A stretch of DNA of 64,000 bases from an uncultured Bacteroidales bacterium (GTDB lineage Bacteria > Bacteroidota > Bacteroidia > Bacteroidales > Paludibacteraceae), in the NCBI GenBank assembly GCA_944322025.1, contig CALUOH010000049.1, forward strand, positions 1 through 64,000. The letters are read 5' to 3'. Positions 1 through 64,000 of this stretch are shown here, one piece after another. A model generated the notes under the pieces. The model worked only from the letters and a program-made list of their open reading frames with translations. It did no database searches and was not told the origin of the DNA. Every line of letters starts with the position of its first letter. Position 1 is the stretch's first letter. The translations under genes and the position numbers were made by a program.

Positions 1-3
1 ATA

Positions 4-46
4 GAAAAACTTCGAAGTGCCTAATTATCAGACACTTCGAAGTTTC
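4..46 (-). terminator. Intrinsic terminator after tRNA-Phe
   Basis: Read on the minus strand, an 11-13 bp stem (AAACTTCGAAGTG pairing with CACTTCGAAGTTT) closes a loop of about 9 nt and runs into a T-rich tail. It lies just downstream of the tRNA-Phe 3' end. Confidence 0.85.
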
Positions 47-51
47 TTGAG

Positions 52-124
52 TGGTGCCACCAGGAATCGAACCGGGGACACAAGGATTTTCAGTCCTTTG
101 CTCTACCAACTGAGCTATGGCACC
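52..124 (-). tRNA. tRNA-Phe (GAA)
   Basis: The minus strand folds into a complete 73-nt tRNA. The acceptor stem GGTGCCA pairs with TGGCACC, with discriminator A. The D-loop region reads AGCTCAGTTGGTAGAGC, the anticodon loop CTGAAAA gives anticodon GAA, and the T-loop contains GGTTCGATTCC. CCA is not encoded. A canonical promoter and a terminator flank it, so it appears to be a single-gene transcription unit. Confidence 0.97.
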
Positions 125-142
125 ATCGCCGTTTTGCGAGTG

Positions 143-173
143 CAAAGGTAGGACTTTTTTTTAATCCGGCAAA
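143..173 (-). promoter_or_regulatory. Promoter for tRNA-Phe
   Basis: The minus strand carries TTTG (173-170), a 19-bp spacer and TACCTTTG (150-143), the Bacteroidetes -33/-7 arrangement. The -7 box lies about 19 bp upstream of the tRNA 5' end. Confidence 0.85.
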
Positions 174-248
174 GCTTATGACCTGTTTTTTCTCCAAAAA
201 TTTCACAGGGGCAAACAATGAGCTGATTATCACATGTGAATGGTAGCG

Positions 249-1592
249 TCAGATGTCCTTTATGAGGATGCGGGCGGCACGCTCCATGGAGCCCTGCCGT
301 ATCTCAGCCATGTTTTTCCACAGGTTTTCGAACTCCTCGGCATGGGAAATCTTGAAATTCTCGGAGCCGAACCGCTCTATCCTGTCGGTAAGAAGCCCGA
401 GTGTGATGCGGTTGATGTCCATGGCGGGCTGATACATTTTCTCTCCCTGCTGCTCGACGTATATCTCCGACACGATGGCCGTGTCGACCAGCAGTTCGAG
501 ATGGTCCTGCACGAGGCGGATGGGGATGTTGTATTCGGTGGATATGGTGTTGGCGGATACGGGCTGACCGTCCTCGAAGCGGCGGATGAGTATTTTCAAT
601 ACTATCACGAGTGTGAAGTCCTTGTAGCGGCGCGATATGTTTTTCGTGTCGCTCTCGAAGTTGTAGCTTGAGAGGTTCTGGCTCACGTAGCATAGCTCCG
701 CGCCGTAGAGGACTATGAGCCACGATATCTGCAACCAGAACATGAGCAGCGGGATGGCGGCGAAGCTGCCGTAGACGGCGTTGTAGCGGGAGAGGGTGAC
801 CTGTCCACTCACGTAGATTATCTGCAAGAGGTAGAAGGCTGTGCCTGTGACTATGGCGGAGAAGAGCGCGTCACGGAAGCGCACTTTCGTGTTGGGGATG
901 ACGAGAAATACTATGGTGAAGAGCAGCCAGTAGGCCAGGTAGGGGGTGAGGCGTATGAAGAACTGGTATATGGGGATGAAGAAGCTGCCGATGGATGAGT
1001 TGGCGACGTATTCGACGTAGCGGTCTACCGCGCCGCTGAGGCTTGCGGAGACGACCATGAGTATGGGCGCGACTACGAGGATGGTGAGGTATGTGGTGAA
1101 CTGTCGTACTATGGAGCGGTTTTTGTGGACGTTCCATATACGGTTGAAGTTGTTTTCTATCTGACGGAACATGCTTACGACGGACCAGAGGAGTATGATG
1201 ACTCCTATGCCGACGAAGAGGCCGCCGTGGGCCTGTTCGAGGTAGTTGTTTACGAACTGCATGAAGAATGGGAGTATGTCCCGGCTTTCACCGACGATAC
1301 GGGTTATGAAGTCGTTTATATTGTCCTGTATGCCGAATCCGCGTCCGACGGCGAGGATGAGGGCGAAGATGGGGACGATGGCGAGGAGGGTGTAGTATGT
1401 CAGGACGGAGGCGCGGTAGAGGAGGTCGTCCTCGAAGCAGCCGCGTATGGAGAGGACTATCTTTTTGAGTATACGTACGGAGATGCGTTTTGACTTGGTG
1501 AGTTCGTTTTCGGTCACGCGGAATATGTCGGTGACGAGGAAGCGGTAGAGACGCTGAAATTTGTCGGACAGCCGGTTTTTGTCTTTGCTCAT
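249..1592 (-). CDS. YihY/BrkB family inner-membrane protein
   Basis: A 447-residue integral membrane protein. About six hydrophobic segments lie between residues 55 and 300, and the segment LYRASVLTYYTLLAIVPIFA with the later NAVYGSFAAIPLLMFWLQ matches the YihY/BrkB fold once misnamed ribonuclease BN. Its transport or structural role is not established in the family. Residues from about 320 form a soluble tail with a winged-helix look (SANTISTEYNIPIRLVQDHL), common in Bacteroidetes members. The start is the ATG at 1592, only 29 bp from the 3' end of rnpB, with no terminator seen between them, so read-through from rnpB could supply its transcript. Family assignment is firm; function is not. 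Confidence 0.88.
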   Translation of the reverse strand: MSKDKNRLSDKFQRLYRFLVTDIFRVTENELTKSKRISVRILKKIVLSIRGCFEDDLLYRASVLTYYTLLAIVPIFALILAVGRGFGIQDNINDFITRIVGESRDILPFFMQFVNNYLEQAHGGLFVGIGVIILLWSVVSMFRQIENNFNRIWNVHKNRSIVRQFTTYLTILVVAPILMVVSASLSGAVDRYVEYVANSSIGSFFIPIYQFFIRLTPYLAYWLLFTIVFLVIPNTKVRFRDALFSAIVTGTAFYLLQIIYVSGQVTLSRYNAVYGSFAAIPLLMFWLQISWLIVLYGAELCYVSQNLSSYNFESDTKNISRRYKDFTLVIVLKILIRRFEDGQPVSANTISTEYNIPIRLVQDHLELLVDTAIVSEIYVEQQGEKMYQPAMDINRITLGLLTDRIERFGSENFKISHAEEFENLWKNMAEIRQGSMERAARILIKDI

Positions 1593-1621
1593 AGGGTCGG
1601 GTTGTTGAATTCAGAAAGAGA

Positions 1622-2004
1622 GGAATAGCCGGGCTATAAGCCGGGTTCTGTACGGCATGCGAGATGCCGCGTCTGTCATTTATCTGGGTCCGCTGTCACC
1701 AACGGACTCTATCGACCTACCCTCCGGCGGTAACTTCGGGCGAGCAGCCCTGACATGACGCCGGTTTACTTGGTCTTTCAACCCATACGGCGCACTGACC
1801 CGCGAGTGTCGCCACTGCGGCGGTAAGCTCTTACCTCACCTTCTCACCCTTACCCGCGAAGAGCGCGGGCGGTTATTTTCTTCTGCGCTTGTGTGAATCT
1901 CACGACCCTCTTCCCGTTAGGAAGTATGGTGCTCTGTGTTGCCCGGACTTTCCTCCCGATGCAGCCTTAAAGCTGCGCCTGGCGACAGACCGCCCGACTA
2001 TTCC
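1622..2004 (-). ncRNA. rnpB: RNase P RNA (bacterial type A)
   Basis: The catalytic RNA that trims the 5' leader of tRNA precursors. Read on the minus strand, the 5' part contains GAGGAAAGTCCGGGCA (about 1953-1938), the universal P4/CRI segment, and the 3' part contains ACAGAACCCGGCTTAT (1651-1636), the matching 3' core. The ends were set by the P1 helix: GGAATAGTCGGGC at the 5' end pairs with GCCCGGCTATTCC at the 3' end. The resulting 383 nt is normal for the class. A TATCTTTG box sits about 6 nt upstream of the predicted 5' end. Confidence 0.95.
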
Positions 2005-2005
2005 G

Positions 2006-2085
2006 TCTGCAAAGATAGCGAAAGGTGCGCAAAACGGCAACAGAGTTGTCCGATTGGTATTGCCGAGGTGCAGATGTTTTATGCC
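2006..2085. repeat. Family C intergenic repeat, degenerate copy (C0)
   Basis: It begins with GCAAAGATAG and contains GCCGAGGTGCAG, both shared with the copies near 24.7 kb (24658-24824). The inner part CGGCAAC-AGA-GTTGTCCG can fold. The right arm (CTATCTT in other copies) has decayed to GATGTTTT. Resembles a type of hairpin repeat common between Bacteroidales genes; that comparison is from memory. Confidence 0.55.
2010..2017 (-). promoter_or_regulatory. -7 box of the rnpB promoter
   Basis: TATCTTTG on the minus strand matches TAnnTTTG and lies about 6 nt before the P1-defined 5' end of rnpB. The same bases are the left arm of a family C repeat, so repeat and promoter coincide. No good -33 box was found. 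Confidence 0.6.
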
Positions 2086-2114
2086 AATGCGGGACGGGGA
2101 GATGAGGGTATGGG

Positions 2115-2308
2115 AAGACGGGTTGGAGGGCGGGAGAGGATGGGGAGGGCCTTCGGAGGAGGTCCGTGGTGGCTTCGGCGAGAGTACGTTTTTTTAACCT
2201 CAATTCACACTTGGGGATTAGAAGTGGAGGAGGCCGGATGGCGAGACGGTGGGGAGGAGGTGGCCTGAGGCTGGCTCGAGAGTACGTGTTTTTAACCTTG
2301 ATTAATAA
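2115..2308 (-). repeat. Element A, copies A1 and A2 in tandem
   Basis: Two heads read on the minus strand (A1 at 2206-2179, A2 at 2308-2277), each containing GTTAAAAA followed by CGTACTCTCG. They are spaced 98 bp apart. Next to the A2 head, hexamers GCTGGC (2270), GGTGGC (2259), GGTGGG (2248) and GATGGC (2237) sit exactly 11 bp apart on the plus strand. Next to A1 are GCTTCG (2173), GGTCCG (2162) and CCTTCG (2151), then a G-rich tail. No coding sense; lies 5' of rnpB and 3' of the DUF2723 gene. Confidence 0.85.
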
Positions 2309-2375
2309 ATTGGCGAGAGGCAGGGAATGGGAGGACATGGGGAGAGAGGAATACAAAAAAGACGATGTGTCATAA

Positions 2376-2469
2376 TTGCAAACTGCTGCGTTATTTTCGG
2401 AGTTCGGGCTAAGTCATTTACTACAGTAAACTCCTGTCGCCCTCATCCTCAACGCCTTGCATTTTGCTA
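2376..2469. repeat. Long imperfect palindrome
   Basis: About 95 bp able to form one long interrupted hairpin: GCGTT pairs with AACGC, CGGGC with GCCC(T), and the centre is TTTACTACAGTAAA. It begins with TTGCAAACTGCTGCG and ends with CGCCTTGCATTTTGC. It resembles an intergenic repeat I have seen often in Bacteroides-like genomes, but only one copy occurs in this window. Confidence 0.5.
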
Positions 2470-2486
2470 ATTCTTACACATCTTAA

Positions 2487-2524
2487 AGGGGCTGTATCAA
2501 AACTTTTATTTTGACACAGCCCCT
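2487..2524 (-). terminator. Terminator of the DUF2723 gene
   Basis: A 15-bp stem with one mismatch (GGGGCTGTATCAAAA against TTTTGACACAGCCCC) and a 6-nt loop, followed on the minus strand by a short T run. It lies 25 bp beyond the stop codon of the gene ending at 2549. Confidence 0.8.
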
Positions 2525-2548
2525 GTAAAGACAGCATGAGAAAAGGGG

Positions 2549-5500
2549 TCAGCGTATCGCAGAGGCGTATTTTTCGATTTCGCTACGCAAGGGGGCAGCT
2601 AACGGAGATTTGTGCATTTCTGCTATCTGCCATGTCTGCGAGAGCTTCTGTAAGACGAAATCAGGCATCATCTCGTATGAGCAGTTGCGCTTCTTGGCGG
2701 GCAGGGAGGCGTACCATTCGAGGCGCGGCACGTATTCGTCGCGCATCATGCGGATGAATTCCTCGGCCCTGGCGCTGTCGCCTACCATGTAGTAGACCTG
2801 CGCGAAGTAGAGCGCGAAGTCTTCGTAGGGAAGCACCTCGGCGGGGATTTCGCGCACCACGCGGTCGAGTACCGCCTTTGCCATGTCGGTCTTGCCCTCC
2901 TGCGCCAAGGAGATGGCAAGGGTGTAGACGACTGAGCGGACGTTGCGCATCGAAGACCTGTTAGGCTCGTCGAGGTAGGCGAAGGTGCTGTCAACCCTGC
3001 CCCAGCGGAATTTGTTCATGATGTTGTCGTACATCACTTCGGCGTTGACGTTCTGCCTGCCTGACCTGATGGGTACGACACGCAGGGAGGTGCCTTCGAG
3101 ACGCTCGTAGCCGCTGATGAACGAGAGGGTGTTGCCTATGGTGGTCGCGCAGTAGATGGGGCGTTCCCAGTTGTTCGTGCGCAGCATTTCGAGGAACATG
3201 ATGTGGCTGCGGTAGAGCATGTTGGGCAGCTTTATCTCCATGGTGTCCACAATCAGCGCACTGTCCTCGGGGGCAACCGTGCCTGTGCGGAGTACCTGCT
3301 CCTTGTCGACAGGCAATGTGAGTGTGCGGGCATAGATGCGGCTCACGCCCTCCATGCCTGTGCTTTTTATCACCTGCTCCTGCCGCATCAGGTCGAGGGC
3401 GAGACCCAAGTCCATCTTGCCGCCGAAACGGGGGTCGTCTTCCACTACGGCTGCCTCGATGGTCTGATACTCAATGGGCTTCCACGATATGGGCAGGGGG
3501 GCAGACTCGTATGCCTCGCGCTTCATCTGCTCCACGTACCAGTCAGCCGTCAGGTATGAGAGGTTGCAGGCGCGGATGTCGGTGCGTGTGCCCTCCACCT
3601 CCTGATTGTACCAGACGGGGAATGTGTCGTTGTCGCCGTTGCAGAAGTATATGGCATTTGGCGCACATGAGTTCAGGTAGTTTGCGCCCACATCGCGCCC
3701 CACGCTGCGGTTGGAGCGGTCGTGGTCGTCCCAGTTCTGCTGCGCCATGAGAGCCGGCACTCCGAGAGAGAGCAGGGATACCGCCACAGCCGCCACGCGC
3801 TTGGGTATGAAGCGGCGGCAGATGTCGTAGAGGAACATCACGCCGAGGCCAATCCAGATGGCGAAGGCGTAGAACGAACCGGCATAGGCGTAGTCACGCT
3901 CACGCGGCTCTATGGGCTTCTGGTTCAGATAGACCACTATGGCGAGGCCGGTCATGAAGAAGAAGGCGAATACTATCCAGAATGTCTGTACTCCTGTCTT
4001 GTTGCCTTTCTGCATGAGCTGCCAGCAGATGCCGAGCAGTCCGAGCAGCAGGGGGAGCATGAAGTAGCGGTTGTGCGCATGGTTGTCCTTATATGACGGG
4101 GGCAGTTTCGACTGGTCGCCGTACATGGCGTTGTCGATGAAGGGTATGCCCGTAATCCAGTTGCCTTTGTCTATCTCGCCGAAGCCCTGCAAGTCGTTCT
4201 GCCGTCCGGAGAAGTTCCACATGAAGTAGCGCCAGTACATGTGGTTCATCTGATAGGAAAAGAAGAAGCGGAGGTTCTCGCCGAAAGTCGGGGTGATGCG
4301 GCTCTCCTGACGGCCGCACTGGTTGTAGTTTACCCTGTGGCCCTTGATGTCCGCCCACCTTTTATATTCGGCCACGTGTGCCTCAGTGGACGAATACATA
4401 CGGGGGAAGAGCATCTTGAATTTGTCATCGTACTCATAGCCCTCCACCTTTCTGCCGTGGGAGACATAGTGCGCCTCGCCCTCGGGGAGTGTCACGTCCT
4501 TGACCCACTCCTTGTTGCCATACTTCCTCACGGGCTTGCAGTAGCGGCCTTCCTCCTGCATCTTCACAGGGGCATCGTAGACCGCGCCATAGAGCAGCGG
4601 CACAGAACCGTACTGGTCACGGTTCAGGTATGACTGCAAAGAGAATACATCCTCCGGGGAGTTCTGGTCCATAGGCGTGTTGGCCAATGAGCGAACAACT
4701 ATGAGGATGAACGAGGAATAGCCTATCAGTATGACAGTCATGCACATCACTATGGTGTTGAGCCAATAGCGGTTGACCGTCACCTTGCGCAAGAAGAGCA
4801 GGGCGGCTATCACGGCCGTGACTATAAGCCCGAACCAGATGCCGTCGCCGAAGAAGGGTGCGCCCACTATCACTACCGACAGGAGGAAAGCCACCTTCAT
4901 TCGCACATCGTTATTCCCCGCCTGCGTCTCATAGGCCGCCCATACGAGCACGGCGGCTGTCGTGATGATGTAGATGAGGAAGCCGGAGTTATAGCCCATG
5001 CCGAGCGTGTTGACAAAGAAGAGCTCAAAGCGAGTGGCCACCTTGACAAAGCCGGGAATCATGCCGTAGAAGACGAACGCGAGTATCACCACAGATGCCA
5101 GCACGGCCAGTATCGTGTTCTTCGTCGTGACGTTATATTTCTTGAAGTAATAGAGCAGCACTATGGCCGGTATAGTCAGCAGGTTGAGCAGGTGCACGCC
5201 TATACTGAGACCCATGAGGTAGGCTATCAGGATAAGCCAGCGGCCTGCATAGGGACTGTCGGCACAGTCCTCCCATTTGAGTATGCACCAGAAGAGCAGC
5301 GCGGTAAGGAACGACGAGAATGCGTAGACTTCACCCTCAACAGCCGAGAACCAGAATGTGTCAGTGAACGTAAACGCCAGCGCACCGACAAGCCCCGCGC
5401 CGAGTATGGCAATGGTCTGCGCCGAGGTAAGCTCCTCACCGTCACGCTGCACTATGCGCCGGGCGATATGCGTTATAGTCCAAAAGAGGAAGAGGATGGT

Positions 5501-5764
5501 GAACGCGCTGCACAGCGCAGACATCACATTGACCATAGCCGCCACCTGTGTCGGGTCGGAAGCGAACAGGGAGAAGAGCCTGCCGGTCATCATGAATATC
5601 GGGTTTCCGGGCGGATGGCCCACTTCCAGTTTATATGCCGACGAGATGAACTCACCGCAGTCCCAGAGCGATGCCGTGGGCTCTATGGTGAGCAGATAGG
5701 TGACGGCGGCCACAGCAAAAGCCACCCACCCCATGATGTTGTTATACAACTTGAATCTATTCAT
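2549..5764 (-). CDS. DUF2723 / GT117-type membrane glycosyltransferase
   Basis: A 1071-residue membrane protein. The N-terminal half (about residues 10-350) has roughly ten hydrophobic segments. Near residue 35 is LWDCGEFISSAYKLEVGHPP, a GT-C-like luminal loop with acidic residues. More membrane segments follow around residues 565-665, and the C-terminal 350 residues are soluble and helical, TPR-like near the end (DMAKAVLDRVVREIPAEV). DUF2723 proteins are universal in Bacteroidetes and are treated as glycosyltransferases of the protein O-mannosyltransferase type that use a lipid-linked sugar. A soluble polyprenol-phosphate-mannose synthase lies 2.8 kb away (8609-9352) and could make the donor. 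The gene follows fbp by 42 bp with no terminator, so they may be cotranscribed. Confidence 0.85.
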   Translation of the reverse strand: MNRFKLYNNIMGWVAFAVAAVTYLLTIEPTASLWDCGEFISSAYKLEVGHPPGNPIFMMTGRLFSLFASDPTQVAAMVNVMSALCSAFTILFLFWTITHIARRIVQRDGEELTSAQTIAILGAGLVGALAFTFTDTFWFSAVEGEVYAFSSFLTALLFWCILKWEDCADSPYAGRWLILIAYLMGLSIGVHLLNLLTIPAIVLLYYFKKYNVTTKNTILAVLASVVILAFVFYGMIPGFVKVATRFELFFVNTLGMGYNSGFLIYIITTAAVLVWAAYETQAGNNDVRMKVAFLLSVVIVGAPFFGDGIWFGLIVTAVIAALLFLRKVTVNRYWLNTIVMCMTVILIGYSSFILIVVRSLANTPMDQNSPEDVFSLQSYLNRDQYGSVPLLYGAVYDAPVKMQEEGRYCKPVRKYGNKEWVKDVTLPEGEAHYVSHGRKVEGYEYDDKFKMLFPRMYSSTEAHVAEYKRWADIKGHRVNYNQCGRQESRITPTFGENLRFFFSYQMNHMYWRYFMWNFSGRQNDLQGFGEIDKGNWITGIPFIDNAMYGDQSKLPPSYKDNHAHNRYFMLPLLLGLLGICWQLMQKGNKTGVQTFWIVFAFFFMTGLAIVVYLNQKPIEPRERDYAYAGSFYAFAIWIGLGVMFLYDICRRFIPKRVAAVAVSLLSLGVPALMAQQNWDDHDRSNRSVGRDVGANYLNSCAPNAIYFCNGDNDTFPVWYNQEVEGTRTDIRACNLSYLTADWYVEQMKREAYESAPLPISWKPIEYQTIEAAVVEDDPRFGGKMDLGLALDLMRQEQVIKSTGMEGVSRIYARTLTLPVDKEQVLRTGTVAPEDSALIVDTMEIKLPNMLYRSHIMFLEMLRTNNWERPIYCATTIGNTLSFISGYERLEGTSLRVVPIRSGRQNVNAEVMYDNIMNKFRWGRVDSTFAYLDEPNRSSMRNVRSVVYTLAISLAQEGKTDMAKAVLDRVVREIPAEVLPYEDFALYFAQVYYMVGDSARAEEFIRMMRDEYVPRLEWYASLPAKKRNCSYEMMPDFVLQKLSQTWQIAEMHKSPLAAPLRSEIEKYASAIR

Positions 5765-5806
5765 ATAAGAAATTTAGTGTTATCGTTTCCTTTGTCTACC
5801 CCTCTC

Positions 5807-7777
5807 CTATTTAACGACCCCGAGACGGTATGCCAGCAATAGGCGTTTGAGGTCATCCACCTGAGTCTGAAGCTGTTCGCCTATATCGGTATCGCGCACC
5901 ATCATCCGCCGCGAGTCGAACTCCACGAGGAAGCGCGTCGACTTTATGTCCACGCCGTCCTCAATGGCGTGCTGCCGGCTCTCGAACGGCTCATGCTGAA
6001 CGAGTTGCAGGCCGTGCGAGTTGAACACGAGCGTGTAGCCCGCAATGCCTGTCTCGGCATGGTATGCGCGAGAAAAGCCTCCATCGATGACCAGCACACG
6101 GCCGTTGGCCTTCACAGGGCTTTCGCCTTTCACAGTCTTCACCGGCACATGGCCGTTCACTATATGGCGGTGCTCACCCTTCACTCCGAACTCGTCGAGC
6201 AGGCGGTCGCACACCTCGGCGTCGTTCCTGAGCTTGTAGTACATGCCCTGCACCTCCTTGTGCGTCTCCTTGTCGTCGAGGAGATAACGCTCAAACGTGG
6301 CCATGCGGCTCTTGTCGAACGACGGCGAGTCAGGCCCGCACCACCAGTACCACATGTAGTCCAGCGCCTCGTCATAGCCCTCGACATCCGACTTTCTCTG
6401 GCAAGCAACCCTCACGAGCCTGTCCACCTCGTCAAGATAAGCCTTGCCCTTATACTTCACCCCTCCCAGCGTCACCGTCTTGAACGAGCCGTCCTCATTC
6501 ATCGGTATCGAGGCATGGAAGAGCAGGTTGCCGTTGCACACCAGATACATCGACCCCTTGTCCAGCAGGCAGTCGAGGTGCGCCGCGAGCTTCGGGCTCT
6601 CCGCGAACGAGTGGTGCAGCTTGTCCATCAGCGTCCTCTCGTCCTCAGTCAGACGGTACGGGTCTTTGGGGTCGACAGTGGGGAAACGGGAGTCCTTCAA
6701 CGGGTAGTCCCTGTCGCCTATCCTCACAGTCCCCTTCTCGAAGTCTATCTTGTCAAGCAAATCCCTGTCCGCCATCTTCCAGTCGGGACGGCGCACTATT
6801 ATGTCGTGCTCCAGCTTCCACTGTATCACGGCTATCGCCTTGTGCATCTGCGCTATCAGCCGTACATTCTTGTCCGTGTATTCCGCGTCGGCGAAGTTAA
6901 GCTTCGGCATGAAGACCGTGCAGGGGTCGTCGGCGTACATGTCCATGGCGAACGTGGCCAGCGGGAGCAGGTTGATGCCGTAGCCGTCCTCCAGCGTATT
7001 GAGGTTGGCGTAGCGGAGCGATATGCGCAGCACATTGGCAATGCAGGCCTCGTTGCCTGCTGCCGCGCCCATCCATACCACGTCGTGGTTGCCCCACTGT
7101 ATGTCCACATTGTGGTAGTGCATCAGCTTGTCCATGATGAGGTGCGCCCCGGGGCCACGGTCGTAGATGTCGCCCACTATGTGCAGGCGGTCAACCACGA
7201 GCCTCTGTATCAACTCGCAGATGGCAATGATGCAGGCATCGCTTCGCCCTATTGAGATGATGGAGTTGAATATCTGGTGGAAGTATGCCGTCTTGTTCTC
7301 GTCGTCCTCGCTCTCGTGCATCATCTCCTGAATGATGTATGAGAATGCTTCGGGCATGGCCTTGCGCACCTTTGAGCGGGTGTATTTCGACGCCACGGCG
7401 CGGCACACCTTTATGAGCCTCTGCATGGTGATGGCGTACCACTCGTCGATGTTCTCCTCCTCGCGCTTGATAATCTCCAGCCTCTCTTTCGGGTAGTAGA
7501 TGAGAGTGCAGAGCTGCTTCCTCTCGCGCTCGCGCAGGGAGCTGCCGAAGACCTCGTCCACCTTACGCGCGACAGCCCCACTGGCGTTGCGCAGCACGTG
7601 GTCGAACGCCTCGTTCTCCCCGTGTATGTCCGTCAGGAAGTGCTCCGTCCCCTTGGGCAGGCTCAAAATGGCCTCAAGGTTGATAATCTCAGTACTCGCC
7701 GACGCTATGGTCGGGAAATTGCGGCTGAGCAGCTCCAGATAGCGTATCTCCTCCGCACTGAACGTCTTTGACTTCAT
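5807..7777 (-). CDS. fbp: Fructose-1,6-bisphosphatase, class III
   Basis: Hydrolyses fructose 1,6-bisphosphate to fructose 6-phosphate for gluconeogenesis in the cytoplasm. At 656 residues it has the length of the class III (Firmicutes/Bacteroidetes) enzyme. Metal-binding signatures of the metallophosphatase core are visible: LTDIHGENEAFDHVL near residue 45, DIYDRGPGAHLIMDKL near residue 205 and WGNHDVVWMGAAAG near residue 225. A histidine-rich C-terminal motif, HRHIVNGHVPVKTVKGE, completes the site. A good promoter lies 122 bp upstream. Identification is strong over the whole length. Confidence 0.96.
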   Translation of the reverse strand: MKSKTFSAEEIRYLELLSRNFPTIASASTEIINLEAILSLPKGTEHFLTDIHGENEAFDHVLRNASGAVARKVDEVFGSSLRERERKQLCTLIYYPKERLEIIKREEENIDEWYAITMQRLIKVCRAVASKYTRSKVRKAMPEAFSYIIQEMMHESEDDENKTAYFHQIFNSIISIGRSDACIIAICELIQRLVVDRLHIVGDIYDRGPGAHLIMDKLMHYHNVDIQWGNHDVVWMGAAAGNEACIANVLRISLRYANLNTLEDGYGINLLPLATFAMDMYADDPCTVFMPKLNFADAEYTDKNVRLIAQMHKAIAVIQWKLEHDIIVRRPDWKMADRDLLDKIDFEKGTVRIGDRDYPLKDSRFPTVDPKDPYRLTEDERTLMDKLHHSFAESPKLAAHLDCLLDKGSMYLVCNGNLLFHASIPMNEDGSFKTVTLGGVKYKGKAYLDEVDRLVRVACQRKSDVEGYDEALDYMWYWWCGPDSPSFDKSRMATFERYLLDDKETHKEVQGMYYKLRNDAEVCDRLLDEFGVKGEHRHIVNGHVPVKTVKGESPVKANGRVLVIDGGFSRAYHAETGIAGYTLVFNSHGLQLVQHEPFESRQHAIEDGVDIKSTRFLVEFDSRRMMVRDTDIGEQLQTQVDDLKRLLLAYRLGVVK

Positions 7778-7899
7778 AGTATATTGATTTACAAGTTAAT
7801 GCTTCCCGCCGTCCGTCAGGCAGCGGGAAGTCGGCCGACAGGGCGAGGGACAGACAATCAGACATATCCCTTGCAGGCCGCCCCTCCGCGCCAACACCG

Positions 7900-7931
7900 C
7901 AAAATTACACCAAATTCCACATATAAGCAAA
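7900..7931 (-). promoter_or_regulatory. Promoter for fbp
   Basis: The minus strand has TTTG (7931-7928), a 20-bp spacer and TAATTTTG (7907-7900). This gives an untranslated leader of roughly 115 nt before the ATG at 7777. Confidence 0.75.
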
Positions 7932-8136
7932 TGGGAAACCATCCATTTCCGCCCATTCCACACCGCGCAGCCGAAGAGGACATACCGGGGGGGACGGAGA
8001 GTGGTGCGAGTGGGGGTGCGGGGAAGCCTTTGGGAGGGGTGCGGAGGGGACGGAGAGAGACCGGCAGAAGATGGGAGAGGAGGCGTAAGACAGGGAATGA
8101 GGCTGCAGAGAGCAATGGATAAGGAGGCGGAGTGTA
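7932..8136. other. Gene-free G-rich tract
   Basis: No gene here. From 7987 to 8095 the plus strand is strongly purine and G rich, with several runs of four to seven G. GGTGCG recurs at 8003, 8015 and 8039 without the strict 11-bp phasing of the neighbouring repeat. It may be a decayed array. Confidence 0.4.
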
Positions 8137-8260
8137 CTAATTAAGGTTAAAAAGTCGTACCCTCGCCTTAGCCGTAAGGTAGCTCAGGGCTGGCCTGAGG
8201 CTTCGGTGGGGCTGGCCTGCTGCTGGCTCGAGAGTACGTGTTTTTAACACTGATTAGCAT
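8137..8260. repeat. Element A, copies A3 and A4 as an inverted pair (complete module)
   Basis: Two heads face each other: CTAATTAAGGTTAAAAAG at 8137 and its inverted counterpart ending TTTTTAACACTGATTAG at 8256. Between them six hexamers sit in unbroken 11-bp register on the plus strand: CTTAGC 8167, GGTAGC 8178, GCTGGC 8189, GCTTCG 8200, GCTGGC 8211, GCTGGC 8222. Position 3 is T in all six. It is the clearest copy of the family. Confidence 0.9.
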
Positions 8261-8530
8261 TTGGGCCGGGGCATGCCTTTGATGGCTGTACGGATTGAGC
8301 ATGGCAGAGTGAGGGGAGAAGGGAGGGCAAGAATCTGTTTTGATTTTCCATAAAGGCTGTTTTTTGAGGGATTAGGAGCATATTGGAATGGGTTTCAGCT
8401 TATGTATTGTGCGTCCCGCCGGCCCTATCACGCCCTCACGCCCTTGCAATAGCCCACTATTGCGTCGGTCATGAGGACAAGATATGCCACGACGGTGCAT
8501 CACAATCCATTTAGGCGGCAAAAGCCAATA
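8261..8530. other. Gene-free stretch upstream of the GT2 promoter
   Basis: No gene recognised. Bases 8328-8354 are nearly repeated at 11756-11783, sharing CTGTTTTGATTTTCCA (8335-8350). Nothing else notable was seen. Confidence 0.4.
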
Positions 8531-8558
8531 GGTTTCTGAAAATATTTTCTTACCTTTG
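8531..8558 (+). promoter_or_regulatory. Promoter for the GT2-prfB-kinase unit
   Basis: TACCTTTG at 8551-8558 matches the Bacteroidetes -7 box. A partial -33 box (TTTCTG, 8533-8538) lies at about the right distance. Predicted start of transcription near 8565, 44 nt before the first ATG. Confidence 0.7.
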
Positions 8559-8608
8559 TACCCCAAAACAGGCACACGCAAGCGCGGCGCGCCGCAACAG
8601 AGAAAGGC

Positions 8609-9352
8609 ATGTCAGACTCAATAGTACTCATACCCACATACAACGAGAAGGAGAACATCGAGAAGATAATACGGGCGGTCTTCGCGCTGCCGAAGGAGTT
8701 CCACATACTTGTCATAGACGACGGCTCGCCAGACGGCACAGCGGCGATAGTGAAGCGTCTGCAAGGGGAGTTCCCGCAGTCGCTCCACCTGATGGAGCGC
8801 GCCGGGAAGCAGGGTCTCGGGACGGCCTACATAGCGGGCTTCCGCTGGACGCTCGAACACGACTACCAGTACTGTTTCGAGATGGACGCCGACTTCTCAC
8901 ACCCCGTGCCGAAGCTGCTGGAGCTGTACGAGGCGTGCTCCGCGCTGGGGGCTGACGTGGCAGTCGGCTCGCGCTATGTGAACAATGTGGTGAATGTGGT
9001 GAACTGGCCGATAGGGCGCGTGCTGATGTCGTTCTACGCATCGAAGTATGTGCATATAGTCACGGGGCTGCCCGTGGCGGACACCACGGCGGGGTTTGTA
9101 TGCTACCGACGCAGCGTGTTGGAGACCATAGAGTTCGACAAGATAAAGTTCAAGGGGTATGCCTTCCAGATAGAGATGAAGTTCACGGCCTACAAGTGCG
9201 GGTTCACGATAAAGGAGGTGCCGATAGTCTTCGTGAACCGCGTGGAGGGGACTTCGAAGATGAGCGGAGGCATCTTCTCCGAGGCTCTGTTCGGGGTCAT
9301 ACGCCTGAAAATAAGCAGCTGGTTCCGCCACTACCCGCAGAAGAGCCGCTGA
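8609..9352 (+). CDS. Polyprenol monophosphomannose synthase-like GT2 glycosyltransferase
   Basis: A 247-residue family 2 glycosyltransferase resembling DPM1. The nucleotide-binding start IVLIPTYNEKENIEKII, DDGSPDGT (near residue 37), EMDADFSHP (the DxD metal/nucleotide motif, near 90) and VADTTAGFVCYRRSVLE (near 155) are all present. It ends with the cytosolic domain and lacks the C-terminal membrane domain of some bacterial relatives, so it should be soluble or peripheral. It likely moves mannose or a related sugar from a GDP sugar to polyprenyl phosphate. It is first in a likely operon with prfB and a lipid kinase. The link to the DUF2723 transferase at 2549-5764 is an inference. Confidence 0.88.
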   Translation: MSDSIVLIPTYNEKENIEKIIRAVFALPKEFHILVIDDGSPDGTAAIVKRLQGEFPQSLHLMERAGKQGLGTAYIAGFRWTLEHDYQYCFEMDADFSHPVPKLLELYEACSALGADVAVGSRYVNNVVNVVNWPIGRVLMSFYASKYVHIVTGLPVADTTAGFVCYRRSVLETIEFDKIKFKGYAFQIEMKFTAYKCGFTIKEVPIVFVNRVEGTSKMSGGIFSEALFGVIRLKISSWFRHYPQKSR

Positions 9353-9425
9353 CGGCACAGGGGGCGCGAGTGAGAGGGAGAGCACAGTATTCATGACACC
9401 TATATATACAATAACGACAGACACG

Positions 9426-10538
9426 ATGATTACCACAGACCAGATAAAAGATGCGGCTGCGCGTGCCGACGCGCTCGAACGCTATTTGGACATAGAGGGG
9501 AAGAAGATACGCCTCGAAGAGGAGGAGCTGAAGACGCAGGCACCGGAGTTCTGGCAGGACCAGAAGAAGGCGGAGGCGCAGATGAAGCTCGTCAAGGGGC
9601 TGAAATTCTGGATAGATAGGTACACGGCCGTGCGCAACGCCGTGCAGGAGCTGCAACTGGCCTACGACTTCTACAAGGAGGAGGCCATCAGCGAGGAGGA
9701 GCTGGACACGACATACGCCCACACTGTGGAGCAGATAGAGGAGCTGGAGATGCGCAACATGCTGCGGCGCGAGGAGGACAAGCTGGGGGCAGTCATCAAG
9801 ATTGTCGCCGGAGCGGGCGGCACTGAGGCACAGGACTGGGGGCAGATGCTCATGCGCATGTACCTGCGCTGGTGCGAGAAGCAGGGGTACAAGGCCGAGA
9901 TAACCAATATGCTGGAGGGAGACGAGGCGGGCATCAAGTCGGTGACCATACAGGTGGACGGCGAGTATGCCTACGGCTACCTGAAGAGCGAGAACGGCGT
10001 GCACCGCCTCGTGCGCGTCTCGCCGTACAACGCACAGGGCAAGCGCATGACCTCGTTTGCGTCGGTCTTCGTAGTACCGCTCATAGACGACAGCATAGAG
10101 ATAGAAATCAACCCCGCCAACCTCACGTGGGACACCTTCCGCTCATCGGGCGCGGGGGGACAGAACGTGAACAAGGTGGAGACGGGAGTGCGCTGCCACT
10201 ACACGTTCACGAACCCCGTCACCGGGCAGCCTGACGAGATAGTCATAGAAAACACGGAGAGCCGCTCACAGCTCGACAACAAGGAGAACGCGCTGCGCCT
10301 GCTCAAGTCGCAGCTCTATGACCTCGAACTGGAGAAACGCCGTCAGGAGACCGCCAAGGTGGAGGCGGGGAAGAAGAAGATAGAGTGGGGTTCGCAGATA
10401 CGCTCGTACGTCTTCGACGACCGCCGCGTGAAAGACCACAGGACGGACTACCAGACCTCGAACGTCGGCGCGGTGATGGACGGCGACATCGACGGCTTCA
10501 TAAAGACATACCTCATGCAGTTCGGGGGCGAGGAGTAG
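9426..10538 (+). CDS. prfB: Peptide chain release factor 2
   Basis: Catalyses peptide release at UGA and UAA codons. From the ATG at 9426 (MITTDQIKDAAARADALERY) the protein has 370 residues, normal for RF2; an ATG at 9393 gives an unlikely 11-residue extension. The catalytic GGQ is in SSGAGGQNVNKVETGVR (about residue 245). The codon-recognition tripeptide, SPF in E. coli, here reads SPY, in RVSPYNAQGKRMTSFASVFV. The autoregulatory +1 frameshift of many prfB genes is absent: the corresponding place reads TAT TTG GAC with no in-frame stop. It is 73 bp downstream of the GT2 gene. Confidence 0.96.
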   Translation: MITTDQIKDAAARADALERYLDIEGKKIRLEEEELKTQAPEFWQDQKKAEAQMKLVKGLKFWIDRYTAVRNAVQELQLAYDFYKEEAISEEELDTTYAHTVEQIEELEMRNMLRREEDKLGAVIKIVAGAGGTEAQDWGQMLMRMYLRWCEKQGYKAEITNMLEGDEAGIKSVTIQVDGEYAYGYLKSENGVHRLVRVSPYNAQGKRMTSFASVFVVPLIDDSIEIEINPANLTWDTFRSSGAGGQNVNKVETGVRCHYTFTNPVTGQPDEIVIENTESRSQLDNKENALRLLKSQLYDLELEKRRQETAKVEAGKKKIEWGSQIRSYVFDDRRVKDHRTDYQTSNVGAVMDGDIDGFIKTYLMQFGGEE

Positions 10539-10584
10539 GCGCGCTCCCCCACTTGCCTCACCCCAAAGAGAGCACCCCTGCACC

Positions 10585-11466
10585 ATGCCAAGGCGAAAGA
10601 TACTCTTCATCGTCAACCCACGTTCGGGCGTATGGGACAAGTCGAACTGGATTGCCATAGCGACCAAGATGCTGGCACAGGAGTTCGACCTCGAATTCAA
10701 ATATACCACACACAGGGGCCACGCCTGCGAACTGGCGCAGAAGGCCGTGGCGGCACATACGGACATCATAGCCGCCGTGGGGGGCGACGGCACGGTGAAC
10801 GAGGTGGCCTCCGCCGTGGTGAACACGGAGACCGCGCTCGCCATACTCCCGATGGGTTCGGGCAACGGGCTCGCCCGCGACCTCGGCATCCACACACTGC
10901 TGCCATTCAATGCCCTGGAGGCCATACGCGCGGGGCACACCATCACCATGGACTACGGCACGGCCAACGGCGTGCCATTCTTCTGCACCTGCGGAGTGGG
11001 TTTTGACGCTCATATCTCGTGGCTCTTCTCGCGGGGGAAGCAGCGCGGCTTCTGGAACTATCTCATGCTCTGCATACGCGAGTACTTCCGCTACAAGCCG
11101 AAGGAGATAACGCTCGAGATAGACGGCAACCGCTGCCTGCGCCGCCGCGCGTTCATAGTGAACTGCGCCAACACGCAGCAGCTGGGCAACAACGCATACA
11201 TAGCCCCGCACGCCGACTACCGCGACGGGCTTCTCAACGTGACGATAGTGCGCCCTTTCGGCTTCTGGGGGGCTGTGCGCCTCGGCACGATGCTCTTCCT
11301 GAAACAGATAGACAAGATAAAGTACACGGAGACCTTCACCTGCCGCAGCCTCCGCATGACCATCCCGGCACGCACGCCCTTCCACTACGACGGCGAACCT
11401 ATCCGCATGCCCGCCGACATACACATAGAGGCACGCCCCGCAGGGCTCAAAGTCATAGTGCCCTGA
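10585..11466 (+). CDS. Diacylglycerol kinase family lipid kinase (YegS/BmrU type)
   Basis: A 293-residue soluble kinase. KILFIVNPRSGVWDKSNW at the N terminus and AAVGGDGTVNEVASAVV near residue 65 give the two nucleotide-binding motifs of the DAGK catalytic domain; LPMGSGNGLARDLGI follows near residue 90. The C-terminal beta domain with HADYRDGLLNVTIVRPFGFW is typical of the YegS branch. Substrate could be diacylglycerol, a sphingoid base or another lipid; Bacteroidales make sphingolipids, so the last cannot be excluded. It begins 46 bp after prfB. Confidence 0.88.
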   Translation: MPRRKILFIVNPRSGVWDKSNWIAIATKMLAQEFDLEFKYTTHRGHACELAQKAVAAHTDIIAAVGGDGTVNEVASAVVNTETALAILPMGSGNGLARDLGIHTLLPFNALEAIRAGHTITMDYGTANGVPFFCTCGVGFDAHISWLFSRGKQRGFWNYLMLCIREYFRYKPKEITLEIDGNRCLRRRAFIVNCANTQQLGNNAYIAPHADYRDGLLNVTIVRPFGFWGAVRLGTMLFLKQIDKIKYTETFTCRSLRMTIPARTPFHYDGEPIRMPADIHIEARPAGLKVIVP

Positions 11467-11862
11467 GCGGCGTATGACATCTTTCTTATCCATCCGTGCT
11501 CTCTACAATATCCATTATTGTACATACATCCCGTATGTAACATTCTTCTTGTCAGTTAAGACATTTGTCATACTCAACTTCTTCGCACCACCTTCACGTT
11601 ATCTCTCCGCCAGCCTCACCATAGGCAGCTCTCATATACCACCCCACATCATGGCATTCAGGTCATAACATGAATTTCTATTCCAAAACAATTTCCAAAA
11701 ACTATTGCTTATTTCAAAAATAAGCACTAATTTTGACATCATGATTGAACTGTAGATAAGAAACTGTTTTGATTTTCCACAAACTCTGAGGTTGAAGTGG
11801 TGAATATATCCGGGAAATAGTCTCTTAAAATCCAACCTCATACAGGCTGGCGAGATTAAGAA
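11467..11862. other. AT-rich gene-free gap after the lipid kinase
   Basis: No convincing gene. TACATAC-ATCCC-GTATGTA (about 11521-11540) is a short hairpin that could end the upstream operon, but it lacks a T run. Bases 11660-11800 are visibly richer in A+T than the surroundings and contain a perfect 9-bp palindromic stem (TGCTTATTT at 11706-11714 pairing with AAATAAGCA at 11718-11726). Bases 11756-11783 nearly repeat 8328-8354. Confidence 0.45.
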
Positions 11863-11900
11863 CAAAAAAAGACTGTCAGCAAATATACTGACAGTCTTAG
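11863..11900 (-). terminator. Intrinsic terminator after tRNA-His
   Basis: On the minus strand AAGACTGTCAG pairs perfectly with CTGACAGTCTT across an 8-nt loop and is followed by a run of seven T. It lies 14 bp past the tRNA-His 3' end. Confidence 0.92.
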
Positions 11901-11913
11901 AAAATACGGATGG

Positions 11914-11988
11914 GGTGGCAGATGGGACTCGAACCCACGACATTCAGAACCACAATCTGACGCTCTAACCAACTGAACTACAGCCACC
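11914..11988 (-). tRNA. tRNA-His (GTG)
   Basis: The minus strand folds as tRNA with anticodon loop TTGTGGT (anticodon GTG) and T-loop GGTTCGAGTCC. The extra G at -1 (11988) is encoded and faces C73 (11914), the histidine identity pair. With that alignment the acceptor stem has a T6-T67 mismatch. Promoter and terminator flank the gene; CCA is not encoded. Confidence 0.96.
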
Positions 11989-12003
11989 GTATGTTTGTGG
12001 ATG

Positions 12004-12034
12004 CAAAGGTAGGGCATTTAGGCGAATTATGCAA
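12004..12034 (-). promoter_or_regulatory. Promoter for tRNA-His
   Basis: The minus strand has TTG (12034-12032), a 20-bp spacer and TACCTTTG (12011-12004), 16 bp before the tRNA 5' end. The divergent gene at 12072 must use another promoter. Confidence 0.8.
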
Positions 12035-12071
12035 GAGTATAGGCACAAATAATGGCTAAATTTTCAATAGT

Positions 12072-12746
12072 ATGAAGTACTTTCCTGTAAATCAAGAGAT
12101 TGAGATGGAGATAAACAGTATCAAGAAAGAGATACGGCTCCTGATGGACGGCATCTGCGCCGAACAGATGCAGCAAAAAGGGTTGAGCTACGGACAGAAT
12201 TTCGGCGTGGCATGGATAAAACTCCGCGACCTCGCGTGCCGTCACGAGAGGAATTACGACATAGCCGAACGGCTGTGGAACATGAACATCCGCGAGACGA
12301 AGCTGCTCGCCACGCTCCTCGTACCCCTCGACAGCTTCACCCCGGCACAGGCCGAAGAGTGGAAAGAGGGCATCTGTACGATGGAGGTAGCGGAAATCAT
12401 AAGCATGACACTGCTGAGCAAACTGCCCTATGCAGGGAGGCTGTCCATAGAGTGGATAAACAGCAGTGAGCCGTGGGTGCGCCTCTCGGCCATGCACACA
12501 GCCGCACGCGCCGCATCGAGGCTGTCGGACGACGAATGCCTGACCCTGATGGGCGCAATCACGCCGGACGACTACGGCGAGGCGAAATATAACCACGGCA
12601 TCCGCGCCATGCTCGAATATATACTGCTCACACACAAGCATCTGCTGCCGCATGTGCAACAGGCAATAGCCACAGCTGAGAGTACGGGTAAAGGCTATGC
12701 GCTGACAGTACACCGCCACATGAAAGACCTGATAGACATGCTGTAA
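12072..12746 (+). CDS. AlkD-like DNA alkylation repair protein
   Basis: A 224-residue all-helical protein matching the AlkD superfamily of HEAT-like repeat DNA glycosylases, which remove alkylated bases without base flipping. Helical pairs recur through the sequence; the stretch GQNFGVAWIKLRDLACRH near residue 42 and MNIRETKLLATLLV near residue 77 correspond to conserved parts of the family. The member here belongs to a divergent Bacteroidetes group, so glycosylase activity is not assured. The ATG at 12072 is used; M12 at 12105 is an alternative start. No clear ribosome binding site or -7 box was seen. Confidence 0.72.
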   Translation: MKYFPVNQEIEMEINSIKKEIRLLMDGICAEQMQQKGLSYGQNFGVAWIKLRDLACRHERNYDIAERLWNMNIRETKLLATLLVPLDSFTPAQAEEWKEGICTMEVAEIISMTLLSKLPYAGRLSIEWINSSEPWVRLSAMHTAARAASRLSDDECLTLMGAITPDDYGEAKYNHGIRAMLEYILLTHKHLLPHVQQAIATAESTGKGYALTVHRHMKDLIDML

Positions 12747-12837
12747 TGGCCATCGGACACACGGCTGCCTTCGCGGGTGTGAAAAACATGTGAAAAACTT
12801 TCACTGCCGGGGATGGGCGCATACGGCAAAAATGAGC

Positions 12838-12845
12838 TACCTTTG
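12838..12845 (+). promoter_or_regulatory. -7 box upstream of the HU-CCDC81/SPOR gene
   Basis: TACCTTTG on the plus strand, 74 bp before the ATG at 12920. The -33 region is weak. Confidence 0.6.
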
Positions 12846-12919
12846 CAGAGGAGAAAGACGCGACAAAAGCCGCCGCAGAGAGGTGTGTTTATGCGTGCGG
12901 CTTCCGCCACATTTACAGC

Positions 12920-13879
12920 ATGGAAAATATCGCCGCACATACAGAGAGACTGCTCACCCGCCACGAATGTGTCATCGTGCCGGGGCTGGGCGGTTTTCTC
13001 TCGTACCGTGAAAGCGCCACGGTGAAAGGGCTGCAACTGCAAGCCCCCCACCGCAGCATACGGTTCAACGCACTACTCTCCTATCAGGACGGGCTGCTCG
13101 CAGAGGCGGTAATGCAGAGCGAGAACGTGGGCTACAAGGCCGCACTCGCCATCATAGAGCGCGAGGTACGCGCCATAAAGGAGACACTGGACGGAAACCG
13201 CACGGTACAGTTCGGCCGTCTGGGCCGCTTCTCGTCCGACGGTGACAACGCCATACTTTTCACTTCGGACAGCTGCGCATTCCTGCCGGAAAACATAGGC
13301 TGCCAGCCCGTTTACCTCAAAAGGCTCTCGCCGCTGACAGAACAGCCTGGAGCGCGGCGCGACATAGTGATACAGCTGCCGGCACAGGGAGGCAGGGCAT
13401 GGCGTTACGCGGCCGCCGTAGCACTAATATTCACACTGTCGCTACTTGTCCCGACAAAAATAGAGAAAGGGACGCTACGTGCGTCCATGCCTTCCATTGT
13501 CATGGAAGAAACATGCGCCACAGCACTACCCTCCCCCGCACCAACGGATGCAGTTACCCTAACTGACATGCCGCAGGCGCAGACAGCCCCCATGCAGGCA
13601 CATCCCGCAGCAACAGACAAGGAGAAAGAGACCTCCGCCACAGATGAGCCGCAGCACACAACGGGAAAATACCATCTCATAGTAGCCAGCCTGCCCAGCC
13701 GCGAACTGGCAGAGACGTATATAAGCGAACAGACTTCATTCCCGGCCAGCACACTGCATATCATAGAATGTGACGACAAATACCGCATATCGGCTGCATC
13801 ATTCGCCACACGGCGCGAGGCTCTGCATCACCTTGACAGCATACGTGGCACTCACAGCGCATGGATACTGTGCCGCTGA
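12920..13879 (+). CDS. HU-CCDC81 and SPOR domain envelope protein
   Basis: A 319-residue, single-pass membrane protein with the domain order of a Bacteroidetes family. Residues 1-120 resemble paired HU-like CCDC81 domains (ERLLTRHECVIVPGLGGFLS near residue 8). A hydrophobic segment, WRYAAAVALIFTLSLLVP, spans about residues 158-175. A Pro/Ala/Thr-rich linker follows, and the last 70 residues form a SPOR domain (KYHLIVASLPSRELAETYI). SPOR domains bind peptidoglycan strands lacking stem peptides, often at the division site, so a role at the septum or wall is likely. What the cytoplasmic HU-like part binds is not known. Confidence 0.85.
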   Translation: MENIAAHTERLLTRHECVIVPGLGGFLSYRESATVKGLQLQAPHRSIRFNALLSYQDGLLAEAVMQSENVGYKAALAIIEREVRAIKETLDGNRTVQFGRLGRFSSDGDNAILFTSDSCAFLPENIGCQPVYLKRLSPLTEQPGARRDIVIQLPAQGGRAWRYAAAVALIFTLSLLVPTKIEKGTLRASMPSIVMEETCATALPSPAPTDAVTLTDMPQAQTAPMQAHPAATDKEKETSATDEPQHTTGKYHLIVASLPSRELAETYISEQTSFPASTLHIIECDDKYRISAASFATRREALHHLDSIRGTHSAWILCR

Positions 13880-13949
13880 CTGTCTGCCGTCCCCTACCTC
13901 CCCGCAAAACTTTTTCACCGCACACCGCTTCCATATCCCGAATTATTAT

Positions 13950-13957
13950 TATATTTG
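13950..13957 (+). promoter_or_regulatory. -7 box upstream of the DUF4783-nadC pair
   Basis: TATATTTG on the plus strand, 47 bp before the ATG at 14004. No strong -33 box. Confidence 0.55.
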
Positions 13958-14003
13958 CACATAAGTATTTTGAACTGCCACTTAATCTTTAATGACAGCC
14001 GCC

Positions 14004-14390
14004 ATGAAAACCACCGCCACTTACATGCTGACACTGGCCGTAGCCCTCGCCCTCTGCATGCCCCTCGGCGCGCAGGAGCAGACAGTCAGCACAGTCACCG
14101 AATGCCTCGCAAAAGGCCAAATCACACTGCTCTCGGAGCATCTGGCTCCCGAAGCCGAAGTGACCGTACAGGAAAAATGCTTCTCAGGCAAAGACCGCTC
14201 CTGCCGCGCTCTGGAAAAATTCCTCACCGAAAACGCCCCCGCGCGCTTCGACGTGATACATCAGGGCGCAAAAGAAAGCTCCGTCTTCGTCATAGGCAAC
14301 CTCCACACAGGCAGCCAAAGCATATTCCGCGTCTACTTCCTCGTGAAAGACAACCGTATACAACAAATGAGAATAGAAAAAAATGACTGA
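14004..14390 (+). CDS. DUF4783 secreted protein
   Basis: About 128 residues from the ATG at 14004, which begins a clean signal peptide (MKTTATYMLTLAVALALCMP then LGAQ). The mature part resembles the small alpha/beta NTF2-like folds of DUF4783, present across Bacteroidetes and of unknown function. An ATG at 13992 would add four residues. Its stop overlaps the start of nadC by 8 bp, implying translational coupling, although no functional link is obvious. Confidence 0.78.
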   Translation: MKTTATYMLTLAVALALCMPLGAQEQTVSTVTECLAKGQITLLSEHLAPEAEVTVQEKCFSGKDRSCRALEKFLTENAPARFDVIHQGAKESSVFVIGNLHTGSQSIFRVYFLVKDNRIQQMRIEKND

Positions 14391-15225
14391 CAACTTAGAC
14401 CAACTCATCAAACTCTGGTTCGCCGAAGACATAGGCGACGGCGACCACACCACACTCTCCTGCATCCCCGCCGATGCAGAAGGCAAATCACAGCTCATAA
14501 TCAAAGAAGAAGGCGTACTCGCCGGAGTCGAAGTCGCAAAACGCATATTCCACGCATTCGACCCCGCGCTCCGCATCACACAATACATGAACGACGGCGA
14601 CCGCGTCACCCCCGGCGACATACCATTCATCGTCCAGGGGCGCATCCAGTCCCTCCTCCAGACCGAACGCCTCATGCTCAACATCATGCAGCGCATGAGC
14701 GGCATCGCCACACGCACCGCCCAATACGTCCGCCTACTCGAAGGCACAGGCGCGCGCGTACTCGACACACGCAAGACCACACCCGGCCTCCGCCTACTCG
14801 AAAAAGAAGCCGTCCGCATCGGCGGCGGCGTAAACCACCGCATCGGCCTATTCGACATGATACTCCTCAAAGACAACCACATAGACTTCGCCGGAGGCAT
14901 ACCTCAGGCCATCACCCGCGCACGCGACTACTGCCGCGCCAAAGGTAAAGACCTCAAAATAGAAATCGAGGTACGCAACTTCGACGAGATACGCCAGGTG
15001 CTCGAAACGGGCAGCGTCGACCGCATCATGCTCGACAACTTCTCCGTCGAAGACACACGCCGCGCCGTCGAACTCATCGGCCGCCGCTACGAGACCGAAT
15101 CCTCAGGCGGCATCACATTCGACACCTTACGCGACTACGCACTCTGCGGCGTGGACTTCATCTCCGTCGGTGCACTTACTCACTCCGTCAAGAGCCTCGA
15201 CATCAGCTTCAAGGCAGTAAAGTGA
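14383..15225 (+). CDS. nadC: Nicotinate-nucleotide pyrophosphorylase (carboxylating)
   Basis: Converts quinolinate and PRPP to nicotinate mononucleotide, CO2 and pyrophosphate in de novo NAD synthesis. 280 residues, full length. Family motifs: AEDIGDGDHTTLSCIPAD near residue 14, NIMQRMSGIATRT near residue 105, DTRKTTPGLRLLEKEAVRIG near residue 127, MILLKDNHIDFAGG near residue 160 and EVRNFDEIRQ near residue 197. The quinolinate-binding Arg/Lys residues lie in these segments. nadA and nadB are not in the window. A terminator follows 33 bp after the stop. Confidence 0.97.
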   Translation: MTDNLDQLIKLWFAEDIGDGDHTTLSCIPADAEGKSQLIIKEEGVLAGVEVAKRIFHAFDPALRITQYMNDGDRVTPGDIPFIVQGRIQSLLQTERLMLNIMQRMSGIATRTAQYVRLLEGTGARVLDTRKTTPGLRLLEKEAVRIGGGVNHRIGLFDMILLKDNHIDFAGGIPQAITRARDYCRAKGKDLKIEIEVRNFDEIRQVLETGSVDRIMLDNFSVEDTRRAVELIGRRYETESSGGITFDTLRDYALCGVDFISVGALTHSVKSLDISFKAVK

Positions 15226-15258
15226 CGGACTGAAAAACACAGCAACCACATTGTACTT

Positions 15259-15288
15259 AAAGACAGCCCCTCTGCGGCTGTCTTTTTT
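15259..15288 (+). terminator. Terminator of nadC
   Basis: AAAGACAGCC pairs with GGCTGTCTTT across a 7-nt loop, with a run of six T at the end. Confidence 0.92.
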
Positions 15289-15353
15289 GTACAATCTCCA
15301 CACCTCCACCCGTACCGCAAGCCACAGAACGTAACGCCCTGCTTCCTCCACTG

Positions 15354-15416
15354 CTAACTAAGGTTAAAAACACGTACTCTCAACGGAGCTCCTACGGACG
15401 TACTCCGAAGCCTCAC
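15354..15416 (+). repeat. Element A, copy A5
   Basis: Head CTAACTAAGGTTAAAAAC at 15354 continuing to CGTACTCTC (15381), then CGGAGC 15384, CGGACG 15395 and CGAAGC 15406, exactly 11 bp apart. It lies between the nadC terminator and the tgt promoter. Confidence 0.85.
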
Positions 15417-15593
15417 CCCGCCTCTCCGCACTCATCCGGCAGCACTCATGCCCGTAGACCCCCGCCCCGCTCAAACCACCGCCGCATACCCTCACCCCGC
15501 CCGCAGGCACATTTATTCCGTACAGAATATAAAAGAAACTCAATTTTCTCCCCATCGCAGCCGCCACATACCCTCCAGCTCCCCGTTTTTTTG

Positions 15594-15601
15594 TACCTTT
15601 G
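15594..15601 (+). promoter_or_regulatory. -7 box for the tgt-lptF/G-mfd unit
   Basis: TACCTTTG, 27 bp before the tgt ATG at 15629. The -33 region is not obvious. Confidence 0.7.
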
Positions 15602-15628
15602 CGTCCTTGACAACAAAGCACACCGACT

Positions 15629-16762
15629 ATGGACTTCGTACTTCAGCATACAGACCCCAAAAGCAACGCCCGCGCAGGCCTCATCACCACCGGCCACGGA
15701 GTGATAGAGACCCCCATATTCATGCCCGTCGGCACCGTCGCATCCGTCAAGGCAGTCCACCTGCGCGAACTCAAAAACGACATAAACGCGCAGATTATCC
15801 TCGGCAACACATACCATCTCTACCTCCGCCCGGGTCTCGACATACTACGTCAGGCAGGAGGCCTCCACCGCTTCAACGGCTGGGACAGGCCAATACTCAC
15901 CGACAGCGGCGGCTTTCAGGTCTTCTCCCTCGCCGACAACCGCAAGCTGAAAGAAGAGGGCGTGACTTTCCGCTCCCACATCGACGGCTCCAAGCACCTC
16001 TTCACCCCCGAAAGCGTAGTCGACATACAGCGCACCATCGGGGCTGACATAATGATGGCGTTCGACGAGTGCACACCCGGCACGGCCGACTATCAGTACG
16101 CCAAGCAATCCGTGGAGCGCACCCACCGCTGGCTCACCCGCGGCCTGAAACGCTTCGGCGAGACCGAGTGCCCCTACGGATACAGCCAGACCTTCTTCCC
16201 CATAGTTCAGGGCTGCGTCTACCCCGACCTCCGCCGTCAGGCCGCCGAGTTCATCTCCTCCCTCGGGCGCGACGGCAACGCCATCGGAGGCCTCGCCGTA
16301 GGCGAACCCACCGAAAAGATGTACGAGATGATAGAAGTAGTAAATGCCATCCTGCCGAAAGACAAGCCCCGCTACCTCATGGGCGTAGGCACTCCCGCCA
16401 ACATCCTCGAAGGCATCGAGCGCGGAGTCGATATGTTCGACTGCGTAATGCCCACGCGCAACGGGCGTAATGGCATGATTTTCACGCGCAACGGCATCAT
16501 GAACATGAAGAACCGCCGCTGGGCGGACGACTTCACCCCGATTGACCCCGAGAGCGACTGTTTCGTAGACACCCAGTATACAAAGGCATATCTGCACCAC
16601 CTTTTCAAAAGCAATGAACTGCTGGGCATGCAGATAGCCTCGATTCACAACCTCGCTTTCTACCTCTGGCTCGTGCGAGAAGCGCGACGGCACATAATCG
16701 ACGGCACGTTCAGCTCTTGGAAGCCTCAGATGATTAGGCAGATAACCACAAGAATATCATAG
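15629..16762 (+). CDS. tgt: Queuine tRNA-ribosyltransferase
   Basis: Exchanges guanine for the queuosine precursor preQ1 at position 34 of GUN-anticodon tRNAs (including the tRNA-Phe cousins Tyr, His, Asn and Asp). 377 residues. Visible motifs: TPIFMPVGTVASVKAV near residue 29, LTDSGGFQVFSLADNRK near residue 90 with the active-site Asp, FDECTPG near residue 148, and VDMFDCVMPTRNGRNG near residue 270 with the nucleophilic Asp. The usual zinc-binding cysteines are missing: the segment runs DPESDCFVDTQYTKAYLHHL, retaining only one Cys and the His pair. It starts a three-gene run with lptF/G and mfd. Confidence 0.95.
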   Translation: MDFVLQHTDPKSNARAGLITTGHGVIETPIFMPVGTVASVKAVHLRELKNDINAQIILGNTYHLYLRPGLDILRQAGGLHRFNGWDRPILTDSGGFQVFSLADNRKLKEEGVTFRSHIDGSKHLFTPESVVDIQRTIGADIMMAFDECTPGTADYQYAKQSVERTHRWLTRGLKRFGETECPYGYSQTFFPIVQGCVYPDLRRQAAEFISSLGRDGNAIGGLAVGEPTEKMYEMIEVVNAILPKDKPRYLMGVGTPANILEGIERGVDMFDCVMPTRNGRNGMIFTRNGIMNMKNRRWADDFTPIDPESDCFVDTQYTKAYLHHLFKSNELLGMQIASIHNLAFYLWLVREARRHIIDGTFSSWKPQMIRQITTRIS

Positions 16763-16786
16763 CCCGCACGGCACTACGACAAGCGT

Positions 16787-17863
16787 ATGTTCAAGAAACT
16801 CGACCTGTACATAATAAAAAAGTATCTCGGGACATTCTTCTTCTCCATCATACTGATAATCAGCATATCGGTAGTCTTCGACATAACGGAGAAGATAGAC
16901 GAGTTCCACGATAACAATGCGCCCCTCCGTGCCATAGTCTTCGACTACTACCTCAACTTCATACCCTACTTCGCCAACCTCTTCACGCCGCTCTTCTCGT
17001 TCATCTCCGTGATATTCTTCACATCCAAGATGGCGTACAACAGCGAGATAGTGGCCATACTGGCCGGCGGGGTCAGCTTCAACCGCCTCCTGCGCCCCTA
17101 CGTCTTCTCAGCCCTCGTCATTGGGCTGATGTCGTTCATCCTCGGCTCATACGTCATACCTCCCGCCAACAAGGTCAGGCTGGCATTCGAGGACAAGTAC
17201 ATAAACAAAATAACGTCCGAGGTGGCACGCAACGTACAGATGGAAGTCAAGCCCGGGGTGATACTCTACATCGAACGCTTCGAGGAGAAGCGCAATAGGG
17301 GCACTCACTTCTCTCTCGAACGCTATGAGGGCAAGCACCTCGTCTCCCGCACCACGGCAAAGTCCGTGGAATGGGCAAGGGACTCCCTGTGGATTGTCAA
17401 GGACTATCTCACCCGCGACTTCGACGGGCTTTATGAGACAGTGACCGAAGGCTCCCGCATGGACACATTCATCAACGTTGAGCCTTACGAGTTCTTCATT
17501 GAGTCCCAGCACGCCCCGCAGATGACCCTCGGCGAGCTGAACCGGTACATCAACAAACAGAAGGAGCGCGGCTTGGGCAACACGCAGGCTTTCGCCGATG
17601 AATACTACAAACGCATATCCAACCCCTTCGCCGCACTGATACTCATGGTCATAGGCGTGTCGCTCTCATCCCGCAAGGTCAAGGGAGGCATGGGGCTGCA
17701 CATCGGCATAGGCATAGCCCTGAGCGCGATATACATCCTGTTCACCACCATATCATCCGTCTTTGCCGTCAAGGGCTCCATGCCCACACTGCTGGCGGTG
17801 TGGCTGCCCAACATCGTGTTCAGCATCATAGGAGCCGCGCTCTATATGCAGGCGCCTAAGTGA
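16787..17863 (+). CDS. LptF/LptG family lipopolysaccharide export permease
   Basis: 358 residues with the family topology: three membrane segments near the N terminus (KKYLGTFFFSIILIISISVV, then YFANLFTPLFSFISVIFFTS and YVFSALVIGLMSFILGSYVI), a periplasmic beta-jellyroll domain from about 140 to 270, and three more segments at the C terminus (NPFAALILMVIGVSLSSRK onwards). It would pair with another LptF/G-type subunit and LptB to extract LPS from the inner membrane. F versus G cannot be decided by reading. It is 24 bp after tgt and 46 bp before mfd. Confidence 0.9.
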   Translation: MFKKLDLYIIKKYLGTFFFSIILIISISVVFDITEKIDEFHDNNAPLRAIVFDYYLNFIPYFANLFTPLFSFISVIFFTSKMAYNSEIVAILAGGVSFNRLLRPYVFSALVIGLMSFILGSYVIPPANKVRLAFEDKYINKITSEVARNVQMEVKPGVILYIERFEEKRNRGTHFSLERYEGKHLVSRTTAKSVEWARDSLWIVKDYLTRDFDGLYETVTEGSRMDTFINVEPYEFFIESQHAPQMTLGELNRYINKQKERGLGNTQAFADEYYKRISNPFAALILMVIGVSLSSRKVKGGMGLHIGIGIALSAIYILFTTISSVFAVKGSMPTLLAVWLPNIVFSIIGAALYMQAPK

Positions 17864-17909
17864 CGATGCGAGGCAGGCAAAGCGCGGATGCACATTTGAA
17901 TATAAAATT

Positions 17910-20900
17910 ATGTTACTTAGCGAGTTATTGGATATATATACCGGACATCCCTGCGTCCAGAGGATGGACAGCTGGTGCGGAAGCAAGGGGCATGGACGGC
18001 TGTGCCTGTCTGGACTGAACTCCTCGGCAAAGGCACTTGCCTTGGGCGGCCTGTACAAAAGGACGGGCAGGTCTATGCTGATAGTGATGAACGATGCTGA
18101 GGGGGCGGCGTACTGCTATAATGACCTGACAGGGGCATTGGGTCGTGAGGGCATCGGACTTCTGCCGTCGTCGTTCAAGAAGAGCATAAAGCACGGCGAG
18201 AAGGATACTGCCAACGAGATATTGCGTACTGACGCGCTGAACCTCTTCTCGTCCGGGCGGCCGTTCGTTGTTGTCTCCAGTCCGGAGGGGCTGGCTGAGC
18301 GGGTAGTGAACCGAAGCGACTTCATGGGGCAGAGGCTTACGCTGCGTAGTGGGGAAAGCATTGGGCAGGAGGCAGTGGTTGAGACGCTGATGGGATACGG
18401 CTTTGAACAGGTGGACTTCGTCTATGAACCGGGGCAGTTCTCTCAGAGGGGCAGCATAGTGGACATATTCTCATACTCGAACGAACTGCCTTACAGGATT
18501 GATTTCTTCGGCGATGAGGTGGAGAGCATCCGTACTTTCGACATTGACCGTCAGCTCTCTGTCGAGAAGCGTGACGAGGTCAGCATACTGCCTGACATGA
18601 CGGGTGCAGAGGCGGGGCGGCAGGCCGTCCCGGTGTTCGAGTTTGTGGCACAGGACACGCTGCTCTGCTTGGAGAACGCTGCTTTCGCAGGCGAGAGGCT
18701 GGATATGCTTTTCGCCGAAGGGGCGGACAAGTTCTCCGAGGCACAGGCGGAGGGGATGCTTATCAGCGGAAAAAGGTTCATGGAGGAGATACGCCCTTAC
18801 CGCACTGTTGAGTTCGGCGGACAGTCGGTACTCTGTGCTGAGGATACGATAGACTTCAACGTGTCACCGCAACCGCTGTTCCACAAGAACTTCGACCTTA
18901 TAGCCGAACAGCTGAGGGACTACCAATCTAAGGGCTATTCCATATACATAGCCAGTGACAGCAAGAAGCAGACTGACCGCATAGCGGCGATATTTGAGGA
19001 CAGGAACGACAATATCTCATTCACCCCCGTTGAACGCACGCTCCACGAGGGGTTCATAGACCACGGCATGAAGCTCTGCTGCCTGACCGACCACCAGATA
19101 TTTGACCGTTACCACAAGTTCTCCCTGCGCAGCGACGTGGCGCGTAACGGCAAAGTAGCGATGACGCTCAAAGAGCTTAACCAGTTGCAGACGGGCGACT
19201 ATGTAGTACACATAGACCACGGCATAGGCCGTTTCGGCGGGCTCGTGACCACTAACAACGGAGGCAAGAAGCAGGAGGTCATAAAGTTGATATACAAGGA
19301 TGACGATGTGATTTTCGTCAGCATACACGGGCTGCACCGCATCTCTAAATACAAAGGCAAGGATGGTGAGCCGCCGCGCATTAACAAGATAGGCTCTGGC
19401 GCATGGGAGAGGCTGAAAGAGCGCACTAAGTCAAAGGTCAAGGACATAGCGCGCGACCTCATAATGCTCTACGCCGCACGCAAGGCGGAAAAGGGCTTCC
19501 AGTTCTCGCACGACAGCTATCTGCAACAGGAGCTTGAAGCCTCGTTCATCTATGAGGATACCCCCGACCAGATGAAGTCGACTGCCGACATAAAAAAGGA
19601 CATGGAGTCGCCGCTGCCGATGGACAGGCTCATCTGTGGTGATGTCGGCTTCGGAAAGACGGAACTCGCCATACGCGCCGCCTTCAAGGCCGTGACCGAC
19701 AACAAGCAGGTAGCAGTGCTCGTACCGACCACAGTGCTTGCGCTGCAACACTATAAGACTTTCACCGACAGGCTGAAAAACTTCCCCTGCCGCATCGAGT
19801 ACCTCAGCCGTACCAAGAAGGCATCCGAGGTCAAGACCATCAAGGAACAGCTGAAAACCGGGCAGATAGACATACTCATAGGCACGCACAAAATCGTTGG
19901 CAAGGACATAGTGTTCAAAGACCTCGGGCTGCTCATCATCGACGAGGAACAGAAGTTCGGCGTCAGCATCAAGGAGAAGCTGAAGCGGATTAAAGTCAAT
20001 GTGGACACGCTCACCATGACCGCCACACCCATACCGCGCACGCTCCAGTTCTCGCTCATGGGCGCACGCGACCTCTCCATTCTCACCACCCCGCCGCCCA
20101 ACCGCTATCCGGTACAGACGGAGCTGTACACCTTTGACGATGAGGTTGTCCGCGAGGCAATACGCCACGAGATGGAGCGCAACGGGCAGGTCTTTTTCAT
20201 CAACAACCGCATACAGAACATGTATCTGATAGAGCAGAAGCTCCATGCCCTTGTGCCGGAGGCCCGTATAGCGATAGCACACGGGCAGATGCCGTCAGAA
20301 CAGCTCGAACAGACAGTGATGGACTTCATCGACTACGAGTACGATGTACTAATCGCGACATCGGTTGTCGAGTCGGGTGTGGACATCCCCAACGTCAATA
20401 CCATCATCATCAACAACGCCCAGATGTTCGGCCTGAGTGACCTGCACCAGCTGCGCGGGCGCGTGGGACGCAGCAACCGCAAGGCATACTGCTATCTGAT
20501 TACACCGCCCCTCAGCCTCCTGACAAACGACGCACGCAGGCGGTTGCAGGCCATTGAGGCTTTCGCCGACCTCGGCAGCGGGTTCAACATCGCGATGCAG
20601 GATCTCGACATTCGCGGCGCGGGCAACATTCTCGGCGCGGAACAGAGCGGATTCATCACTGATTTGGGGTACGACACATACCAGAAGATACTCAACGAGG
20701 CTTTGTCCGAACTGCGCGAAGAGGAGTTCTCCGAACTCTTTGCCGACAAGATAAGGGAAGATGCCTCCTATGTCTCCGACTGCCAGATAGAGTCCGACCT
20801 CGAACTGCTCTTCCCGGCGTGGTACATAGAGAACGTGCCTGAACGCATGAGCCTCTACCGCGAACTGGACAACATCAAGAGTGAGAATGAGCTAAACGGC

Positions 20901-21233
20901 TTTGCTTCGAGGCTCGAAGACCGTTTCGGAAAGATACCGACGCAGGCGCAGAGCATGATGAATGTCGTCCGCCTGCGCTGGATGGCTCAGAAGTTCGCCG
21001 TGGAGAGGCTCGTGCTGAAAAACGGGCGCATGACCGCCCACCTTGTCTCTAACGAAGCCTCGCCTTTCTACCGCTCTAAGGAGTTCGGCCGTCTCCTTAC
21101 CTACTTCACGGCACACCCTTATGAATGCCAACTGGTGCAGAAGGAGAACCAGAAACTCTTCATAATTAAGGACATCAAGAGCGTGGAAGATGCCATGAGG
21201 ATATTCGGTGAGATTGACGCGACAGAGGTATAA
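17910..21233 (+). CDS. mfd: Transcription-repair coupling factor
   Basis: Frees RNA polymerase stalled at DNA damage and recruits UvrA. 1107 residues with the full domain set: N-terminal UvrB-like part (ALGREGIGLLPSSFKK to about 330), the RNA-polymerase interaction domain (LQTGDYVVHIDHGIGRFGGL near 430), the translocase with Walker A GDVGFGKTELAIRA near 572, DEEQKFGV near 675, TATPIPRTLQFSLMGARDLS near 705, and QLRGRVGRSNRKAYCYL near 850. The C-terminal regulatory domain is present. The ATG at 17910 lacks a strong ribosome binding site, which is usual here. It ends at a strong hairpin. Confidence 0.97.
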   Translation: MLLSELLDIYTGHPCVQRMDSWCGSKGHGRLCLSGLNSSAKALALGGLYKRTGRSMLIVMNDAEGAAYCYNDLTGALGREGIGLLPSSFKKSIKHGEKDTANEILRTDALNLFSSGRPFVVVSSPEGLAERVVNRSDFMGQRLTLRSGESIGQEAVVETLMGYGFEQVDFVYEPGQFSQRGSIVDIFSYSNELPYRIDFFGDEVESIRTFDIDRQLSVEKRDEVSILPDMTGAEAGRQAVPVFEFVAQDTLLCLENAAFAGERLDMLFAEGADKFSEAQAEGMLISGKRFMEEIRPYRTVEFGGQSVLCAEDTIDFNVSPQPLFHKNFDLIAEQLRDYQSKGYSIYIASDSKKQTDRIAAIFEDRNDNISFTPVERTLHEGFIDHGMKLCCLTDHQIFDRYHKFSLRSDVARNGKVAMTLKELNQLQTGDYVVHIDHGIGRFGGLVTTNNGGKKQEVIKLIYKDDDVIFVSIHGLHRISKYKGKDGEPPRINKIGSGAWERLKERTKSKVKDIARDLIMLYAARKAEKGFQFSHDSYLQQELEASFIYEDTPDQMKSTADIKKDMESPLPMDRLICGDVGFGKTELAIRAAFKAVTDNKQVAVLVPTTVLALQHYKTFTDRLKNFPCRIEYLSRTKKASEVKTIKEQLKTGQIDILIGTHKIVGKDIVFKDLGLLIIDEEQKFGVSIKEKLKRIKVNVDTLTMTATPIPRTLQFSLMGARDLSILTTPPPNRYPVQTELYTFDDEVVREAIRHEMERNGQVFFINNRIQNMYLIEQKLHALVPEARIAIAHGQMPSEQLEQTVMDFIDYEYDVLIATSVVESGVDIPNVNTIIINNAQMFGLSDLHQLRGRVGRSNRKAYCYLITPPLSLLTNDARRRLQAIEAFADLGSGFNIAMQDLDIRGAGNILGAEQSGFITDLGYDTYQKILNEALSELREEEFSELFADKIREDASYVSDCQIESDLELLFPAWYIENVPERMSLYRELDNIKSENELNGFASRLEDRFGKIPTQAQSMMNVVRLRWMAQKFAVERLVLKNGRMTAHLVSNEASPFYRSKEFGRLLTYFTAHPYECQLVQKENQKLFIIKDIKSVEDAMRIFGEIDATEV

Positions 21234-21235
21234 AA

Positions 21236-21283
21236 AGAGCCATGCCGCCAACGGTGTACAAAACCTGTTGGCGGCATGGCTCT
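21236..21283. terminator. Bidirectional terminator between mfd and lolA
   Basis: A 17-bp perfect stem: AGAGCCATGCCGCCAAC pairs with GTTGGCGGCATGGCTCT, loop 14 nt. It sits in the tail-to-tail gap. The A run before it supplies a T run for the minus-strand direction. Confidence 0.85.
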
Positions 21284-21300
21284 AACATTCTCCCCCTCGC

Positions 21301-21948
21301 TCAGCGCAAATCGTTGACCACCACATTCGGATACTCCGCCTGATTGAATGAGAATGAGTCGGAATCCACCTTCACCGCCTCTATGTTCTCCCAGTTGAAT
21401 GTTATCGTGTCCGCATTGCGCTGCCATATTGCAAGCTGCATGGGCATATAGTCCTCCCTTCTAACTTTCAGTGATATACGGAAGTACTCCGTGTTCGACA
21501 AGTCCACCGGATAGAAGTTTATGACGGCAAACTTGTCATCGCTCTTCTCTGCATCCATCACAATCCTGTGCCCCGTTGTATAGTAGTCTATCATCACTAT
21601 CGGGCTTATGTCCTTCATCTCCTCCGCTGTCGGCTCTGTGATGGTCACCTCGTTGTTGTTCGACATGTACACCCACTGTGTCTTCCCGTCAAATATCGTC
21701 TCTATGCCTGACATCGTGAGACGCAGTTTCTCGGAGTCCATTACAAAATGTCCCCTCTGCACCTCGTTCGTCTGCTCGCGCCCGTTGTAATACACCATGG
21801 AGAAATCGCATTTCAGCGGCGAACGTTTCAGTTTTGCCACAGTGGAACTTACTATCCGCTCTGCCTTGCGGTCTGACCCCTGAGCCGCCATGTCGGCGGG
21901 AAAAACAATAGCCGCAAACAATGCCAGCAGCACATATAACCTGTTCAT
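21301..21948 (-). CDS. lolA: LolA-like outer-membrane lipoprotein carrier
   Basis: 215 residues from the ATG at 21948 (a GTG two codons earlier is less likely). A signal peptide, MNRLYVLLALFAAIVFPADM, ends near AAQ. The mature part resembles the LolA half-barrel, with short strands such as RGHFVMDSEKLRLTMSGIET and TQWVYMSNNNEVTITEP. LolA ferries lipoproteins across the periplasm. It lies 14 bp downstream of ftsK, an arrangement also well known in proteobacteria (ftsK-lolA). Bacteroidetes LolA sequences are divergent, hence some caution. Confidence 0.85.
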   Translation of the reverse strand: MNRLYVLLALFAAIVFPADMAAQGSDRKAERIVSSTVAKLKRSPLKCDFSMVYYNGREQTNEVQRGHFVMDSEKLRLTMSGIETIFDGKTQWVYMSNNNEVTITEPTAEEMKDISPIVMIDYYTTGHRIVMDAEKSDDKFAVINFYPVDLSNTEYFRISLKVRREDYMPMQLAIWQRNADTITFNWENIEAVKVDSDSFSFNQAEYPNVVVNDLR

Positions 21949-21962
21949 ATACACAGTGTTTT

Positions 21963-24398
21963 TTATAGTGATTTAAATATATATTCCAAATCCGCTTCCG
22001 TCTGTACCAGAACTTCGCGCGGCTTGCTGCCCTTGGCCGGACCAACTATCCCCGCCACTTCAAGCTGATCCATGATGCGCCCCGCGCGGTTGAACCCTAT
22101 TTCAAACTTCCGCTGTATATTCGACGTTGAGCCGAGTTGCGCGTTCACCACATAGCGCGCAACCTCTTCAAAATACGGATCACGCTTGCTCATGTCCACG
22201 CTGCTGAGGTCGTTCTCCCCGTCTGGCATGTCCGGCTCCGGCAGTTCAAAGGCCGACGGGTAGCCCTGCTGACTGCCTATGTACTCCACTATCCGCTCCA
22301 CCTCCGGCGTGTCGACAAATGCGCACTGCACGCGCGTCAGGTCGTTGCCCTGTGAGAACAGCAGGTCGCCGCGCCCTATGAGGCGGTCTGCCCCAGGGCC
22401 GTCGAGTATAGTCTTCGAGTCCACTCCGCTCGACACCTTGAACGCCACACGAGCCGGAAAATTGGCCTTGATTATGCCCGTTATGATGTTGACCGACGGA
22501 CGCTGCGTAGCGAGTATCATGTGTATCCCCACCGCACGCGCAAGCTGCGCTATACGCGCTATCGGCAGCTCCACCTCCTTGCCCGCCGTCATTATCAGGT
22601 CGCCGAACTCGTCCACTATCACCACGAAGTAAGGCAGATACCTGTGCCCTTTCAGCGGATTGAGCTTCCGGTTGATGAACTTCTCATTGTACTCCTTTAT
22701 ATTACGCGCATGTGCCAGCTTCAGCAGGTCGTACCGCGCGTCCATCTCCTTGCAGAGCGAATTGAGTGTCTGCACCACCTTCGTGGTATCTGTTATCACT
22801 GGCTCATCCTCCTCTGGCAGCTTCGCCAGAAAATGCTTCTCTATGCCGGAGTATATGTTGAACTCCACTTTCTTCGGGTCCACCAGCACCAGCTTCAGCT
22901 GCGAAGGATGCTTCTTGTACAGTAGCGACGTTATAATCGCGTTCAGCCCCACCGACTTACCCTGTCCCGTCGCGCCCGCCACAAGCAGGTGCGGCATCTT
23001 GCACAGGTCGAACATGAAGACATCGTTCGTGATGGTACGCCCCAAGGCAACAGGCAGGTCGTATGTCGACTCCTGAAACTTCTTCGACGCTATCGTGGCG
23101 TACATGCTCACTATCCGCGGATTGCTGTTCGGCACCTCTATGCCGATAGTCCCCTTGCCCGGCATAGGCGCGATAATACGGATGCCTATCGCCGCGAGGC
23201 TCATCATTATGTCCGCCTCCAGGTTCTTTATCTTGCTTATGCGGATGCCGTCCTCCGGCACTATCTCATACAGCGTTATCGTCGGCCCTATCGTCTCGTA
23301 TATCTTCTTCACCCCTATGCCGAAATTCTTCAGCGTGGTGATTATCTTCTGCTGGTTCGCGCTCTGCTCCTCTTTCGTCACCGACACCGCCGGCTGCGGA
23401 TACTCTTTGAGCAGGTCGAGCGTCGGATACCTGTACCTTGAGAGGTCCAGCGTCGGGTCGTATGGCTCCATATTCTCCTCCACGCTCTCCCCGTCCTCCG
23501 GCACCGTGCTCTCCACATCCGGCGCGCCATCCTCTGCCACCGCCACGAGGTCATCGTCATTCTCCCTGTTCACGGTCTCTATCTGCACCTCACCCCTCTC
23601 AGTCCTCGCCTCATTCTCCGTCTCGAACACTATCTCACTCGTCGTCGCCCTCTCCTCTTCATCCTTCTCGCCGACCCACTCCGGCGGCACAATGTCGTCG
23701 CCTATCTTCACGGCCTTCTCCCTCTCGGCCTCCTTCTCCTCCTTCCGCTCCGCCGCACGGCCGCCCGCATGTATGCCCTTTTTCACCCTCCCCGCCGCGC
23801 TGAACACCCTCCGCAGCGCAGGCACAGTCGCCCTGAAAGCGAACACGGCAAAGACAAGCCCCGTACCAAGTATCACGAACAGCGTCCCCGGCACGCCTAT
23901 ATTCGAAATCAGCCAGTCGCACATATTGACCCCGAACGCCCCCCCGATGCTTATAAACGAGCCGGACATCAGCCCCCCGAAACAGAACTCGAGGAACAGC
24001 GAACCCCACAGCATCAGCACCGCCGGAAACAGAAACGACTTCCACAGCGACATCACCCTTATCCCCATCAGCCTGAACGACAGCACAAACGGGAACAGCA
24101 GCATCAGATACGCCGCCACCCCGAACCCGTCATTCACCACCCTCTCCGCTATGATAGCCCCCTGCACACCAGTCCAGTTCACCACCTGACGCTTCATCTC
24201 CTCCCTCGAAATCGAGTCCGACAGCACTATGCTCTGGTCAGCCGCGCCCGTAAAGAAGAAAGACACCATAGCCAGAAACACATACAGCGTGCACAGCAAC
24301 AGGACAATCCCCATTGCCACACGCGTACGCTCATCTCTAAAAAAAGCCCCTATCTTTGACTTGCCGCCCTTCTTATGGCGGACATCCCTCTTTGCCAT
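21963..24398 (-). CDS. ftsK: DNA translocase FtsK
   Basis: Septal DNA pump that clears chromosome termini and activates dimer resolution. 811 residues. The N terminus has four membrane segments between residues 28 and 180, then an acidic linker to about 300. The motor follows: VTKEEQSANQQKIITTLKNF (about 345, alpha/beta start), Walker A GATGQGKSVGLNAI near 480, VLVDPKKVEFNIY, FVVIVDEFGDLIMTAGKEVE near 590 (Walker B), and the C-terminal winged-helix gamma domain LGSTSNIQRKFEIGFNRAGR near 745. Start ATG at 24398 has GGAAG just upstream. Confidence 0.96.
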   Translation of the reverse strand: MAKRDVRHKKGGKSKIGAFFRDERTRVAMGIVLLLCTLYVFLAMVSFFFTGAADQSIVLSDSISREEMKRQVVNWTGVQGAIIAERVVNDGFGVAAYLMLLFPFVLSFRLMGIRVMSLWKSFLFPAVLMLWGSLFLEFCFGGLMSGSFISIGGAFGVNMCDWLISNIGVPGTLFVILGTGLVFAVFAFRATVPALRRVFSAAGRVKKGIHAGGRAAERKEEKEAEREKAVKIGDDIVPPEWVGEKDEEERATTSEIVFETENEARTERGEVQIETVNRENDDDLVAVAEDGAPDVESTVPEDGESVEENMEPYDPTLDLSRYRYPTLDLLKEYPQPAVSVTKEEQSANQQKIITTLKNFGIGVKKIYETIGPTITLYEIVPEDGIRISKIKNLEADIMMSLAAIGIRIIAPMPGKGTIGIEVPNSNPRIVSMYATIASKKFQESTYDLPVALGRTITNDVFMFDLCKMPHLLVAGATGQGKSVGLNAIITSLLYKKHPSQLKLVLVDPKKVEFNIYSGIEKHFLAKLPEEDEPVITDTTKVVQTLNSLCKEMDARYDLLKLAHARNIKEYNEKFINRKLNPLKGHRYLPYFVVIVDEFGDLIMTAGKEVELPIARIAQLARAVGIHMILATQRPSVNIITGIIKANFPARVAFKVSSGVDSKTILDGPGADRLIGRGDLLFSQGNDLTRVQCAFVDTPEVERIVEYIGSQQGYPSAFELPEPDMPDGENDLSSVDMSKRDPYFEEVARYVVNAQLGSTSNIQRKFEIGFNRAGRIMDQLEVAGIVGPAKGSKPREVLVQTEADLEYIFKSL

Positions 24399-24469
24399 AT
24401 ATCTTCCTTACTACGAAACTCCCACTATATCCATATCTCCCCAGCCCCCATTACCCCGACACCTTCGGC

Positions 24470-24650
24470 ACACGAAGATAGTGCAAGTCGAGAGCAGTGC
24501 TGTATGCAAAACGTCAGTTTTGCAGTACATTATGCAGTACTGTGTCATGACATGTGCCTCGGCACAATGGCAGGATGCGGTACTGCATAATGTAATGACC
24601 GACGGCAGTCCGGCATATAGCACTGCCAAGACGAAGCCTATCTTGTGTGC
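24470..24650. repeat. Family C repeat C1 with a multi-stem insert
   Basis: Outer arms AAGATAG (24475-24481) and CTATCTT (24638-24644) enclose a nested structure. P1 is 24494-24507 with 24613-24626 (GCAGTGCTGTATGC with GCATATAGCACTGC, one G-T). P2 is the hairpin TGCAAAAC-GTCA-GTTTTGCA. P3 is TACATTATGCAGTAC (24526-24540) with GTACTGCATAATGTA (24580-24594), perfect. P4 in the P3 loop is TGTGCC-TC-GGCACA; P5 is CCGAC-GGCA-GTCCGG. The copy at 41.98-42.15 kb keeps P0, P1 and P3 with different bases. Could be a structured RNA or a DNA hairpin element; the strand is undecided. Confidence 0.7.
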
Positions 24651-24657
24651 ATCAGCA

Positions 24658-24824
24658 CACAAAGGTAGTGCAAACCGAGTGCAGAGACAAACAGGAACTT
24701 GTTCCATATTTGGCTATGCCGAGGTGCAGCCTATCTTCGCGATAGCAAAGATAGTGCAAGGTGAGTGCAAAGCCAAAATTGTTTGAGCTTTGCCGAATCG
24801 CTGCCTATCTTCGTGTCAACAAAG
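24658..24824. repeat. Family C repeats C2 and C3 in tandem
   Basis: Two simple members follow C1 directly. C2 (24658-24741) has arms AAGGTAG and CTATCTT, and inner CAGGAACTTGTTCC and GCCGAGGTGCAG. C3 (24746-24815) has arms AAGATAG and CTATCTT, with inner GCCAAAATTGTTTGAGC. Neither has the large insert. They occupy the gap between the 5' end of ftsK and the 3' end of the Sel1 gene. Confidence 0.7.
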
Positions 24825-24924
24825 ATACACCAAATCCCCGTCATGGCAAAATCTCCACACCCCAAATCTTCGCGGACAGTCACACCAATCCCTCGCCCGA
24901 TATAAGCCCTGCAACCCCCTATAT

Positions 24925-24965
24925 AAAGAAAAAAGAAAGGGTCTGCCCCGCTAATTGCAGACCCC
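24925..24965 (-). terminator. Terminator of the Sel1 gene
   Basis: On the minus strand GGGTCTGC pairs with GCAGACCC across a 10-nt loop, followed by a pyrimidine-rich tail with TTTCTTTTTTCTTT. It lies 30 bp after the stop codon. Confidence 0.85.
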
Positions 24966-24994
24966 TTCCGTATACTCCTTGTGTGATAGCGGGC

Positions 24995-26371
24995 TCACCT
25001 CCCTATGCGTTCGAGAGCCTCCTTGGCATCAGTAAAACCCTGCTCAGCAGCCAGTCTGTACCACTTAATGGCCTCAGTATAATTCTGCTCCACTCCTTCA
25101 CCATAAAAATAGTGCAAACCAAGATTATACTGCGCACCTGCATCACCCTGTTCGGCAGACTTCCTGAACCACTTGACTGCCTCGGCATAATCACGCACTA
25201 CTCCTTTACCAAAACTATAACACTCACCAAGATTATTCTGTGCCCAAGCATGACCCTGTTCGGCAGACTGTCTGTACCACTTGACAGCCTCAGCATAGTC
25301 CTGTCCTACTCCCATGCCTTTATAATAAAATACACCAAGATTATACTGCGCACCAGCATGACCCTGTTCGGCAGACCGTCTGTACCATTTGGCAGCCTCA
25401 GCATAGTCCTGTCCTACTCCTATGCCATCTACATAACACAAGCCAAGTTTATACTGCGCACTTACATCACCCTGTTCTGCGGACTTCCTGTACCACTTGA
25501 CAGCTTCCGCATAATCCTGCTCTACGCCTTTACCTTTTCCATAACACTCACCAAGATTATACTGCGCACCTGCATGACCTTGTTCGGCAGACTGTCTGCT
25601 CCACTTGACTGCCTCTGCATAGTTCTGCCTTACACCTATACCATAACAATAACTCATACCAAGATAATACTGTGCATCTGCATTCCCCTGCTCGGCAGAC
25701 TGTCCGTACCATTTGGCAGCCTCAGCATAGTCCTGAACTACACCTATGCCTGTATAATAACACATACCAAGATTATACTGTGCGCCTGCATCTCCCTGCT
25801 CGGCAGACTGTCTGTACCACTTGACTGCCTCAGCATAATCCCGCACTACTCCTAGACCAAAACGACAACACTCGCCAAGATAATTCTGCGCACCTGCATC
25901 ACCCTGTTCGGCAGACTTCCTGAACCACTTGACAGCCTCAGCATAGTCCTGCACTACTCCATGACCTGCATAATAACACAAACCAAGAGCTCTCTGCCCA
26001 CATTCATTGCCTTGTTCTGCAGACTTCCTATACCATTTGACCGCCTCGGCATAGTCCTCACTTACACCTTCGCCTTTATAATAATGCACACCAAGATTAT
26101 ACTGCGCTTTGGCATTTCCCTGCTCGGCAGACTTTCTATACCACTTGACAGCCTCAGCATAATCCTGAACTACACCATAATACCAGCCAAGTCCATTCTG
26201 TCCTCCTGCATTGCCTTGTTCTGCGGCTTTTCTGAACCATGTAACAGCCTCAGTATAGTCCTGTTCTACACCATCTCCACTAACATAACACAAACCAAGT
26301 TCATACTGTGCCGCAGCATCACCCTGCTCGGCGGACTGCCTAAGCCTATCAATTTCCTCTTTTGTTTTCAT
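24995..26371 (-). CDS. Sel1-like repeat protein
   Basis: 458 residues from the ATG at 26371, chosen because GGAG lies 6 bp upstream and the earlier ATG (26467) adds a non-homologous stretch lying inside the predicted leader. The whole protein is twelve Sel1-like repeats of 36 residues (pattern AEQGxAxAQYNLGxxYYxGxG...QDYAEAVKWYRxS) plus a short cap, FTDAKEALERIGR. Repeat 2 is 4 residues short. No signal peptide or membrane segment is seen, so it is probably cytoplasmic. Sel1 proteins are protein-binding scaffolds; no partner can be inferred. DNA-level identity between repeats is high, suggesting recent duplication. Confidence 0.9.
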   Translation of the reverse strand: MKTKEEIDRLRQSAEQGDAAAQYELGLCYVSGDGVEQDYTEAVTWFRKAAEQGNAGGQNGLGWYYGVVQDYAEAVKWYRKSAEQGNAKAQYNLGVHYYKGEGVSEDYAEAVKWYRKSAEQGNECGQRALGLCYYAGHGVVQDYAEAVKWFRKSAEQGDAGAQNYLGECCRFGLGVVRDYAEAVKWYRQSAEQGDAGAQYNLGMCYYTGIGVVQDYAEAAKWYGQSAEQGNADAQYYLGMSYCYGIGVRQNYAEAVKWSRQSAEQGHAGAQYNLGECYGKGKGVEQDYAEAVKWYRKSAEQGDVSAQYKLGLCYVDGIGVGQDYAEAAKWYRRSAEQGHAGAQYNLGVFYYKGMGVGQDYAEAVKWYRQSAEQGHAWAQNNLGECYSFGKGVVRDYAEAVKWFRKSAEQGDAGAQYNLGLHYFYGEGVEQNYTEAIKWYRLAAEQGFTDAKEALERIGR

Positions 26372-26494
26372 ATCTCCATGCAATTTATAAATATCTGAAT
26401 ATACTACACCTCTACATCGTCCTGTCCACGCCCAATAGCCTATTGGACTATATGCACACAAAAACATGGTGCACAGTAATGCCCCTACATCTCA

Positions 26495-26525
26495 CAAAGA
26501 TACATCTAATTATCCTAACCGCAAA
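26495..26525 (-). promoter_or_regulatory. Promoter for the Sel1 gene
   Basis: The minus strand has TTTG (26525-26522), a 19-bp spacer and TATCTTTG (26502-26495): a near-ideal Bacteroidetes promoter. The leader would be about 118 nt. Confidence 0.8.
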
Positions 26526-26540
26526 ATTCCGCCACTCCCC

Positions 26541-26725
26541 ACTGCAAACCAAAGTTAAAAACACGTACTCTCGTGCCAACTCTCAGCCAGCCCCTCCCTA
26601 CCCGTAAGCCATCCCTTCCCGTCTCTCCCCCTGCCCCGCTCCCTTTCCGCCCCAACCCCACTGCGTTAATCGAGGTTAAAAAGACGTACTCTCGTGCCGT
26701 CTCCTCCGAACATCCTCCCTGTCCC
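26541..26725 (+). repeat. Element A, copies A6 and A7 in tandem
   Basis: Heads at 26541-26573 and 26661-26694. After A6, 11-bp-spaced hexamers are GCCAAC 26575, GCCAGC 26586, CCTACC 26597, GCCATC 26608 and CCGTCT 26619. After A7 they are GCCGTC 26696, CGAACA 26707 and CCTGTC 26718. Lies between the Sel1 promoter and the BspA terminator. Confidence 0.85.
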
Positions 26726-26756
26726 CTCGCTTCTCCCTCCATCCCCCGGCTCATAC

Positions 26757-26803
26757 AAAAAGCGGGCGGACACCAAACCTCTCATCGGCTTGTGTCCGCC
26801 CGC
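26757..26803 (-). terminator. Terminator of the BspA-like gene
   Basis: On the minus strand GCGGGCGGACAC pairs with GTGTCCGCCCGC across an 18-nt loop and is followed by a run of five T. It lies 36 bp past the stop codon. Confidence 0.9.
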
Positions 26804-26838
26804 CACTGTCATCACCATTCGGCTCTCCAGCCTCTACA

Positions 26839-29262
26839 TCACTCTTTCAACGCCATTATCCTGCCGAACCTCATATTTCTTGCCTCTCCAGCGGCCGCCT
26901 TTCCCCAGCCCTCCGCTTTCCTGTATCTCCTCTCCGACCCCTGCGGCACATACAGCGTAACCCTCTCCGCTTTTCTCCTCTCCCCGTCATACACCCCCTT
27001 CCACGTATCTTCGTATATCTTAGGAGGCTCCGCCGACATACAATACACTCGTTTCAGACTGTCACATCCGACAAACAGCTCTTTATCCATCAGACCCATA
27101 TCGGCTGACAGATACACCTCCTTCAAATTCCCGCATCCCTCGAACGCACCCATTCCGGCATAGCGAACCTCATCAGCCATCTTCACGGTCACAATACTGT
27201 CGCAATACGCGAACGCATACGCCCCCAAAACACTCAGCGACTCCGGTAAACGCAACTCTTTAACAGCCCGGCATTCCCAAAATGCACCGACACCTATGTA
27301 CTCCACAGTTGACGGAAAATCTACCGTATCCAGTCGCCCGCACCCGGCGAACGCTTCATCACCTATCCATTCAAGGACACCGTTCAACTTTAGCTTTTTA
27401 AGGCCGGAACACCCCTCGAAAGCGTTATCGCCTATCCTCTTAAGGCTGTCCGGCATCACCATATGCTCCAGGCTGCGACACCCGGCAAACATCCTCTCGC
27501 TGATCTCCTCCAACCAATATTCAAGTCTGACACGTTTAAGATTGCCACAGTTCTCGAAAACCCCTTCTCCAAACTTCAAAACATCCCCTACATCTATCTC
27601 TTCGAGGCTACCACATCCGGCAAATGCCCTCTCTCCCACCTCTCTTACGCTCCATGCCATCACCTCTTTAAGCCCATCGCAATCTGCAAACGCATACTCC
27701 TCTATTTTCCGCACACAATCAGGCAAATGTATATTCCTCAATTGCCCGCATCCTGCAAAACACCTTTTGCCCACTGCTACGTTCCAATAGTTAAAAAAGA
27801 GAATATTGACACGTTTCAGACTACCGCACCCCTCAAACATATTCATGCCCAACTCATCAACCTTACCTTTGAAAGTAACCTCTTCCAACATATCACAGCA
27901 CTTGAATGTCTCCTCTCCGCCTATCAATTCAGAGTGACTCTTCAATTCCAAACGCCGCAGGCTGCTGCAATTCTCAAACAGCCTGTCCCCGTACAGCACA
28001 ACCTCCTCTGGCAGTTCAAGACTATCCAGCGCACTGCACCCTCTGAACGCCTCGGCGTATATGGTGTCAACGCCCTCGCCTAAAACGGCACGCCTCATGC
28101 TCCCGCACTCCATGAACGCCCTCTCCCTTATTACCCTTACACTCTCCGACAGCTCCACTCGCTCCAACGCACGACACCCGTCAAACATACGTTCTCCAAT
28201 CTCTCTGACACACTCGGGCAACTCTATTGCCTTCAGCGACTTGCATCCTGCGAACATCGCCCTGCACTCCATTCGCTCCACACTCTCGGGCAACACGATG
28301 CGCCTCATCTTCTCACACCCCTCGAAAGCCCCCTTGCCTATCTCTTTGACCCCCTCCGGTAAAACCATCTCTTCCAACGACAAGCACCCTTTGAATGCAT
28401 TTTCTCCTACTGTCGTAATGCCGTCATTCATCTCCACCCGCCGGAGAGCGGTGCACCCCTCAAACATCGAAGGCCCTATCGACCTCACATACTCCGGAAG
28501 TTCTACCTCTGTCAGGCTACAACAACCACTGAACATCCATGTACATTTATATTGCGGAAAGCTATCTACCCTCTCGGGTAATACTACCCGTCTCAATTTC
28601 CCGCAATCACTGAATATACCTAAACCTAAATAACCAAGTGACTTAGGCAGCACAATCTCCTCCAATGCGCACCCGGAAAACGCATAACTCCCTATCGTGT
28701 CTATATTCTCTCCTATCTCCAAATACTTCAGCTTACTGCATCCACTAAACATAAACCGTCCTATCGACCTCACACCTTTGGGTAGTACCACCCGCTCCAG
28801 ACTGCTGCACGAAGAAAAACACCCCGGACCGATATGTGTCACGCCCTCCGGTATCACCACCTCCACCAGACGGCGGCAGCGACTGAATGCACGGGACCCT
28901 ATACGCTTTATCGTCTTCGGCAGTTCCACCCACTTCAAATGATCATCTCTCCACTTAGCCGCGCCGTGACCGTCATGGGAAAATGCCTCTTCCCCTATCC
29001 CCGTAACCTTGTACATCCTCCCCTCATACTTCACGCTTTCAGGTATCCTCAACACAAAGTCATAATACCTATACACAGTACTACCCGTAAACTCCACCTC
29101 TCCACGCTCCTTATCCGTAATGTCATACTGGAGCGTCACACCATCTGCATTTCTGGCCTTGAAATCGTAAGAATAAACCGGTACGTCTATATCCAATTCC
29201 CATCGTCCATAGCCCGACACTGCCACACAGGCCAGCATCATCAGCAGCATAAACCTCTTCAT
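26839..29262 (-). CDS. BspA-like leucine-rich repeat surface protein
   Basis: 807 residues. A signal peptide (MKRFMLLMMLACVAVSGYG) leads to a short N-terminal beta region and then, from about residue 85 to 770, some 25-28 leucine-rich repeats of about 23 residues of the BspA/Treponema type (LRR_5; for example IGERMFDGCRALERVELSES). Such proteins act as surface adhesins in oral and gut Bacteroidetes and other anaerobes. There is no LPxTG signal and no type IX C-terminal sorting domain, and no lipobox cysteine after the signal peptide, so the surface route is unclear. It is 27 bp downstream of the arginine deiminase gene and probably cotranscribed. Confidence 0.9.
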   Translation of the reverse strand: MKRFMLLMMLACVAVSGYGRWELDIDVPVYSYDFKARNADGVTLQYDITDKERGEVEFTGSTVYRYYDFVLRIPESVKYEGRMYKVTGIGEEAFSHDGHGAAKWRDDHLKWVELPKTIKRIGSRAFSRCRRLVEVVIPEGVTHIGPGCFSSCSSLERVVLPKGVRSIGRFMFSGCSKLKYLEIGENIDTIGSYAFSGCALEEIVLPKSLGYLGLGIFSDCGKLRRVVLPERVDSFPQYKCTWMFSGCCSLTEVELPEYVRSIGPSMFEGCTALRRVEMNDGITTVGENAFKGCLSLEEMVLPEGVKEIGKGAFEGCEKMRRIVLPESVERMECRAMFAGCKSLKAIELPECVREIGERMFDGCRALERVELSESVRVIRERAFMECGSMRRAVLGEGVDTIYAEAFRGCSALDSLELPEEVVLYGDRLFENCSSLRRLELKSHSELIGGEETFKCCDMLEEVTFKGKVDELGMNMFEGCGSLKRVNILFFNYWNVAVGKRCFAGCGQLRNIHLPDCVRKIEEYAFADCDGLKEVMAWSVREVGERAFAGCGSLEEIDVGDVLKFGEGVFENCGNLKRVRLEYWLEEISERMFAGCRSLEHMVMPDSLKRIGDNAFEGCSGLKKLKLNGVLEWIGDEAFAGCGRLDTVDFPSTVEYIGVGAFWECRAVKELRLPESLSVLGAYAFAYCDSIVTVKMADEVRYAGMGAFEGCGNLKEVYLSADMGLMDKELFVGCDSLKRVYCMSAEPPKIYEDTWKGVYDGERRKAERVTLYVPQGSERRYRKAEGWGKAAAGEARNMRFGRIMALKE

Positions 29263-29289
29263 CTCGCATATCCTTTTTAGTTCAACACT

Positions 29290-30480
29290 CTACCCTCTCC
29301 TTATCACCTGCGTCATGCAGTGCGCCGCGCCGTAACCGTGCGTCAGCTCCGACAGATCCAGCCAGTCCGTCCTCACACCGCGCTCCGCAAGCATTCTGCG
29401 CAGCTCCTCCGACTGCCCTGCCACTCCCACTATCCTCCGCGCACTGACGGTCAGGTAGTTATTCCCGTACCTCAGCTCGTCCCGCAGGTTTATCGGTATT
29501 ATCTCCACGCCCTCTCGCCGCAGGTATTCCACAAACGGCACGCCCTCTTCCGTCATGCGGTATCCCCGCCCGCCGTCGCGCTCATACACATCCGCCGTCA
29601 GCCACTCGTCGCTCCCCCGCTCCGCTTTCAGGCGGTTCGCCCCAAGCGTGGCCAAATCCCTGTCTATCACATTGAAATACGTGTCCAGATGCATCTGGTT
29701 CTGCTTGCACTTCCTGTCGCGCACCACCACTACGCACTCATGCCCCATCACATCCTCCCTCATCATCTCCTCCACAGCCTCCTGCGTCGTCCGCAGCCCC
29801 ACGCCTATGAACGCCCTGTCGCCGAACGGTATATAGTCCCCTCCTTCGAGGTACGCCCCCTCGTCCCCTATCCTGTGTACAGCCTCAATCCCCAACTGCC
29901 TCAGGCAGAACGCCGCCACATCTGCCTCGTCCGCCCTCTGCTCCGAGTTCATCCTCCCTATCACAGGCCCCCTCGGCGTGCATATCATCTGGTCTCTCAT
30001 GTAGAACAGGTTCATCAGCGGCCTCAGCGCATACTCCGCCCTCCATCCCGTGTTCCTCACGCTCCGCCTCAGATGCACCGTCGGCCGCAGAAGCACCGTC
30101 CTTACCATGTCCTCCACCGTCATTCGCGCCGTCACCTCCTGTCTGTACTCCTCCGCCGCCCTCTTGTCCTCGGCTGACAGCACCCTGTCGTTGTACCTCA
30201 GGAAACGTGCCGCGAACGCCCTCAGCTCCCCCTCCTCCGTCCGCTCCAGTATCTCCCTCACCGTCATCACCTCCGCATCCGTCTCCCCCCTCAGCCACTC
30301 CACATACCCCCTGTGCTCCCGCGCCGCCGCACGCGCGTCCATATAATGCTCATACAATGCCGCCGCCGGGTGCATAGCCCCGCAGTACACCTCCTCCCCC
30401 GGCGTGTGCATCAGCACCAGCCTTGCCGTCTCCCACTCCGCCTTCGGAAATCCGTATCCCGTCACACCGTTGCTCTTCAT
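29290..30480 (-). CDS. arcA: Arginine deiminase
   Basis: 396 residues from the ATG at 30480, which has AAGGAAG upstream; a longer frame to 30585 crosses a terminator hairpin and is rejected. Converts arginine to citrulline and ammonia. The amidinotransferase/deiminase fold is recognisable: NLFYMRDQMICTPRGPVIG near residue 175 (RD motif), LEGGDYIPFG near residue 230, QMHLDTYFNVID near residue 275 (catalytic His/Asp) and HGYGAAHCMTQVIRR at the C terminus with the nucleophilic Cys. The last motif differs from the usual GGGPRCMTxP. Neighbouring arcB/arcC genes are absent, so it may serve acid tolerance or nitrogen release. Confidence 0.85.
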   Translation of the reverse strand: MKSNGVTGYGFPKAEWETARLVLMHTPGEEVYCGAMHPAAALYEHYMDARAAAREHRGYVEWLRGETDAEVMTVREILERTEEGELRAFAARFLRYNDRVLSAEDKRAAEEYRQEVTARMTVEDMVRTVLLRPTVHLRRSVRNTGWRAEYALRPLMNLFYMRDQMICTPRGPVIGRMNSEQRADEADVAAFCLRQLGIEAVHRIGDEGAYLEGGDYIPFGDRAFIGVGLRTTQEAVEEMMREDVMGHECVVVVRDRKCKQNQMHLDTYFNVIDRDLATLGANRLKAERGSDEWLTADVYERDGGRGYRMTEEGVPFVEYLRREGVEIIPINLRDELRYGNNYLTVSARRIVGVAGQSEELRRMLAERGVRTDWLDLSELTHGYGAAHCMTQVIRRG

Positions 30481-30502
30481 ATCTTCCTTTCTTAATGGTA
30501 AA

Positions 30503-30540
30503 ACAAAAGGCCGCCGTCCTCCTTTCAAAGACAGCGGCCA
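30503..30540 (-). terminator. Terminator of the DUF2807 gene
   Basis: On the minus strand GGCCGCTGTC pairs with GACGGCGGCC with mismatch, loop about 11 nt, then TTTTGTTTT. It is about 85 bp beyond the stop at 30627 and just upstream of the arginine deiminase start. Confidence 0.7.
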
Positions 30541-30626
30541 CAAAACCTGATTATAATCTATATTTCCCTTTCTCCCGTCACGCACTCCGGCGCGGCGGCC
30601 ACTCTGTTCCTATCTTCGCAGACACA

Positions 30627-31457
30627 TCAGCGTTTCAGCTTGCTGTCATTGATTTTGCCCATAAGGTTCTCACCCTTGATATAGCTCTTCACCTCGCCTT
30701 CCACCGTAATCGACCCCACGCCCGGAGCCTCCACAGTGAGCTTGTCCACCTTCACGCCCTTGGCGTCAATGCTCCCCACACCGCTCATCTCCAGCTCCAC
30801 GTCCGTAGCCGTCATCGCGCCCACGCCTATCTTCCCGGCTCCGCTCATCTCCATGTCCACCTCCGTGGCCGCTATCGAGTCAAACGCCGTGCTGCCCGCG
30901 CCCGTCAGATGCACATTCACCTCCTTCACCGCCACATTACCTATCTTCACCTTCGACACGCCCGCGTCCTCCATCCTCAGTTCGTCACCCTCCACGGCGG
31001 CTATCCTTATATTCGACACCCCGTTCAGCGACAGCCTCACATTTCCCCCGTTCAGCGTCTCCCCGGTCTCGAACGACACTACGCCGCTGCACTTCAGCCT
31101 CTCTATCGACGGCGTCGTGATAGTCACGTCCAAATCCATCCTCTTGATGTTGCTCACACCCACATAGGGCATATTGCTCTGGTACTCCATCACCAGTATA
31201 CCCGACTTGCATACCACCTTCACATCCTCAAAACTCTCCATCTTCTCCGACGACAGCTCCACCTTGCTCTTATCCCCCTTCACAAACCTCACGTTGAAGA
31301 GCCCGTCTATCTCCACTTGCGAGAAAGTCTCCACCTCCCTCACTTCCGTCTTGCGCACCGCCGAATCTGCCGCCTCCACGGCCTCAGCCTCCTGTGCGCT
31401 CACTCCGCATGACACCGCAACAAACAGTGCCAGCGCAAAAACTCTTGTGCATTTCAT
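30627..31457 (-). CDS. Head-GIN DUF2807 secreted protein
   Basis: 276 residues. Signal peptide MKCTRVFALALFVAVSCGV ends near SAQE. The mature part is a repetitive beta-solenoid typical of DUF2807 (putative autotransporter adhesin head GIN domain): EVETFSQVEIDGLFNVRFVK near residue 42, then alternating short strands such as LSLNGVSNIRIAA, MEMSGAGKIGVGAM and LEMSGVGSIDAKGV. Function in Bacteroidetes is unknown; an envelope structural or adhesive role is usually presumed. Preceded by one of the best promoters in the window. Confidence 0.88.
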   Translation of the reverse strand: MKCTRVFALALFVAVSCGVSAQEAEAVEAADSAVRKTEVREVETFSQVEIDGLFNVRFVKGDKSKVELSSEKMESFEDVKVVCKSGILVMEYQSNMPYVGVSNIKRMDLDVTITTPSIERLKCSGVVSFETGETLNGGNVRLSLNGVSNIRIAAVEGDELRMEDAGVSKVKIGNVAVKEVNVHLTGAGSTAFDSIAATEVDMEMSGAGKIGVGAMTATDVELEMSGVGSIDAKGVKVDKLTVEAPGVGSITVEGEVKSYIKGENLMGKINDSKLKR

Positions 31458-31504
31458 ATACCGTACATGATTTTAAGTCCAACAATCTCAATTTTGAGAT
31501 AGCA

Positions 31505-31535
31505 CAAAGGTAATAATTTATTTCAAACAGACAAA
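31505..31535 (-). promoter_or_regulatory. Promoter for the DUF2807 gene
   Basis: The minus strand has TTTG (31535-31532), a 19-bp spacer and TACCTTTG (31512-31505), 47 bp before the ATG. Confidence 0.85.
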
Positions 31536-31664
31536 GCCGCAGGCCATACTTTTTCTTCATCAAAAACACCACGGCCCAGCCCCCTTCGCAAACGCCCTCC
31601 CACACCCCTCTCCACCTCATCCTTTCCCTCCTCCGAAACCATCCCCGCCCCCGCCTTACCTCCA

Positions 31665-31750
31665 AATCTAAATCAAGGTTAAAAACACGTACTCTCGAGC
31701 CAGCAGCAGGCCAGCCCCACCGAACCCCCTCCCTATCCTCACCCCACCCT
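31665..31750 (+). repeat. Element A, copy A8
   Basis: Head AATCAAGGTTAAAAACACG ending TACTCTCG at 31698. Bricks every 11 bp: GCCAGC 31700, GCCAGC 31711, CGAACC 31722, CCTATC 31733, CCACCC 31744. The complementary strand has closely spaced G runs with quadruplex potential. Nearly identical to copy A9 at 33.4 kb. Confidence 0.87.
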
Positions 31751-31811
31751 CCACCTCCTTAGCCGGACGCAACTTTCCCCGCTCCACATTTCCCGTCTCG
31801 GCTTTTATTCC

Positions 31812-31819
31812 TACCTTTG
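31812..31819 (+). promoter_or_regulatory. -7 box of the MATE exporter promoter
   Basis: TACCTTTG on the plus strand, 225 bp before the ATG at 32045, implying an unusually long leader. Confidence 0.65.
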
Positions 31820-31821
31820 CC

Positions 31822-32044
31822 CCGCTTACTCAAACACTTGGTTGTTCATCAATATGAAATGGCAGTTAGGCATATAGCTCCACACAACGGATAGCACACT
31901 CCTTACGCTATCCGGCAACAGGCGGACTTATCACATTAAGGCTGCCCCCCGTTGCCTTGCCTTTACCCCTTAATTAAACACTATAAAGTTGCCGTGCTGC
32001 CCGTTGGCGGCATGGCGCATCACACATCATATTGACTTGAACAA
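31822..32044 (+). promoter_or_regulatory. Long, structured leader of the MATE gene
   Basis: About 220 nt without an ORF. CGGATAGC (about 31898) pairs with GCTATCCG across 11 nt; GGCAAC and GTTGCC, about 37 nt apart, close a second domain just after it; and GCCGTGC pairs with GCATGGC near 31991-32016. I do not recognise a known riboswitch class. Could be a regulatory leader or simply structured UTR. Confidence 0.4.
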
Positions 32045-33322
32045 ATGGACTATACATACAAGAAAATTTGGCTCATCTCCTTGCCTGTCATGATGAGCAT
32101 CCTCATCGAGCAACTCATAAACATCACCGATGCCCTCTTCTTAGGCCACGTGGGCGACGTCGAACTGGGCGCGTCAGCCCTTGCCGGGATATGCTACTTG
32201 GCACTCTACATGCTTGGATTCGGCTTCAGCGTGGGCTTGCAGGTAGTCATCGCCCGCCGCAACGGCGAACAGCGTTACGCGGAGACAGGCACAGCCCTCT
32301 TCCCTGGGCTTGCCTTCCTCCTGACGCTGGCATTGCTCCTCTGCCTGCTCACCAAAACCCTCTTACCCCTCCTGCTGCGGCGGCTGATGACCTCGCCCGA
32401 CGTCTGCCGTGCCGTCATCAGCTACTTGGACTGGCGCATCTACGGCCTCCTCTTCTCCTTCCCGTTCCTTGCCCTGCGCTCATTCCTCGTCGGCATCACA
32501 CGCACGAAAGCCCTCAACATGGCGGCACTCACCGCCGTACTGGTCAACATCCCCATGAACTGGCTGCTGATATTCGGCCTCGGCATGGGCATCTCCGGCG
32601 CGGCCGTCGCCTCATCATTCGCCGAACTATGCTCACTCGCCGTATTGACCCTCCACACCTCCCGGCACATCGGCATCCGGAACTACGGCCTGCGTCCCAC
32701 CTTCGACTTCAAGATACTGAAAGAGGTCTTCGCCCTCTCCGGATGGACCATGCTCCAATCCTTCATGAGCGTCGCCCTGTGGTTCCTCTTCTTCTTGGCC
32801 ATCGAGCGTCTGGGCGAAACCGCGCTTGCCGCCTCCAACATCATAAGGAGCATATCCGCCCTCTTCTCCGTCATAGTCAATGCGTTGGCAGCCGTCACAG
32901 GCTCTTTGGTGAGCAACCTCATCGGTGCAGGCAGCCCCTCTCTCTTCTTCCCCCTCTGCCGCAGGGTCATCCGGCTTGGCTACGCCTTAGGTCTCCCGCT
33001 GCTGCTCCTCCACCGCACCGTCATCGGGGCATACACCTCAAACCCCGCCGTCATTCAGGCCGCATCCCTCCCCTTCGTAGTCATGCTGATAAACTACCTC
33101 TTCGCACTGCCCGGCTACGTCTATCTGAATGCCGTGACAGGCACGGGGGCCACGCGCACCGTATTCCTCTTTCAGGTGACCACAGCCCTCGCCTACCTGC
33201 TCTGCCTGTGGGGATTAAGTCACTGCCATGTCCCCCTTGCGGCCTACTGGGCAGTAGAATATCTCTTCGTGATACTCCTCGGCGTACAGTCCGTCATCTA
33301 TCTGAAACTCAAACGCTACTGA
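32045..33322 (+). CDS. MATE family multidrug efflux transporter
   Basis: 425 residues with about twelve membrane segments, the length and topology of MATE/NorM exporters that use sodium or proton gradients to expel cationic compounds. The N-terminal segment KIWLISLPVMMSILIEQLIN, the loop NITDALFLGHVGDVELGA and its counterpart in the second half (GETALAASNIIRSISALFSV) are family landmarks. Substrate is unknown. It stands alone, with a long structured leader and with element A copies both upstream (A8) and downstream (A9-A10). Confidence 0.92.
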   Translation: MDYTYKKIWLISLPVMMSILIEQLINITDALFLGHVGDVELGASALAGICYLALYMLGFGFSVGLQVVIARRNGEQRYAETGTALFPGLAFLLTLALLLCLLTKTLLPLLLRRLMTSPDVCRAVISYLDWRIYGLLFSFPFLALRSFLVGITRTKALNMAALTAVLVNIPMNWLLIFGLGMGISGAAVASSFAELCSLAVLTLHTSRHIGIRNYGLRPTFDFKILKEVFALSGWTMLQSFMSVALWFLFFLAIERLGETALAASNIIRSISALFSVIVNALAAVTGSLVSNLIGAGSPSLFFPLCRRVIRLGYALGLPLLLLHRTVIGAYTSNPAVIQAASLPFVVMLINYLFALPGYVYLNAVTGTGATRTVFLFQVTTALAYLLCLWGLSHCHVPLAAYWAVEYLFVILLGVQSVIYLKLKRY

Positions 33323-33433
33323 CCCCGGACATTATGGCCTCCATAACCCATCCCCTCCATTGCGGCACGCACACCCACCATCTGCCCCGCGCAACAAAAG
33401 CCCGGGACAGCCCCTCCCCTCCGCACACCCTCT

Positions 33434-33600
33434 CGGTTAATCAAGGTTAAAAATACGTACTCTCGAGCCAGCTGCAGGCCAGCCCCACCGAACCCCCTCC
33501 CTATCCTCACCCCACCCCTCAGCCTCCTGAATGCTAATTGAGGTTAAAAAATCGTACTCTCGACGGAACACCGACGGACACCCTACGGAGCATCTCCCCA
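33434..33600 (+). repeat. Element A, copies A9 and A10 in tandem
   Basis: Heads at 33434-33465 and 33531-33562, 97 bp apart. Six bricks fill the space after A9 at 33467, 33478, 33489, 33500, 33511 and 33522 (GCCAGC, GCCAGC, CGAACC, CCTATC, CCCACC, GCCTCC). After A10 come CGGAAC 33564, CGGACA 33575 and CGGAGC 33586. A textbook head-plus-six-brick module. Confidence 0.88.
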
Positions 33601-33662
33601 ACCCTTCCCCCGCACACACATAAAAATCTCACCCGCCTCTTGCCGCACTCGCCGCAATTCAC

Positions 33663-33670
33663 TACCTTTG
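33663..33670 (+). promoter_or_regulatory. -7 box for the nucleoside phosphorylase gene
   Basis: TACCTTTG, 112 bp before the ATG at 33783. Weak -33 region. Confidence 0.65.
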
Positions 33671-33782
33671 TGCTGACACAGGATAGCACACCATTGCGCA
33701 GCCCGGCCGGACGCCATGCCGCGTCCCCCTCTGCACTCGGCCTCCGCCATCCCCGTAAATAACCTATTAAACACCCATCGCT

Positions 33783-34655
33783 ATGGAAAAACGTATCATA
33801 CCGCCCTCGGAACTCATCATCAACTCCGACGGCTCCATCTTCCACCTCCACATCCGCCCCGACCAGATTGCCACAACAGTACTGCTCGTCGGCGACCCCG
33901 CACGCGTCACAATGGTAGCACGCCACTTCGACTCCATCGAGTGCGAAGTGCAGAGCCGCGAGTTCCACACCGTCACAGGCACATTCCGAGGCAAGCGCAT
34001 CTCTTGCGTCTCCCACGGCATCGGCCCTGACAACATCGACATAGTTGCCACGGAGCTCGACGCGCTGGTCAACATCGACTTCGCCTCCCGCACGGTAAAG
34101 GACACCCACACCACCCTCACCCTCGTGCGTGTCGGCACATCGGGCGGCTTGCAGGACTTCTGCCCCGTCGGCTCATACGTCGTATCCCGCCGCTCCATGG
34201 GCTTCGACGGCGTACTGAACTACTACGACATACCCGACGGCGTACTGAACCTCGACATCGAACAGGCCTTCCGCGCACACACGCAGTGGAACCCCCGCCT
34301 TGCCGCGCCATACGTTGTCAATGCCGACCCCGGACTTGTCGAACGCATAGGTCATGACATGATTAAAGGCATAACCATCTCTGCCCCCGGCTTCTACGGC
34401 CCGCAGGGACGCTACGTCCGCGCCCTCCCTGCCGACCCGCACCTGAATGAAAAGATTATGTCGTTCGACTGGCATGGTGAACGGATTACAAACTACGAGA
34501 TGGAGAGTTCCATGCTTGCAGGTATGGCCCATCTGCTGGGACACCGCGCAATGACCGTCTGCGCCATCATCGCCGGCCGTATCTCCCACAACATGAACAC
34601 AAACTACAAAGGCACAGTCGAAGGGCTCATAGAAACCGTCCTCGACCGCCTTTAA
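33783..34655 (+). CDS. Nucleoside phosphorylase (uridine phosphorylase-like)
   Basis: 290 residues of the PNP/UDP type I phosphorylase family, which cleaves nucleosides with phosphate to a free base and (deoxy)ribose 1-phosphate. The phosphate-binding LLVGDPARVTMVA near residue 37, RVGTSGGLQDFCPVGSYVV near residue 117, and the ribose-contacting NYEMESSMLAGMAHLLGHRA near residue 237 are conserved. Layout is closer to uridine phosphorylase, but reading alone cannot fix the base. Single gene bounded by promoter and terminator. Confidence 0.88.
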   Translation: MEKRIIPPSELIINSDGSIFHLHIRPDQIATTVLLVGDPARVTMVARHFDSIECEVQSREFHTVTGTFRGKRISCVSHGIGPDNIDIVATELDALVNIDFASRTVKDTHTTLTLVRVGTSGGLQDFCPVGSYVVSRRSMGFDGVLNYYDIPDGVLNLDIEQAFRAHTQWNPRLAAPYVVNADPGLVERIGHDMIKGITISAPGFYGPQGRYVRALPADPHLNEKIMSFDWHGERITNYEMESSMLAGMAHLLGHRAMTVCAIIAGRISHNMNTNYKGTVEGLIETVLDRL

Positions 34656-34667
34656 CCCCCTGCAAAC

Positions 34668-34712
34668 AAAAATCCCTCCCGCATTGCCTCTTACAATGCA
34701 GGAGGGATTTAT
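34668..34712. terminator. Terminator between the phosphorylase and ispF
   Basis: AAATCCCTCC pairs with GGAGGGATTT, with an inner GCATTG/CAATGC stem. A run on one side and T-rich on the other suit a tail-to-tail terminator. Confidence 0.85.
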
Positions 34713-34838
34713 CTCTTTCGGCAACCCGCCCCATTTCGCCGCCAAGTCCGTGCCCGGCTCTCTTCTATCGTCAGACACTTCACGCCCTGAAGCCCCCTTC
34801 CGCCGGACATGGCTGCCGCCCAATCCTCCGTTTCCGGG

Positions 34839-35318
34839 TCAAACCCTTTCTATAAGCACCACGGCGTATGCCGCCATACCATCCCCTCTCCCCACAAAGC
34901 CCATGCGCTCAGTCGTGGTAGCCTTGATGCTGATACACTCCTCGTCCGCAGACATGCACTCCGCGAGCGCCCTCTTCATCTCCGGGATGTACGGGTTTAT
35001 CTTCGGCTTTTCTGCACAGACGGTAGAGTCCACGTTGACTATCTTGTACCCCTTCTCCCTTATAAGCTCCACCGTCTTGCGCAGCAGTATCTTGCTGTCT
35101 ATGTTCTCATACTCCGCTGCCGTGTCCGGGAAATGGTATCCTATGTCGCGCATGTTCGCTGCGCCGAGCAGGGCGTCGCATATCGCGTGTATCAGTACAT
35201 CCGCGTCCGAATGTCCCAGCAGGCCGAACCCGCACTCTATCTCTATCCCCCCAAGCCACAACGGCCTGCCATGCACTATGCGGTGCACGTCATAACCCAT
35301 GCCTACCCTGATGTTCAT
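34839..35318 (-). CDS. ispF: 2-C-methyl-D-erythritol 2,4-cyclodiphosphate synthase
   Basis: Fifth enzyme of the MEP isoprenoid pathway; forms the cyclic diphosphate from CDP-ME 2-phosphate. 159 residues, standard length. Zinc and substrate motifs are intact: GMGYDVHRI (Asp/His zinc ligands, residues 6-14), LLGHSDADVLIHAICDALLG near 33 with the second His, IGYHFPDTAAEY near 58, and IKATTTERMGFVGRGDGMAA near the end. Next to porV, as recalled for other Bacteroidales such as Porphyromonas. Confidence 0.97.
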   Translation of the reverse strand: MNIRVGMGYDVHRIVHGRPLWLGGIEIECGFGLLGHSDADVLIHAICDALLGAANMRDIGYHFPDTAAEYENIDSKILLRKTVELIREKGYKIVNVDSTVCAEKPKINPYIPEMKRALAECMSADEECISIKATTTERMGFVGRGDGMAAYAVVLIERV

Positions 35319-35345
35319 ATCCGTATCGTTTAATGCCTGTAAACA

Positions 35346-35381
35346 AAAGGGTGATGCGGCGCAAATGCTGCCGTACCACCC
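35346..35381 (-). terminator. Terminator after porV
   Basis: On the minus strand GGGTG-T-CGGC pairs imperfectly with GCCGCA-CACCC, loop about 7 nt, then TTTTGTTTA. About 60 bp beyond the porV stop. Confidence 0.65.
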
Positions 35382-35443
35382 GTATAATTAACTATTAATC
35401 ACTCATGGACAATCTTTATATCCCGATGTCCTCCCCCGTACAT

Positions 35444-36619
35444 TTACTCCCTGTCCGCCAATGCTTTCAAGCCGTCGATGTCAAAGCCGAGAGAGAAACG
35501 GAGCGTCTGGTCAAGAGGATTGCTCTGTGCGAGACTTATGACATAGCCCACATCGAGTTTGAACGCAGACAACTTGAAGCCCGCACCGACTGTGAAGTAC
35601 TTACGGTTACCCTTGTCGTATGACTCGTTGTAATAACCCACACGGCCGAAGAACTGTTCGTTGTACGCATATTCGAGACCCACAGCCCAGTTTATCTCCT
35701 TCATCTCCTCAGCGAAACCGCCCGGCGCGTCGCAAAATGACATCCCTATGCCCTGCAATGAGGATATATTGTTATACTGCTCGTTGCTCATGGTCCATGT
35801 CTCGGGATTGTTCTCGTCAAAACCCTCTGCAAACCTTGACTGTATTGTCGGGACAAGATACTTGTTCACCTCCGCGCTTATCATGAGGCGGTTATAGTCA
35901 TCGAACGGGATGAAATAGCCCAGACCGAATTTCAGGTTGGTTGGGAGGAAGTTGCTGTTCTCGCCCTTGTCGTATGATATTTTCGTTCCGATGTTGGAAA
36001 GGTTAAAGCCCAATGTGAACTTTGACTCTCCAGTCGCTATGTCTATCGGCAACTGATAGAAGCCGTTGATGTCGGCCGTAAATCCGTAACCGGTATAGTA
36101 GTTCTCGTCTGTCCTCGCGCTGAGGTCGGACGCTATGAAGCGCAGTACGACACCCATAGAGAAATTCTCCGTAAGCAGACGTGAATACCCGAGGTCGAAT
36201 GTCATCTCATACGGGTTCACTCCATACGGTATAGACTCAGGGGCTTCCCTCAGCACCACCTCTCCGAGAGAGAAATAGCGCAGCGAAGCACTGACCGTAC
36301 CTGCCATGTCGCTTATCTTGTAATACCCGGAAAGGTAACCGAGATATATGTCATCCACGCCTAGACTGCGCAGCCACGGAGTGAAAGAGAACGCAAACCC
36401 GGCACTGCTCTTGGCCTGTGCGTATTTCGAGGAGTTCCAATATTGGGCATGCTCATCCGGATTAGTCGCCACGCCGACATCACCCATACCGCCGCCCACT
36501 GCATCAGGAGCAATGTTCAGGGCAGGAACAGCCGTCTGTATGACATTATAAGAACCCTCTTGTGCGGACATGAACAGTGACACGCCTGACACAATTACAA
36601 CCAACAAGATTTTTTTCAT
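35444..36619 (-). CDS. porV: Type IX secretion outer-membrane protein PorV (LptO)
   Basis: 391 residues: signal peptide MKKILLVVIVSGVSLFMSAQ then a FadL-like 14-stranded barrel. ALNIAPDAVGGGMGDVGVAT near residue 33 and AQYWNSSKYAQAKSSAGFAF near residue 58 are diagnostic of PorV. PorV shuttles cargo from the Sov/SprA translocon to the attachment complex containing PorU. Lies 163 bp after porU with its own TATATTTG box, so it may have extra transcription. Confidence 0.95.
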   Translation of the reverse strand: MKKILLVVIVSGVSLFMSAQEGSYNVIQTAVPALNIAPDAVGGGMGDVGVATNPDEHAQYWNSSKYAQAKSSAGFAFSFTPWLRSLGVDDIYLGYLSGYYKISDMAGTVSASLRYFSLGEVVLREAPESIPYGVNPYEMTFDLGYSRLLTENFSMGVVLRFIASDLSARTDENYYTGYGFTADINGFYQLPIDIATGESKFTLGFNLSNIGTKISYDKGENSNFLPTNLKFGLGYFIPFDDYNRLMISAEVNKYLVPTIQSRFAEGFDENNPETWTMSNEQYNNISSLQGIGMSFCDAPGGFAEEMKEINWAVGLEYAYNEQFFGRVGYYNESYDKGNRKYFTVGAGFKLSAFKLDVGYVISLAQSNPLDQTLRFSLGFDIDGLKALADRE

Positions 36620-36734
36620 AAACTGATTATAAATTACAAGTATTAATATTCAATATAATTTACATTCCCCCAACCACAAGTACACAGTTTTCCTCTCTCC
36701 GGCATATAGACCAACAACAATTCCTCTACCGGTA

Positions 36735-36742
36735 CAAATATA
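36735..36742 (-). promoter_or_regulatory. -7 box upstream of porV
   Basis: TATATTTG on the minus strand, 116 bp upstream of the porV ATG and within the porU-porV gap. Confidence 0.55.
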
Positions 36743-36782
36743 GTCAACTATATCCGAATTATAAACGTTGCACACTTGTTTT

Positions 36783-39700
36783 TTATTGTGCACGGACAAT
36801 TAATTTCACAGTACGCCAGGACTTGATGCCGTTCGCGTCTTCAAAAACCACCTTCGCTAGATATATCCCGTCCCCGGCCGTGAGGCCTCCCGCCGATTGC
36901 ATGTTCCACGGAATAACGGTCTGGCTGCTGCCGTCCGTTATTAATGTCCGCCCCGATGTCCACATCATCCTGCCCGCAAGGTCATAGACTGACACTGTGA
37001 CTGTCACCGGTGTCTGTGGCCTGTCATGCACGCATACGAAATTGGCATCTGTCGAAACAGGATTAGGATAAACATATACGTCATACAGCTCTGGAGCATA
37101 TTCATGGTCAACTTCAAACTCCACCTCTGCCGAAGACGAGTTGTTCTGTATGTCCCACACTCTGAAAAACAGTTTATGCTTGCCGTCCGCAAGCCCGGAA
37201 AGCTGATACCTTATCGTGCCTCTTTTATAGTCTCCTATCTCCGACTCGAAATAATGGTTAAGAACATACTGCTGCTTCGGGTCGTCATCTATTATCATCA
37301 CAATGTCATGCCCTATGCCTGACCCCACGGTATTTATGCCCGAATCGTCGCTTACATTGGCCACAAAGAGCGGCGAACTGTTGACCTTACCGCCGTTCTG
37401 GAACTGGGGGGAGTTGAGGTACAGGCTTATCTCCGGGCCTTGGTTCTCGTATTCAGCACCCTCAGCCTCACCTCCTACACAGATGTCCGAATATGAGCCG
37501 TTGGCCTCGTAGTTGTTATCCTCATCTACGGCGTAAACCACTATCTTGCCCAACCCATAGTTATACCGTATATCTTTCGGCATCTGGAATTGTATGGAGA
37601 ACTGGCCCTCCTTGACCTCTGCCTTGCCCGAAAACAGCAGACTTGACCTGTATCTGAATGTGAACGGCGAAGACCCCGCGTCATTGCACAGTGTTGTCAC
37701 CCTGCTCTCCTTGTCATACACCGAAACATGCGCATAGCCGTTGAACGACGGGTCATAATCGCCGCCGTACTCATTCATGCTGCCGCTCAATGTCACTATG
37801 CCAAGAGCACCTATTGTGTCTTTGCGCGACACGTCTATCGGCAACCCGTTGATGCTGTCTATGGAAACTTTGTGCGAATACGGTACGGCAAGGCGTACCG
37901 CAGGGTCACCCAGGTATATGAAGCTCATCCTGTTCCCGTCACCGATAAGTGCGTTTTTTGCACGCCGCACTGCCTCGCCAAGGGGTATCGTGACTCCCTC
38001 TTCGTCCCGTGTAAGCATGTTGCGCATCAGCTGTAAGTTGATATTCTCATTCGGGCCGGCATATACTGTACGCGATGTGGAAAGAAGCCCCATCGCGCCT
38101 CCGTTCGGATTCGTCATCAATGCCTCGCCGCCCGAATTGACATAATCGTCAAATCGGGAGAAACCGCATGTGGCTGTCACCCAAAACGGCAGGCACTCGT
38201 TATACATGCCCGTTATATCCTCCATTGAAAGTATGCGCTCGTTCGCCCACCCTTCATAACTGCCATGACCCATGTAGTTTATCATGGCTATGCCGAACCT
38301 TATGTAATCGTCAAACTCCCGTTTGGCCACTGGATACGACTCTCCCGATGCCGATACTTCCTGCAAATATGCGTCGAGGAATATTTTCCTTACCGTAATG
38401 TCCGGATACATGGCCTGCGCAAGGTTGGCCACTGTGTCCGCACTCTCCATATGCTGGTTGCCGTCGCCGTCATCAGCCACGAACAGTATCTGGTTCTTCC
38501 ATTCGCCCACCTTTTCGTTGTTCAGATAACTCAGTATCTTATCCACCGCGCTCCGGGCTTGGTCCGCAGTACTCGCAGGTATCCTCCCCACGCTTATATC
38601 CATCTGCTCCATCTCAATGGCGCTTCCCTCGTTGTCATCCAACAGAGCGAAATAATCATCCGTAGTATATGAGGCAGTCTCTGACAGCGAATTGTCCGAC
38701 TGGTATGTCAGAAGCCTGAATATATCGTCCGACCCGTTTCTGTCCTTGGTTATCTTCCTGTTGTCAAAGCATCCGTCCCCGAACAGGATAAGGTACTTCG
38801 GTGCGTCCCCCTCCCCCTCTGCCCTGTCGTAGAACATCTTCATGAACCTGCGGTAGGCGGTCGCGTCCGGCGTGCCTGAAGAAAATTCGTTATACACCGT
38901 CTCCGCATCCGTCACCACTACATTCATGCCGTCATAGTTGCTGTGCCACTCCGCCAGACGGTTGGCCTCCGTGATAAAGTCCCTATGCGATATTATCACC
39001 ATGTCCGTCTGTCCGATGCCGTGCAGGTTTTGGTTTGGAACACGTCCTGCTACCTCCGGTGTCATGAAGTTGTCTGACGACGGTGATACCGCTACAAATT
39101 CTCGAAGCGAAGAGACATCTGCCGTGAAACTGGCGGTAGACGATGACCTGTCTGCCGCCATTAGCTTCACGTCCGTCTTGTCCGTTATGTCCCATATTTG
39201 CACATCGTCCGGTGCTCCGCTGAGGCGGAATGTCACGCCTGCCTCATCTTCTCCCAAATAATCTGTCGTTCTGAACAGCAACGGGCTGCCGTCGCTTTTC
39301 ACCAATCTCCGCCGCAGGTTGAGCTCGAAGTAGTTGAGATATGCCGTACCCGTTGATGAACTGTATGTCAGTGTGACGGGGAGCGTGTTTCCTCCCGTCG
39401 GAGTAAATGTGTATGTCCCCGTCGCTATTTTCCCGTCGACTGACATATCGCTCACTGGTTTGGCCGGAATGGCAAGCCGCCCGATATTACTGCCGTTCAC
39501 ATTGGCAGATATATATGTCTCTGAGGAATATATGCCCACCACGTCAAGCACCATTGTGGCCTCCTCCGCTATGATATTTGGTATCGGCAGAGAGAAACTA
39601 TACGAAAGCCGTGGGCTGTTGAACTCTTCGCCCCAGAATATCTTGCCCGAGTTTATCAGCGAAATAGAGTCCCTCTCGTGTACATAATAATCTGTGAATG

Positions 39701-40601
39701 AGTTCACAGTAACCGCTCCTGCCACTTCCTCTCGTCCCGCTTCTCTGACATGCCTGCCCTCCGAATTCCCTGATGTGACGAAGTAATACCCGTAATCAGA
39801 ATACACGTTCCGCGTATGTGCATACAGCCCTGTGGCATTGTTGTACTTCCACGCCACCGGCCCTTGCGCATAGAACAGTATATAGTCGCCGCTGCCGAAC
39901 ACACCGTCGTTACCTTTATTCATGTAGATGGACACCTCCGGCAAATCGTCCGTATATGGCTCTGAAAACCTCTCCGGCAGCATCGCGCCCCCATAGCCGT
40001 GCACCCTCACATTGGCAGGCGACGGTATCCCCATCTCCACAAGCTGTTCGTATGTGAGTTTATAGATGCCCGTCTCGCCTATGCGCATTTTCACCCACTC
40101 CCCGGTTGCCAACGCCGAAGTCTCCGCATATCTCCCCGCCCTGTCCTCCGCAGCGGCTGCGCTTCTCTTCGCGGTTGCGTCACTGCACACTATGTCCACT
40201 GCGGTCAGCTTCCTCAGCTTCCCGCCTACACGTATGAACGGACACAGGCGCAGATAATATTTAGTCTGTGCCTTATCCGTCGCCACCACCGCACTCCACT
40301 GCGGCACAGTGCCGTACGCCATGCCTGCACGGCTAACTATCTCCTCCTCTTCCGGAGAAAGTGCAGCATGACGGATGTTCGTCACCTCGGTTGCCGCCGA
40401 GGCCGTCTCTTTCATAAGCACCGGAACGCCTGTCCAGTCAGGATATATGCCGTCGCCGAGATAAATGGAGCGCACCGTATGTGCAGAGTCGCGCCACTCT
40501 CTCACCCCGCCCCATTCGAGCTTGCAGCAGTATGTCTCGGCGTATGCGGCACACGCGCAAAGCACTACCACAACCGACGCTATTATTATCCTCTTTCTCA
40601 T
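36783..40601 (-). CDS. porU: Type IX secretion system sortase PorU
   Basis: 1272 residues from the ATG at 40601, which begins a signal peptide (MRKRIIIASVVVVLCACAAY); an ATG at 40613 adds four residues. A large N-terminal beta region is followed by a gingipain-like C25 peptidase domain from about residue 540, with the catalytic pair in MINYMGHGSYEGWANERI (His about 779) and PFWVTATCGFSRFDDY (Cys about 812). The C-terminal beta domain ends YDLAGRMMWTSGRTLIT...WRTVKLIVRA. PorU cleaves the sorting domain of cargo and links it to A-LPS. It follows the FAH gene with no gap, so rex-FAH-porU looks like one transcript. Confidence 0.94.
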   Translation of the reverse strand: MRKRIIIASVVVVLCACAAYAETYCCKLEWGGVREWRDSAHTVRSIYLGDGIYPDWTGVPVLMKETASAATEVTNIRHAALSPEEEEIVSRAGMAYGTVPQWSAVVATDKAQTKYYLRLCPFIRVGGKLRKLTAVDIVCSDATAKRSAAAAEDRAGRYAETSALATGEWVKMRIGETGIYKLTYEQLVEMGIPSPANVRVHGYGGAMLPERFSEPYTDDLPEVSIYMNKGNDGVFGSGDYILFYAQGPVAWKYNNATGLYAHTRNVYSDYGYYFVTSGNSEGRHVREAGREEVAGAVTVNSFTDYYVHERDSISLINSGKIFWGEEFNSPRLSYSFSLPIPNIIAEEATMVLDVVGIYSSETYISANVNGSNIGRLAIPAKPVSDMSVDGKIATGTYTFTPTGGNTLPVTLTYSSSTGTAYLNYFELNLRRRLVKSDGSPLLFRTTDYLGEDEAGVTFRLSGAPDDVQIWDITDKTDVKLMAADRSSSTASFTADVSSLREFVAVSPSSDNFMTPEVAGRVPNQNLHGIGQTDMVIISHRDFITEANRLAEWHSNYDGMNVVVTDAETVYNEFSSGTPDATAYRRFMKMFYDRAEGEGDAPKYLILFGDGCFDNRKITKDRNGSDDIFRLLTYQSDNSLSETASYTTDDYFALLDDNEGSAIEMEQMDISVGRIPASTADQARSAVDKILSYLNNEKVGEWKNQILFVADDGDGNQHMESADTVANLAQAMYPDITVRKIFLDAYLQEVSASGESYPVAKREFDDYIRFGIAMINYMGHGSYEGWANERILSMEDITGMYNECLPFWVTATCGFSRFDDYVNSGGEALMTNPNGGAMGLLSTSRTVYAGPNENINLQLMRNMLTRDEEGVTIPLGEAVRRAKNALIGDGNRMSFIYLGDPAVRLAVPYSHKVSIDSINGLPIDVSRKDTIGALGIVTLSGSMNEYGGDYDPSFNGYAHVSVYDKESRVTTLCNDAGSSPFTFRYRSSLLFSGKAEVKEGQFSIQFQMPKDIRYNYGLGKIVVYAVDEDNNYEANGSYSDICVGGEAEGAEYENQGPEISLYLNSPQFQNGGKVNSSPLFVANVSDDSGINTVGSGIGHDIVMIIDDDPKQQYVLNHYFESEIGDYKRGTIRYQLSGLADGKHKLFFRVWDIQNNSSSAEVEFEVDHEYAPELYDVYVYPNPVSTDANFVCVHDRPQTPVTVTVSVYDLAGRMMWTSGRTLITDGSSQTVIPWNMQSAGGLTAGDGIYLAKVVFEDANGIKSWRTVKLIVRAQ

Positions 40602-40613
40602 GACTCCAATCAT

Positions 40614-41225
40614 TTATTTCACTCGGAAATCGAACATCTTCCGCTCTCCGATAAACCCTTCAAGCCTGTCGTCAATGTCGACTCTCCCCACCCCTGATGG
40701 AGTGCCGGTATATATCAGGTCTCCTATTTTCAAGGTGAAAAACCTGCTCACGTATGCTATTATCCTGTCCACGGAGAATATCATCTCCCGCGTCGATGCC
40801 GACTGCACAGTCTCCCCGTTCTTGCGCAGCGAGAAATGTATGTCGTTGATGTCCAGCCCCTCCAGCCCTATGAAATCGCTTATGACCGCCGAGTTGTCAA
40901 AACCCTTGGCTATCTCCCACGGTGCGCCGGCCGCCTTTTGGCGTATCTGCAAGTCCCTCGCCGTAAAGTCCACTCCGAGTGCTATCTCGCTATAATACCT
41001 GTGGGCGAACCGCTCCGCTATGTTCTTCCCCAACCTGTTGATGCGCACCACCACCTCTGTCTCATACTCCACTCTGTCGGAAAATTTAGGTATGAAAAAC
41101 GGCTTGTTCTCCCTGAGCAGTGCCGAGTCGGGTTTCATGAAAACCGTCGGCTCTGTTATCTCGAAGTCACGCTGCATCTCCGCGTTGTGCAGCGGGTAGT
41201 TCCATCCTATGCAGATTATCTTCAT
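40614..41225 (-). CDS. Fumarylacetoacetate hydrolase family protein
   Basis: 203 residues from the ATG at 41225, which overlaps the rex stop in an ATGA; a longer frame to 41372 lies inside rex and is rejected. The fold is recognisable from KIICIGWNYPLHNAEMQ at the N terminus, VEYETEVVVRINRLGKNI near 60 (metal ligands), ALGVDFTARDLQIRQKAAGA near 93 and LIYTGTPSGVGRVDIDDRLE near 172. Such small FAH proteins act on oxaloacetate, acylpyruvates or related 2-keto acids; the substrate here is not known. Coupled to the redox regulator Rex and to porU. Confidence 0.88.
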   Translation of the reverse strand: MKIICIGWNYPLHNAEMQRDFEITEPTVFMKPDSALLRENKPFFIPKFSDRVEYETEVVVRINRLGKNIAERFAHRYYSEIALGVDFTARDLQIRQKAAGAPWEIAKGFDNSAVISDFIGLEGLDINDIHFSLRKNGETVQSASTREMIFSVDRIIAYVSRFFTLKIGDLIYTGTPSGVGRVDIDDRLEGFIGERKMFDFRVK

Positions 41226-41896
41226 GGCTCCGTGTCGGTTTGTCTCCTCTGTGACTCTATCTCCTGCTCTTCCCGCAGTCGGTTGAACATCACGGCAAGG
41301 TGCGCATACAGCGACGTGTTCTGCACCACTATGTTCTCCGGCACCCGTATCCTGAACGGCGTGAAGTTCCATATCGCCTTTATGCCGCCCGCCACCATCC
41401 TGTCGGCCGTGCTCTGGGCCACCTCCACCGGCACTGTCAACACACCTATCTTCACGCCCGTTTGCCCCCTTATCTCCTCAAACTTGTCAAGATGCTGTAT
41501 CGGTATATGGTTTATGTACGTCCCCACGAGTTCATATTTCACGTCAAAAGCGGCCACAAGATCCAGCCCGTACTGTTTCAGTCCCCCGTCGTGCAGGAGC
41601 GACGAACCGAGGCTTCCCGCCCCGAAAAGAAACGCGCTGTGCCTGTTTGAGAAACCCAAGAACTCGTCCAACGCCCTGATAAGCCCCTCTATCTCATACC
41701 CCACCCTCGTCTTGCCGGACAGTGTGACGAACGAAAAATCCTTTGCCACCACCGATGCGTCTATACCTATCTTCTGCGCGAACTGCGTGGACGAGATGTG
41801 CGTCTCTCCGCTCTGGCGCGCCAGCTTCGCATACGCAAGATACCACGGCAGTCGGCGCAACGTCGGCTCTGGCACTTTCACAAATATATTAGGCAT
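41222..41896 (-). CDS. rex: Redox-sensing transcriptional repressor Rex
   Basis: 224 residues. Winged-helix N terminus (LPWYLAYAKLARQSGETHIS then TQFAQKIGIDASVVAKDFSF) binds DNA; the Rossmann domain with FLFGAGSLGSSLLHDGG near residue 92 senses the NADH/NAD+ ratio; FTPFRIRVPENIVVQNTSLY near 178 forms the dimer arm. Rex controls fermentative and respiratory genes in many anaerobes. Here it heads a run with an FAH-family hydrolase and the T9SS sortase. The family C repeat C4 fills its upstream region and ends 85 bp from its ATG. Confidence 0.95.
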   Translation of the reverse strand: MPNIFVKVPEPTLRRLPWYLAYAKLARQSGETHISSTQFAQKIGIDASVVAKDFSFVTLSGKTRVGYEIEGLIRALDEFLGFSNRHSAFLFGAGSLGSSLLHDGGLKQYGLDLVAAFDVKYELVGTYINHIPIQHLDKFEEIRGQTGVKIGVLTVPVEVAQSTADRMVAGGIKAIWNFTPFRIRVPENIVVQNTSLYAHLAVMFNRLREEQEIESQRRQTDTEP

Positions 41897-41980
41897 ATTC
41901 TTTATCTAACTCCTTGTCATTCTCTTCTGTCGGCCGCATCCCCGTCACTCCCGTTCCTCTTTCACCCGCGTCGTCAGACG

Positions 41981-42152
41981 CAAAGACAGTGAAAATCGAG
42001 AGCAGTACATATGATGCAAAACTGGTGTTTTGCATTGCATTCTATTGTACAGCAGCATGACATGTGCCTTGGCACAATGGCAGGATACTGTACAATAGAA
42101 TGCGATACCGACGGCAGTCCGGCATATGTACTGCCGAGATGCATCCTGTCTT
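41981..42152. repeat. Family C repeat C4 with a multi-stem insert
   Basis: Outer arms AAGACAG (41983-41989) and CTGTCTT (42146-42152). P1 GCAGTACATATG (42002-42013) pairs perfectly with CATATGTACTGC (42123-42134). P2 is ATGCAAAAC-TGGT-GTTTTGCAT. P3 GCATTCTATTGTACAG (42037-42052) pairs perfectly with CTGTACAATAGAATGC (42088-42103). The P3 loop and P5 are almost the same as in C1 (GACATGTGCC, GGCACAATGGCAGGAT, ACCGACGGCAGTCCGGCATA), but P0, P1 and P3 differ in sequence while keeping pairing. Between divergent rex and the SUI1 gene. Confidence 0.75.
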
Positions 42153-42205
42153 GTACCAGCAGGTACAAAGATAGAAAAATTATTCCGTCTGCTCAATTAT
42201 TTCAC

Positions 42206-42213
42206 GTATATTT
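42206..42213 (+). promoter_or_regulatory. -7 box for the SUI1-family gene
   Basis: TATATTTG on the plus strand, 30 bp before the ATG at 42244. Confidence 0.65.
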
Positions 42214-42243
42214 GCACGGAAAAAATCAGAAACCGATACAAGC

Positions 42244-42588
42244 ATGAAAACCAACGACTGGAAAGAGCGTCTCAACATTGTATATTCCACCAACCCCGAT
42301 TTCGTCTACGAGACAGACAAAGCCGAGGAGCAGGAGACACTGCCGCCATTCCGGCAAAACCTCAAAGTGCAGCTTGACAAGCGCAACCGCGCAGGCAAAA
42401 AGGTTACTCTCGTCACAGGTTTCGTCGGCAGCGATGACGATCTCAAAACGCTGGGCAAGACCTTGAAAACCAAGTGCGGAGTGGGCGGCAGCGCAAAGGA
42501 CGGCGAGATTGTCATTCAGGGCGACTGGCGCGAAAAAGTCGGTGCGCTCCTGCGCAGCATGGGCTACAAATGTAAGATAGTCATGTAG
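42244..42588 (+). CDS. SUI1/eIF1-like translation factor (YciH family)
   Basis: 114 residues. The conserved eIF1 core is clear: GKKVTLVTGFVGSDDDLKTL near residue 50, CGVGGSAKDGEIVIQGDWRE near residue 77 and LLRSMGYKCKIVM at the end. In bacteria such proteins (YciH) bind the small ribosomal subunit and can discriminate against non-canonical initiation. The first 35 residues (DFVYETDKAEEQETLPPFRQ) are an extension typical of Bacteroidetes members. Single gene with a short leader. Confidence 0.92.
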   Translation: MKTNDWKERLNIVYSTNPDFVYETDKAEEQETLPPFRQNLKVQLDKRNRAGKKVTLVTGFVGSDDDLKTLGKTLKTKCGVGGSAKDGEIVIQGDWREKVGALLRSMGYKCKIVM

Positions 42589-42690
42589 TCCCGCACCATC
42601 CCACTCTCCAAAATAGGCATTCTCCATACAATGCCCACTCCTGTTGCACAACCTCTGCAGTTCATAACCCTCTGATATACATACAATTCA

Positions 42691-42815
42691 GCCACCTCCT
42701 CGCTACCTTCTCCCTAACCTCCCGCTACCCTCAACCAAGCGGTTCGCTCTTCTTGTTCAATCTTCTGTCAATACTCTTCAAATCCCGCCACTCATCTCGC
42801 CGTTACTCTTTTTAA
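42691..42815. repeat. 11-bp brick array B3
   Basis: Five hexamers every 11 bp: GCCACC 42691, GCTACC 42702, CCTAAC 42713, GCTACC 42724, CCAAGC 42735. Flank resembles B1 (50.8 kb) and B2 (54.1 kb), including CCCTCAACCAAGC and CCGTTACTCTTTT, but the middle has diverged and it has one extra brick. Fills the tail-to-tail gap between the SUI1 gene and the methyltransferase. Confidence 0.75.
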
Positions 42816-42858
42816 CCATTTTCCGAACAGTCCGCCATCTCCGCTCCCCTCTCACACC

Positions 42859-44107
42859 TCACGCCTGTCGTTCCTCCGTCCCGTCTTCGCCACCTACTCT
42901 CTTCCCAACTACTTTCTTTGTCATTATCAGCACTTTATCCCCATCATTCAGTGTCGTGCCGAACAGATATACCTCGCCCCCGTCTTTCACCCCGAGCCTC
43001 TTGCGCAAAGCCTCTGCGGCCATAGGGAAGTTACGCACGGCGACATTGGCCGCCTCCGCAGCCCTCTTCACCTCCGCCATCCCGCTCTTCGAGAACGGCA
43101 CTACTCTCTCCACCGAGAAAACCCTCCCCGGGAAACCCTCCACCGCCCTCTCCGATGTGAACAGGTGACTGTTCGGGTGCAGCTTTTCCACCTGATACTC
43201 AGCGCACACCGCGCCGAACACACCCGCTTTCATTATCGCGCTGTCCGGCTCATAGAGATACCGCTTCACACTCTCCGCCATGCGCGTTACCCCTGCGCAC
43301 CTATCTCCCGGCTCTACGGAGAAACGGCTCATCCTCCCGTCTGCGCCGAAGTTCACACACTCTATGCCGCACTCCCCCGCACACCCCCTGCGCAGATGCA
43401 GCAGCAGCTCCTTGCATTCGTTCTGCACCGAGACCACATACACCCTCTGCACCCGCTCCAACTGCCTAACGGCCAACGATATGTCCAGCATCGGCGACAG
43501 CTTGACCAGCACATCCTGTGCCACCTCCAAAAGCCTCTCCCTCAGTGCCGACACGTCCGGCGAACAGTCGCTCACGCTCACAACCTTGTGCCCGTTCTCG
43601 TCCCTCCGCGCCGGGTCGAGGTACACGACATCCGCACTGTCCCTCCCCGCCTGCGCGAGCCACTCCTCGGCACTCATGTTCCGCACACTCACCTCACGCC
43701 CGAGCACATCGAAATTGTGCTCCGCGATAGCGCAAAGCTCCCTGTCCCGCTCCACATACACCGCGCTCCACGCTCCGGCCGACATAAAGAAGCAGTCCAC
43801 CCCCCATGCCGCCCGTCAGGTCCACGAACCTGAACCTCCGCCCGCATGCCATCTGTCCCGCAATCTCCGCCTTAAACTCCGCCGTCCTCTGGCTTGAACA
43901 CTGCTCCACCGACAGCTGCCTCGGGTACACCACCCCGCCGTTCTCCGCCCACAGCGGCACCTTCTTCCTCATCGTCTGCCGTGCGGCAATCTGGCGCAAC
44001 GCCCACTGCACGTCCACCCCCGCAGGAGCCTTCCTCAGTGCCAGTGCCCGCACATCCTCCCCCTCATGCTCCTCTATATACTTGGCTGTCAATTCATCAA
44101 AAAACAT
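42859..44107 (-). pseudogene. THUMP-like-domain class I methyltransferase, frameshifted
   Basis: Two overlapping frames together give one protein of about 415 residues. The first (from ATG 44107, MFFDELTAKYIEEHEGEDVR) reaches RFRFVDLTGGMG, the SAM-binding loop. The second continues with VDCFFMSAGAWSAVYVERD, then YLDPARRDENGHKV (the D-P-A/P-R catalytic motif) and a C-terminal THUMP-like region. The break is a run of six C at 43800-43805 on the plus strand; five would restore ATG GGG GTG GAC TGC. Likely an RNA or DNA methyltransferase of a Bacteroidetes family. A real mutation, phase-variable tract and sequencing error are all possible. Confidence 0.85.
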
Positions 44108-44210
44108 ATTCAAACCCCGGTTAATAAAATCCATTCGGGATATAAAGATAAGCGAATTTCGTGTCATGGCAAAATCCGCACACCCTCAAATAATGCCCCA
44201 TCCCCTCCTC

Positions 44211-44380
44211 TGTAAATTAAGGTTAAAAAGACGTACTCTCGACGAAGCAGCACCGAAGCCCCTCCGAAGCCCCACCCTATCCTCAAGCCACCCCCTCCCA
44301 ACCCCAAATGCAAATCAAGGTTAAAAACACGTACTCTCGACGGAACGGCTACGGACACCCTACGGAGCATCTCCCAGCCC
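44211..44380 (+). repeat. Element A, copies A11 and A12 in tandem
   Basis: Heads at 44211-44241 and 44308-44339, 98 bp apart. Six bricks lie between: CGAAGC 44243, CGAAGC 44254, CGAAGC 44265, CCTATC 44276, GCCACC 44287, CCAACC 44298. After A12 come CGGAAC 44341, CGGACA 44352, CGGAGC 44363 and CCAGCC 44374. Lies between the methyltransferase 5' end and the CLC promoter. Confidence 0.88.
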
Positions 44381-44452
44381 TCTCCCCCTCCCTGCCGCCC
44401 TCTCACGCGCACAAAACCGTACAAAACAGCCACACAACCCGAATTTTATCCT

Positions 44453-44460
44453 TATCTTTG
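44453..44460 (+). promoter_or_regulatory. -7 box for the CLC channel gene
   Basis: TATCTTTG on the plus strand, 96 bp before the ATG at 44557. Confidence 0.65.
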
Positions 44461-44556
44461 CCCCGCCAAAACGCCGGCGCACTGGGACACACCTGCGGCA
44501 TCGGCACAACCGCGCATATAGGCAAACACAAAAACGGCAACAAACTGAACGACAGA

Positions 44557-46359
44557 ATGAAACACAAGATACACCTCCTCTCCGAGGAGCAGTACCTCAA
44601 AATCCTCCACTGGCGCGAACGCCACATAAAGGAGCGCAACTTCATCCTCATACTCGCCTTCGTCACAGGCGTAGGCTGCGCCATAGCGGCCTACCTGCTG
44701 AAGAGCGCGATACACCTCGTGCAGAACTTCGTCACATCCATGATAGACATCGACGAAGTCAACTTCTGGTATCTCGCATTCCCCGCCATCGGCATAGCGC
44801 TCGCATCCATGTACGTGCGCTACATCGTAAAGGACGACATATCCCACGGCGTAACCAAGATACTCTACGCCATCTCCCAGCACAAGGCCATAATAAAGCT
44901 ACATAACTGTTGGAGCTCCATCGTCGCCTCCTCCATCACCATCGGCTTCGGAGGCTCCGTCGGTGCCGAGGCCCCCATCGTGCTCACAGGCTCGGCCATA
45001 GGCTCGAACCTCGGACAGGCATTCAAGCTCGACCAGAAGACACTCATGCTCCTCGTAGGCTGCGGAGCGGCCGGAGCCATAGGCGGCATCTTCAAAGCCC
45101 CCATCGCCGGCGTGACATTCGTCATGGAAGTGCTCCTCCTCGACCTGACCATGACATCAATCGTCCCACTGCTCATCGCATCCGTCACCGCCACCGCATT
45201 CTCATACCTCATGATGGGCGACGAAGTGATGTTCCACTTCGACTCCTACGCCCCCTTCTCCCTCGACCGCGTCCCCTACATCATCATACTTGGCATCGCA
45301 TCCGGACTCGTATCCCTATACTTCACCCGCGGCATGAACGCCCTCGAAAGCATGTTCCGCCGCATCAGGAAGCCCTACCAGAAGATACTCGTAGGCGGCA
45401 CGATGCTCGGCCTCCTCATATTCCTCTTCCCCCCCCTCTACGGCGAAGGATACGACACCATCTCCGCCCTCCTCTCCGGCGAGAGCGACTCGCTCTTCAA
45501 CCAGTCGCTACTCTACCAGTACCGCACGCAGACTTGGGCCATACTCACCTACCTCCCCCTCATAGTCTTCTTCAAGATATTCGCCTCCACGGCCACCAAC
45601 GGCGCGGGCGGCACGGGCGGTATCTTCGCCCCGAGCCTCTTTGTCGGCTGCATCACGGGCTTCGTCGTCGCCGAGGTGCTCAACCTCCTCGGCGTCTTCA
45701 TCCCCTACCAGAACTTCGCCTTCGCAGGCATGGCCGGGCTAATGTCAGCCGTCATGCACGCCCCCCTCACAGGCACATTCCTCATAGCCGAACTCACCGG
45801 CGGCTACGACCTCTTCATGACCCTCATGATAACCTCAGTCGTGGCCTACCTCACCATCATAGTCTTCGAGCCACACAGCCTCTACGCCATGCGCCTTGCC
45901 AAGAAGGGCGAGCTGCTCACCCACCACAAGGACCGCGCCGTCCTCACGCTCATGAAGATGGACAACGTCATAGAGACCGACCTCCAGACCGTCAACCCAA
46001 AAATGACACTCGGCGAGATGGTCAAGGTCATAGCCCGCAGCAACCGCAACATATTCCCCGTCGTAAGCCCCGACACAGGCCGCCTCCTCGGCATCCTCTC
46101 CCTCGACGAGGTACGCAACATCATGTTCCGCCCCGAACTCTACAACCGCTTCACCGTACAGCAGCTCATGGTCTCCCCCCCTGCAAAAATCCTCTCCGAC
46201 ATGCCAATGGAGAAAGTCATGGACATCTTCGAGAACACCGGCGCGTGGAACCTCCCCGTCGTCGACAACGCCCGCGACGAACGCTACGTAGGCTTCGTCT
46301 CCAAATCCAAGATATTCAACACATACCGCCACGTCCTCGTCCACTTCTCCGAAGAGTGA
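44557..46359 (+). CDS. CLC family chloride channel/antiporter with CBS domains
   Basis: 600 residues from the ATG at 44557; an upstream ATG at 44308 lies inside element A and is rejected. The membrane part (about 20-440) has the CLC helices, with GFGGSVGAEAPIVLTGSAIG near residue 130 holding the gating Glu, and GAGGTGGIFAPSLFVGCITG near residue 350. The usual GSGIP motif is replaced by a SHGV segment. Two CBS domains occupy the C-terminal 140 residues and may sense nucleotides. Retention of the gating Glu leaves channel versus proton antiporter open. Ends at a strong terminator. Confidence 0.92.
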   Translation: MKHKIHLLSEEQYLKILHWRERHIKERNFILILAFVTGVGCAIAAYLLKSAIHLVQNFVTSMIDIDEVNFWYLAFPAIGIALASMYVRYIVKDDISHGVTKILYAISQHKAIIKLHNCWSSIVASSITIGFGGSVGAEAPIVLTGSAIGSNLGQAFKLDQKTLMLLVGCGAAGAIGGIFKAPIAGVTFVMEVLLLDLTMTSIVPLLIASVTATAFSYLMMGDEVMFHFDSYAPFSLDRVPYIIILGIASGLVSLYFTRGMNALESMFRRIRKPYQKILVGGTMLGLLIFLFPPLYGEGYDTISALLSGESDSLFNQSLLYQYRTQTWAILTYLPLIVFFKIFASTATNGAGGTGGIFAPSLFVGCITGFVVAEVLNLLGVFIPYQNFAFAGMAGLMSAVMHAPLTGTFLIAELTGGYDLFMTLMITSVVAYLTIIVFEPHSLYAMRLAKKGELLTHHKDRAVLTLMKMDNVIETDLQTVNPKMTLGEMVKVIARSNRNIFPVVSPDTGRLLGILSLDEVRNIMFRPELYNRFTVQQLMVSPPAKILSDMPMEKVMDIFENTGAWNLPVVDNARDERYVGFVSKSKIFNTYRHVLVHFSEE

Positions 46360-46375
46360 CACAGGCAAACCAAAC

Positions 46376-46420
46376 AGAGCCGCCCGGCCATGGCTTCAAA
46401 TGCCATAGCCGGGCGGCTCT
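46376..46420. terminator. Terminator after the CLC gene
   Basis: AGAGCCGCCCGGC pairs with GCCGGGCGGCTCT, with inner ATGGC/GCCAT, loop about 7 nt. Lies in a tail-to-tail gap. Confidence 0.85.
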
Positions 46421-46497
46421 GCTCTCATAGCACATTCCCGTTTTCCCTATCCTTTATGCAACCACTATTTCATCACATTTTCCCTACTTCCCCAATG

Positions 46498-46567
46498 GTT
46501 ATTCGCCAAAATCCGCAGCCAACTTTCAGCAAGGCTCAAGCAACCCTCAGGCTACCCACTCGCACAG
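46498..46567. repeat. 11-bp brick array D
   Basis: Four bricks every 11 bp: GCCAAC 46518, GCAAGG 46529, GCAACC 46540, GCTACC 46551, with spacers TTTCA, CTCAA and CTCAG. Before it lies TTATTCGCCAAA, a string also present in arrays B1 and B2 but there on the other side of the bricks. The rest of the gap up to 46652 shows nothing else. Confidence 0.7.
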
Positions 46568-46652
46568 TCCATCCACTCCACACGTACCGATATACATTAT
46601 AGCCACATCACATGCTCCTCCCGGCCCCCGTAAAGCAACCCTCCGTCTCACA

Positions 46653-47768
46653 TCACTCCCTCTTCCGGTAACTCAACACCGCCCACGTCCCCAGCACAGC
46701 GTCTATCGCCACAAGAGCCCACAGCTGCGTCTGCAAGTCCGCCAGCATACCCCCTTTCAGGTACACCATCCTCATCATCTCGATATAATACCTCGGAGGG
46801 TTAATCACCGTCATATACTGCGCCCAGTCTGGCATCGACCGCAACGGCGTAAGCAATCCGCTCATCAGCATGAATATCAGCATGAAAAAGAACATCACGA
46901 ACATCGCCTGCTGCATAGTGTCCGAATAGTTCGACACTATCAGACCGAACCCCGACACCGCCAGTATGAACAGCACCGAGAACAGATATATTATCCCCAC
47001 ATTCCCCTGCGGCGCAAGCCCGTACACCAGCCACGCAAGCAGCATGCACACCGACAGCACCAGCAGCCCCATAACCCAGTACGGTATCAGCTTGGCAAAT
47101 ATGAACGTGAACTTTGACACAGGCGTGATGTTTATCTGCTCTATCGTCCCCTTCTCCTTCTCCCCCACTATGTTCAGAGCTGGCAGAAAACCGCCCAGCA
47201 GTAGTAGCACTATCACCATCAGCGCGGGTATCATGAACATCTTATAGTCAAGATAAGGGTTATACCTGTTCTGCGTCACAATCTCTATCTTGGGCGCAGC
47301 CGCCGCTCCTCCCTGCCCGACCGCGCCTCCGAGGGTCTCGCGGGAAAACTCATTGCACAATGCGCCTAAGTAGTTCGCTCCCAATGCCCCCTTCATATCG
47401 TTCACCGCGTTTATCGACACCTGCACGGGCGCACTCCCCTCCGTAGTTAGCCGCCTGTCGAAGTCAGCTGGTATCTCCACTATGGCATCCGTCTTCGCAT
47501 ACTCCAGTGCGGTTAGAGCCTCCTCATAGTCATGCTCCACGCCGTTGAGTATGAAGTACTCAGATGTCTCAATCTTCCTTATCAGCCTCTCCGCCGCCCC
47601 GCCGCTGTCGTGGTTCACCACTGTAACGCCTATGTTCTTTATATCCATGGTCATTATCCACGGTATTACCAGCATAATCAGCACCGGAAACGCCAGCACC
47701 AGCTTGGGCAGGAACGGGTTTCGGAAAAACTGCTTGAACTCTTTCTCCAGCAAATATCTCAGCGTCAT
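46653..47768 (-). CDS. ABC-2 type permease, second subunit
   Basis: 371 residues from the ATG at 47768, which overlaps the upstream permease stop (ATGA); the longer frame to 48107 is an artefact. One N-terminal membrane segment (FLPKLVLAFPVLIMLVIPWI), a periplasmic domain of about 140 residues, then five segments with the ABC-2 landmark NIVGEKEKGTIEQINITPVS near residue 215. Works with the permease at 47765-48916 as the membrane heterodimer of a tripartite exporter resembling YbhS/YbhR. Last gene of the operon; no clear hairpin after it. Confidence 0.92.
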   Translation of the reverse strand: MTLRYLLEKEFKQFFRNPFLPKLVLAFPVLIMLVIPWIMTMDIKNIGVTVVNHDSGGAAERLIRKIETSEYFILNGVEHDYEEALTALEYAKTDAIVEIPADFDRRLTTEGSAPVQVSINAVNDMKGALGANYLGALCNEFSRETLGGAVGQGGAAAAPKIEIVTQNRYNPYLDYKMFMIPALMVIVLLLLGGFLPALNIVGEKEKGTIEQINITPVSKFTFIFAKLIPYWVMGLLVLSVCMLLAWLVYGLAPQGNVGIIYLFSVLFILAVSGFGLIVSNYSDTMQQAMFVMFFFMLIFMLMSGLLTPLRSMPDWAQYMTVINPPRYYIEMMRMVYLKGGMLADLQTQLWALVAIDAVLGTWAVLSYRKRE

Positions 47769-48916
47769 TCCAGTCTGTATTTGAAGTTTTTCAGGCTCGC
47801 CGCTATCAGCACCACAGCCATCACAGTCAATATCAATGTCTCCTTTGCGACATACATCGCCGGCAGCCCCTCTATCATAAGCTTCTTGACCCCCGTAATG
47901 AACCATGACGGCGGCAGTATCTTCGACAGCCATTGGAAGAACAGCGGCATGCTCTCCACCGGAAATATCATACCCGAGAAGAACATCGACGGCACCATCA
48001 GCACCATCCCAGACCCCAGCATCGCCGCCATCTGCGACTCCACCTTCGTGGAAATCAACAGCCCCAGTGACAGGGCCACTATGATATACAGCAGTGCCAG
48101 CACGCACAGCGCGCCGAAGCTACCCGCCATCGGTACATCCAGCACCGTCACCGACAGCAGTACTATCATCAGGAAGTCAATAAACGACAGCACCAAATAT
48201 GGCACCATCTTCGATATGATTATCATGATTGGCCGCATCGGCGACACAAGCAGCAGCTCCATTGTCCCCTGCTCCTTCTCCCTCACTATCGACACCGAAG
48301 TCATCATCGCGCATATCAGTATGATAATAAGCCCCATCACCCCCGGCACAAAGCCGTATGAGCTCTTCATCTGCGGGTTATAAAGCATCCTTATGTCAGG
48401 CACTATCCCCGCCTTCATCTCCTGCTGCCCGTCCGTCAGGCTGTTGCTTATTATGTTCGTGGCGTACATGACCATCGTAGTCGCTGTATTCGTATTCGTC
48501 GCGTCGGCTATAAGCTGTATCTCCGTCCCCTCCACCGTGTAAACTTCGTCAAAGCCTCCGCCGAATGCCAGAATCATGTCCGCCGACCCGTCCCTGAATG
48601 CCATGTCCACATCCTTGTCCGACGTGAGCATTCCCGTCACGGTAAAATACTCGCTCGCGTCCATGCGCTCCACTATCCTCCTCACCTGCTCGTCATAGTG
48701 CGGCGCAAGCACTGCCACATTCACATTACGTATCTCCGACGACAGCGCAAAACCGAACAGTATAATCTGCACCACTGGCATCGCCAGTACTATCAGCATC
48801 GTCCTCTTGTCCCGCACCACGTGCCGGAACTCCTTCTTCACGAACGCGGCGAACACTCCCTTTCCGCCCGTTCGCCCCGCGCTTTCGCCTCCCTGCACCT
48901 TAACTCTTTGCCTCAT
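47765..48916 (-). CDS. ABC-2 type permease, first subunit
   Basis: 383 residues with the same layout as its neighbour: N-terminal segment (KRTMLIVLAMPVVQIILFGF), a large periplasmic domain with YTVEGTEIQLIADATNTNTA, and five C-terminal membrane segments including SIVREKEQGTMELLLVSPMR. The start could be internal since the first 20 residues are not conserved. It begins 4 bp after the stop of the ATPase gene and overlaps the next permease by 4 bp, so stoichiometric coupling is likely. Confidence 0.92.
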   Translation of the reverse strand: MRQRVKVQGGESAGRTGGKGVFAAFVKKEFRHVVRDKRTMLIVLAMPVVQIILFGFALSSEIRNVNVAVLAPHYDEQVRRIVERMDASEYFTVTGMLTSDKDVDMAFRDGSADMILAFGGGFDEVYTVEGTEIQLIADATNTNTATTMVMYATNIISNSLTDGQQEMKAGIVPDIRMLYNPQMKSSYGFVPGVMGLIIILICAMMTSVSIVREKEQGTMELLLVSPMRPIMIIISKMVPYLVLSFIDFLMIVLLSVTVLDVPMAGSFGALCVLALLYIIVALSLGLLISTKVESQMAAMLGSGMVLMVPSMFFSGMIFPVESMPLFFQWLSKILPPSWFITGVKKLMIEGLPAMYVAKETLILTVMAVVLIAASLKNFKYRLE

Positions 48917-48919
48917 ATC

Positions 48920-49663
48920 TCACTCTCCCCTCTTGGCCTCTCTGGCCAGTTTGTAAAACACCTCGTCCATGCTCCCCACGCCGAACTGCCTTTTCAGTCC
49001 GCCGGGGCTGTCCAGTGCGTCTATACGCCCGTCCACCATTATCGACACCCTGTCGCAATACTCCGCCTCATCCATATAGTGCGTCGTGACAAACACCGTT
49101 ATCCCCCTGTCCGCCGCCTCGTATATCATCTCCCAAAACTGCCGCCGCGCCCTCGGGTCTACTCCTCCCGTCGGCTCATCGAGAAACACCACTTTCGGCT
49201 CGTGGAATATCGCCACCGAAAAAGCCAGCTTCTGTTTCCACCCGAGTGGCAGACGCTTCACCGGCGTATTCTTCTCCCCGTAGATGCCCAGCCGCCTCAG
49301 CATATCGTCCGTTTTCTGTGCCATCTCCCTCTCCGCCACTCCGTATATCCCGCCGAATAGCCTTATGTTCTCCCACACTTGCAGGTCCTCATACAGCGAG
49401 AACTTCTGGCTCATGTATCCTATGTTCCTCTTCACCCTCTCCGGCTCGCGCACTATGTCGCACCCCGCCACCGTAGCTCTGCCCGCCGTCGGCTTGCTCA
49501 GTCCGCACAGCATGCGCATGGCGGTCGTCTTCCCCGCTCCGTTCGCGCCGAGAAAACCGAATATCTCGCCCTTCTTCACGTCGAACGTGATGTGGTCCAC
49601 TGCCGTGAATGTCCCGAACATCTTCGTCAGACCCTCTGCCTCTATGACATGCTCCTCTCTCAT
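48920..49663 (-). CDS. ABC transporter ATP-binding protein, second subunit
   Basis: 247 residues from the ATG at 49663, overlapping the previous ATPase by 4 bp (ATGA). All ABC motifs are present: Walker A GFLGANGAGKTTAMRMLCGL near residue 33, signature VKRLPLGWKQKLAFSVAIF near residue 135 (LPLGW rather than LSGG), Walker B VVFLDEPTGGVDP near residue 157 and the switch His in VFVTTHYMDEAEYC near residue 188. The weak signature sequence suggests this is the less active half of an asymmetric pair with the ATPase at 49660-50571. Confidence 0.93.
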   Translation of the reverse strand: MREEHVIEAEGLTKMFGTFTAVDHITFDVKKGEIFGFLGANGAGKTTAMRMLCGLSKPTAGRATVAGCDIVREPERVKRNIGYMSQKFSLYEDLQVWENIRLFGGIYGVAEREMAQKTDDMLRRLGIYGEKNTPVKRLPLGWKQKLAFSVAIFHEPKVVFLDEPTGGVDPRARRQFWEMIYEAADRGITVFVTTHYMDEAEYCDRVSIMVDGRIDALDSPGGLKRQFGVGSMDEVFYKLAREAKRGE

Positions 49664-50571
49664 CTCCTGCTCAGTTTCATGAAACAATCCTCCACCGTCG
49701 GCTCTATCCGCCTCACCTCCACATCCCCGTAGCCCTTTGCCGCAAGTGCCTCCGCCACTCGCCTCTCCGTCTCCGCACTCTCCTGCTTGGCCGTGATATG
49801 CACCTCGTTGCCGAATGCGTAGCACGCCTCCAGCTCCTCCATTCCCCGCAGGTCATTCAGCAGGCCCCCGCGCCTATCCGCCCGCACGGCATAGAGCGGT
49901 GCGCCGTATTGCGCCACTATCCCGCGCGGCGTGTCTATCCCTATGAAACGCCCCTCCATGATTAACGCTATCCTGTCGCACAGCGACGCCTCGTCCATAT
50001 ACGGCGTACTCACCACTATCGTTATCCCCTCCTCTTTGAGCCGCCCCAGCATCTGCCAGAACTCCTTGCGGCTCACCGGGTCTACGCCCGTCGTCGGCTC
50101 ATCGAGGAAAAGCACTCTCGGCCGGTGTATCATGGCGCACGACAGCGCGAGTTTCTGCTTCATGCCGCCCGACAGCTTCCCCGCTTTCCTCTTCTTGAAC
50201 GGCTCTATCTGCCTGTATATGTCCGCCACAAGGTCATAATTCTCCTCCACGGTCGTCCCGAACACCGAGGCGAAAAACTCCATGTTCTCCTCCACCGTCA
50301 AATCTTGGTAGAGCGAAAAACGCCCCGGCATATACCCCACGCACGCCCTTATGGCGTTATACTCCTTCACAACGTCATGCCCGGCCACCGTCGCGCTACC
50401 GCTGTCCGCCACCAGCAGCGTGGTCAGTATCCTGAACAGCGTGCTTTTTCCCGCGCCGTCCGGCCCTATGATGCCGAACAGCTCTCCCCGCTCCGCCTCG
50501 AAGCTAACCCCGCGCAGGGCCTCCACCTTGCCGTAGCTTTTGAATATCTCTCTTACTGAAACTTCCGTCAT
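49660..50571 (-). CDS. ABC transporter ATP-binding protein, first subunit
   Basis: 303 residues from the ATG at 50571, with AAGGAG about 9 bp upstream. Walker A GIIGPDGAGKSTLFRILTTL near residue 33, signature KLSGGMKQKLALSCAMIHRP near residue 137, Walker B VLFLDEPTTGVDP near residue 158, and STPYMDEASLCD near residue 190, where the usual switch His is replaced by Pro-Tyr. In the enterobacterial counterpart YbhF the two ATPase halves are fused; here they are separate overlapping genes. The degenerate switch here and the degenerate signature in the partner suggest one functional composite site. Confidence 0.93.
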   Translation of the reverse strand: MTEVSVREIFKSYGKVEALRGVSFEAERGELFGIIGPDGAGKSTLFRILTTLLVADSGSATVAGHDVVKEYNAIRACVGYMPGRFSLYQDLTVEENMEFFASVFGTTVEENYDLVADIYRQIEPFKKRKAGKLSGGMKQKLALSCAMIHRPRVLFLDEPTTGVDPVSRKEFWQMLGRLKEEGITIVVSTPYMDEASLCDRIALIMEGRFIGIDTPRGIVAQYGAPLYAVRADRRGGLLNDLRGMEELEACYAFGNEVHITAKQESAETERRVAEALAAKGYGDVEVRRIEPTVEDCFMKLSRR

Positions 50572-50815
50572 TCCCGAACTCCTTATTTCACAAATGCCGT
50601 TCCCCGTGCCAATGCCCTGACATGCACATTCCCGTTGCACATACATGCCAACCCTGTTCTCGTCGGCAGCACTCCGCCATACTCCCCGCCCGCAGGCACA
50701 CTACTTCCTCTCCACTCACGTTATTCACAATACACATCACATTTCAAACCCCAATTCTCACCGGTCGGTCTTGTCATAACATAAACCACTGGTCATCAGA
50801 CCATTTCTCCTACAT
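50572..50815. other. Gap inside the efflux operon
   Basis: No gene and no strong promoter or terminator seen between the first ATPase and array B1. The HlyD-ATPase gap (428 bp) contrasts with 4-bp overlaps and short gaps elsewhere in the operon. Confidence 0.5.
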
Positions 50816-50915
50816 GCAGCTACCTCGCCGCTATCCTCTCCCTACCCTCAACCAAGCAAGTCGGTATTCTTGTGCATTTATTCGCCATATTGTTTCAAAT
50901 CTTACACCCCATCGT
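50816..50915. repeat. 11-bp brick array B1
   Basis: Bricks GCTACC 50819, GCTATC 50830, CCTACC 50841 and CCAAGC 50852, each 11 bp apart, followed by a conserved tail (CGGTATTCTTGTGCATTTAT, then TTCGCCATATTGTTTCAAAT, then CTTACACCCCATCGT). The tail matches B2 at 54.17-54.23 kb almost base for base. Sits inside the efflux operon. Confidence 0.82.
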
Positions 50916-50999
50916 CCCCATGCCTGTTTTACACATCGCCCGCCATTCGGGGCAGCACACGTTCAGCTCTCCGCCGATACCGCGCAGGCTATGCTCCCC

Positions 51000-51911
51000 T
51001 CACAGCTTCACCTCTCCGTACATCCCTATCTTCACATAGCCGTCATTCTCTATCTCCACCTTCACCGCATACACTAAGTTGGCACGGTCATCCTTCGTCT
51101 GTATGCTCTTCGGTGTGAACTCGCTCTTCTCCGAAATCCACACTATCCGCCCCTCATACTTGCGCTCGCTGCCGCCTCCGAAGTCGGCCGTGACGCTCAC
51201 CCTCTGCCCTATCTTCACATCTTTCAGTTGCTCCAGTGTGAAATACGCCCGCAGGTACATCCTCTTCACGTCGGCCACCTTGAACAGTGGCTTTCCCGTC
51301 ACCGCAAGCTCTCCCGCCTGTGCATACTTCGACAGCACAACCCCGTCTATCGGCGATGTTATCTGGCATTTCGCCAACTGGTCGTCCACCTGTGCCACCT
51401 GTATGTCGAGAGCCGAACTCTGTGCGTCTATACCCGCAATATTGTTGCGCAACGACGATTCAGTTGCCGCCAGTTGGCTCTCCAACACCGCTATCGCCGA
51501 CGTTACGTCGTCCAGCTGTTTCTGTGTCGCCGCGTTGGCTTTCAGCAGGTTCTCCACTCTGGTCTTCTCCGATTTCTGTTTGGCTATCTGCTCTTTGAGC
51601 GATGCCACCTGCTTCTCCACGTCGGGCCTGCCGCTGCGCACTGATGCCGCGCTTTTCAGCAGCTGCATCTTCTTCAGGTACAGCTGCACAGAGTCTATCT
51701 CACCAAGCCTCTCCCCGGCCGAGACGCTCCTGCCCTCCTCCGCGTCAAATGACAGTATCCGGCCCGATGCCTCGGCCGAGACGGTGACCTCCGTCGCCTC
51801 GAATGTCCCCGTTGCATCAAAATCCTTGTCGTCTCTCCCGCACCCAGCAAGGGCTATCACCGTGGCGGCACACACCGCCCATCTGCATAATACACTGTAT
51901 TTCATGTCCAT
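51000..51911 (-). CDS. HlyD-family periplasmic adaptor lipoprotein
   Basis: 303 residues; a lipoprotein signal (SVLCRWAVCAATVIALAGC) gives Cys about 24 as the lipidated residue. The biotinyl-lipoyl half-motifs flank a long coiled coil (about 80-170, KSAASVRSGRPDVEKQVASL onwards), and ITSPIDGVVLSKYAQAGELA near 188 closes the lipoyl domain. It bridges the ABC permeases and TolC, as YbhG does. ATG 51905 is an alternative start. Follows tolC by 42 bp. Confidence 0.93.
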   Translation of the reverse strand: MDMKYSVLCRWAVCAATVIALAGCGRDDKDFDATGTFEATEVTVSAEASGRILSFDAEEGRSVSAGERLGEIDSVQLYLKKMQLLKSAASVRSGRPDVEKQVASLKEQIAKQKSEKTRVENLLKANAATQKQLDDVTSAIAVLESQLAATESSLRNNIAGIDAQSSALDIQVAQVDDQLAKCQITSPIDGVVLSKYAQAGELAVTGKPLFKVADVKRMYLRAYFTLEQLKDVKIGQRVSVTADFGGGSERKYEGRIVWISEKSEFTPKSIQTKDDRANLVYAVKVEIENDGYVKIGMYGEVKL

Positions 51912-51953
51912 ATAATATTTTGTCTTAGTCCGTTACTCCGATTGTATGCCCGC

Positions 51954-53240
51954 TCACTCCACGGTACTCTTCATCTCGTATATGTTTTTCAGCCACTCCA
52001 GCTCGTGCAGCGACTTCGCCATCCGCGCTTGGCTCTCGTTCATTATGTCTTTCAGCAGGTCATTGACCGAGATAGTGCCGTTCTCTAATTTCGCCTCCGA
52101 CACTCTCCTTATCGACTCTCGCAGGGCAATTATCTCATCATCATCCTTCATCACCTTCTGCATCTGCTCTATTGCCCCGGCTATCTGGCTCTGCTGTAAA
52201 GTGTTATTGTACATGAATATCTCCCTCTGCATATCCACCTGCTCTTTGGCGAGGTCTATCTTGCGGCGGTTACCTTTCAGCGTATAGAAGCCGCTGATGT
52301 TCCACGAGAACTGCACGCCGACAATGCCGTTTAACCCCCATTTGTACTCCATCATATCTGCGAACATGTCAAGTCCGGGATAACCGTACCACCCTTGCGC
52401 GAACAGTCCGAACTTCGGGGTGACTGCCGTGTTGAGAGCCCTCCGCTGTGCGTCGAATTGCGCCGTCTGTGCGTCAAACAAGTCAAGCTCAGGCCTCCGC
52501 ACCTCCGCACTGTAAAACGCCTCCCTGTCGTCCGGTCTCTCGAATGTAGCCCCTTCCCCCATCTCCGTTCCCGTCATCAGTGACAGCATCATCCTGTACG
52601 CTTTCAGCGAACTCTCTATCTGAGCCCTCCGCTGTGAGTTCGTCAGCAGTTCCGCTTTGAGCTGGTTCAGGTCGCTCTCCATCGCCGTCCCGTTCGCAAC
52701 GTATGCCGCCACGGTGTTGCGGTTATTATCCAACGTCTTTTGCACTATCGAGTTCTGTTCCAGTTGCTCCGTGAGCATCAGTATCCCGAAATATATCTGG
52801 TTCACCCGCTCCCGCAGGGCGTGCATCTCGGTCTCCGCTGTCTGCACGGCAACCTCTTTCTCCGCCCGCGCCATCTCTTTCTGCGATTTAGTATGTCCGC
52901 CGTCCCAGATAGTCTGGTTCAGCCCGAGGGTGAACTTGTACTGGTCTGGCCGTATCCCCACCATCTCATTGCCCGTCATCATCTTGAACATCTCTTGGAA
53001 TGCGTCCGGGAATGACACCACATCGCTCTGGTACGTCGCCTGCCCCGACAACGACAGCTGTGGCACGTATGCCATCGACGCGTTTTTCAGGTTGTACTCC
53101 TCCATCTGCTCCACTATGCCGTACTGCCTTATCAGAGGATAGTTCCTCCGCGCCATTGCTTGGCAGCTGTCCAGCGTGTACTGTGCTGCGGCACATGCGC
53201 ACACCGCCACTGCCGCCACCGTCATCACCACTCTTTTCAT
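51954..53240 (-). CDS. TolC-family outer-membrane efflux protein
   Basis: 428 residues: signal peptide MKRVVMTVAAVAVCACAAAQ, then paired helical-hairpin domains of the outer-membrane factor type (YTLDSCQAMARRNYPLIRQY near 22; LNQTIWDGGHTKSQKEMARA near 110; VQFSWNISGFYTLKGNRRKI in the second half). Forms the trimeric exit duct for the HlyD/ABC pump. Start overlaps the tetR stop by 4 bp, placing the pump under the regulator's transcript. Confidence 0.93.
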   Translation of the reverse strand: MKRVVMTVAAVAVCACAAAQYTLDSCQAMARRNYPLIRQYGIVEQMEEYNLKNASMAYVPQLSLSGQATYQSDVVSFPDAFQEMFKMMTGNEMVGIRPDQYKFTLGLNQTIWDGGHTKSQKEMARAEKEVAVQTAETEMHALRERVNQIYFGILMLTEQLEQNSIVQKTLDNNRNTVAAYVANGTAMESDLNQLKAELLTNSQRRAQIESSLKAYRMMLSLMTGTEMGEGATFERPDDREAFYSAEVRRPELDLFDAQTAQFDAQRRALNTAVTPKFGLFAQGWYGYPGLDMFADMMEYKWGLNGIVGVQFSWNISGFYTLKGNRRKIDLAKEQVDMQREIFMYNNTLQQSQIAGAIEQMQKVMKDDDEIIALRESIRRVSEAKLENGTISVNDLLKDIMNESQARMAKSLHELEWLKNIYEMKSTVE

Positions 53241-53863
53241 ATAGTCAACCTCCTTTTTATCATCTCTATATTCTCCCTCCTCCGCGCTTCGAGGAACTCC
53301 CGCTCAGAGATTTCCGCACCCATAATCTCCCTCACTGCCGGAACTGCCACAAAAGCAGCTATGTTCAGTGACACTATATCGAAAAACATATCCACCGCGC
53401 CTATCGGCCTCACCTCCCCGCGCTCCACTGCCTTTTCAAGCTCAATGGCAATCGACATGGGCAGGCTTCCTTCCAGCGAATCGGCTATCCTCTTCTTCAG
53501 CTCCCGCAGGCGCGCCGGCTTGGTCACTATCTCGTTAAGTATAAAGCGCGGCAGGTCGGGGTGCTGCATCAGAAAATCGAAATGCAGGTTTATCACCCTC
53601 TGTATCCTCTCTATGAACGGCATACTGCCGTCATCCCCGAAACTCATGCCCACTATCGCCATCACCTCCTCCATCTTCCTGTCTATGAACACCTCGAAGA
53701 TATTCTCTTTCGTCCTGTAATAGTAATGGAGCATAGCGTGCGTCACTCCCGCGCGTCGGGCTATGTCGGCTGTCTTCGCCCCGTCATAGCCCTTCTCGAT
53801 GAACTCCTGCTCTGCGGCCTCCAATATGGCCTGCTCCACATTGTCTTTTTTCTCGGCTGTCAT
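53237..53863 (-). CDS. TetR/AcrR-family transcriptional regulator
   Basis: 208 residues. N-terminal helix-turn-helix: AILEAAEQEFIEKGYDGAKT then ADIARRAGVTHAMLHYYYRT, near residues 12-52. The ligand-binding C-terminal domain is family-typical. First gene of the tetR-tolC-hlyD-ABC run, comparable to cecR(ybiH)-ybhGFSR. A perfect 7-bp inverted repeat lies over its predicted transcription start, so autorepression is likely. Ligand unknown. Confidence 0.93.
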   Translation of the reverse strand: MTAEKKDNVEQAILEAAEQEFIEKGYDGAKTADIARRAGVTHAMLHYYYRTKENIFEVFIDRKMEEVMAIVGMSFGDDGSMPFIERIQRVINLHFDFLMQHPDLPRFILNEIVTKPARLRELKKRIADSLEGSLPMSIAIELEKAVERGEVRPIGAVDMFFDIVSLNIAAFVAVPAVREIMGAEISEREFLEARRRENIEMIKRRLTI

Positions 53864-53898
53864 ACTTCTGTGCCTCTATTTCCTTACAACAATTTTGT

Positions 53899-53947
53899 CT
53901 AACAATTTTGTTAGCACAAAGGTATGGCATATTTCCGTGCCAACAAA
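53899..53947 (-). promoter_or_regulatory. Promoter and probable TetR operator
   Basis: The minus strand has TTTG (53947-53944), 19 bp, TACCTTTG (53924-53917). Immediately downstream, over the predicted +1, lies CTAACAA-TT-TTGTTAG (53899-53914), two perfect 7-bp half sites. A direct repeat AACAATTTTGT overlaps it. The layout predicts steric repression by the TetR protein. Confidence 0.75.
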
Positions 53948-54127
53948 ATAGTTATAACGTTTTTTATGGATTTTCTTTCCCTTTTCCCTGAAATGCCGCC
54001 CGATTTCATCCACATGACCTTCCACACCAAAACTCCTTAAAACAACACCCTCACCTCAAACGCCCACTCACACCGCCTCCTGTTCCGCACTCATAACCAC
54101 CTGTACCGCAAGGCGTTTCCTTACTTC

Positions 54128-54240
54128 CAGCCACCTCCCCGCTACCCTCTCCCTACCCTCAACCAAGCAAGTCGGTATTATTGCGCCTTTATTCGCCAAA
54201 TTGTTTCAAATCTTACACCCCATCGTGCCGTTACTCTTTT
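54128..54240. repeat. 11-bp brick array B2
   Basis: Bricks GCCACC 54130, GCTACC 54141, CCTACC 54152, CCAAGC 54163, then the conserved tail CGGTATTATTGCG, TTTATTCGCCAAATTG and TTTCAAATCTTACACC. The minus strand of 54137-54158 has four G runs (GGG TA GGG AGA GGG TAGC GGGG), a quadruplex motif. The rest of 53948-54336 is gene-free. Confidence 0.82.
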
Positions 54241-54336
54241 CACCCACTCCCCTCCCCCTGCACCGCATGACGAATTAAAGAAGTAAAGTATGATGGCAAC
54301 AACGCGGCAGATTGCCCGACCCTACACGCCCCCGGC

Positions 54337-56634
54337 TCAATTCCTGACAACTATCTTGGCATGTTCCGTCCGCGTATCTCACCCACAGCACATACACCCC
54401 CGCGCTGTACGGCACGGCTATACCGTTCTCCCCCGCGCTCACATCGAATGCCGCGACTGTCTGCCCCGCGCTGTTTATCACTCTCGCCTCTCCGCTTTCT
54501 GCCGACACGAGCCGCACCTCCTCTCCGGAGAATACTACGGTAGGACACACCTCTATATCCTCCTCCGCATACCTTTTGCGTACCACGGGACACGTAAACG
54601 CCCTCACTCCGTCATCCGCCCGCGTGAGCCGCGCCCTGTACTCCGCTGTAAAGTCATCATTCTCCGGCAGATACAGGATAGGGCTATCCTCGCCCGCCAT
54701 CCGCACTCCGTTCTTGTACCACTCGAACGCCGAGAAGCTGTAATCGCCGTTGTATCTCTCATTCCTGATGGCAAGCACATCGTTCCACCTCTGCGCCACT
54801 ACCGCTCTCGGGTAGAGCACATCCACCCGCACCCGCCTCTCCTCCGTGACGCATCCGCGCACATCTGCCTCTACGGCTGCATCATAGCTGCCCGGACGCA
54901 CCCCTTCCGGCATAGGCAATGCCAGCGCACCCTCTTCCGTCTCCACCGCCCCGTCAGTAAATCCCGCCCCGTGAGCCTCCTCGCCGAACCGTACTCTGCA
55001 TCCGGTCATCTCCGCACCCGTCAGTTCATACGGTATAATGAGCAGTGAGTCGTCGGCACACACCTCCGCGCTGTCCGCCACTGACAGCGAATAGTCTATC
55101 CGTGTGAGCGTCAGCCTGTGGATTATGGAGTCGCACTCGTACTCGCTGCTTCTGACGCTGTGCAGGTACACTCCTCCGTCTGTCAGCGTTATCCCCCATG
55201 AACACGCACATGCTCCCGTTACATACGGTATCCGCCCACTCCACCGTATCGGGCACTCTCTCCTCTACATGCAATACGGTTATGCTGTCGCACCCTGCCG
55301 CGCTCGTGTCAGCATGGTAATATACCCCCGGCGCGAAATCCGCGCTGTCCATGAACTCCGTCCACCTGTTCTCGCCAATAAGCTGCCCGCCGCACAAATA
55401 GGCATGCTCCTCTGTTATACCCTCCTCCAACGCAGGCACTTCCACTGTAAACCTCACCGTGTCCGCGCACTCCCCCGGCACTGCAACGGCCGTGAACGCA
55501 GCCTCTATCGTATCCCCGCTGTTCGGGAACAGCACCTCTACGCTGCGGTCTCCGTACTGTCCGTATTCCCCGAGGTCAAGCAGCTGCGAATGGCAGGCAG
55601 TGTCCACCGTGACGCTGTCTCTCCCGTTCAGCCCGTACATGTAGCTCCGGTTGTCGAATCTCACATAGTTACCCGCGTGCCGCGCTCCTGTATGAGCACA
55701 CGGCTTTCGGATACTGCGGCATTGTGGACATGCGCATATCGAAGCGGCACTCATGGTTCTTCTTGTCCATCACCGCTACATTGAACACCGACACATCGCC
55801 CTTCTCCGGCACGAACTTCTGCTCCCGGCTCAGCACAGTGCTGTCCGCATCCCCCTCCCTGCGCCACTCATAGTCGAACCCCTCCGGAGCTATGAGTGTG
55901 TCTCGACCCGTCCCGCATTCCATTCCTATTGTCCTGCGCTCCACGCACTCCATGGTAAAGTAGACGTATGACATATGCACGTACCATGCGCACGCGCGGG
56001 CAAGCACCTTGAACTTTATCTTCTGCCCGGCATACGGCGCAAGGTTGTACCCCACTGGCTCCCAGTCGCGCCATATCAGCCTGTCCGTGTTCGCCGTTCC
56101 TCCGTACAGCTGCCACCCCTCTGTCGCAGCCGTATCTCCATAACACACTTTATAGTTGCATTCGCGGTCTATCGATGCCCCGCTCATGTTTGTGATGTAA
56201 AGGAAAAGCGATGGATTACTGCTCGACGGCGAATGTATGGGATATGGCATAGTCTGCACTGCCGCATAGCGCACTATCAGTACCATGTTCGAGTTCTCAG
56301 GTATGTCGAGTGTATAGGTAAGGCTTTGGGAGAAGTTCGCCCCCTGCTGACTGCCGAGCCTGACAGATTTGCTGTGCCCTTGCGGTATGGTGCGTAGCAG
56401 CGGGACGTGCATGTCACGCTCCGATGTGTCAATGTGTACCGTGTGAAGTGAATTGGGGTTGTCCGGGCCGTAGTCTCTCACCCCATTGTGGCTCTCATTG
56501 TTGTTATACCACGATGCGGCGACCGCCCCGTCTGTCAGGTCAGTAAAGTCAATGCCCAAATCTGTTGTGTTCTGGGCATACAGTGCCGGCAGGCACAGCA
56601 CGAGGAGCAATATGAGGTATGTTCGCGGCCGCAT
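54337..56634 (-). pseudogene. Type IX secretion cargo protein, broken by three frameshifts
   Basis: A gene of about 765 codons, starting MRPRTYLILLLVLCLPALYA (signal peptide). Frame 1 runs to about 55674; frame 2 to about 55197; frame 3 to about 54361; a last shift reaches the stop at 54337. Each break is restored by removing one base: GGG to GG at 55672-55674, GGGGG to GGGG at 55193-55197, and one T near 54361. The restored C terminus reads SAGVYVLWVRYADGTAKIVV then RN and stop, a type A sorting domain of type IX cargo. The middle has repeated Cys-rich beta modules of no recognised family. Its promoter is still intact. Confidence 0.82.
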
Positions 56635-56657
56635 AAACCGGGCTTTGGTCTGTCACC

Positions 56658-56689
56658 CAAAGTTATGCAATATATTTCACAACGCCAAA
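56658..56689 (-). promoter_or_regulatory. Promoter of the broken T9SS cargo gene
   Basis: The minus strand has TTTG (56689-56686), a 20-bp spacer and TAACTTTG (56665-56658), about 24 bp before the ATG. Confidence 0.75.
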
Positions 56690-56710
56690 CCACGCAGTGC
56701 GGCCATTGGT

Positions 56711-57469
56711 TCACTCTACGTCAAACACCTGCGGCGGGTATTCCGCTTCGAGGAAATAGAGCCCGCACGCGGGAACCGAATGCCCGGCGGCACAGCGGTC
56801 ACGCCTCTCTATGATGCGCGCCACATCTGCCGCAGTCGATTTCCCCCGCCCTACATCGAGCAGAGTACCCACTATCGCGCGGACCATGTTCCGCAGGAAA
56901 CGGTTGGCCTTCACTGTAAAGACTAACTCATCCCCCTCTTGCCGCCAACCCGCCTCCATTATGATACAGTCGTTGGTCTTAACATCGGTATGCACTTTAC
57001 TGAAACTCGTAAAGTCCCTGTAATCGAACAGCACCTGTGCCGCCTCGTTCATCGCATCGAGGTCAAGAGGGTAATGCACGTATGCCGCCAGCCCGTCAAG
57101 AAACGGCGACTTGCTCAGCGCGATACGGTATTCATATTTGCGAGACATCGCGTCGAACCGCGCATGGGCATCCTCCCGCACTCGCACTATCCTGTTGACA
57201 GCTATATCCCTTGGCAGCAGGCTGTTTAGCGATGCTTTCAGGCGCGGTAAATTTTCTATCGGCTTCGGGCTGTCGAAATGCGCTGCCATGTTGCGCGCAT
57301 GTACTCCGGCATCTGTCCTCCCTGCCGCTACTGGCTCTGTCTCCGTGCGCAATATTGTTGAAAGAGCCTTGCCGAGCACCTCCTGCACCGCCAACCCGTT
57401 GGGCTGCCTCTGCCATCCGCAGTACGCCGCGCCGTTATATGCGAAATAGATAAAATAACGGTATGCCAT
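56711..57469 (-). CDS. truA: tRNA pseudouridine synthase A
   Basis: Makes pseudouridine at tRNA positions 38-40. 252 residues. The catalytic Asp is in PVAAGRTDAGVHARNMAAHF near residue 52; YFIYFAYNGAAYCGWQRQPN at the N terminus and FLRNMVRAIVGTLLDVGRGK near residue 195 are family motifs. Its stop lies 22 bp beyond the promoter of the broken cargo gene, on the same strand. No TAnnTTTG box was seen just upstream. Confidence 0.96.
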   Translation of the reverse strand: MAYRYFIYFAYNGAAYCGWQRQPNGLAVQEVLGKALSTILRTETEPVAAGRTDAGVHARNMAAHFDSPKPIENLPRLKASLNSLLPRDIAVNRIVRVREDAHARFDAMSRKYEYRIALSKSPFLDGLAAYVHYPLDLDAMNEAAQVLFDYRDFTSFSKVHTDVKTNDCIIMEAGWRQEGDELVFTVKANRFLRNMVRAIVGTLLDVGRGKSTAADVARIIERRDRCAAGHSVPACGLYFLEAEYPPQVFDVE

Positions 57470-57493
57470 AATCTATAGTCCCTATGCCATTAA

Positions 57494-57543
57494 AGTCAGG
57501 GCGCGGCAGATATGCCTGCTGCCACATCCGCCACGCCCTGACT
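57494..57543 (-). terminator. Hairpin after nrdJ
   Basis: AGTCAGGGCG-GGC-GAT pairs with ATC-GCC-CGCCCTGACT with two mismatches, loop about 14 nt. It lies 27 bp past the nrdJ stop; the T run is poor. Confidence 0.65.
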
Positions 57544-57569
57544 CTCATTATATGCTTGATGACTGTCGC

Positions 57570-60149
57570 CTATCCTCCGCACTTGGAGAATCCGCAGTTG
57601 CTGCATACGAAGCACCCCTCCTTGACCACTATCGAATGCTGATGGCACTCCGGGCACTCCATCGACTTTATCTCCGTACCGTCAGGCATGTATTTCTTCA
57701 ACGCCCTCGACACGCCGTTCTTCCATGTGTTTATCGAGTCGCTGTCGAGCTGAAGCCCGTCGACCAGCTTAATCACTTGGTCTATCGGCATACCGTACCT
57801 CAGCACTCCGGATATCAGCTTGGCATAGTTCCAGTACTCCTTGTCGAACTTGTGAGACAGCCCCTCTATCGTAGTCTTGTAACCCCGCGTGTTCTTATAC
57901 TGGAAGTCGTAGCGGCGGCGGCCCTCCTCATCCGTAGTCTTGATTATCTTACCCACTGTCACCGACTTAGGCAGCAGAAGCCCGTCCTCATCATCGGCGA
58001 GACCGGTGAATATCTCGTATGGCTTGCCGTCCCTTATGCCGACAAAGGCTATCCACTTCTCCTTGTTATTCTGGAAGCGCACCACGTCGCAGTCCAGTTC
58101 TTTCGGGCGGACAAGCACCTCCTGACTGTAGCACACACACCGTTTGTCGTCTTTCTTTTTCTCCCGGTCTTCTTTTGTGGCAGTCACGAGTACACCGGCA
58201 CGCGAGCCGTCGCGGTATATCGTACAGCCTTTGCAACCTGAACGCCACGCCTCGAGATACAACTCCGACACAAGCTCCTCCGTGACAGTTGACGGCAGAT
58301 TGATAGTGACGCTTATGCTGTGGTCCACCCACTTCTGTACCCTGCCCTGCATACGTACTTTCATGAGCCAGTCCACGTCGTTAGCCGTGGCTTTATAGTA
58401 TGGCGATTTCTTGACCAGCTCGTCAAGCTCCTCCTGCGAATAGTTCTTCTCCGTGTCATACCCGTTGACCTTCATCCACATGGCGAACTTGTGATGGAAC
58501 ACGATATACTCCTCCCAGCTGTCCCCCTCGCTATCCACAAAATCCACTCGCACGTTGACATCGTTCGGGTTCACCTTCCTGCGGCGTTTGTACACAGGCA
58601 TGAACGCCGGCTCTATGCCCGATGTTGTCTGCGTCATAATGCTTGTCGTGCCTGTCGGCGCCACAGTGAGGCACGCAATGTTCCTGCGCCCGTATTTCAC
58701 CATCTGGTCATACAGTTCGCGGTCGGCATTCTTTATCCTGTTTATGAATGGATTATGCTTCTCCCTCTCCGCGTCATATATGCTGAACGCACCGCGCTCC
58801 TTGGCCATCTCCACCGACGAGCGGTATGCCTCCAAGGCTATCGTGCGGTGCACCTCCTCAGAAAAGTCCGTCGCCTCTTCCGAACCGTAGCGCAGACCCA
58901 TTGCGGCAAGCATGTCGCCCTCCGCCGTGATGCCCACTCCGGTACGTCTGCCGCTCAACGTCTTGTCCTTGATTTTCTCCCACAGATCAAACTCCGTCTG
59001 CTTCACCAGTTTGCTCTCAGGGTCAGACTCTATCTTCTCTATTATCCTGTCTATCTTCTCTATCTCTAGGTCGATTATGTCGTCCATTATCCTCTGCGCA
59101 TATCTCACATGGAGTTTGAACAGGTCGAAATCGAACGTGGCATCCGGCGTAAACGGATTGCGCACGTATGAGAACAGATTGATTGCCAGCAGTCGGCAAC
59201 TGTCGTATGGACAGAGCGGTATCTCCCCGCACGGGTTTGTCGACACTGTACGGTATCCGAGGTCGGCATAGCAGTCCGGCACTGACTCCCTGATGATGGT
59301 ATCCCAGAACAGCACGCCCGGCTCTGCCGACTTCCATGCGTTGTGTATTATCTTCTTCCACAGCGTCCGCGCGTCTATCTCGTTCGTAACCCACGGCGAC
59401 GGCGAGTCCACAGGATACTGCCTCACATACTTCTCCCCGTTCTCCACCGCGTGCATGAACCCGTCATCTATCTTGACCGATATGTTCGCCCCGGTTATCT
59501 TCCCCTGTTCGAGCTTCGCGTCAATGAACTTCTCCGAGTCCGGATGCTTGATTGACACCGAGAGCATAAGCGCACCGCGCCTGCCCCCCTGCGCCACCTC
59601 ACGTGTGGAGTTGGAATAACGCTCCATGAACGGCACGATACCGGTCGATGTCAAGGCCGAATTCTTCACCGGCGAACCCTCCGGACGTATGTGCGAGAGG
59701 TCATGCCCCACTCCGCCGCGCCGCTTCATCAGCTGCACCTGCTCCTCGTCTATCTTAAATATGCCGCCATACGAGTCCGCCGCGCCGTCTATGCCTATCA
59801 CAAAACAGTTGGACAGCGACGACACCTGAAAATTGTTCCCTATTCCTGTCATAGGGCTGCCCTGTGGCACGATATACCTGAAATCACGGAACAGCTCAAA
59901 CAGTTCCTCCTCCGACAGCGGGTTGGGATATTTCGCCTCCACCCGCGCCACCTCTCGTGCGAGCCTGTGGTGCATGTCGTCCGGAGTCCTCTCATACAGA
60001 TTATGGTCCGAATCTTTCAGGGCATACTTGTTAACCCATACCTGAGCCGCAAGCTCGTCTCCCTTAAAATAATCGACAGACGCCTTCTTGGCATCATCTT
60101 CCTGATAAATTTGGTTTTCCACGATTGATATATTTTTCTTGACTTTCAA
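57570..60149 (-). CDS. nrdJ: Adenosylcobalamin-dependent (class II) ribonucleotide reductase
   Basis: Reduces ribonucleotides to deoxyribonucleotides using B12. 859 residues. VSSLSNCFVIGIDGAADSYG near residue 108 holds the first active-site Cys; TNPCGEIPLCPYDSCRLLA near residue 310 carries the N-C-E catalytic set; LTVAPTGTTSIMTQTTSGIE near residue 495 is the phosphate-binding part. The C terminus has CPECHQHSIVVKEGCFVCSN then CGFSKCGG, cysteine pairs for thiol exchange and/or zinc. No B12 riboswitch was seen upstream; instead there is a 15-bp direct repeat at 60.2 kb. Confidence 0.96.
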   Translation of the reverse strand: MKVKKNISIVENQIYQEDDAKKASVDYFKGDELAAQVWVNKYALKDSDHNLYERTPDDMHHRLAREVARVEAKYPNPLSEEELFELFRDFRYIVPQGSPMTGIGNNFQVSSLSNCFVIGIDGAADSYGGIFKIDEEQVQLMKRRGGVGHDLSHIRPEGSPVKNSALTSTGIVPFMERYSNSTREVAQGGRRGALMLSVSIKHPDSEKFIDAKLEQGKITGANISVKIDDGFMHAVENGEKYVRQYPVDSPSPWVTNEIDARTLWKKIIHNAWKSAEPGVLFWDTIIRESVPDCYADLGYRTVSTNPCGEIPLCPYDSCRLLAINLFSYVRNPFTPDATFDFDLFKLHVRYAQRIMDDIIDLEIEKIDRIIEKIESDPESKLVKQTEFDLWEKIKDKTLSGRRTGVGITAEGDMLAAMGLRYGSEEATDFSEEVHRTIALEAYRSSVEMAKERGAFSIYDAEREKHNPFINRIKNADRELYDQMVKYGRRNIACLTVAPTGTTSIMTQTTSGIEPAFMPVYKRRRKVNPNDVNVRVDFVDSEGDSWEEYIVFHHKFAMWMKVNGYDTEKNYSQEELDELVKKSPYYKATANDVDWLMKVRMQGRVQKWVDHSISVTINLPSTVTEELVSELYLEAWRSGCKGCTIYRDGSRAGVLVTATKEDREKKKDDKRCVCYSQEVLVRPKELDCDVVRFQNNKEKWIAFVGIRDGKPYEIFTGLADDEDGLLLPKSVTVGKIIKTTDEEGRRRYDFQYKNTRGYKTTIEGLSHKFDKEYWNYAKLISGVLRYGMPIDQVIKLVDGLQLDSDSINTWKNGVSRALKKYMPDGTEIKSMECPECHQHSIVVKEGCFVCSNCGFSKCGG

Positions 60150-60209
60150 ACCTGAATCAGCAATGGCAGTTCTCCAAAATATTCCCTATCCAATACGCTA
60201 ACCACACCG

Positions 60210-60342
60210 AAAGTTATCCGTTTTTATTTCCCTTCTTTTTGATTATCAATAAAATATTATACATATCTCCCCATAAAAGTTATCCGTTTTGGACAACTGT
60301 CCCCACAAACAAGTACTCCGTTTGTGACACTCTGCAAAGTAA
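60210..60342 (-). promoter_or_regulatory. nrdJ upstream region with direct repeats
   Basis: AAAGTTATCCGTTTT occurs at 60210-60224 and again at 60276-60290, 66 bp apart. A 7-bp hairpin (CACAAAC/GTTTGTG) lies at about 60304-60328. A near-consensus -7 box, TTACTTTG, is at 60342-60335 on the minus strand. It does not match the NrdR box. The repeats could bind a regulator. Confidence 0.5.
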
Positions 60343-60526
60343 ATACAAAACTCCAACATAGACAACTTTTCATCCAATCTTTTTTCCGAAACTTATCCAC
60401 ACCATCATACACAGCCTGCTCCTCTATCGTGAATGGCGTCATCCTCACGCCCTCCGGCACATTTTCCTCAGTCAGCACTCTATCCAAAGCCCCGCCATAT
60501 CCTCCCTCGCGCCTCTTCTTCCCAAA

Positions 60527-60600
60527 ATGCAAACTAAGGTTAAAAACACGTACTCTCGAGCCAACCGTCAGCCATCCCCTCCGAAGCCCCTCCCCACTCC
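60527..60600 (+). repeat. Element A, copy A13
   Basis: Head AACTAAGGTTAAAAACACG ending TACTCTCG at 60558, then GCCAAC 60560, GCCATC 60571, CGAAGC 60582, each 11 bp apart. Between the nrdJ upstream region and the helicase terminator. Confidence 0.87.
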
Positions 60601-60662
60601 AACCTTCACAACGGCATATCTCATCACACGCTCCGCCCGCCCTCCTCCGCTCCACGTCAAAC

Positions 60663-60694
60663 AAAAAACGCCGCAGAGGCATCCCCCTGCGGCG
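60663..60694 (-). terminator. Terminator of the DEAD-box helicase gene
   Basis: On the minus strand CGCCGCAG pairs with CTGCGGCG across a 10-nt loop and is followed by six T. 24 bp past the stop. Confidence 0.9.
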
Positions 60695-60717
60695 CAGTCA
60701 CATATAACTTCCCACTC

Positions 60718-62589
60718 TTACTTCTTATTCTTCCTCCACGGCTTCTCCATGTCAAACGCAAAGTCGGCAAACTCATCCTTAAACAGGTCGTCATACTGCT
60801 TGAACGTATTCACCTTACCCTCCCTGCGCTTCTCCCTCGCACTCTTCTCGCGGCTCTTCTTGCCGTCGCCGCGCCCGTCCGTGCGGAACTGCGCGAACGG
60901 CCTCTCGTCCCCGCGCTTCTCCTTACGCCCTTTCGGGCTGTCATCCTTGCGTCTTCCGCCCCTCTCGCGCTCCTCTGCCACGACAACATTATATCCGCTC
61001 CTCCCCGACGCGAACGCGTCAAGCACCTGCTGCGCCTGGTCGGCAAACACATCGAAGAATGTATAGCGCGGTGTCACCTCTATGTCTCCCACGCTTATCG
61101 ACTTGTCCTGCGTCGTGTCGTTTATTATCCCCAGCACCGTCCGCGGGTTCGCGTTGTGCCTCCCGCCGAAGTTCATCTTCATCCTCACCTTGCGCCCGCG
61201 TTCGCCGCGCTTGCCCCCTTCCTTCTTGCCTTCGCGCTTACCGCCTTTCTCCTTATCGCGCACCTCCACATTCAGGTCCTTCGCGTCCTTGTAATAGTCA
61301 AGGAAACGGTTGAACTCCAGCGACACGAAGCGCGCTATCACATCCTCCTTCGTCAGGTACGACAGCTTCGCGTATATCTGCTCCATATACGGCTCTATCT
61401 GCTCTATGTTCACATTGACATTCTCCATCTTGTCTATCAGATGGAACAGCTGACGCTTGCAGATATCCAGCCCGTTCGGCACAGGCATCTGCGTGAACTC
61501 CTTCTTGATTATCCGCTCTATCTCCCTGATTCTCTTCCTCTCGCGCGTATGTATGATAGAGATTGACACACCCTTCTTACCCGCGCGCCCCGTGCGCCCG
61601 CTCCTGTGCGTATACACCTCCACATCGTCAGGAAGATTATAGTTTATCACATGCGTCAGGTCACTCACGTCCAGACCCCTCGCAGCCACATCCGTAGCCA
61701 CCAGCACCTGCAGGTTGCGTATCCTGAAACGGTTCATAACCGTATCCCTCTGCGCCTGGCTCAGGTCGCCGTGCAGCGCGTCCGCGTTATACCCGTCCTT
61801 CATCAGCTTCTCCGCCACATCCTTCGTCTCCTGGCGCGTACGGCAGAACACTATACCATAAATATCCGGATTCATGTCCACTATCCTCTTCAGTGCGAGA
61901 TACCTGTTCTCCGCCTTCACCATATAGTAGATATGCTCCACATTCTCCGCCCCCGCATTCCGCGTCCCCACGGCAATCTCCTCCGCATCCTTCATATAAC
62001 GCTTCGCTATCCGCGCTATCTCCTTCGGCATCGTAGCCGAGAAAAGCAGCGTACGCCTCTCCTCCGGCACCGACTGCAATATCGTCTCCAAATCCTCTTG
62101 GAAACCCATGTTCAGCATCTCGTCCGCCTCATCCAGCACCAGATACTTCACCTCCGACAGCCTCACCTTACCCCTGTTTATCAGGTCGATTAGCCTTCCC
62201 GGAGTAGCCACCAGCACCTGAGGCTGAACATCCAGCTGACGGAACTGCGTCACAATATTCTCCCCGCCGTACACAGGCACAATACGCGTACCCCTCATAT
62301 ACCGCGCATAATTCTTGAAGTCATTCGAAATCTGTATGCACAGTTCCCTCGTGGGCGCGAGCACAAGAGCCTGTATGGCCTTCAGCTCCTCATCCACCAT
62401 AGTCAGTATCGGCAGCCCGAAAGCCGCCGTCTTGCCCGTACCAGTCTGCGCCAGCGCAACGAGGTCGCGCTCCTCATTCAGCATGTATGGGATTACTTGT
62501 GCCTGAACAGGCATCGGATTTTCATAACCGAGTTCGGTTATCGCATTGAGAATTTCCGGACGTAGTCCGAGGTCTTGAAATGATACCAT
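60718..62589 (-). CDS. DEAD-box RNA helicase with DbpA-type RNA-binding domain
   Basis: 623 residues. Helicase core: Q motif (GLRPEILNAITELGYENPMP then VQAQVIP), Walker A ALAQTGTGKTAAFGLP near residue 47, VLDEADEMLNMGF near residue 152 (DEAD), LLFSATMPKEIARIAKRYMK near residue 183 (SAT) and YTHRSGRTGRAGKKGVSISI near residue 325. A basic, Lys/Gly-rich linker (about 440-470) leads to DKSISVGDIEVTPRYTFFDV near residue 495, the RNA-binding domain of DbpA/CsdA, and a charged tail. Probably acts in ribosome assembly or RNA decay, like DeaD. Confidence 0.93.
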   Translation of the reverse strand: MVSFQDLGLRPEILNAITELGYENPMPVQAQVIPYMLNEERDLVALAQTGTGKTAAFGLPILTMVDEELKAIQALVLAPTRELCIQISNDFKNYARYMRGTRIVPVYGGENIVTQFRQLDVQPQVLVATPGRLIDLINRGKVRLSEVKYLVLDEADEMLNMGFQEDLETILQSVPEERRTLLFSATMPKEIARIAKRYMKDAEEIAVGTRNAGAENVEHIYYMVKAENRYLALKRIVDMNPDIYGIVFCRTRQETKDVAEKLMKDGYNADALHGDLSQAQRDTVMNRFRIRNLQVLVATDVAARGLDVSDLTHVINYNLPDDVEVYTHRSGRTGRAGKKGVSISIIHTRERKRIREIERIIKKEFTQMPVPNGLDICKRQLFHLIDKMENVNVNIEQIEPYMEQIYAKLSYLTKEDVIARFVSLEFNRFLDYYKDAKDLNVEVRDKEKGGKREGKKEGGKRGERGRKVRMKMNFGGRHNANPRTVLGIINDTTQDKSISVGDIEVTPRYTFFDVFADQAQQVLDAFASGRSGYNVVVAEERERGGRRKDDSPKGRKEKRGDERPFAQFRTDGRGDGKKSREKSAREKRREGKVNTFKQYDDLFKDEFADFAFDMEKPWRKNKK

Positions 62590-62856
62590 TAAATATAAAG
62601 ATTAGAAACACGCCCCGGCACATCACGACTCCGCCAAACCCTCCCCCGCAGGACTTCACAGCCCCGCACTCGCGGACAAGCGCACACCCGCACCCTCCGC
62701 AGCCCTACCGCGCGCCGCCTCCATCCTCGGCCGCGCACCCGGGCATCAGCACTGTCAGACAGGAAAACTCCCGTCCCGCCCAAAGGCTCTGACAGAGACA
62801 AACATCCGCAGACGATATGAATAAAAAACTCCCCTCTCTCAGGGGCAAAATTTTTG

Positions 62857-62887
62857 CAAAGTTACGACAAATCCCCCACATACACAA
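62857..62887 (-). promoter_or_regulatory. Promoter for the DEAD-box helicase gene
   Basis: The minus strand has TTG (62887-62885), a 20-bp spacer and TAACTTTG (62864-62857). The leader would be about 260 nt, long for the window but common for deaD-like genes. Confidence 0.65.
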
Positions 62888-62910
62888 CCCCCAATCCACA
62901 CCCATCCCGT

Positions 62911-62975
62911 TCATGTTAATCAAGGTTAAAAACACGTACTCTCGCGCCAATTCTCAGGCAGCTTTCCAATATCCT
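62911..62975 (+). repeat. Element A, copy A14
   Basis: Head GTTAATCAAGGTTAAAAACA ending CGTACTCTCG at 62944, then GCCAAT 62946, GGCAGC 62957 and a decayed third brick (62968). Between the helicase promoter and the rho terminator. Confidence 0.82.
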
Positions 62976-63004
62976 CCCCCCCCTGCCCACCATTCCACCG
63001 CACG

Positions 63005-63048
63005 AAAAAGCGCGGGCCGTACACACATTGCATGCGTACGGCCCGCGC
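63005..63048 (-). terminator. Terminator of rho
   Basis: GCGCGGGCCGTAC pairs perfectly with GTACGGCCCGCGC, loop 13 nt, followed on the minus strand by five T. 22 bp past the rho stop. Confidence 0.92.
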
Positions 63049-63069
63049 CCCAACTATTACATCAAAACG

Positions 63070-64000
63070 TCATTCATTCATCGACAACAGGAAATCCTCA
63101 TTGTTCGCCGTCTTCTCCATCCTGTCCTTCAGAAACTCCATCGCCTCCACCGAAGTCATGTCCGACAGATACTTACGCAAAATCCACATACGGTTGAGCA
63201 CATCCCCGTTCAGCAGCAGGTCATCGCGCCGCGTGCCGGACGACATTATGTCTATCGCCGGGAATATACGCTTGTTCGACAGCTTGCGGTCCAGCTGAAG
63301 CTCCATGTTGCCCGTTCCCTTGAACTCCTCGAAAATCACCTCGTCCATCTTCGACCCCGTCTCCGTGAGCGCCGACGCTATGATAGTGAGCGACCCCCCG
63401 TTCTCTATATTACGCGCCGCACCGAAGAAACGCTTCGGCTTATGCAGCGCGTTCGCGTCCACACCTCCCGTGAGCACCTTACCCGATGCCGGCAGGAACG
63501 TGTTGTACGCCCGCGCAAGCCTCGTGATGGAGTCAAGTATGATTACCACGTCATGCCCGCACTCCACCAGCCTCTTCGCCTTCTCATGCACTATGCTCGC
63601 CACACGCACATGACGCTCAGCAGGCTCGTCAAACGTCGACGATATCACCTCCGCATTGACGCTGCGCGCCATGTCGGTCACCTCCTCCGGACGCTCGTCT
63701 ATCAGCAATATTATCATATACACTTCCGGGTGATTTGCCAGTATCGCGTTCGCCAGCTCCTTGAGCAATATGGTCTTACCCGTCTTCGGCGGAGCCACTA
63801 TCAGGCCGCGCTGCCCCTTGCCGATAGGCGAGAACAGGTCAACCACCCTCACCGACAGCGGGTCGCTCGGACGCGATGTAGTGATTTTGAACTTCTCCGT
63901 CGGAAATATCGGGGTCAGATGCTCGAACGGCACACGGTCTCGCACCATCTCCGGAGAAAAACCGTTGATTTTCATTATTTTGACCAACGGAAAATACTTC
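63070..64000 (-). CDS. rho: Transcription termination factor Rho (C-terminal part)
   Basis: The gene runs off the end of the window; 309 codons are visible, starting within [20 protein letters not shown]. The visible part contains the whole RecA-like motor: [20 protein letters not shown] (Walker A), [20 protein letters not shown] (catalytic Glu), [16 protein letters not shown] (Walker B), [20 protein letters not shown] (Q/R loops). The N-terminal RNA-binding domain, and any Bacteroidetes-specific insertion, lies outside. Stop at 63070. Confidence 0.97.

Follow-up and report, generated by a model that had tools for sequence, protein, structure and literature searches.

A dispersed, foldable repeat at promoters of Bacteroidales that may be a mobile DNA element

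A structured insert in the ftsK promoter of an uncultured Bacteroidales bacterium belongs to a repeat that is dispersed at promoters, lies there in one orientation and has stems kept by compensatory base change. We see about an even chance that this repeat is a non-autonomous mobile DNA element, present in Bacteroidales in high copy, one strand of which acts as folded single-stranded DNA.

The insert is part of a three-unit array

A first-pass annotation of the window (the whole stretch of DNA analysed here, 64,000 nt) had placed a five-stem insert at 24470-24650. The insert is real, but these coordinates cut through a larger array (24475-24827) in the ftsK promoter. Three units follow one another head to tail in this array, beginning with the insert, here called C1. 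A second long unit, C4, adjoins a rex-like gene. The features of both loci are given below, with evidence in brackets.

21966-24398, minus strand: ftsK, whose promoter bears the C1 array (Pfam FtsK_SpoIIIE, FtsK_alpha, FtsK_gamma, FtsK_4TM)
24475-24644, plus strand: C1 long unit (covariance model R1, covariation)
24490-24627, plus strand: apical four-way-junction module of C1, with P1 closing the P2 hairpin, the P3/P4 arm and the P5 hairpin
24645-24661, plus strand: hairpin spacer GTGTGC-ATCA-GCACAC between units
24662-24737, plus strand: second unit, a short form of 76 nt with the same chassis as C1
24748-24811, plus strand: third unit, a short form of 64 nt with the same chassis as C1
24820-24827, minus strand: distal, probably native -7 box TATCTTTG of the ftsK promoter (consensus, PMC7366714)
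41225-41896, minus strand: rex-like redox-sensing repressor gene adjoining C4 (Pfam Put_DNA-bind_N and CoA_binding)
41983-42152, plus strand: C4 long unit (covariance model R1, 119.5 bits over 41998-42135)
42166-42173, minus strand: distal, probably native -7 box TATCTTTG of the rex promoter

C1 and C4 fold alike. From the ends inward, P0 (AAGATAG/CTATCTT in C1; AAGACAG at 41983 and CTGTCTT at 42152 in C4) is followed by a helix that contains tandem G.A pairs (CGAG/CGAG) as well as a bulged base, and then by P1, which leads into a four-way junction made of hairpin P2, a long arm P3 under a P4 cap, and hairpin P5. Model R1 scored 150 bits on C1 over 24490-24627. The two units had been described as having loops in common and stems that still pair despite base changes, and we found the motifs and arms as claimed, except that one of the supposed loops, GTGCC..GGCAC, is itself a small stem, namely P4 (TGTGC-CTYG-GCACA). 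The further statement that P3 consists of unrelated bases in the two copies proved wrong: C1 shares 76% identity with C4 over 89 nt, so that their stems have diverged and are not unrelated.

Short and long units, which are multi-branched and range from 60 to 250 nt, are built on a common chassis, to which C1 and C4 add the long four-way-junction apical module. The chassis runs AAGATAG, internal loop TGAAA, a three-base stem, GAG, a bulge and GC, and, in its second half, TGC, CGA, the three-base stem, internal loop GCATC and CTATCTT. Its ends are terminal inverted repeats such as define a MITE, with every position of AAGATAG/CTATCTT paired in at least 48 of 50 units. The triplet beside the GA pairs occurs in seven paired forms (GGT/ACC, ATC/GAT, GTC/GAC, GGC/GCC, ACC/GGT, AGT/ACT and GCC/GGC) and is fully paired in 41 of the 50 units, each of its three positions pairing far more often than in shuffles. 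Some units also bear a side module (CAATCTG..CAGATTG) of similar plan.

Elsewhere in the window, at 133-158, 11994-12019 and 53907-53932, ordinary-looking -7 boxes are directly followed by a small TTTG/CAAA hairpin (e.g. CCTACCTTTGCACTCGCAAA). Hairpins of this type at -7 boxes are a possible origin of the spacers in the arrays.

Stems are kept by compensatory change

Instead of the two copies first reported, the source genome holds at least 14 long units, 13 of which we aligned by sequence only and examined for covariation. Standard pairs made up 93.4% of the pair cells, and double-sided change was seen in 24 of 51 pairs, compared with 9.8 in shuffles (0 of 500 shuffles). The covariation score was 0.301 as against 0.139 after shuffling (again 0 of 500), and sliding the partner columns by 1-3 positions destroyed the pairing. 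The stems of C1 and C4 are kept by compensatory change. The original proposal that the structure is preserved as structure is thereby well supported, and the additional copies, in which a loss of such pairing would have spoken against it, retain compensatory pairing.

Units lie in one orientation at -7 boxes

Units are situated between a probably native TAnnTTTG -7 box and the gene, and carry a TATCTTTG of their own at the unit end; TAnnTTTG is the -7 consensus of Bacteroides promoters (PMC7366714). The left end read CAAAGATA in 66 of 78 cases, which on the gene strand is TATCTTTG; that of C1 deviates (TATCTTCG). Beyond intact right ends, at a distance of up to ~25 nt, there is usually a second -7 box, CAAAGNTA, whose middle bases vary. 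Our 35-locus survey required this motif, and a separate listing compiled without the requirement shows the same right-end pattern.

A TTG lies 19 nt upstream of the distal -7 box in the ftsK promoter (24847-24849) and 20 nt upstream in the rex promoter (42194-42196). Upstream of the unit's own -7 box, a TTG at 19-20 nt, the position of a possible -33 element, was present in 43 of 66 units, a count that does not represent independent events because the units are homologous. Long forms have the TTG at 25-26 nt and none at 19-20. Units may have promoter activity.

As for orientation, we surveyed 35 loci of the source genome (G000) and of a genome (G006) that we take to be Candidatus Aphodosoma intestinipullorum, the sister of the source species. 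In 29 loci, the longest ORF to the left begins on the side of the element. Four of the other six agree in orientation, namely C4, where a 94% identical orthologue of the rex-like gene in G006 supports the strand, and three loci whose proteins, recognised by eye, we take to be NUDIX-like, thioredoxin-like and MutS; one locus (L040) is a true exception. Another copy sits at a gene that, also by eye, is presumably hflX. No clear target-site duplication was seen at the units; CAAAG flanks both sides, which is compatible with a 5-bp duplication and indistinguishable from an element-borne -7 box.

Copy number is patchy and orthologous promoters differ

The source genome has ~56 left ends (at most one mismatch) and its sister species 66 copies, while the seven other congeners among the nine species of the genus have 0-2. 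Copy-rich genomes also occur elsewhere in the family (G063, G088 and G089) and in other families (G057 and G100). A species of the genus of G088 has 2 copies; in two species of a genus other than that of G000, the counts are 77 versus 2. Among 61 genomes, the long form was found in G000 and G006 only. Short forms are present in a plasmid record of Phocaeicola massiliensis and in unannotated human gut 'phage' contigs, and the chassis is therefore widespread. Scanning viral contigs with the short-form pattern gave no match. The sole hit outside Bacteroidales, in a Verrucomicrobiae MAG (L115), was rejected as a chance match inside a coding region, which we take to be that of an aldo/keto reductase.

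At four promoters, units are present in G000 as well as in G006. At one of them, a short unit in G000 and a long unit in G006 lie between the same flanks. At another, both genomes have long units. These are 73% identical and show 9 compensatory, 3 one-sided and 8 broken pairs; one of the two contains a 74-nt side module that is exactly missing from the other. The ftsK promoter has three units in G000, two different short units plus a remnant in G006, and a single TAACTTTG in G002, G007 and G008. Empty sites had been suggested as a check on the insert. No clean one with both flanks alignable was found: the ftsK promoters with a single TAACTTTG do not qualify, because upstream flanks outside the G000/G006 pair do not align. 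The hflX promoter of G006 was also discarded as an empty site, as it holds a hairpin and a possible remnant. The orthologous arrays would also fit a feature that is old, has been inherited vertically and is remodelled where it stands.

The location of the units raises the alternative that they are a domesticated promoter cassette, by which the host tunes or protects the transcription of core genes. They are indeed found at core genes, among them ftsK, rex and hflX, and they bring a -7 box, joined in many short forms by a TTG at 19-20 nt. However, the adjoining genes look functionally unrelated, other sister species do without units, and the long forms are devoid of a -33-like TTG, making domestication distinctly improbable.

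The strand that folds better is the template strand

On the strand with AAGATAG at its 5' end, G.T cells outnumbered A.C cells by 31:6 in the sequence-only alignment and by 50:14 in both genomes (G000 and G006), an excess that reaches significance when cells are counted but not when columns are (22 vs 14, p = 0.24). Among units whose two strands differ in stability, the same strand has the stabler fold in 32 of 35 short and 29 of 36 long ones, to which the tandem G.A pairs contribute; with DNA energies it is the more stable one in 22 of 24 long units. Since the copies are related, these strand counts are supports and not tests, and the stability of G.T over A.C does not separate DNA from RNA. 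For the adjacent gene, the best-folding strand serves as template; being opposite to that gene, it is not its leader. The left flank (60 bases, 45 first units) contains little information except NCA beside the end, and no conserved promoter. With the favoured strand being the template and no promoter visible for an RNA of that strand, the acting form is more likely DNA than RNA, although the evidence falls short of proof.

A conserved fold with covariation, as found here, is what a structured noncoding RNA would display, and the units could encode such an RNA (an sRNA or a cis-regulatory RNA) at promoters, the fold being kept because the transcript works. The CTYG tetraloops, the tandem GA pairs, the conserved internal loops TGAAA and GCATC, and the folding strand bias would all suit this explanation. 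What makes it unlikely, in our view, is that the strand with the better fold runs opposite to the neighbouring gene, that the 45 first units have no conserved promoter upstream of the left end, that close congeners lack the units and that orthologous promoters carry different unit types, together with the results from Rfam. A search of 4227 Rfam families at gathering thresholds detected only tRNA and RNase P in the window, and at E<=1 the region 24400-24900 yielded sub-threshold matches only, nearly all to microRNA-type hairpins and none credible; thus, the known Rfam family that the first-pass annotation had allowed for did not turn up. Of the two options it had offered, a noncoding RNA or a hairpin mobile element, the latter fits better. 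It had not noted that the units sit at promoters and in tandem, that short forms have the same chassis, or that the distribution is patchy.

Covariation might also arise from mutation itself, if the arms of quasi-palindromes were recopied by replication template switching and the products spread by tandem duplication and gene conversion. The side module of one locus (L010, between 1415 and 1656) is a perfect palindrome that is imperfect in other copies, as if one arm had been recopied. Yet unpaired features survive (the tandem GA, the bulged base, the 5x5 internal loop, and the CTYG and RNCA loops), recopying is strand-neutral whereas G.T exceeds A.C, and the fixed orientation at -7 boxes is left unexplained. 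We consider this origin of the covariation quite unlikely.

A possible mode of movement, and searches for the mover

Under the favoured reading of a non-autonomous mobile element, the element would be moved in trans by an enzyme acting on one strand folded as single-stranded DNA, and would insert in one orientation on the gene side of a TAnnTTTG -7 box. The orientation would be fixed because this target is asymmetric. By supplying its own TATCTTTG at the gene-proximal end, the unit would leave the gene with a -7 box and offer the next target, so that the promoter would stay open to repeat hits and tandem units would accumulate with hairpins between them. Apical and side modules would be swapped inside the fixed chassis.

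One known group that could account for such movement is the REP/BIME elements mobilised by a Y1 (RAYT) transposase, which likewise form intergenic hairpins in tandem groups with a strand preference (PMC3733652, PMC6006769). However, the Y1 domain (PF01797) is absent from six of the seven high-copy genomes (G000, G006, G063, G089, G057 and G100, of which G057 and G100 are 99% complete); the one match among these seven was in G088, and the domain is present in several copy-poor relatives. A RAYT-driven REP/BIME system is largely refuted by this co-occurrence and is extremely improbable. A reverse transcriptase was rejected as the mover, being missing from most carrier genomes: RVT_1 had no match in five of the seven (G000, G063, G088, G089 and G100) and is present in G006 and G057. 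A scan of the fetched loci for copies of the element that carry a gene gave, at the mismatch level used, nothing but noise.

Tentatively, and with considerable doubt, we propose that the mover of the folded single strand may be neither Y1 nor a reverse transcriptase, and that it may recognise the Bacteroidetes -7 element, perhaps as opened by RNA polymerase, thus always landing at a promoter and rebuilding it. If right, gut Bacteroidales must hold an enzyme that handles folded DNA at promoters, which should be findable by gene-content comparison given the patchy distribution within a genus. They would also carry a widespread repeat through which core genes gain promoter parts that differ from species to species, and orthologous promoters with different units would serve as natural experiments on its effect on expression.

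Other repeats in the window

A second, unrelated dispersed repeat with the core TTAAAAACACGTACTCTCG occurs on both strands, often in pairs ~100 nt apart, and is also found in G006. Its positions in the window are:

2138-2304, 8139-8256, 15332-15418, 26547-26746, 31671-31749: TTAAAAACACGTACTCTCG repeat
33439-33614, 44215-44391, 60532-60610, 62918-62996: TTAAAAACACGTACTCTCG repeat, further copies

Another repeat of ~134 nt lies at 50811-50944, 54122-54255 and 42702-42759 (84% identity between two copies), and a gene at 24998-26467 encodes at least 12 Sel1 repeats, which show up in the DNA as a 108-nt tandem repeat.

Comparison with known systems

A literature search for the repeat's own sequence retrieved no paper from the library consulted, and no matching MITE description was found; the repeat is apparently undescribed so far. 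Like REP/BIME elements with their RAYTs, it consists of short intergenic repeats that can fold as single strands, occur in tandem groups and high copy, and are patchy between relatives. It differs from them in its multi-branched units of 60-250 nt at promoters and in the absence of the Y1 transposase from most carriers, and by eye no GTAG/CGTC tag was seen at the unit ends, which read AAGATAGTG/CTATCTT.

Correia elements, MITEs of Neisseria, are small non-coding dispersed repeats located upstream of genes and containing promoter parts (PMC10969869). Compared by description, they have these traits in common with the present units, which are set apart by -7-box-tied insertion in one orientation and by a modular multi-branch fold with covariation. 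In Porphyromonas gingivalis, BrickBuilt has terminal repeats GAGACCTTCGCA and a 23-nt minisatellite (PMC4596501). It and other MITEs of that species resemble our repeat in being intergenic, in Bacteroidales and of reported promoter activity; BrickBuilt was rejected as a match, its ends differing from AAGATAG/CTATCTT.

The BOX elements of Streptococcus pneumoniae are modular and foldable, with conserved ends and exchangeable inner parts. By description, the likeness lies in the modular foldable units, while BOX belongs to another phylum and the present units stand head-to-tail at -7 boxes. Integron attC sites are recombination sites recognised as folded single strands, conserved in shape and variable in their stems. 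The resemblance to attC is one of working; paired R boxes (RYYYAAC/GTTRRRY) were found in 0 of 59 units, and there are no cassette genes. Taken together, the repeat works like known small mobile hairpins, and its promoter targeting together with a conserved multi-branch fold sets it apart from REP/RAYT and attC.
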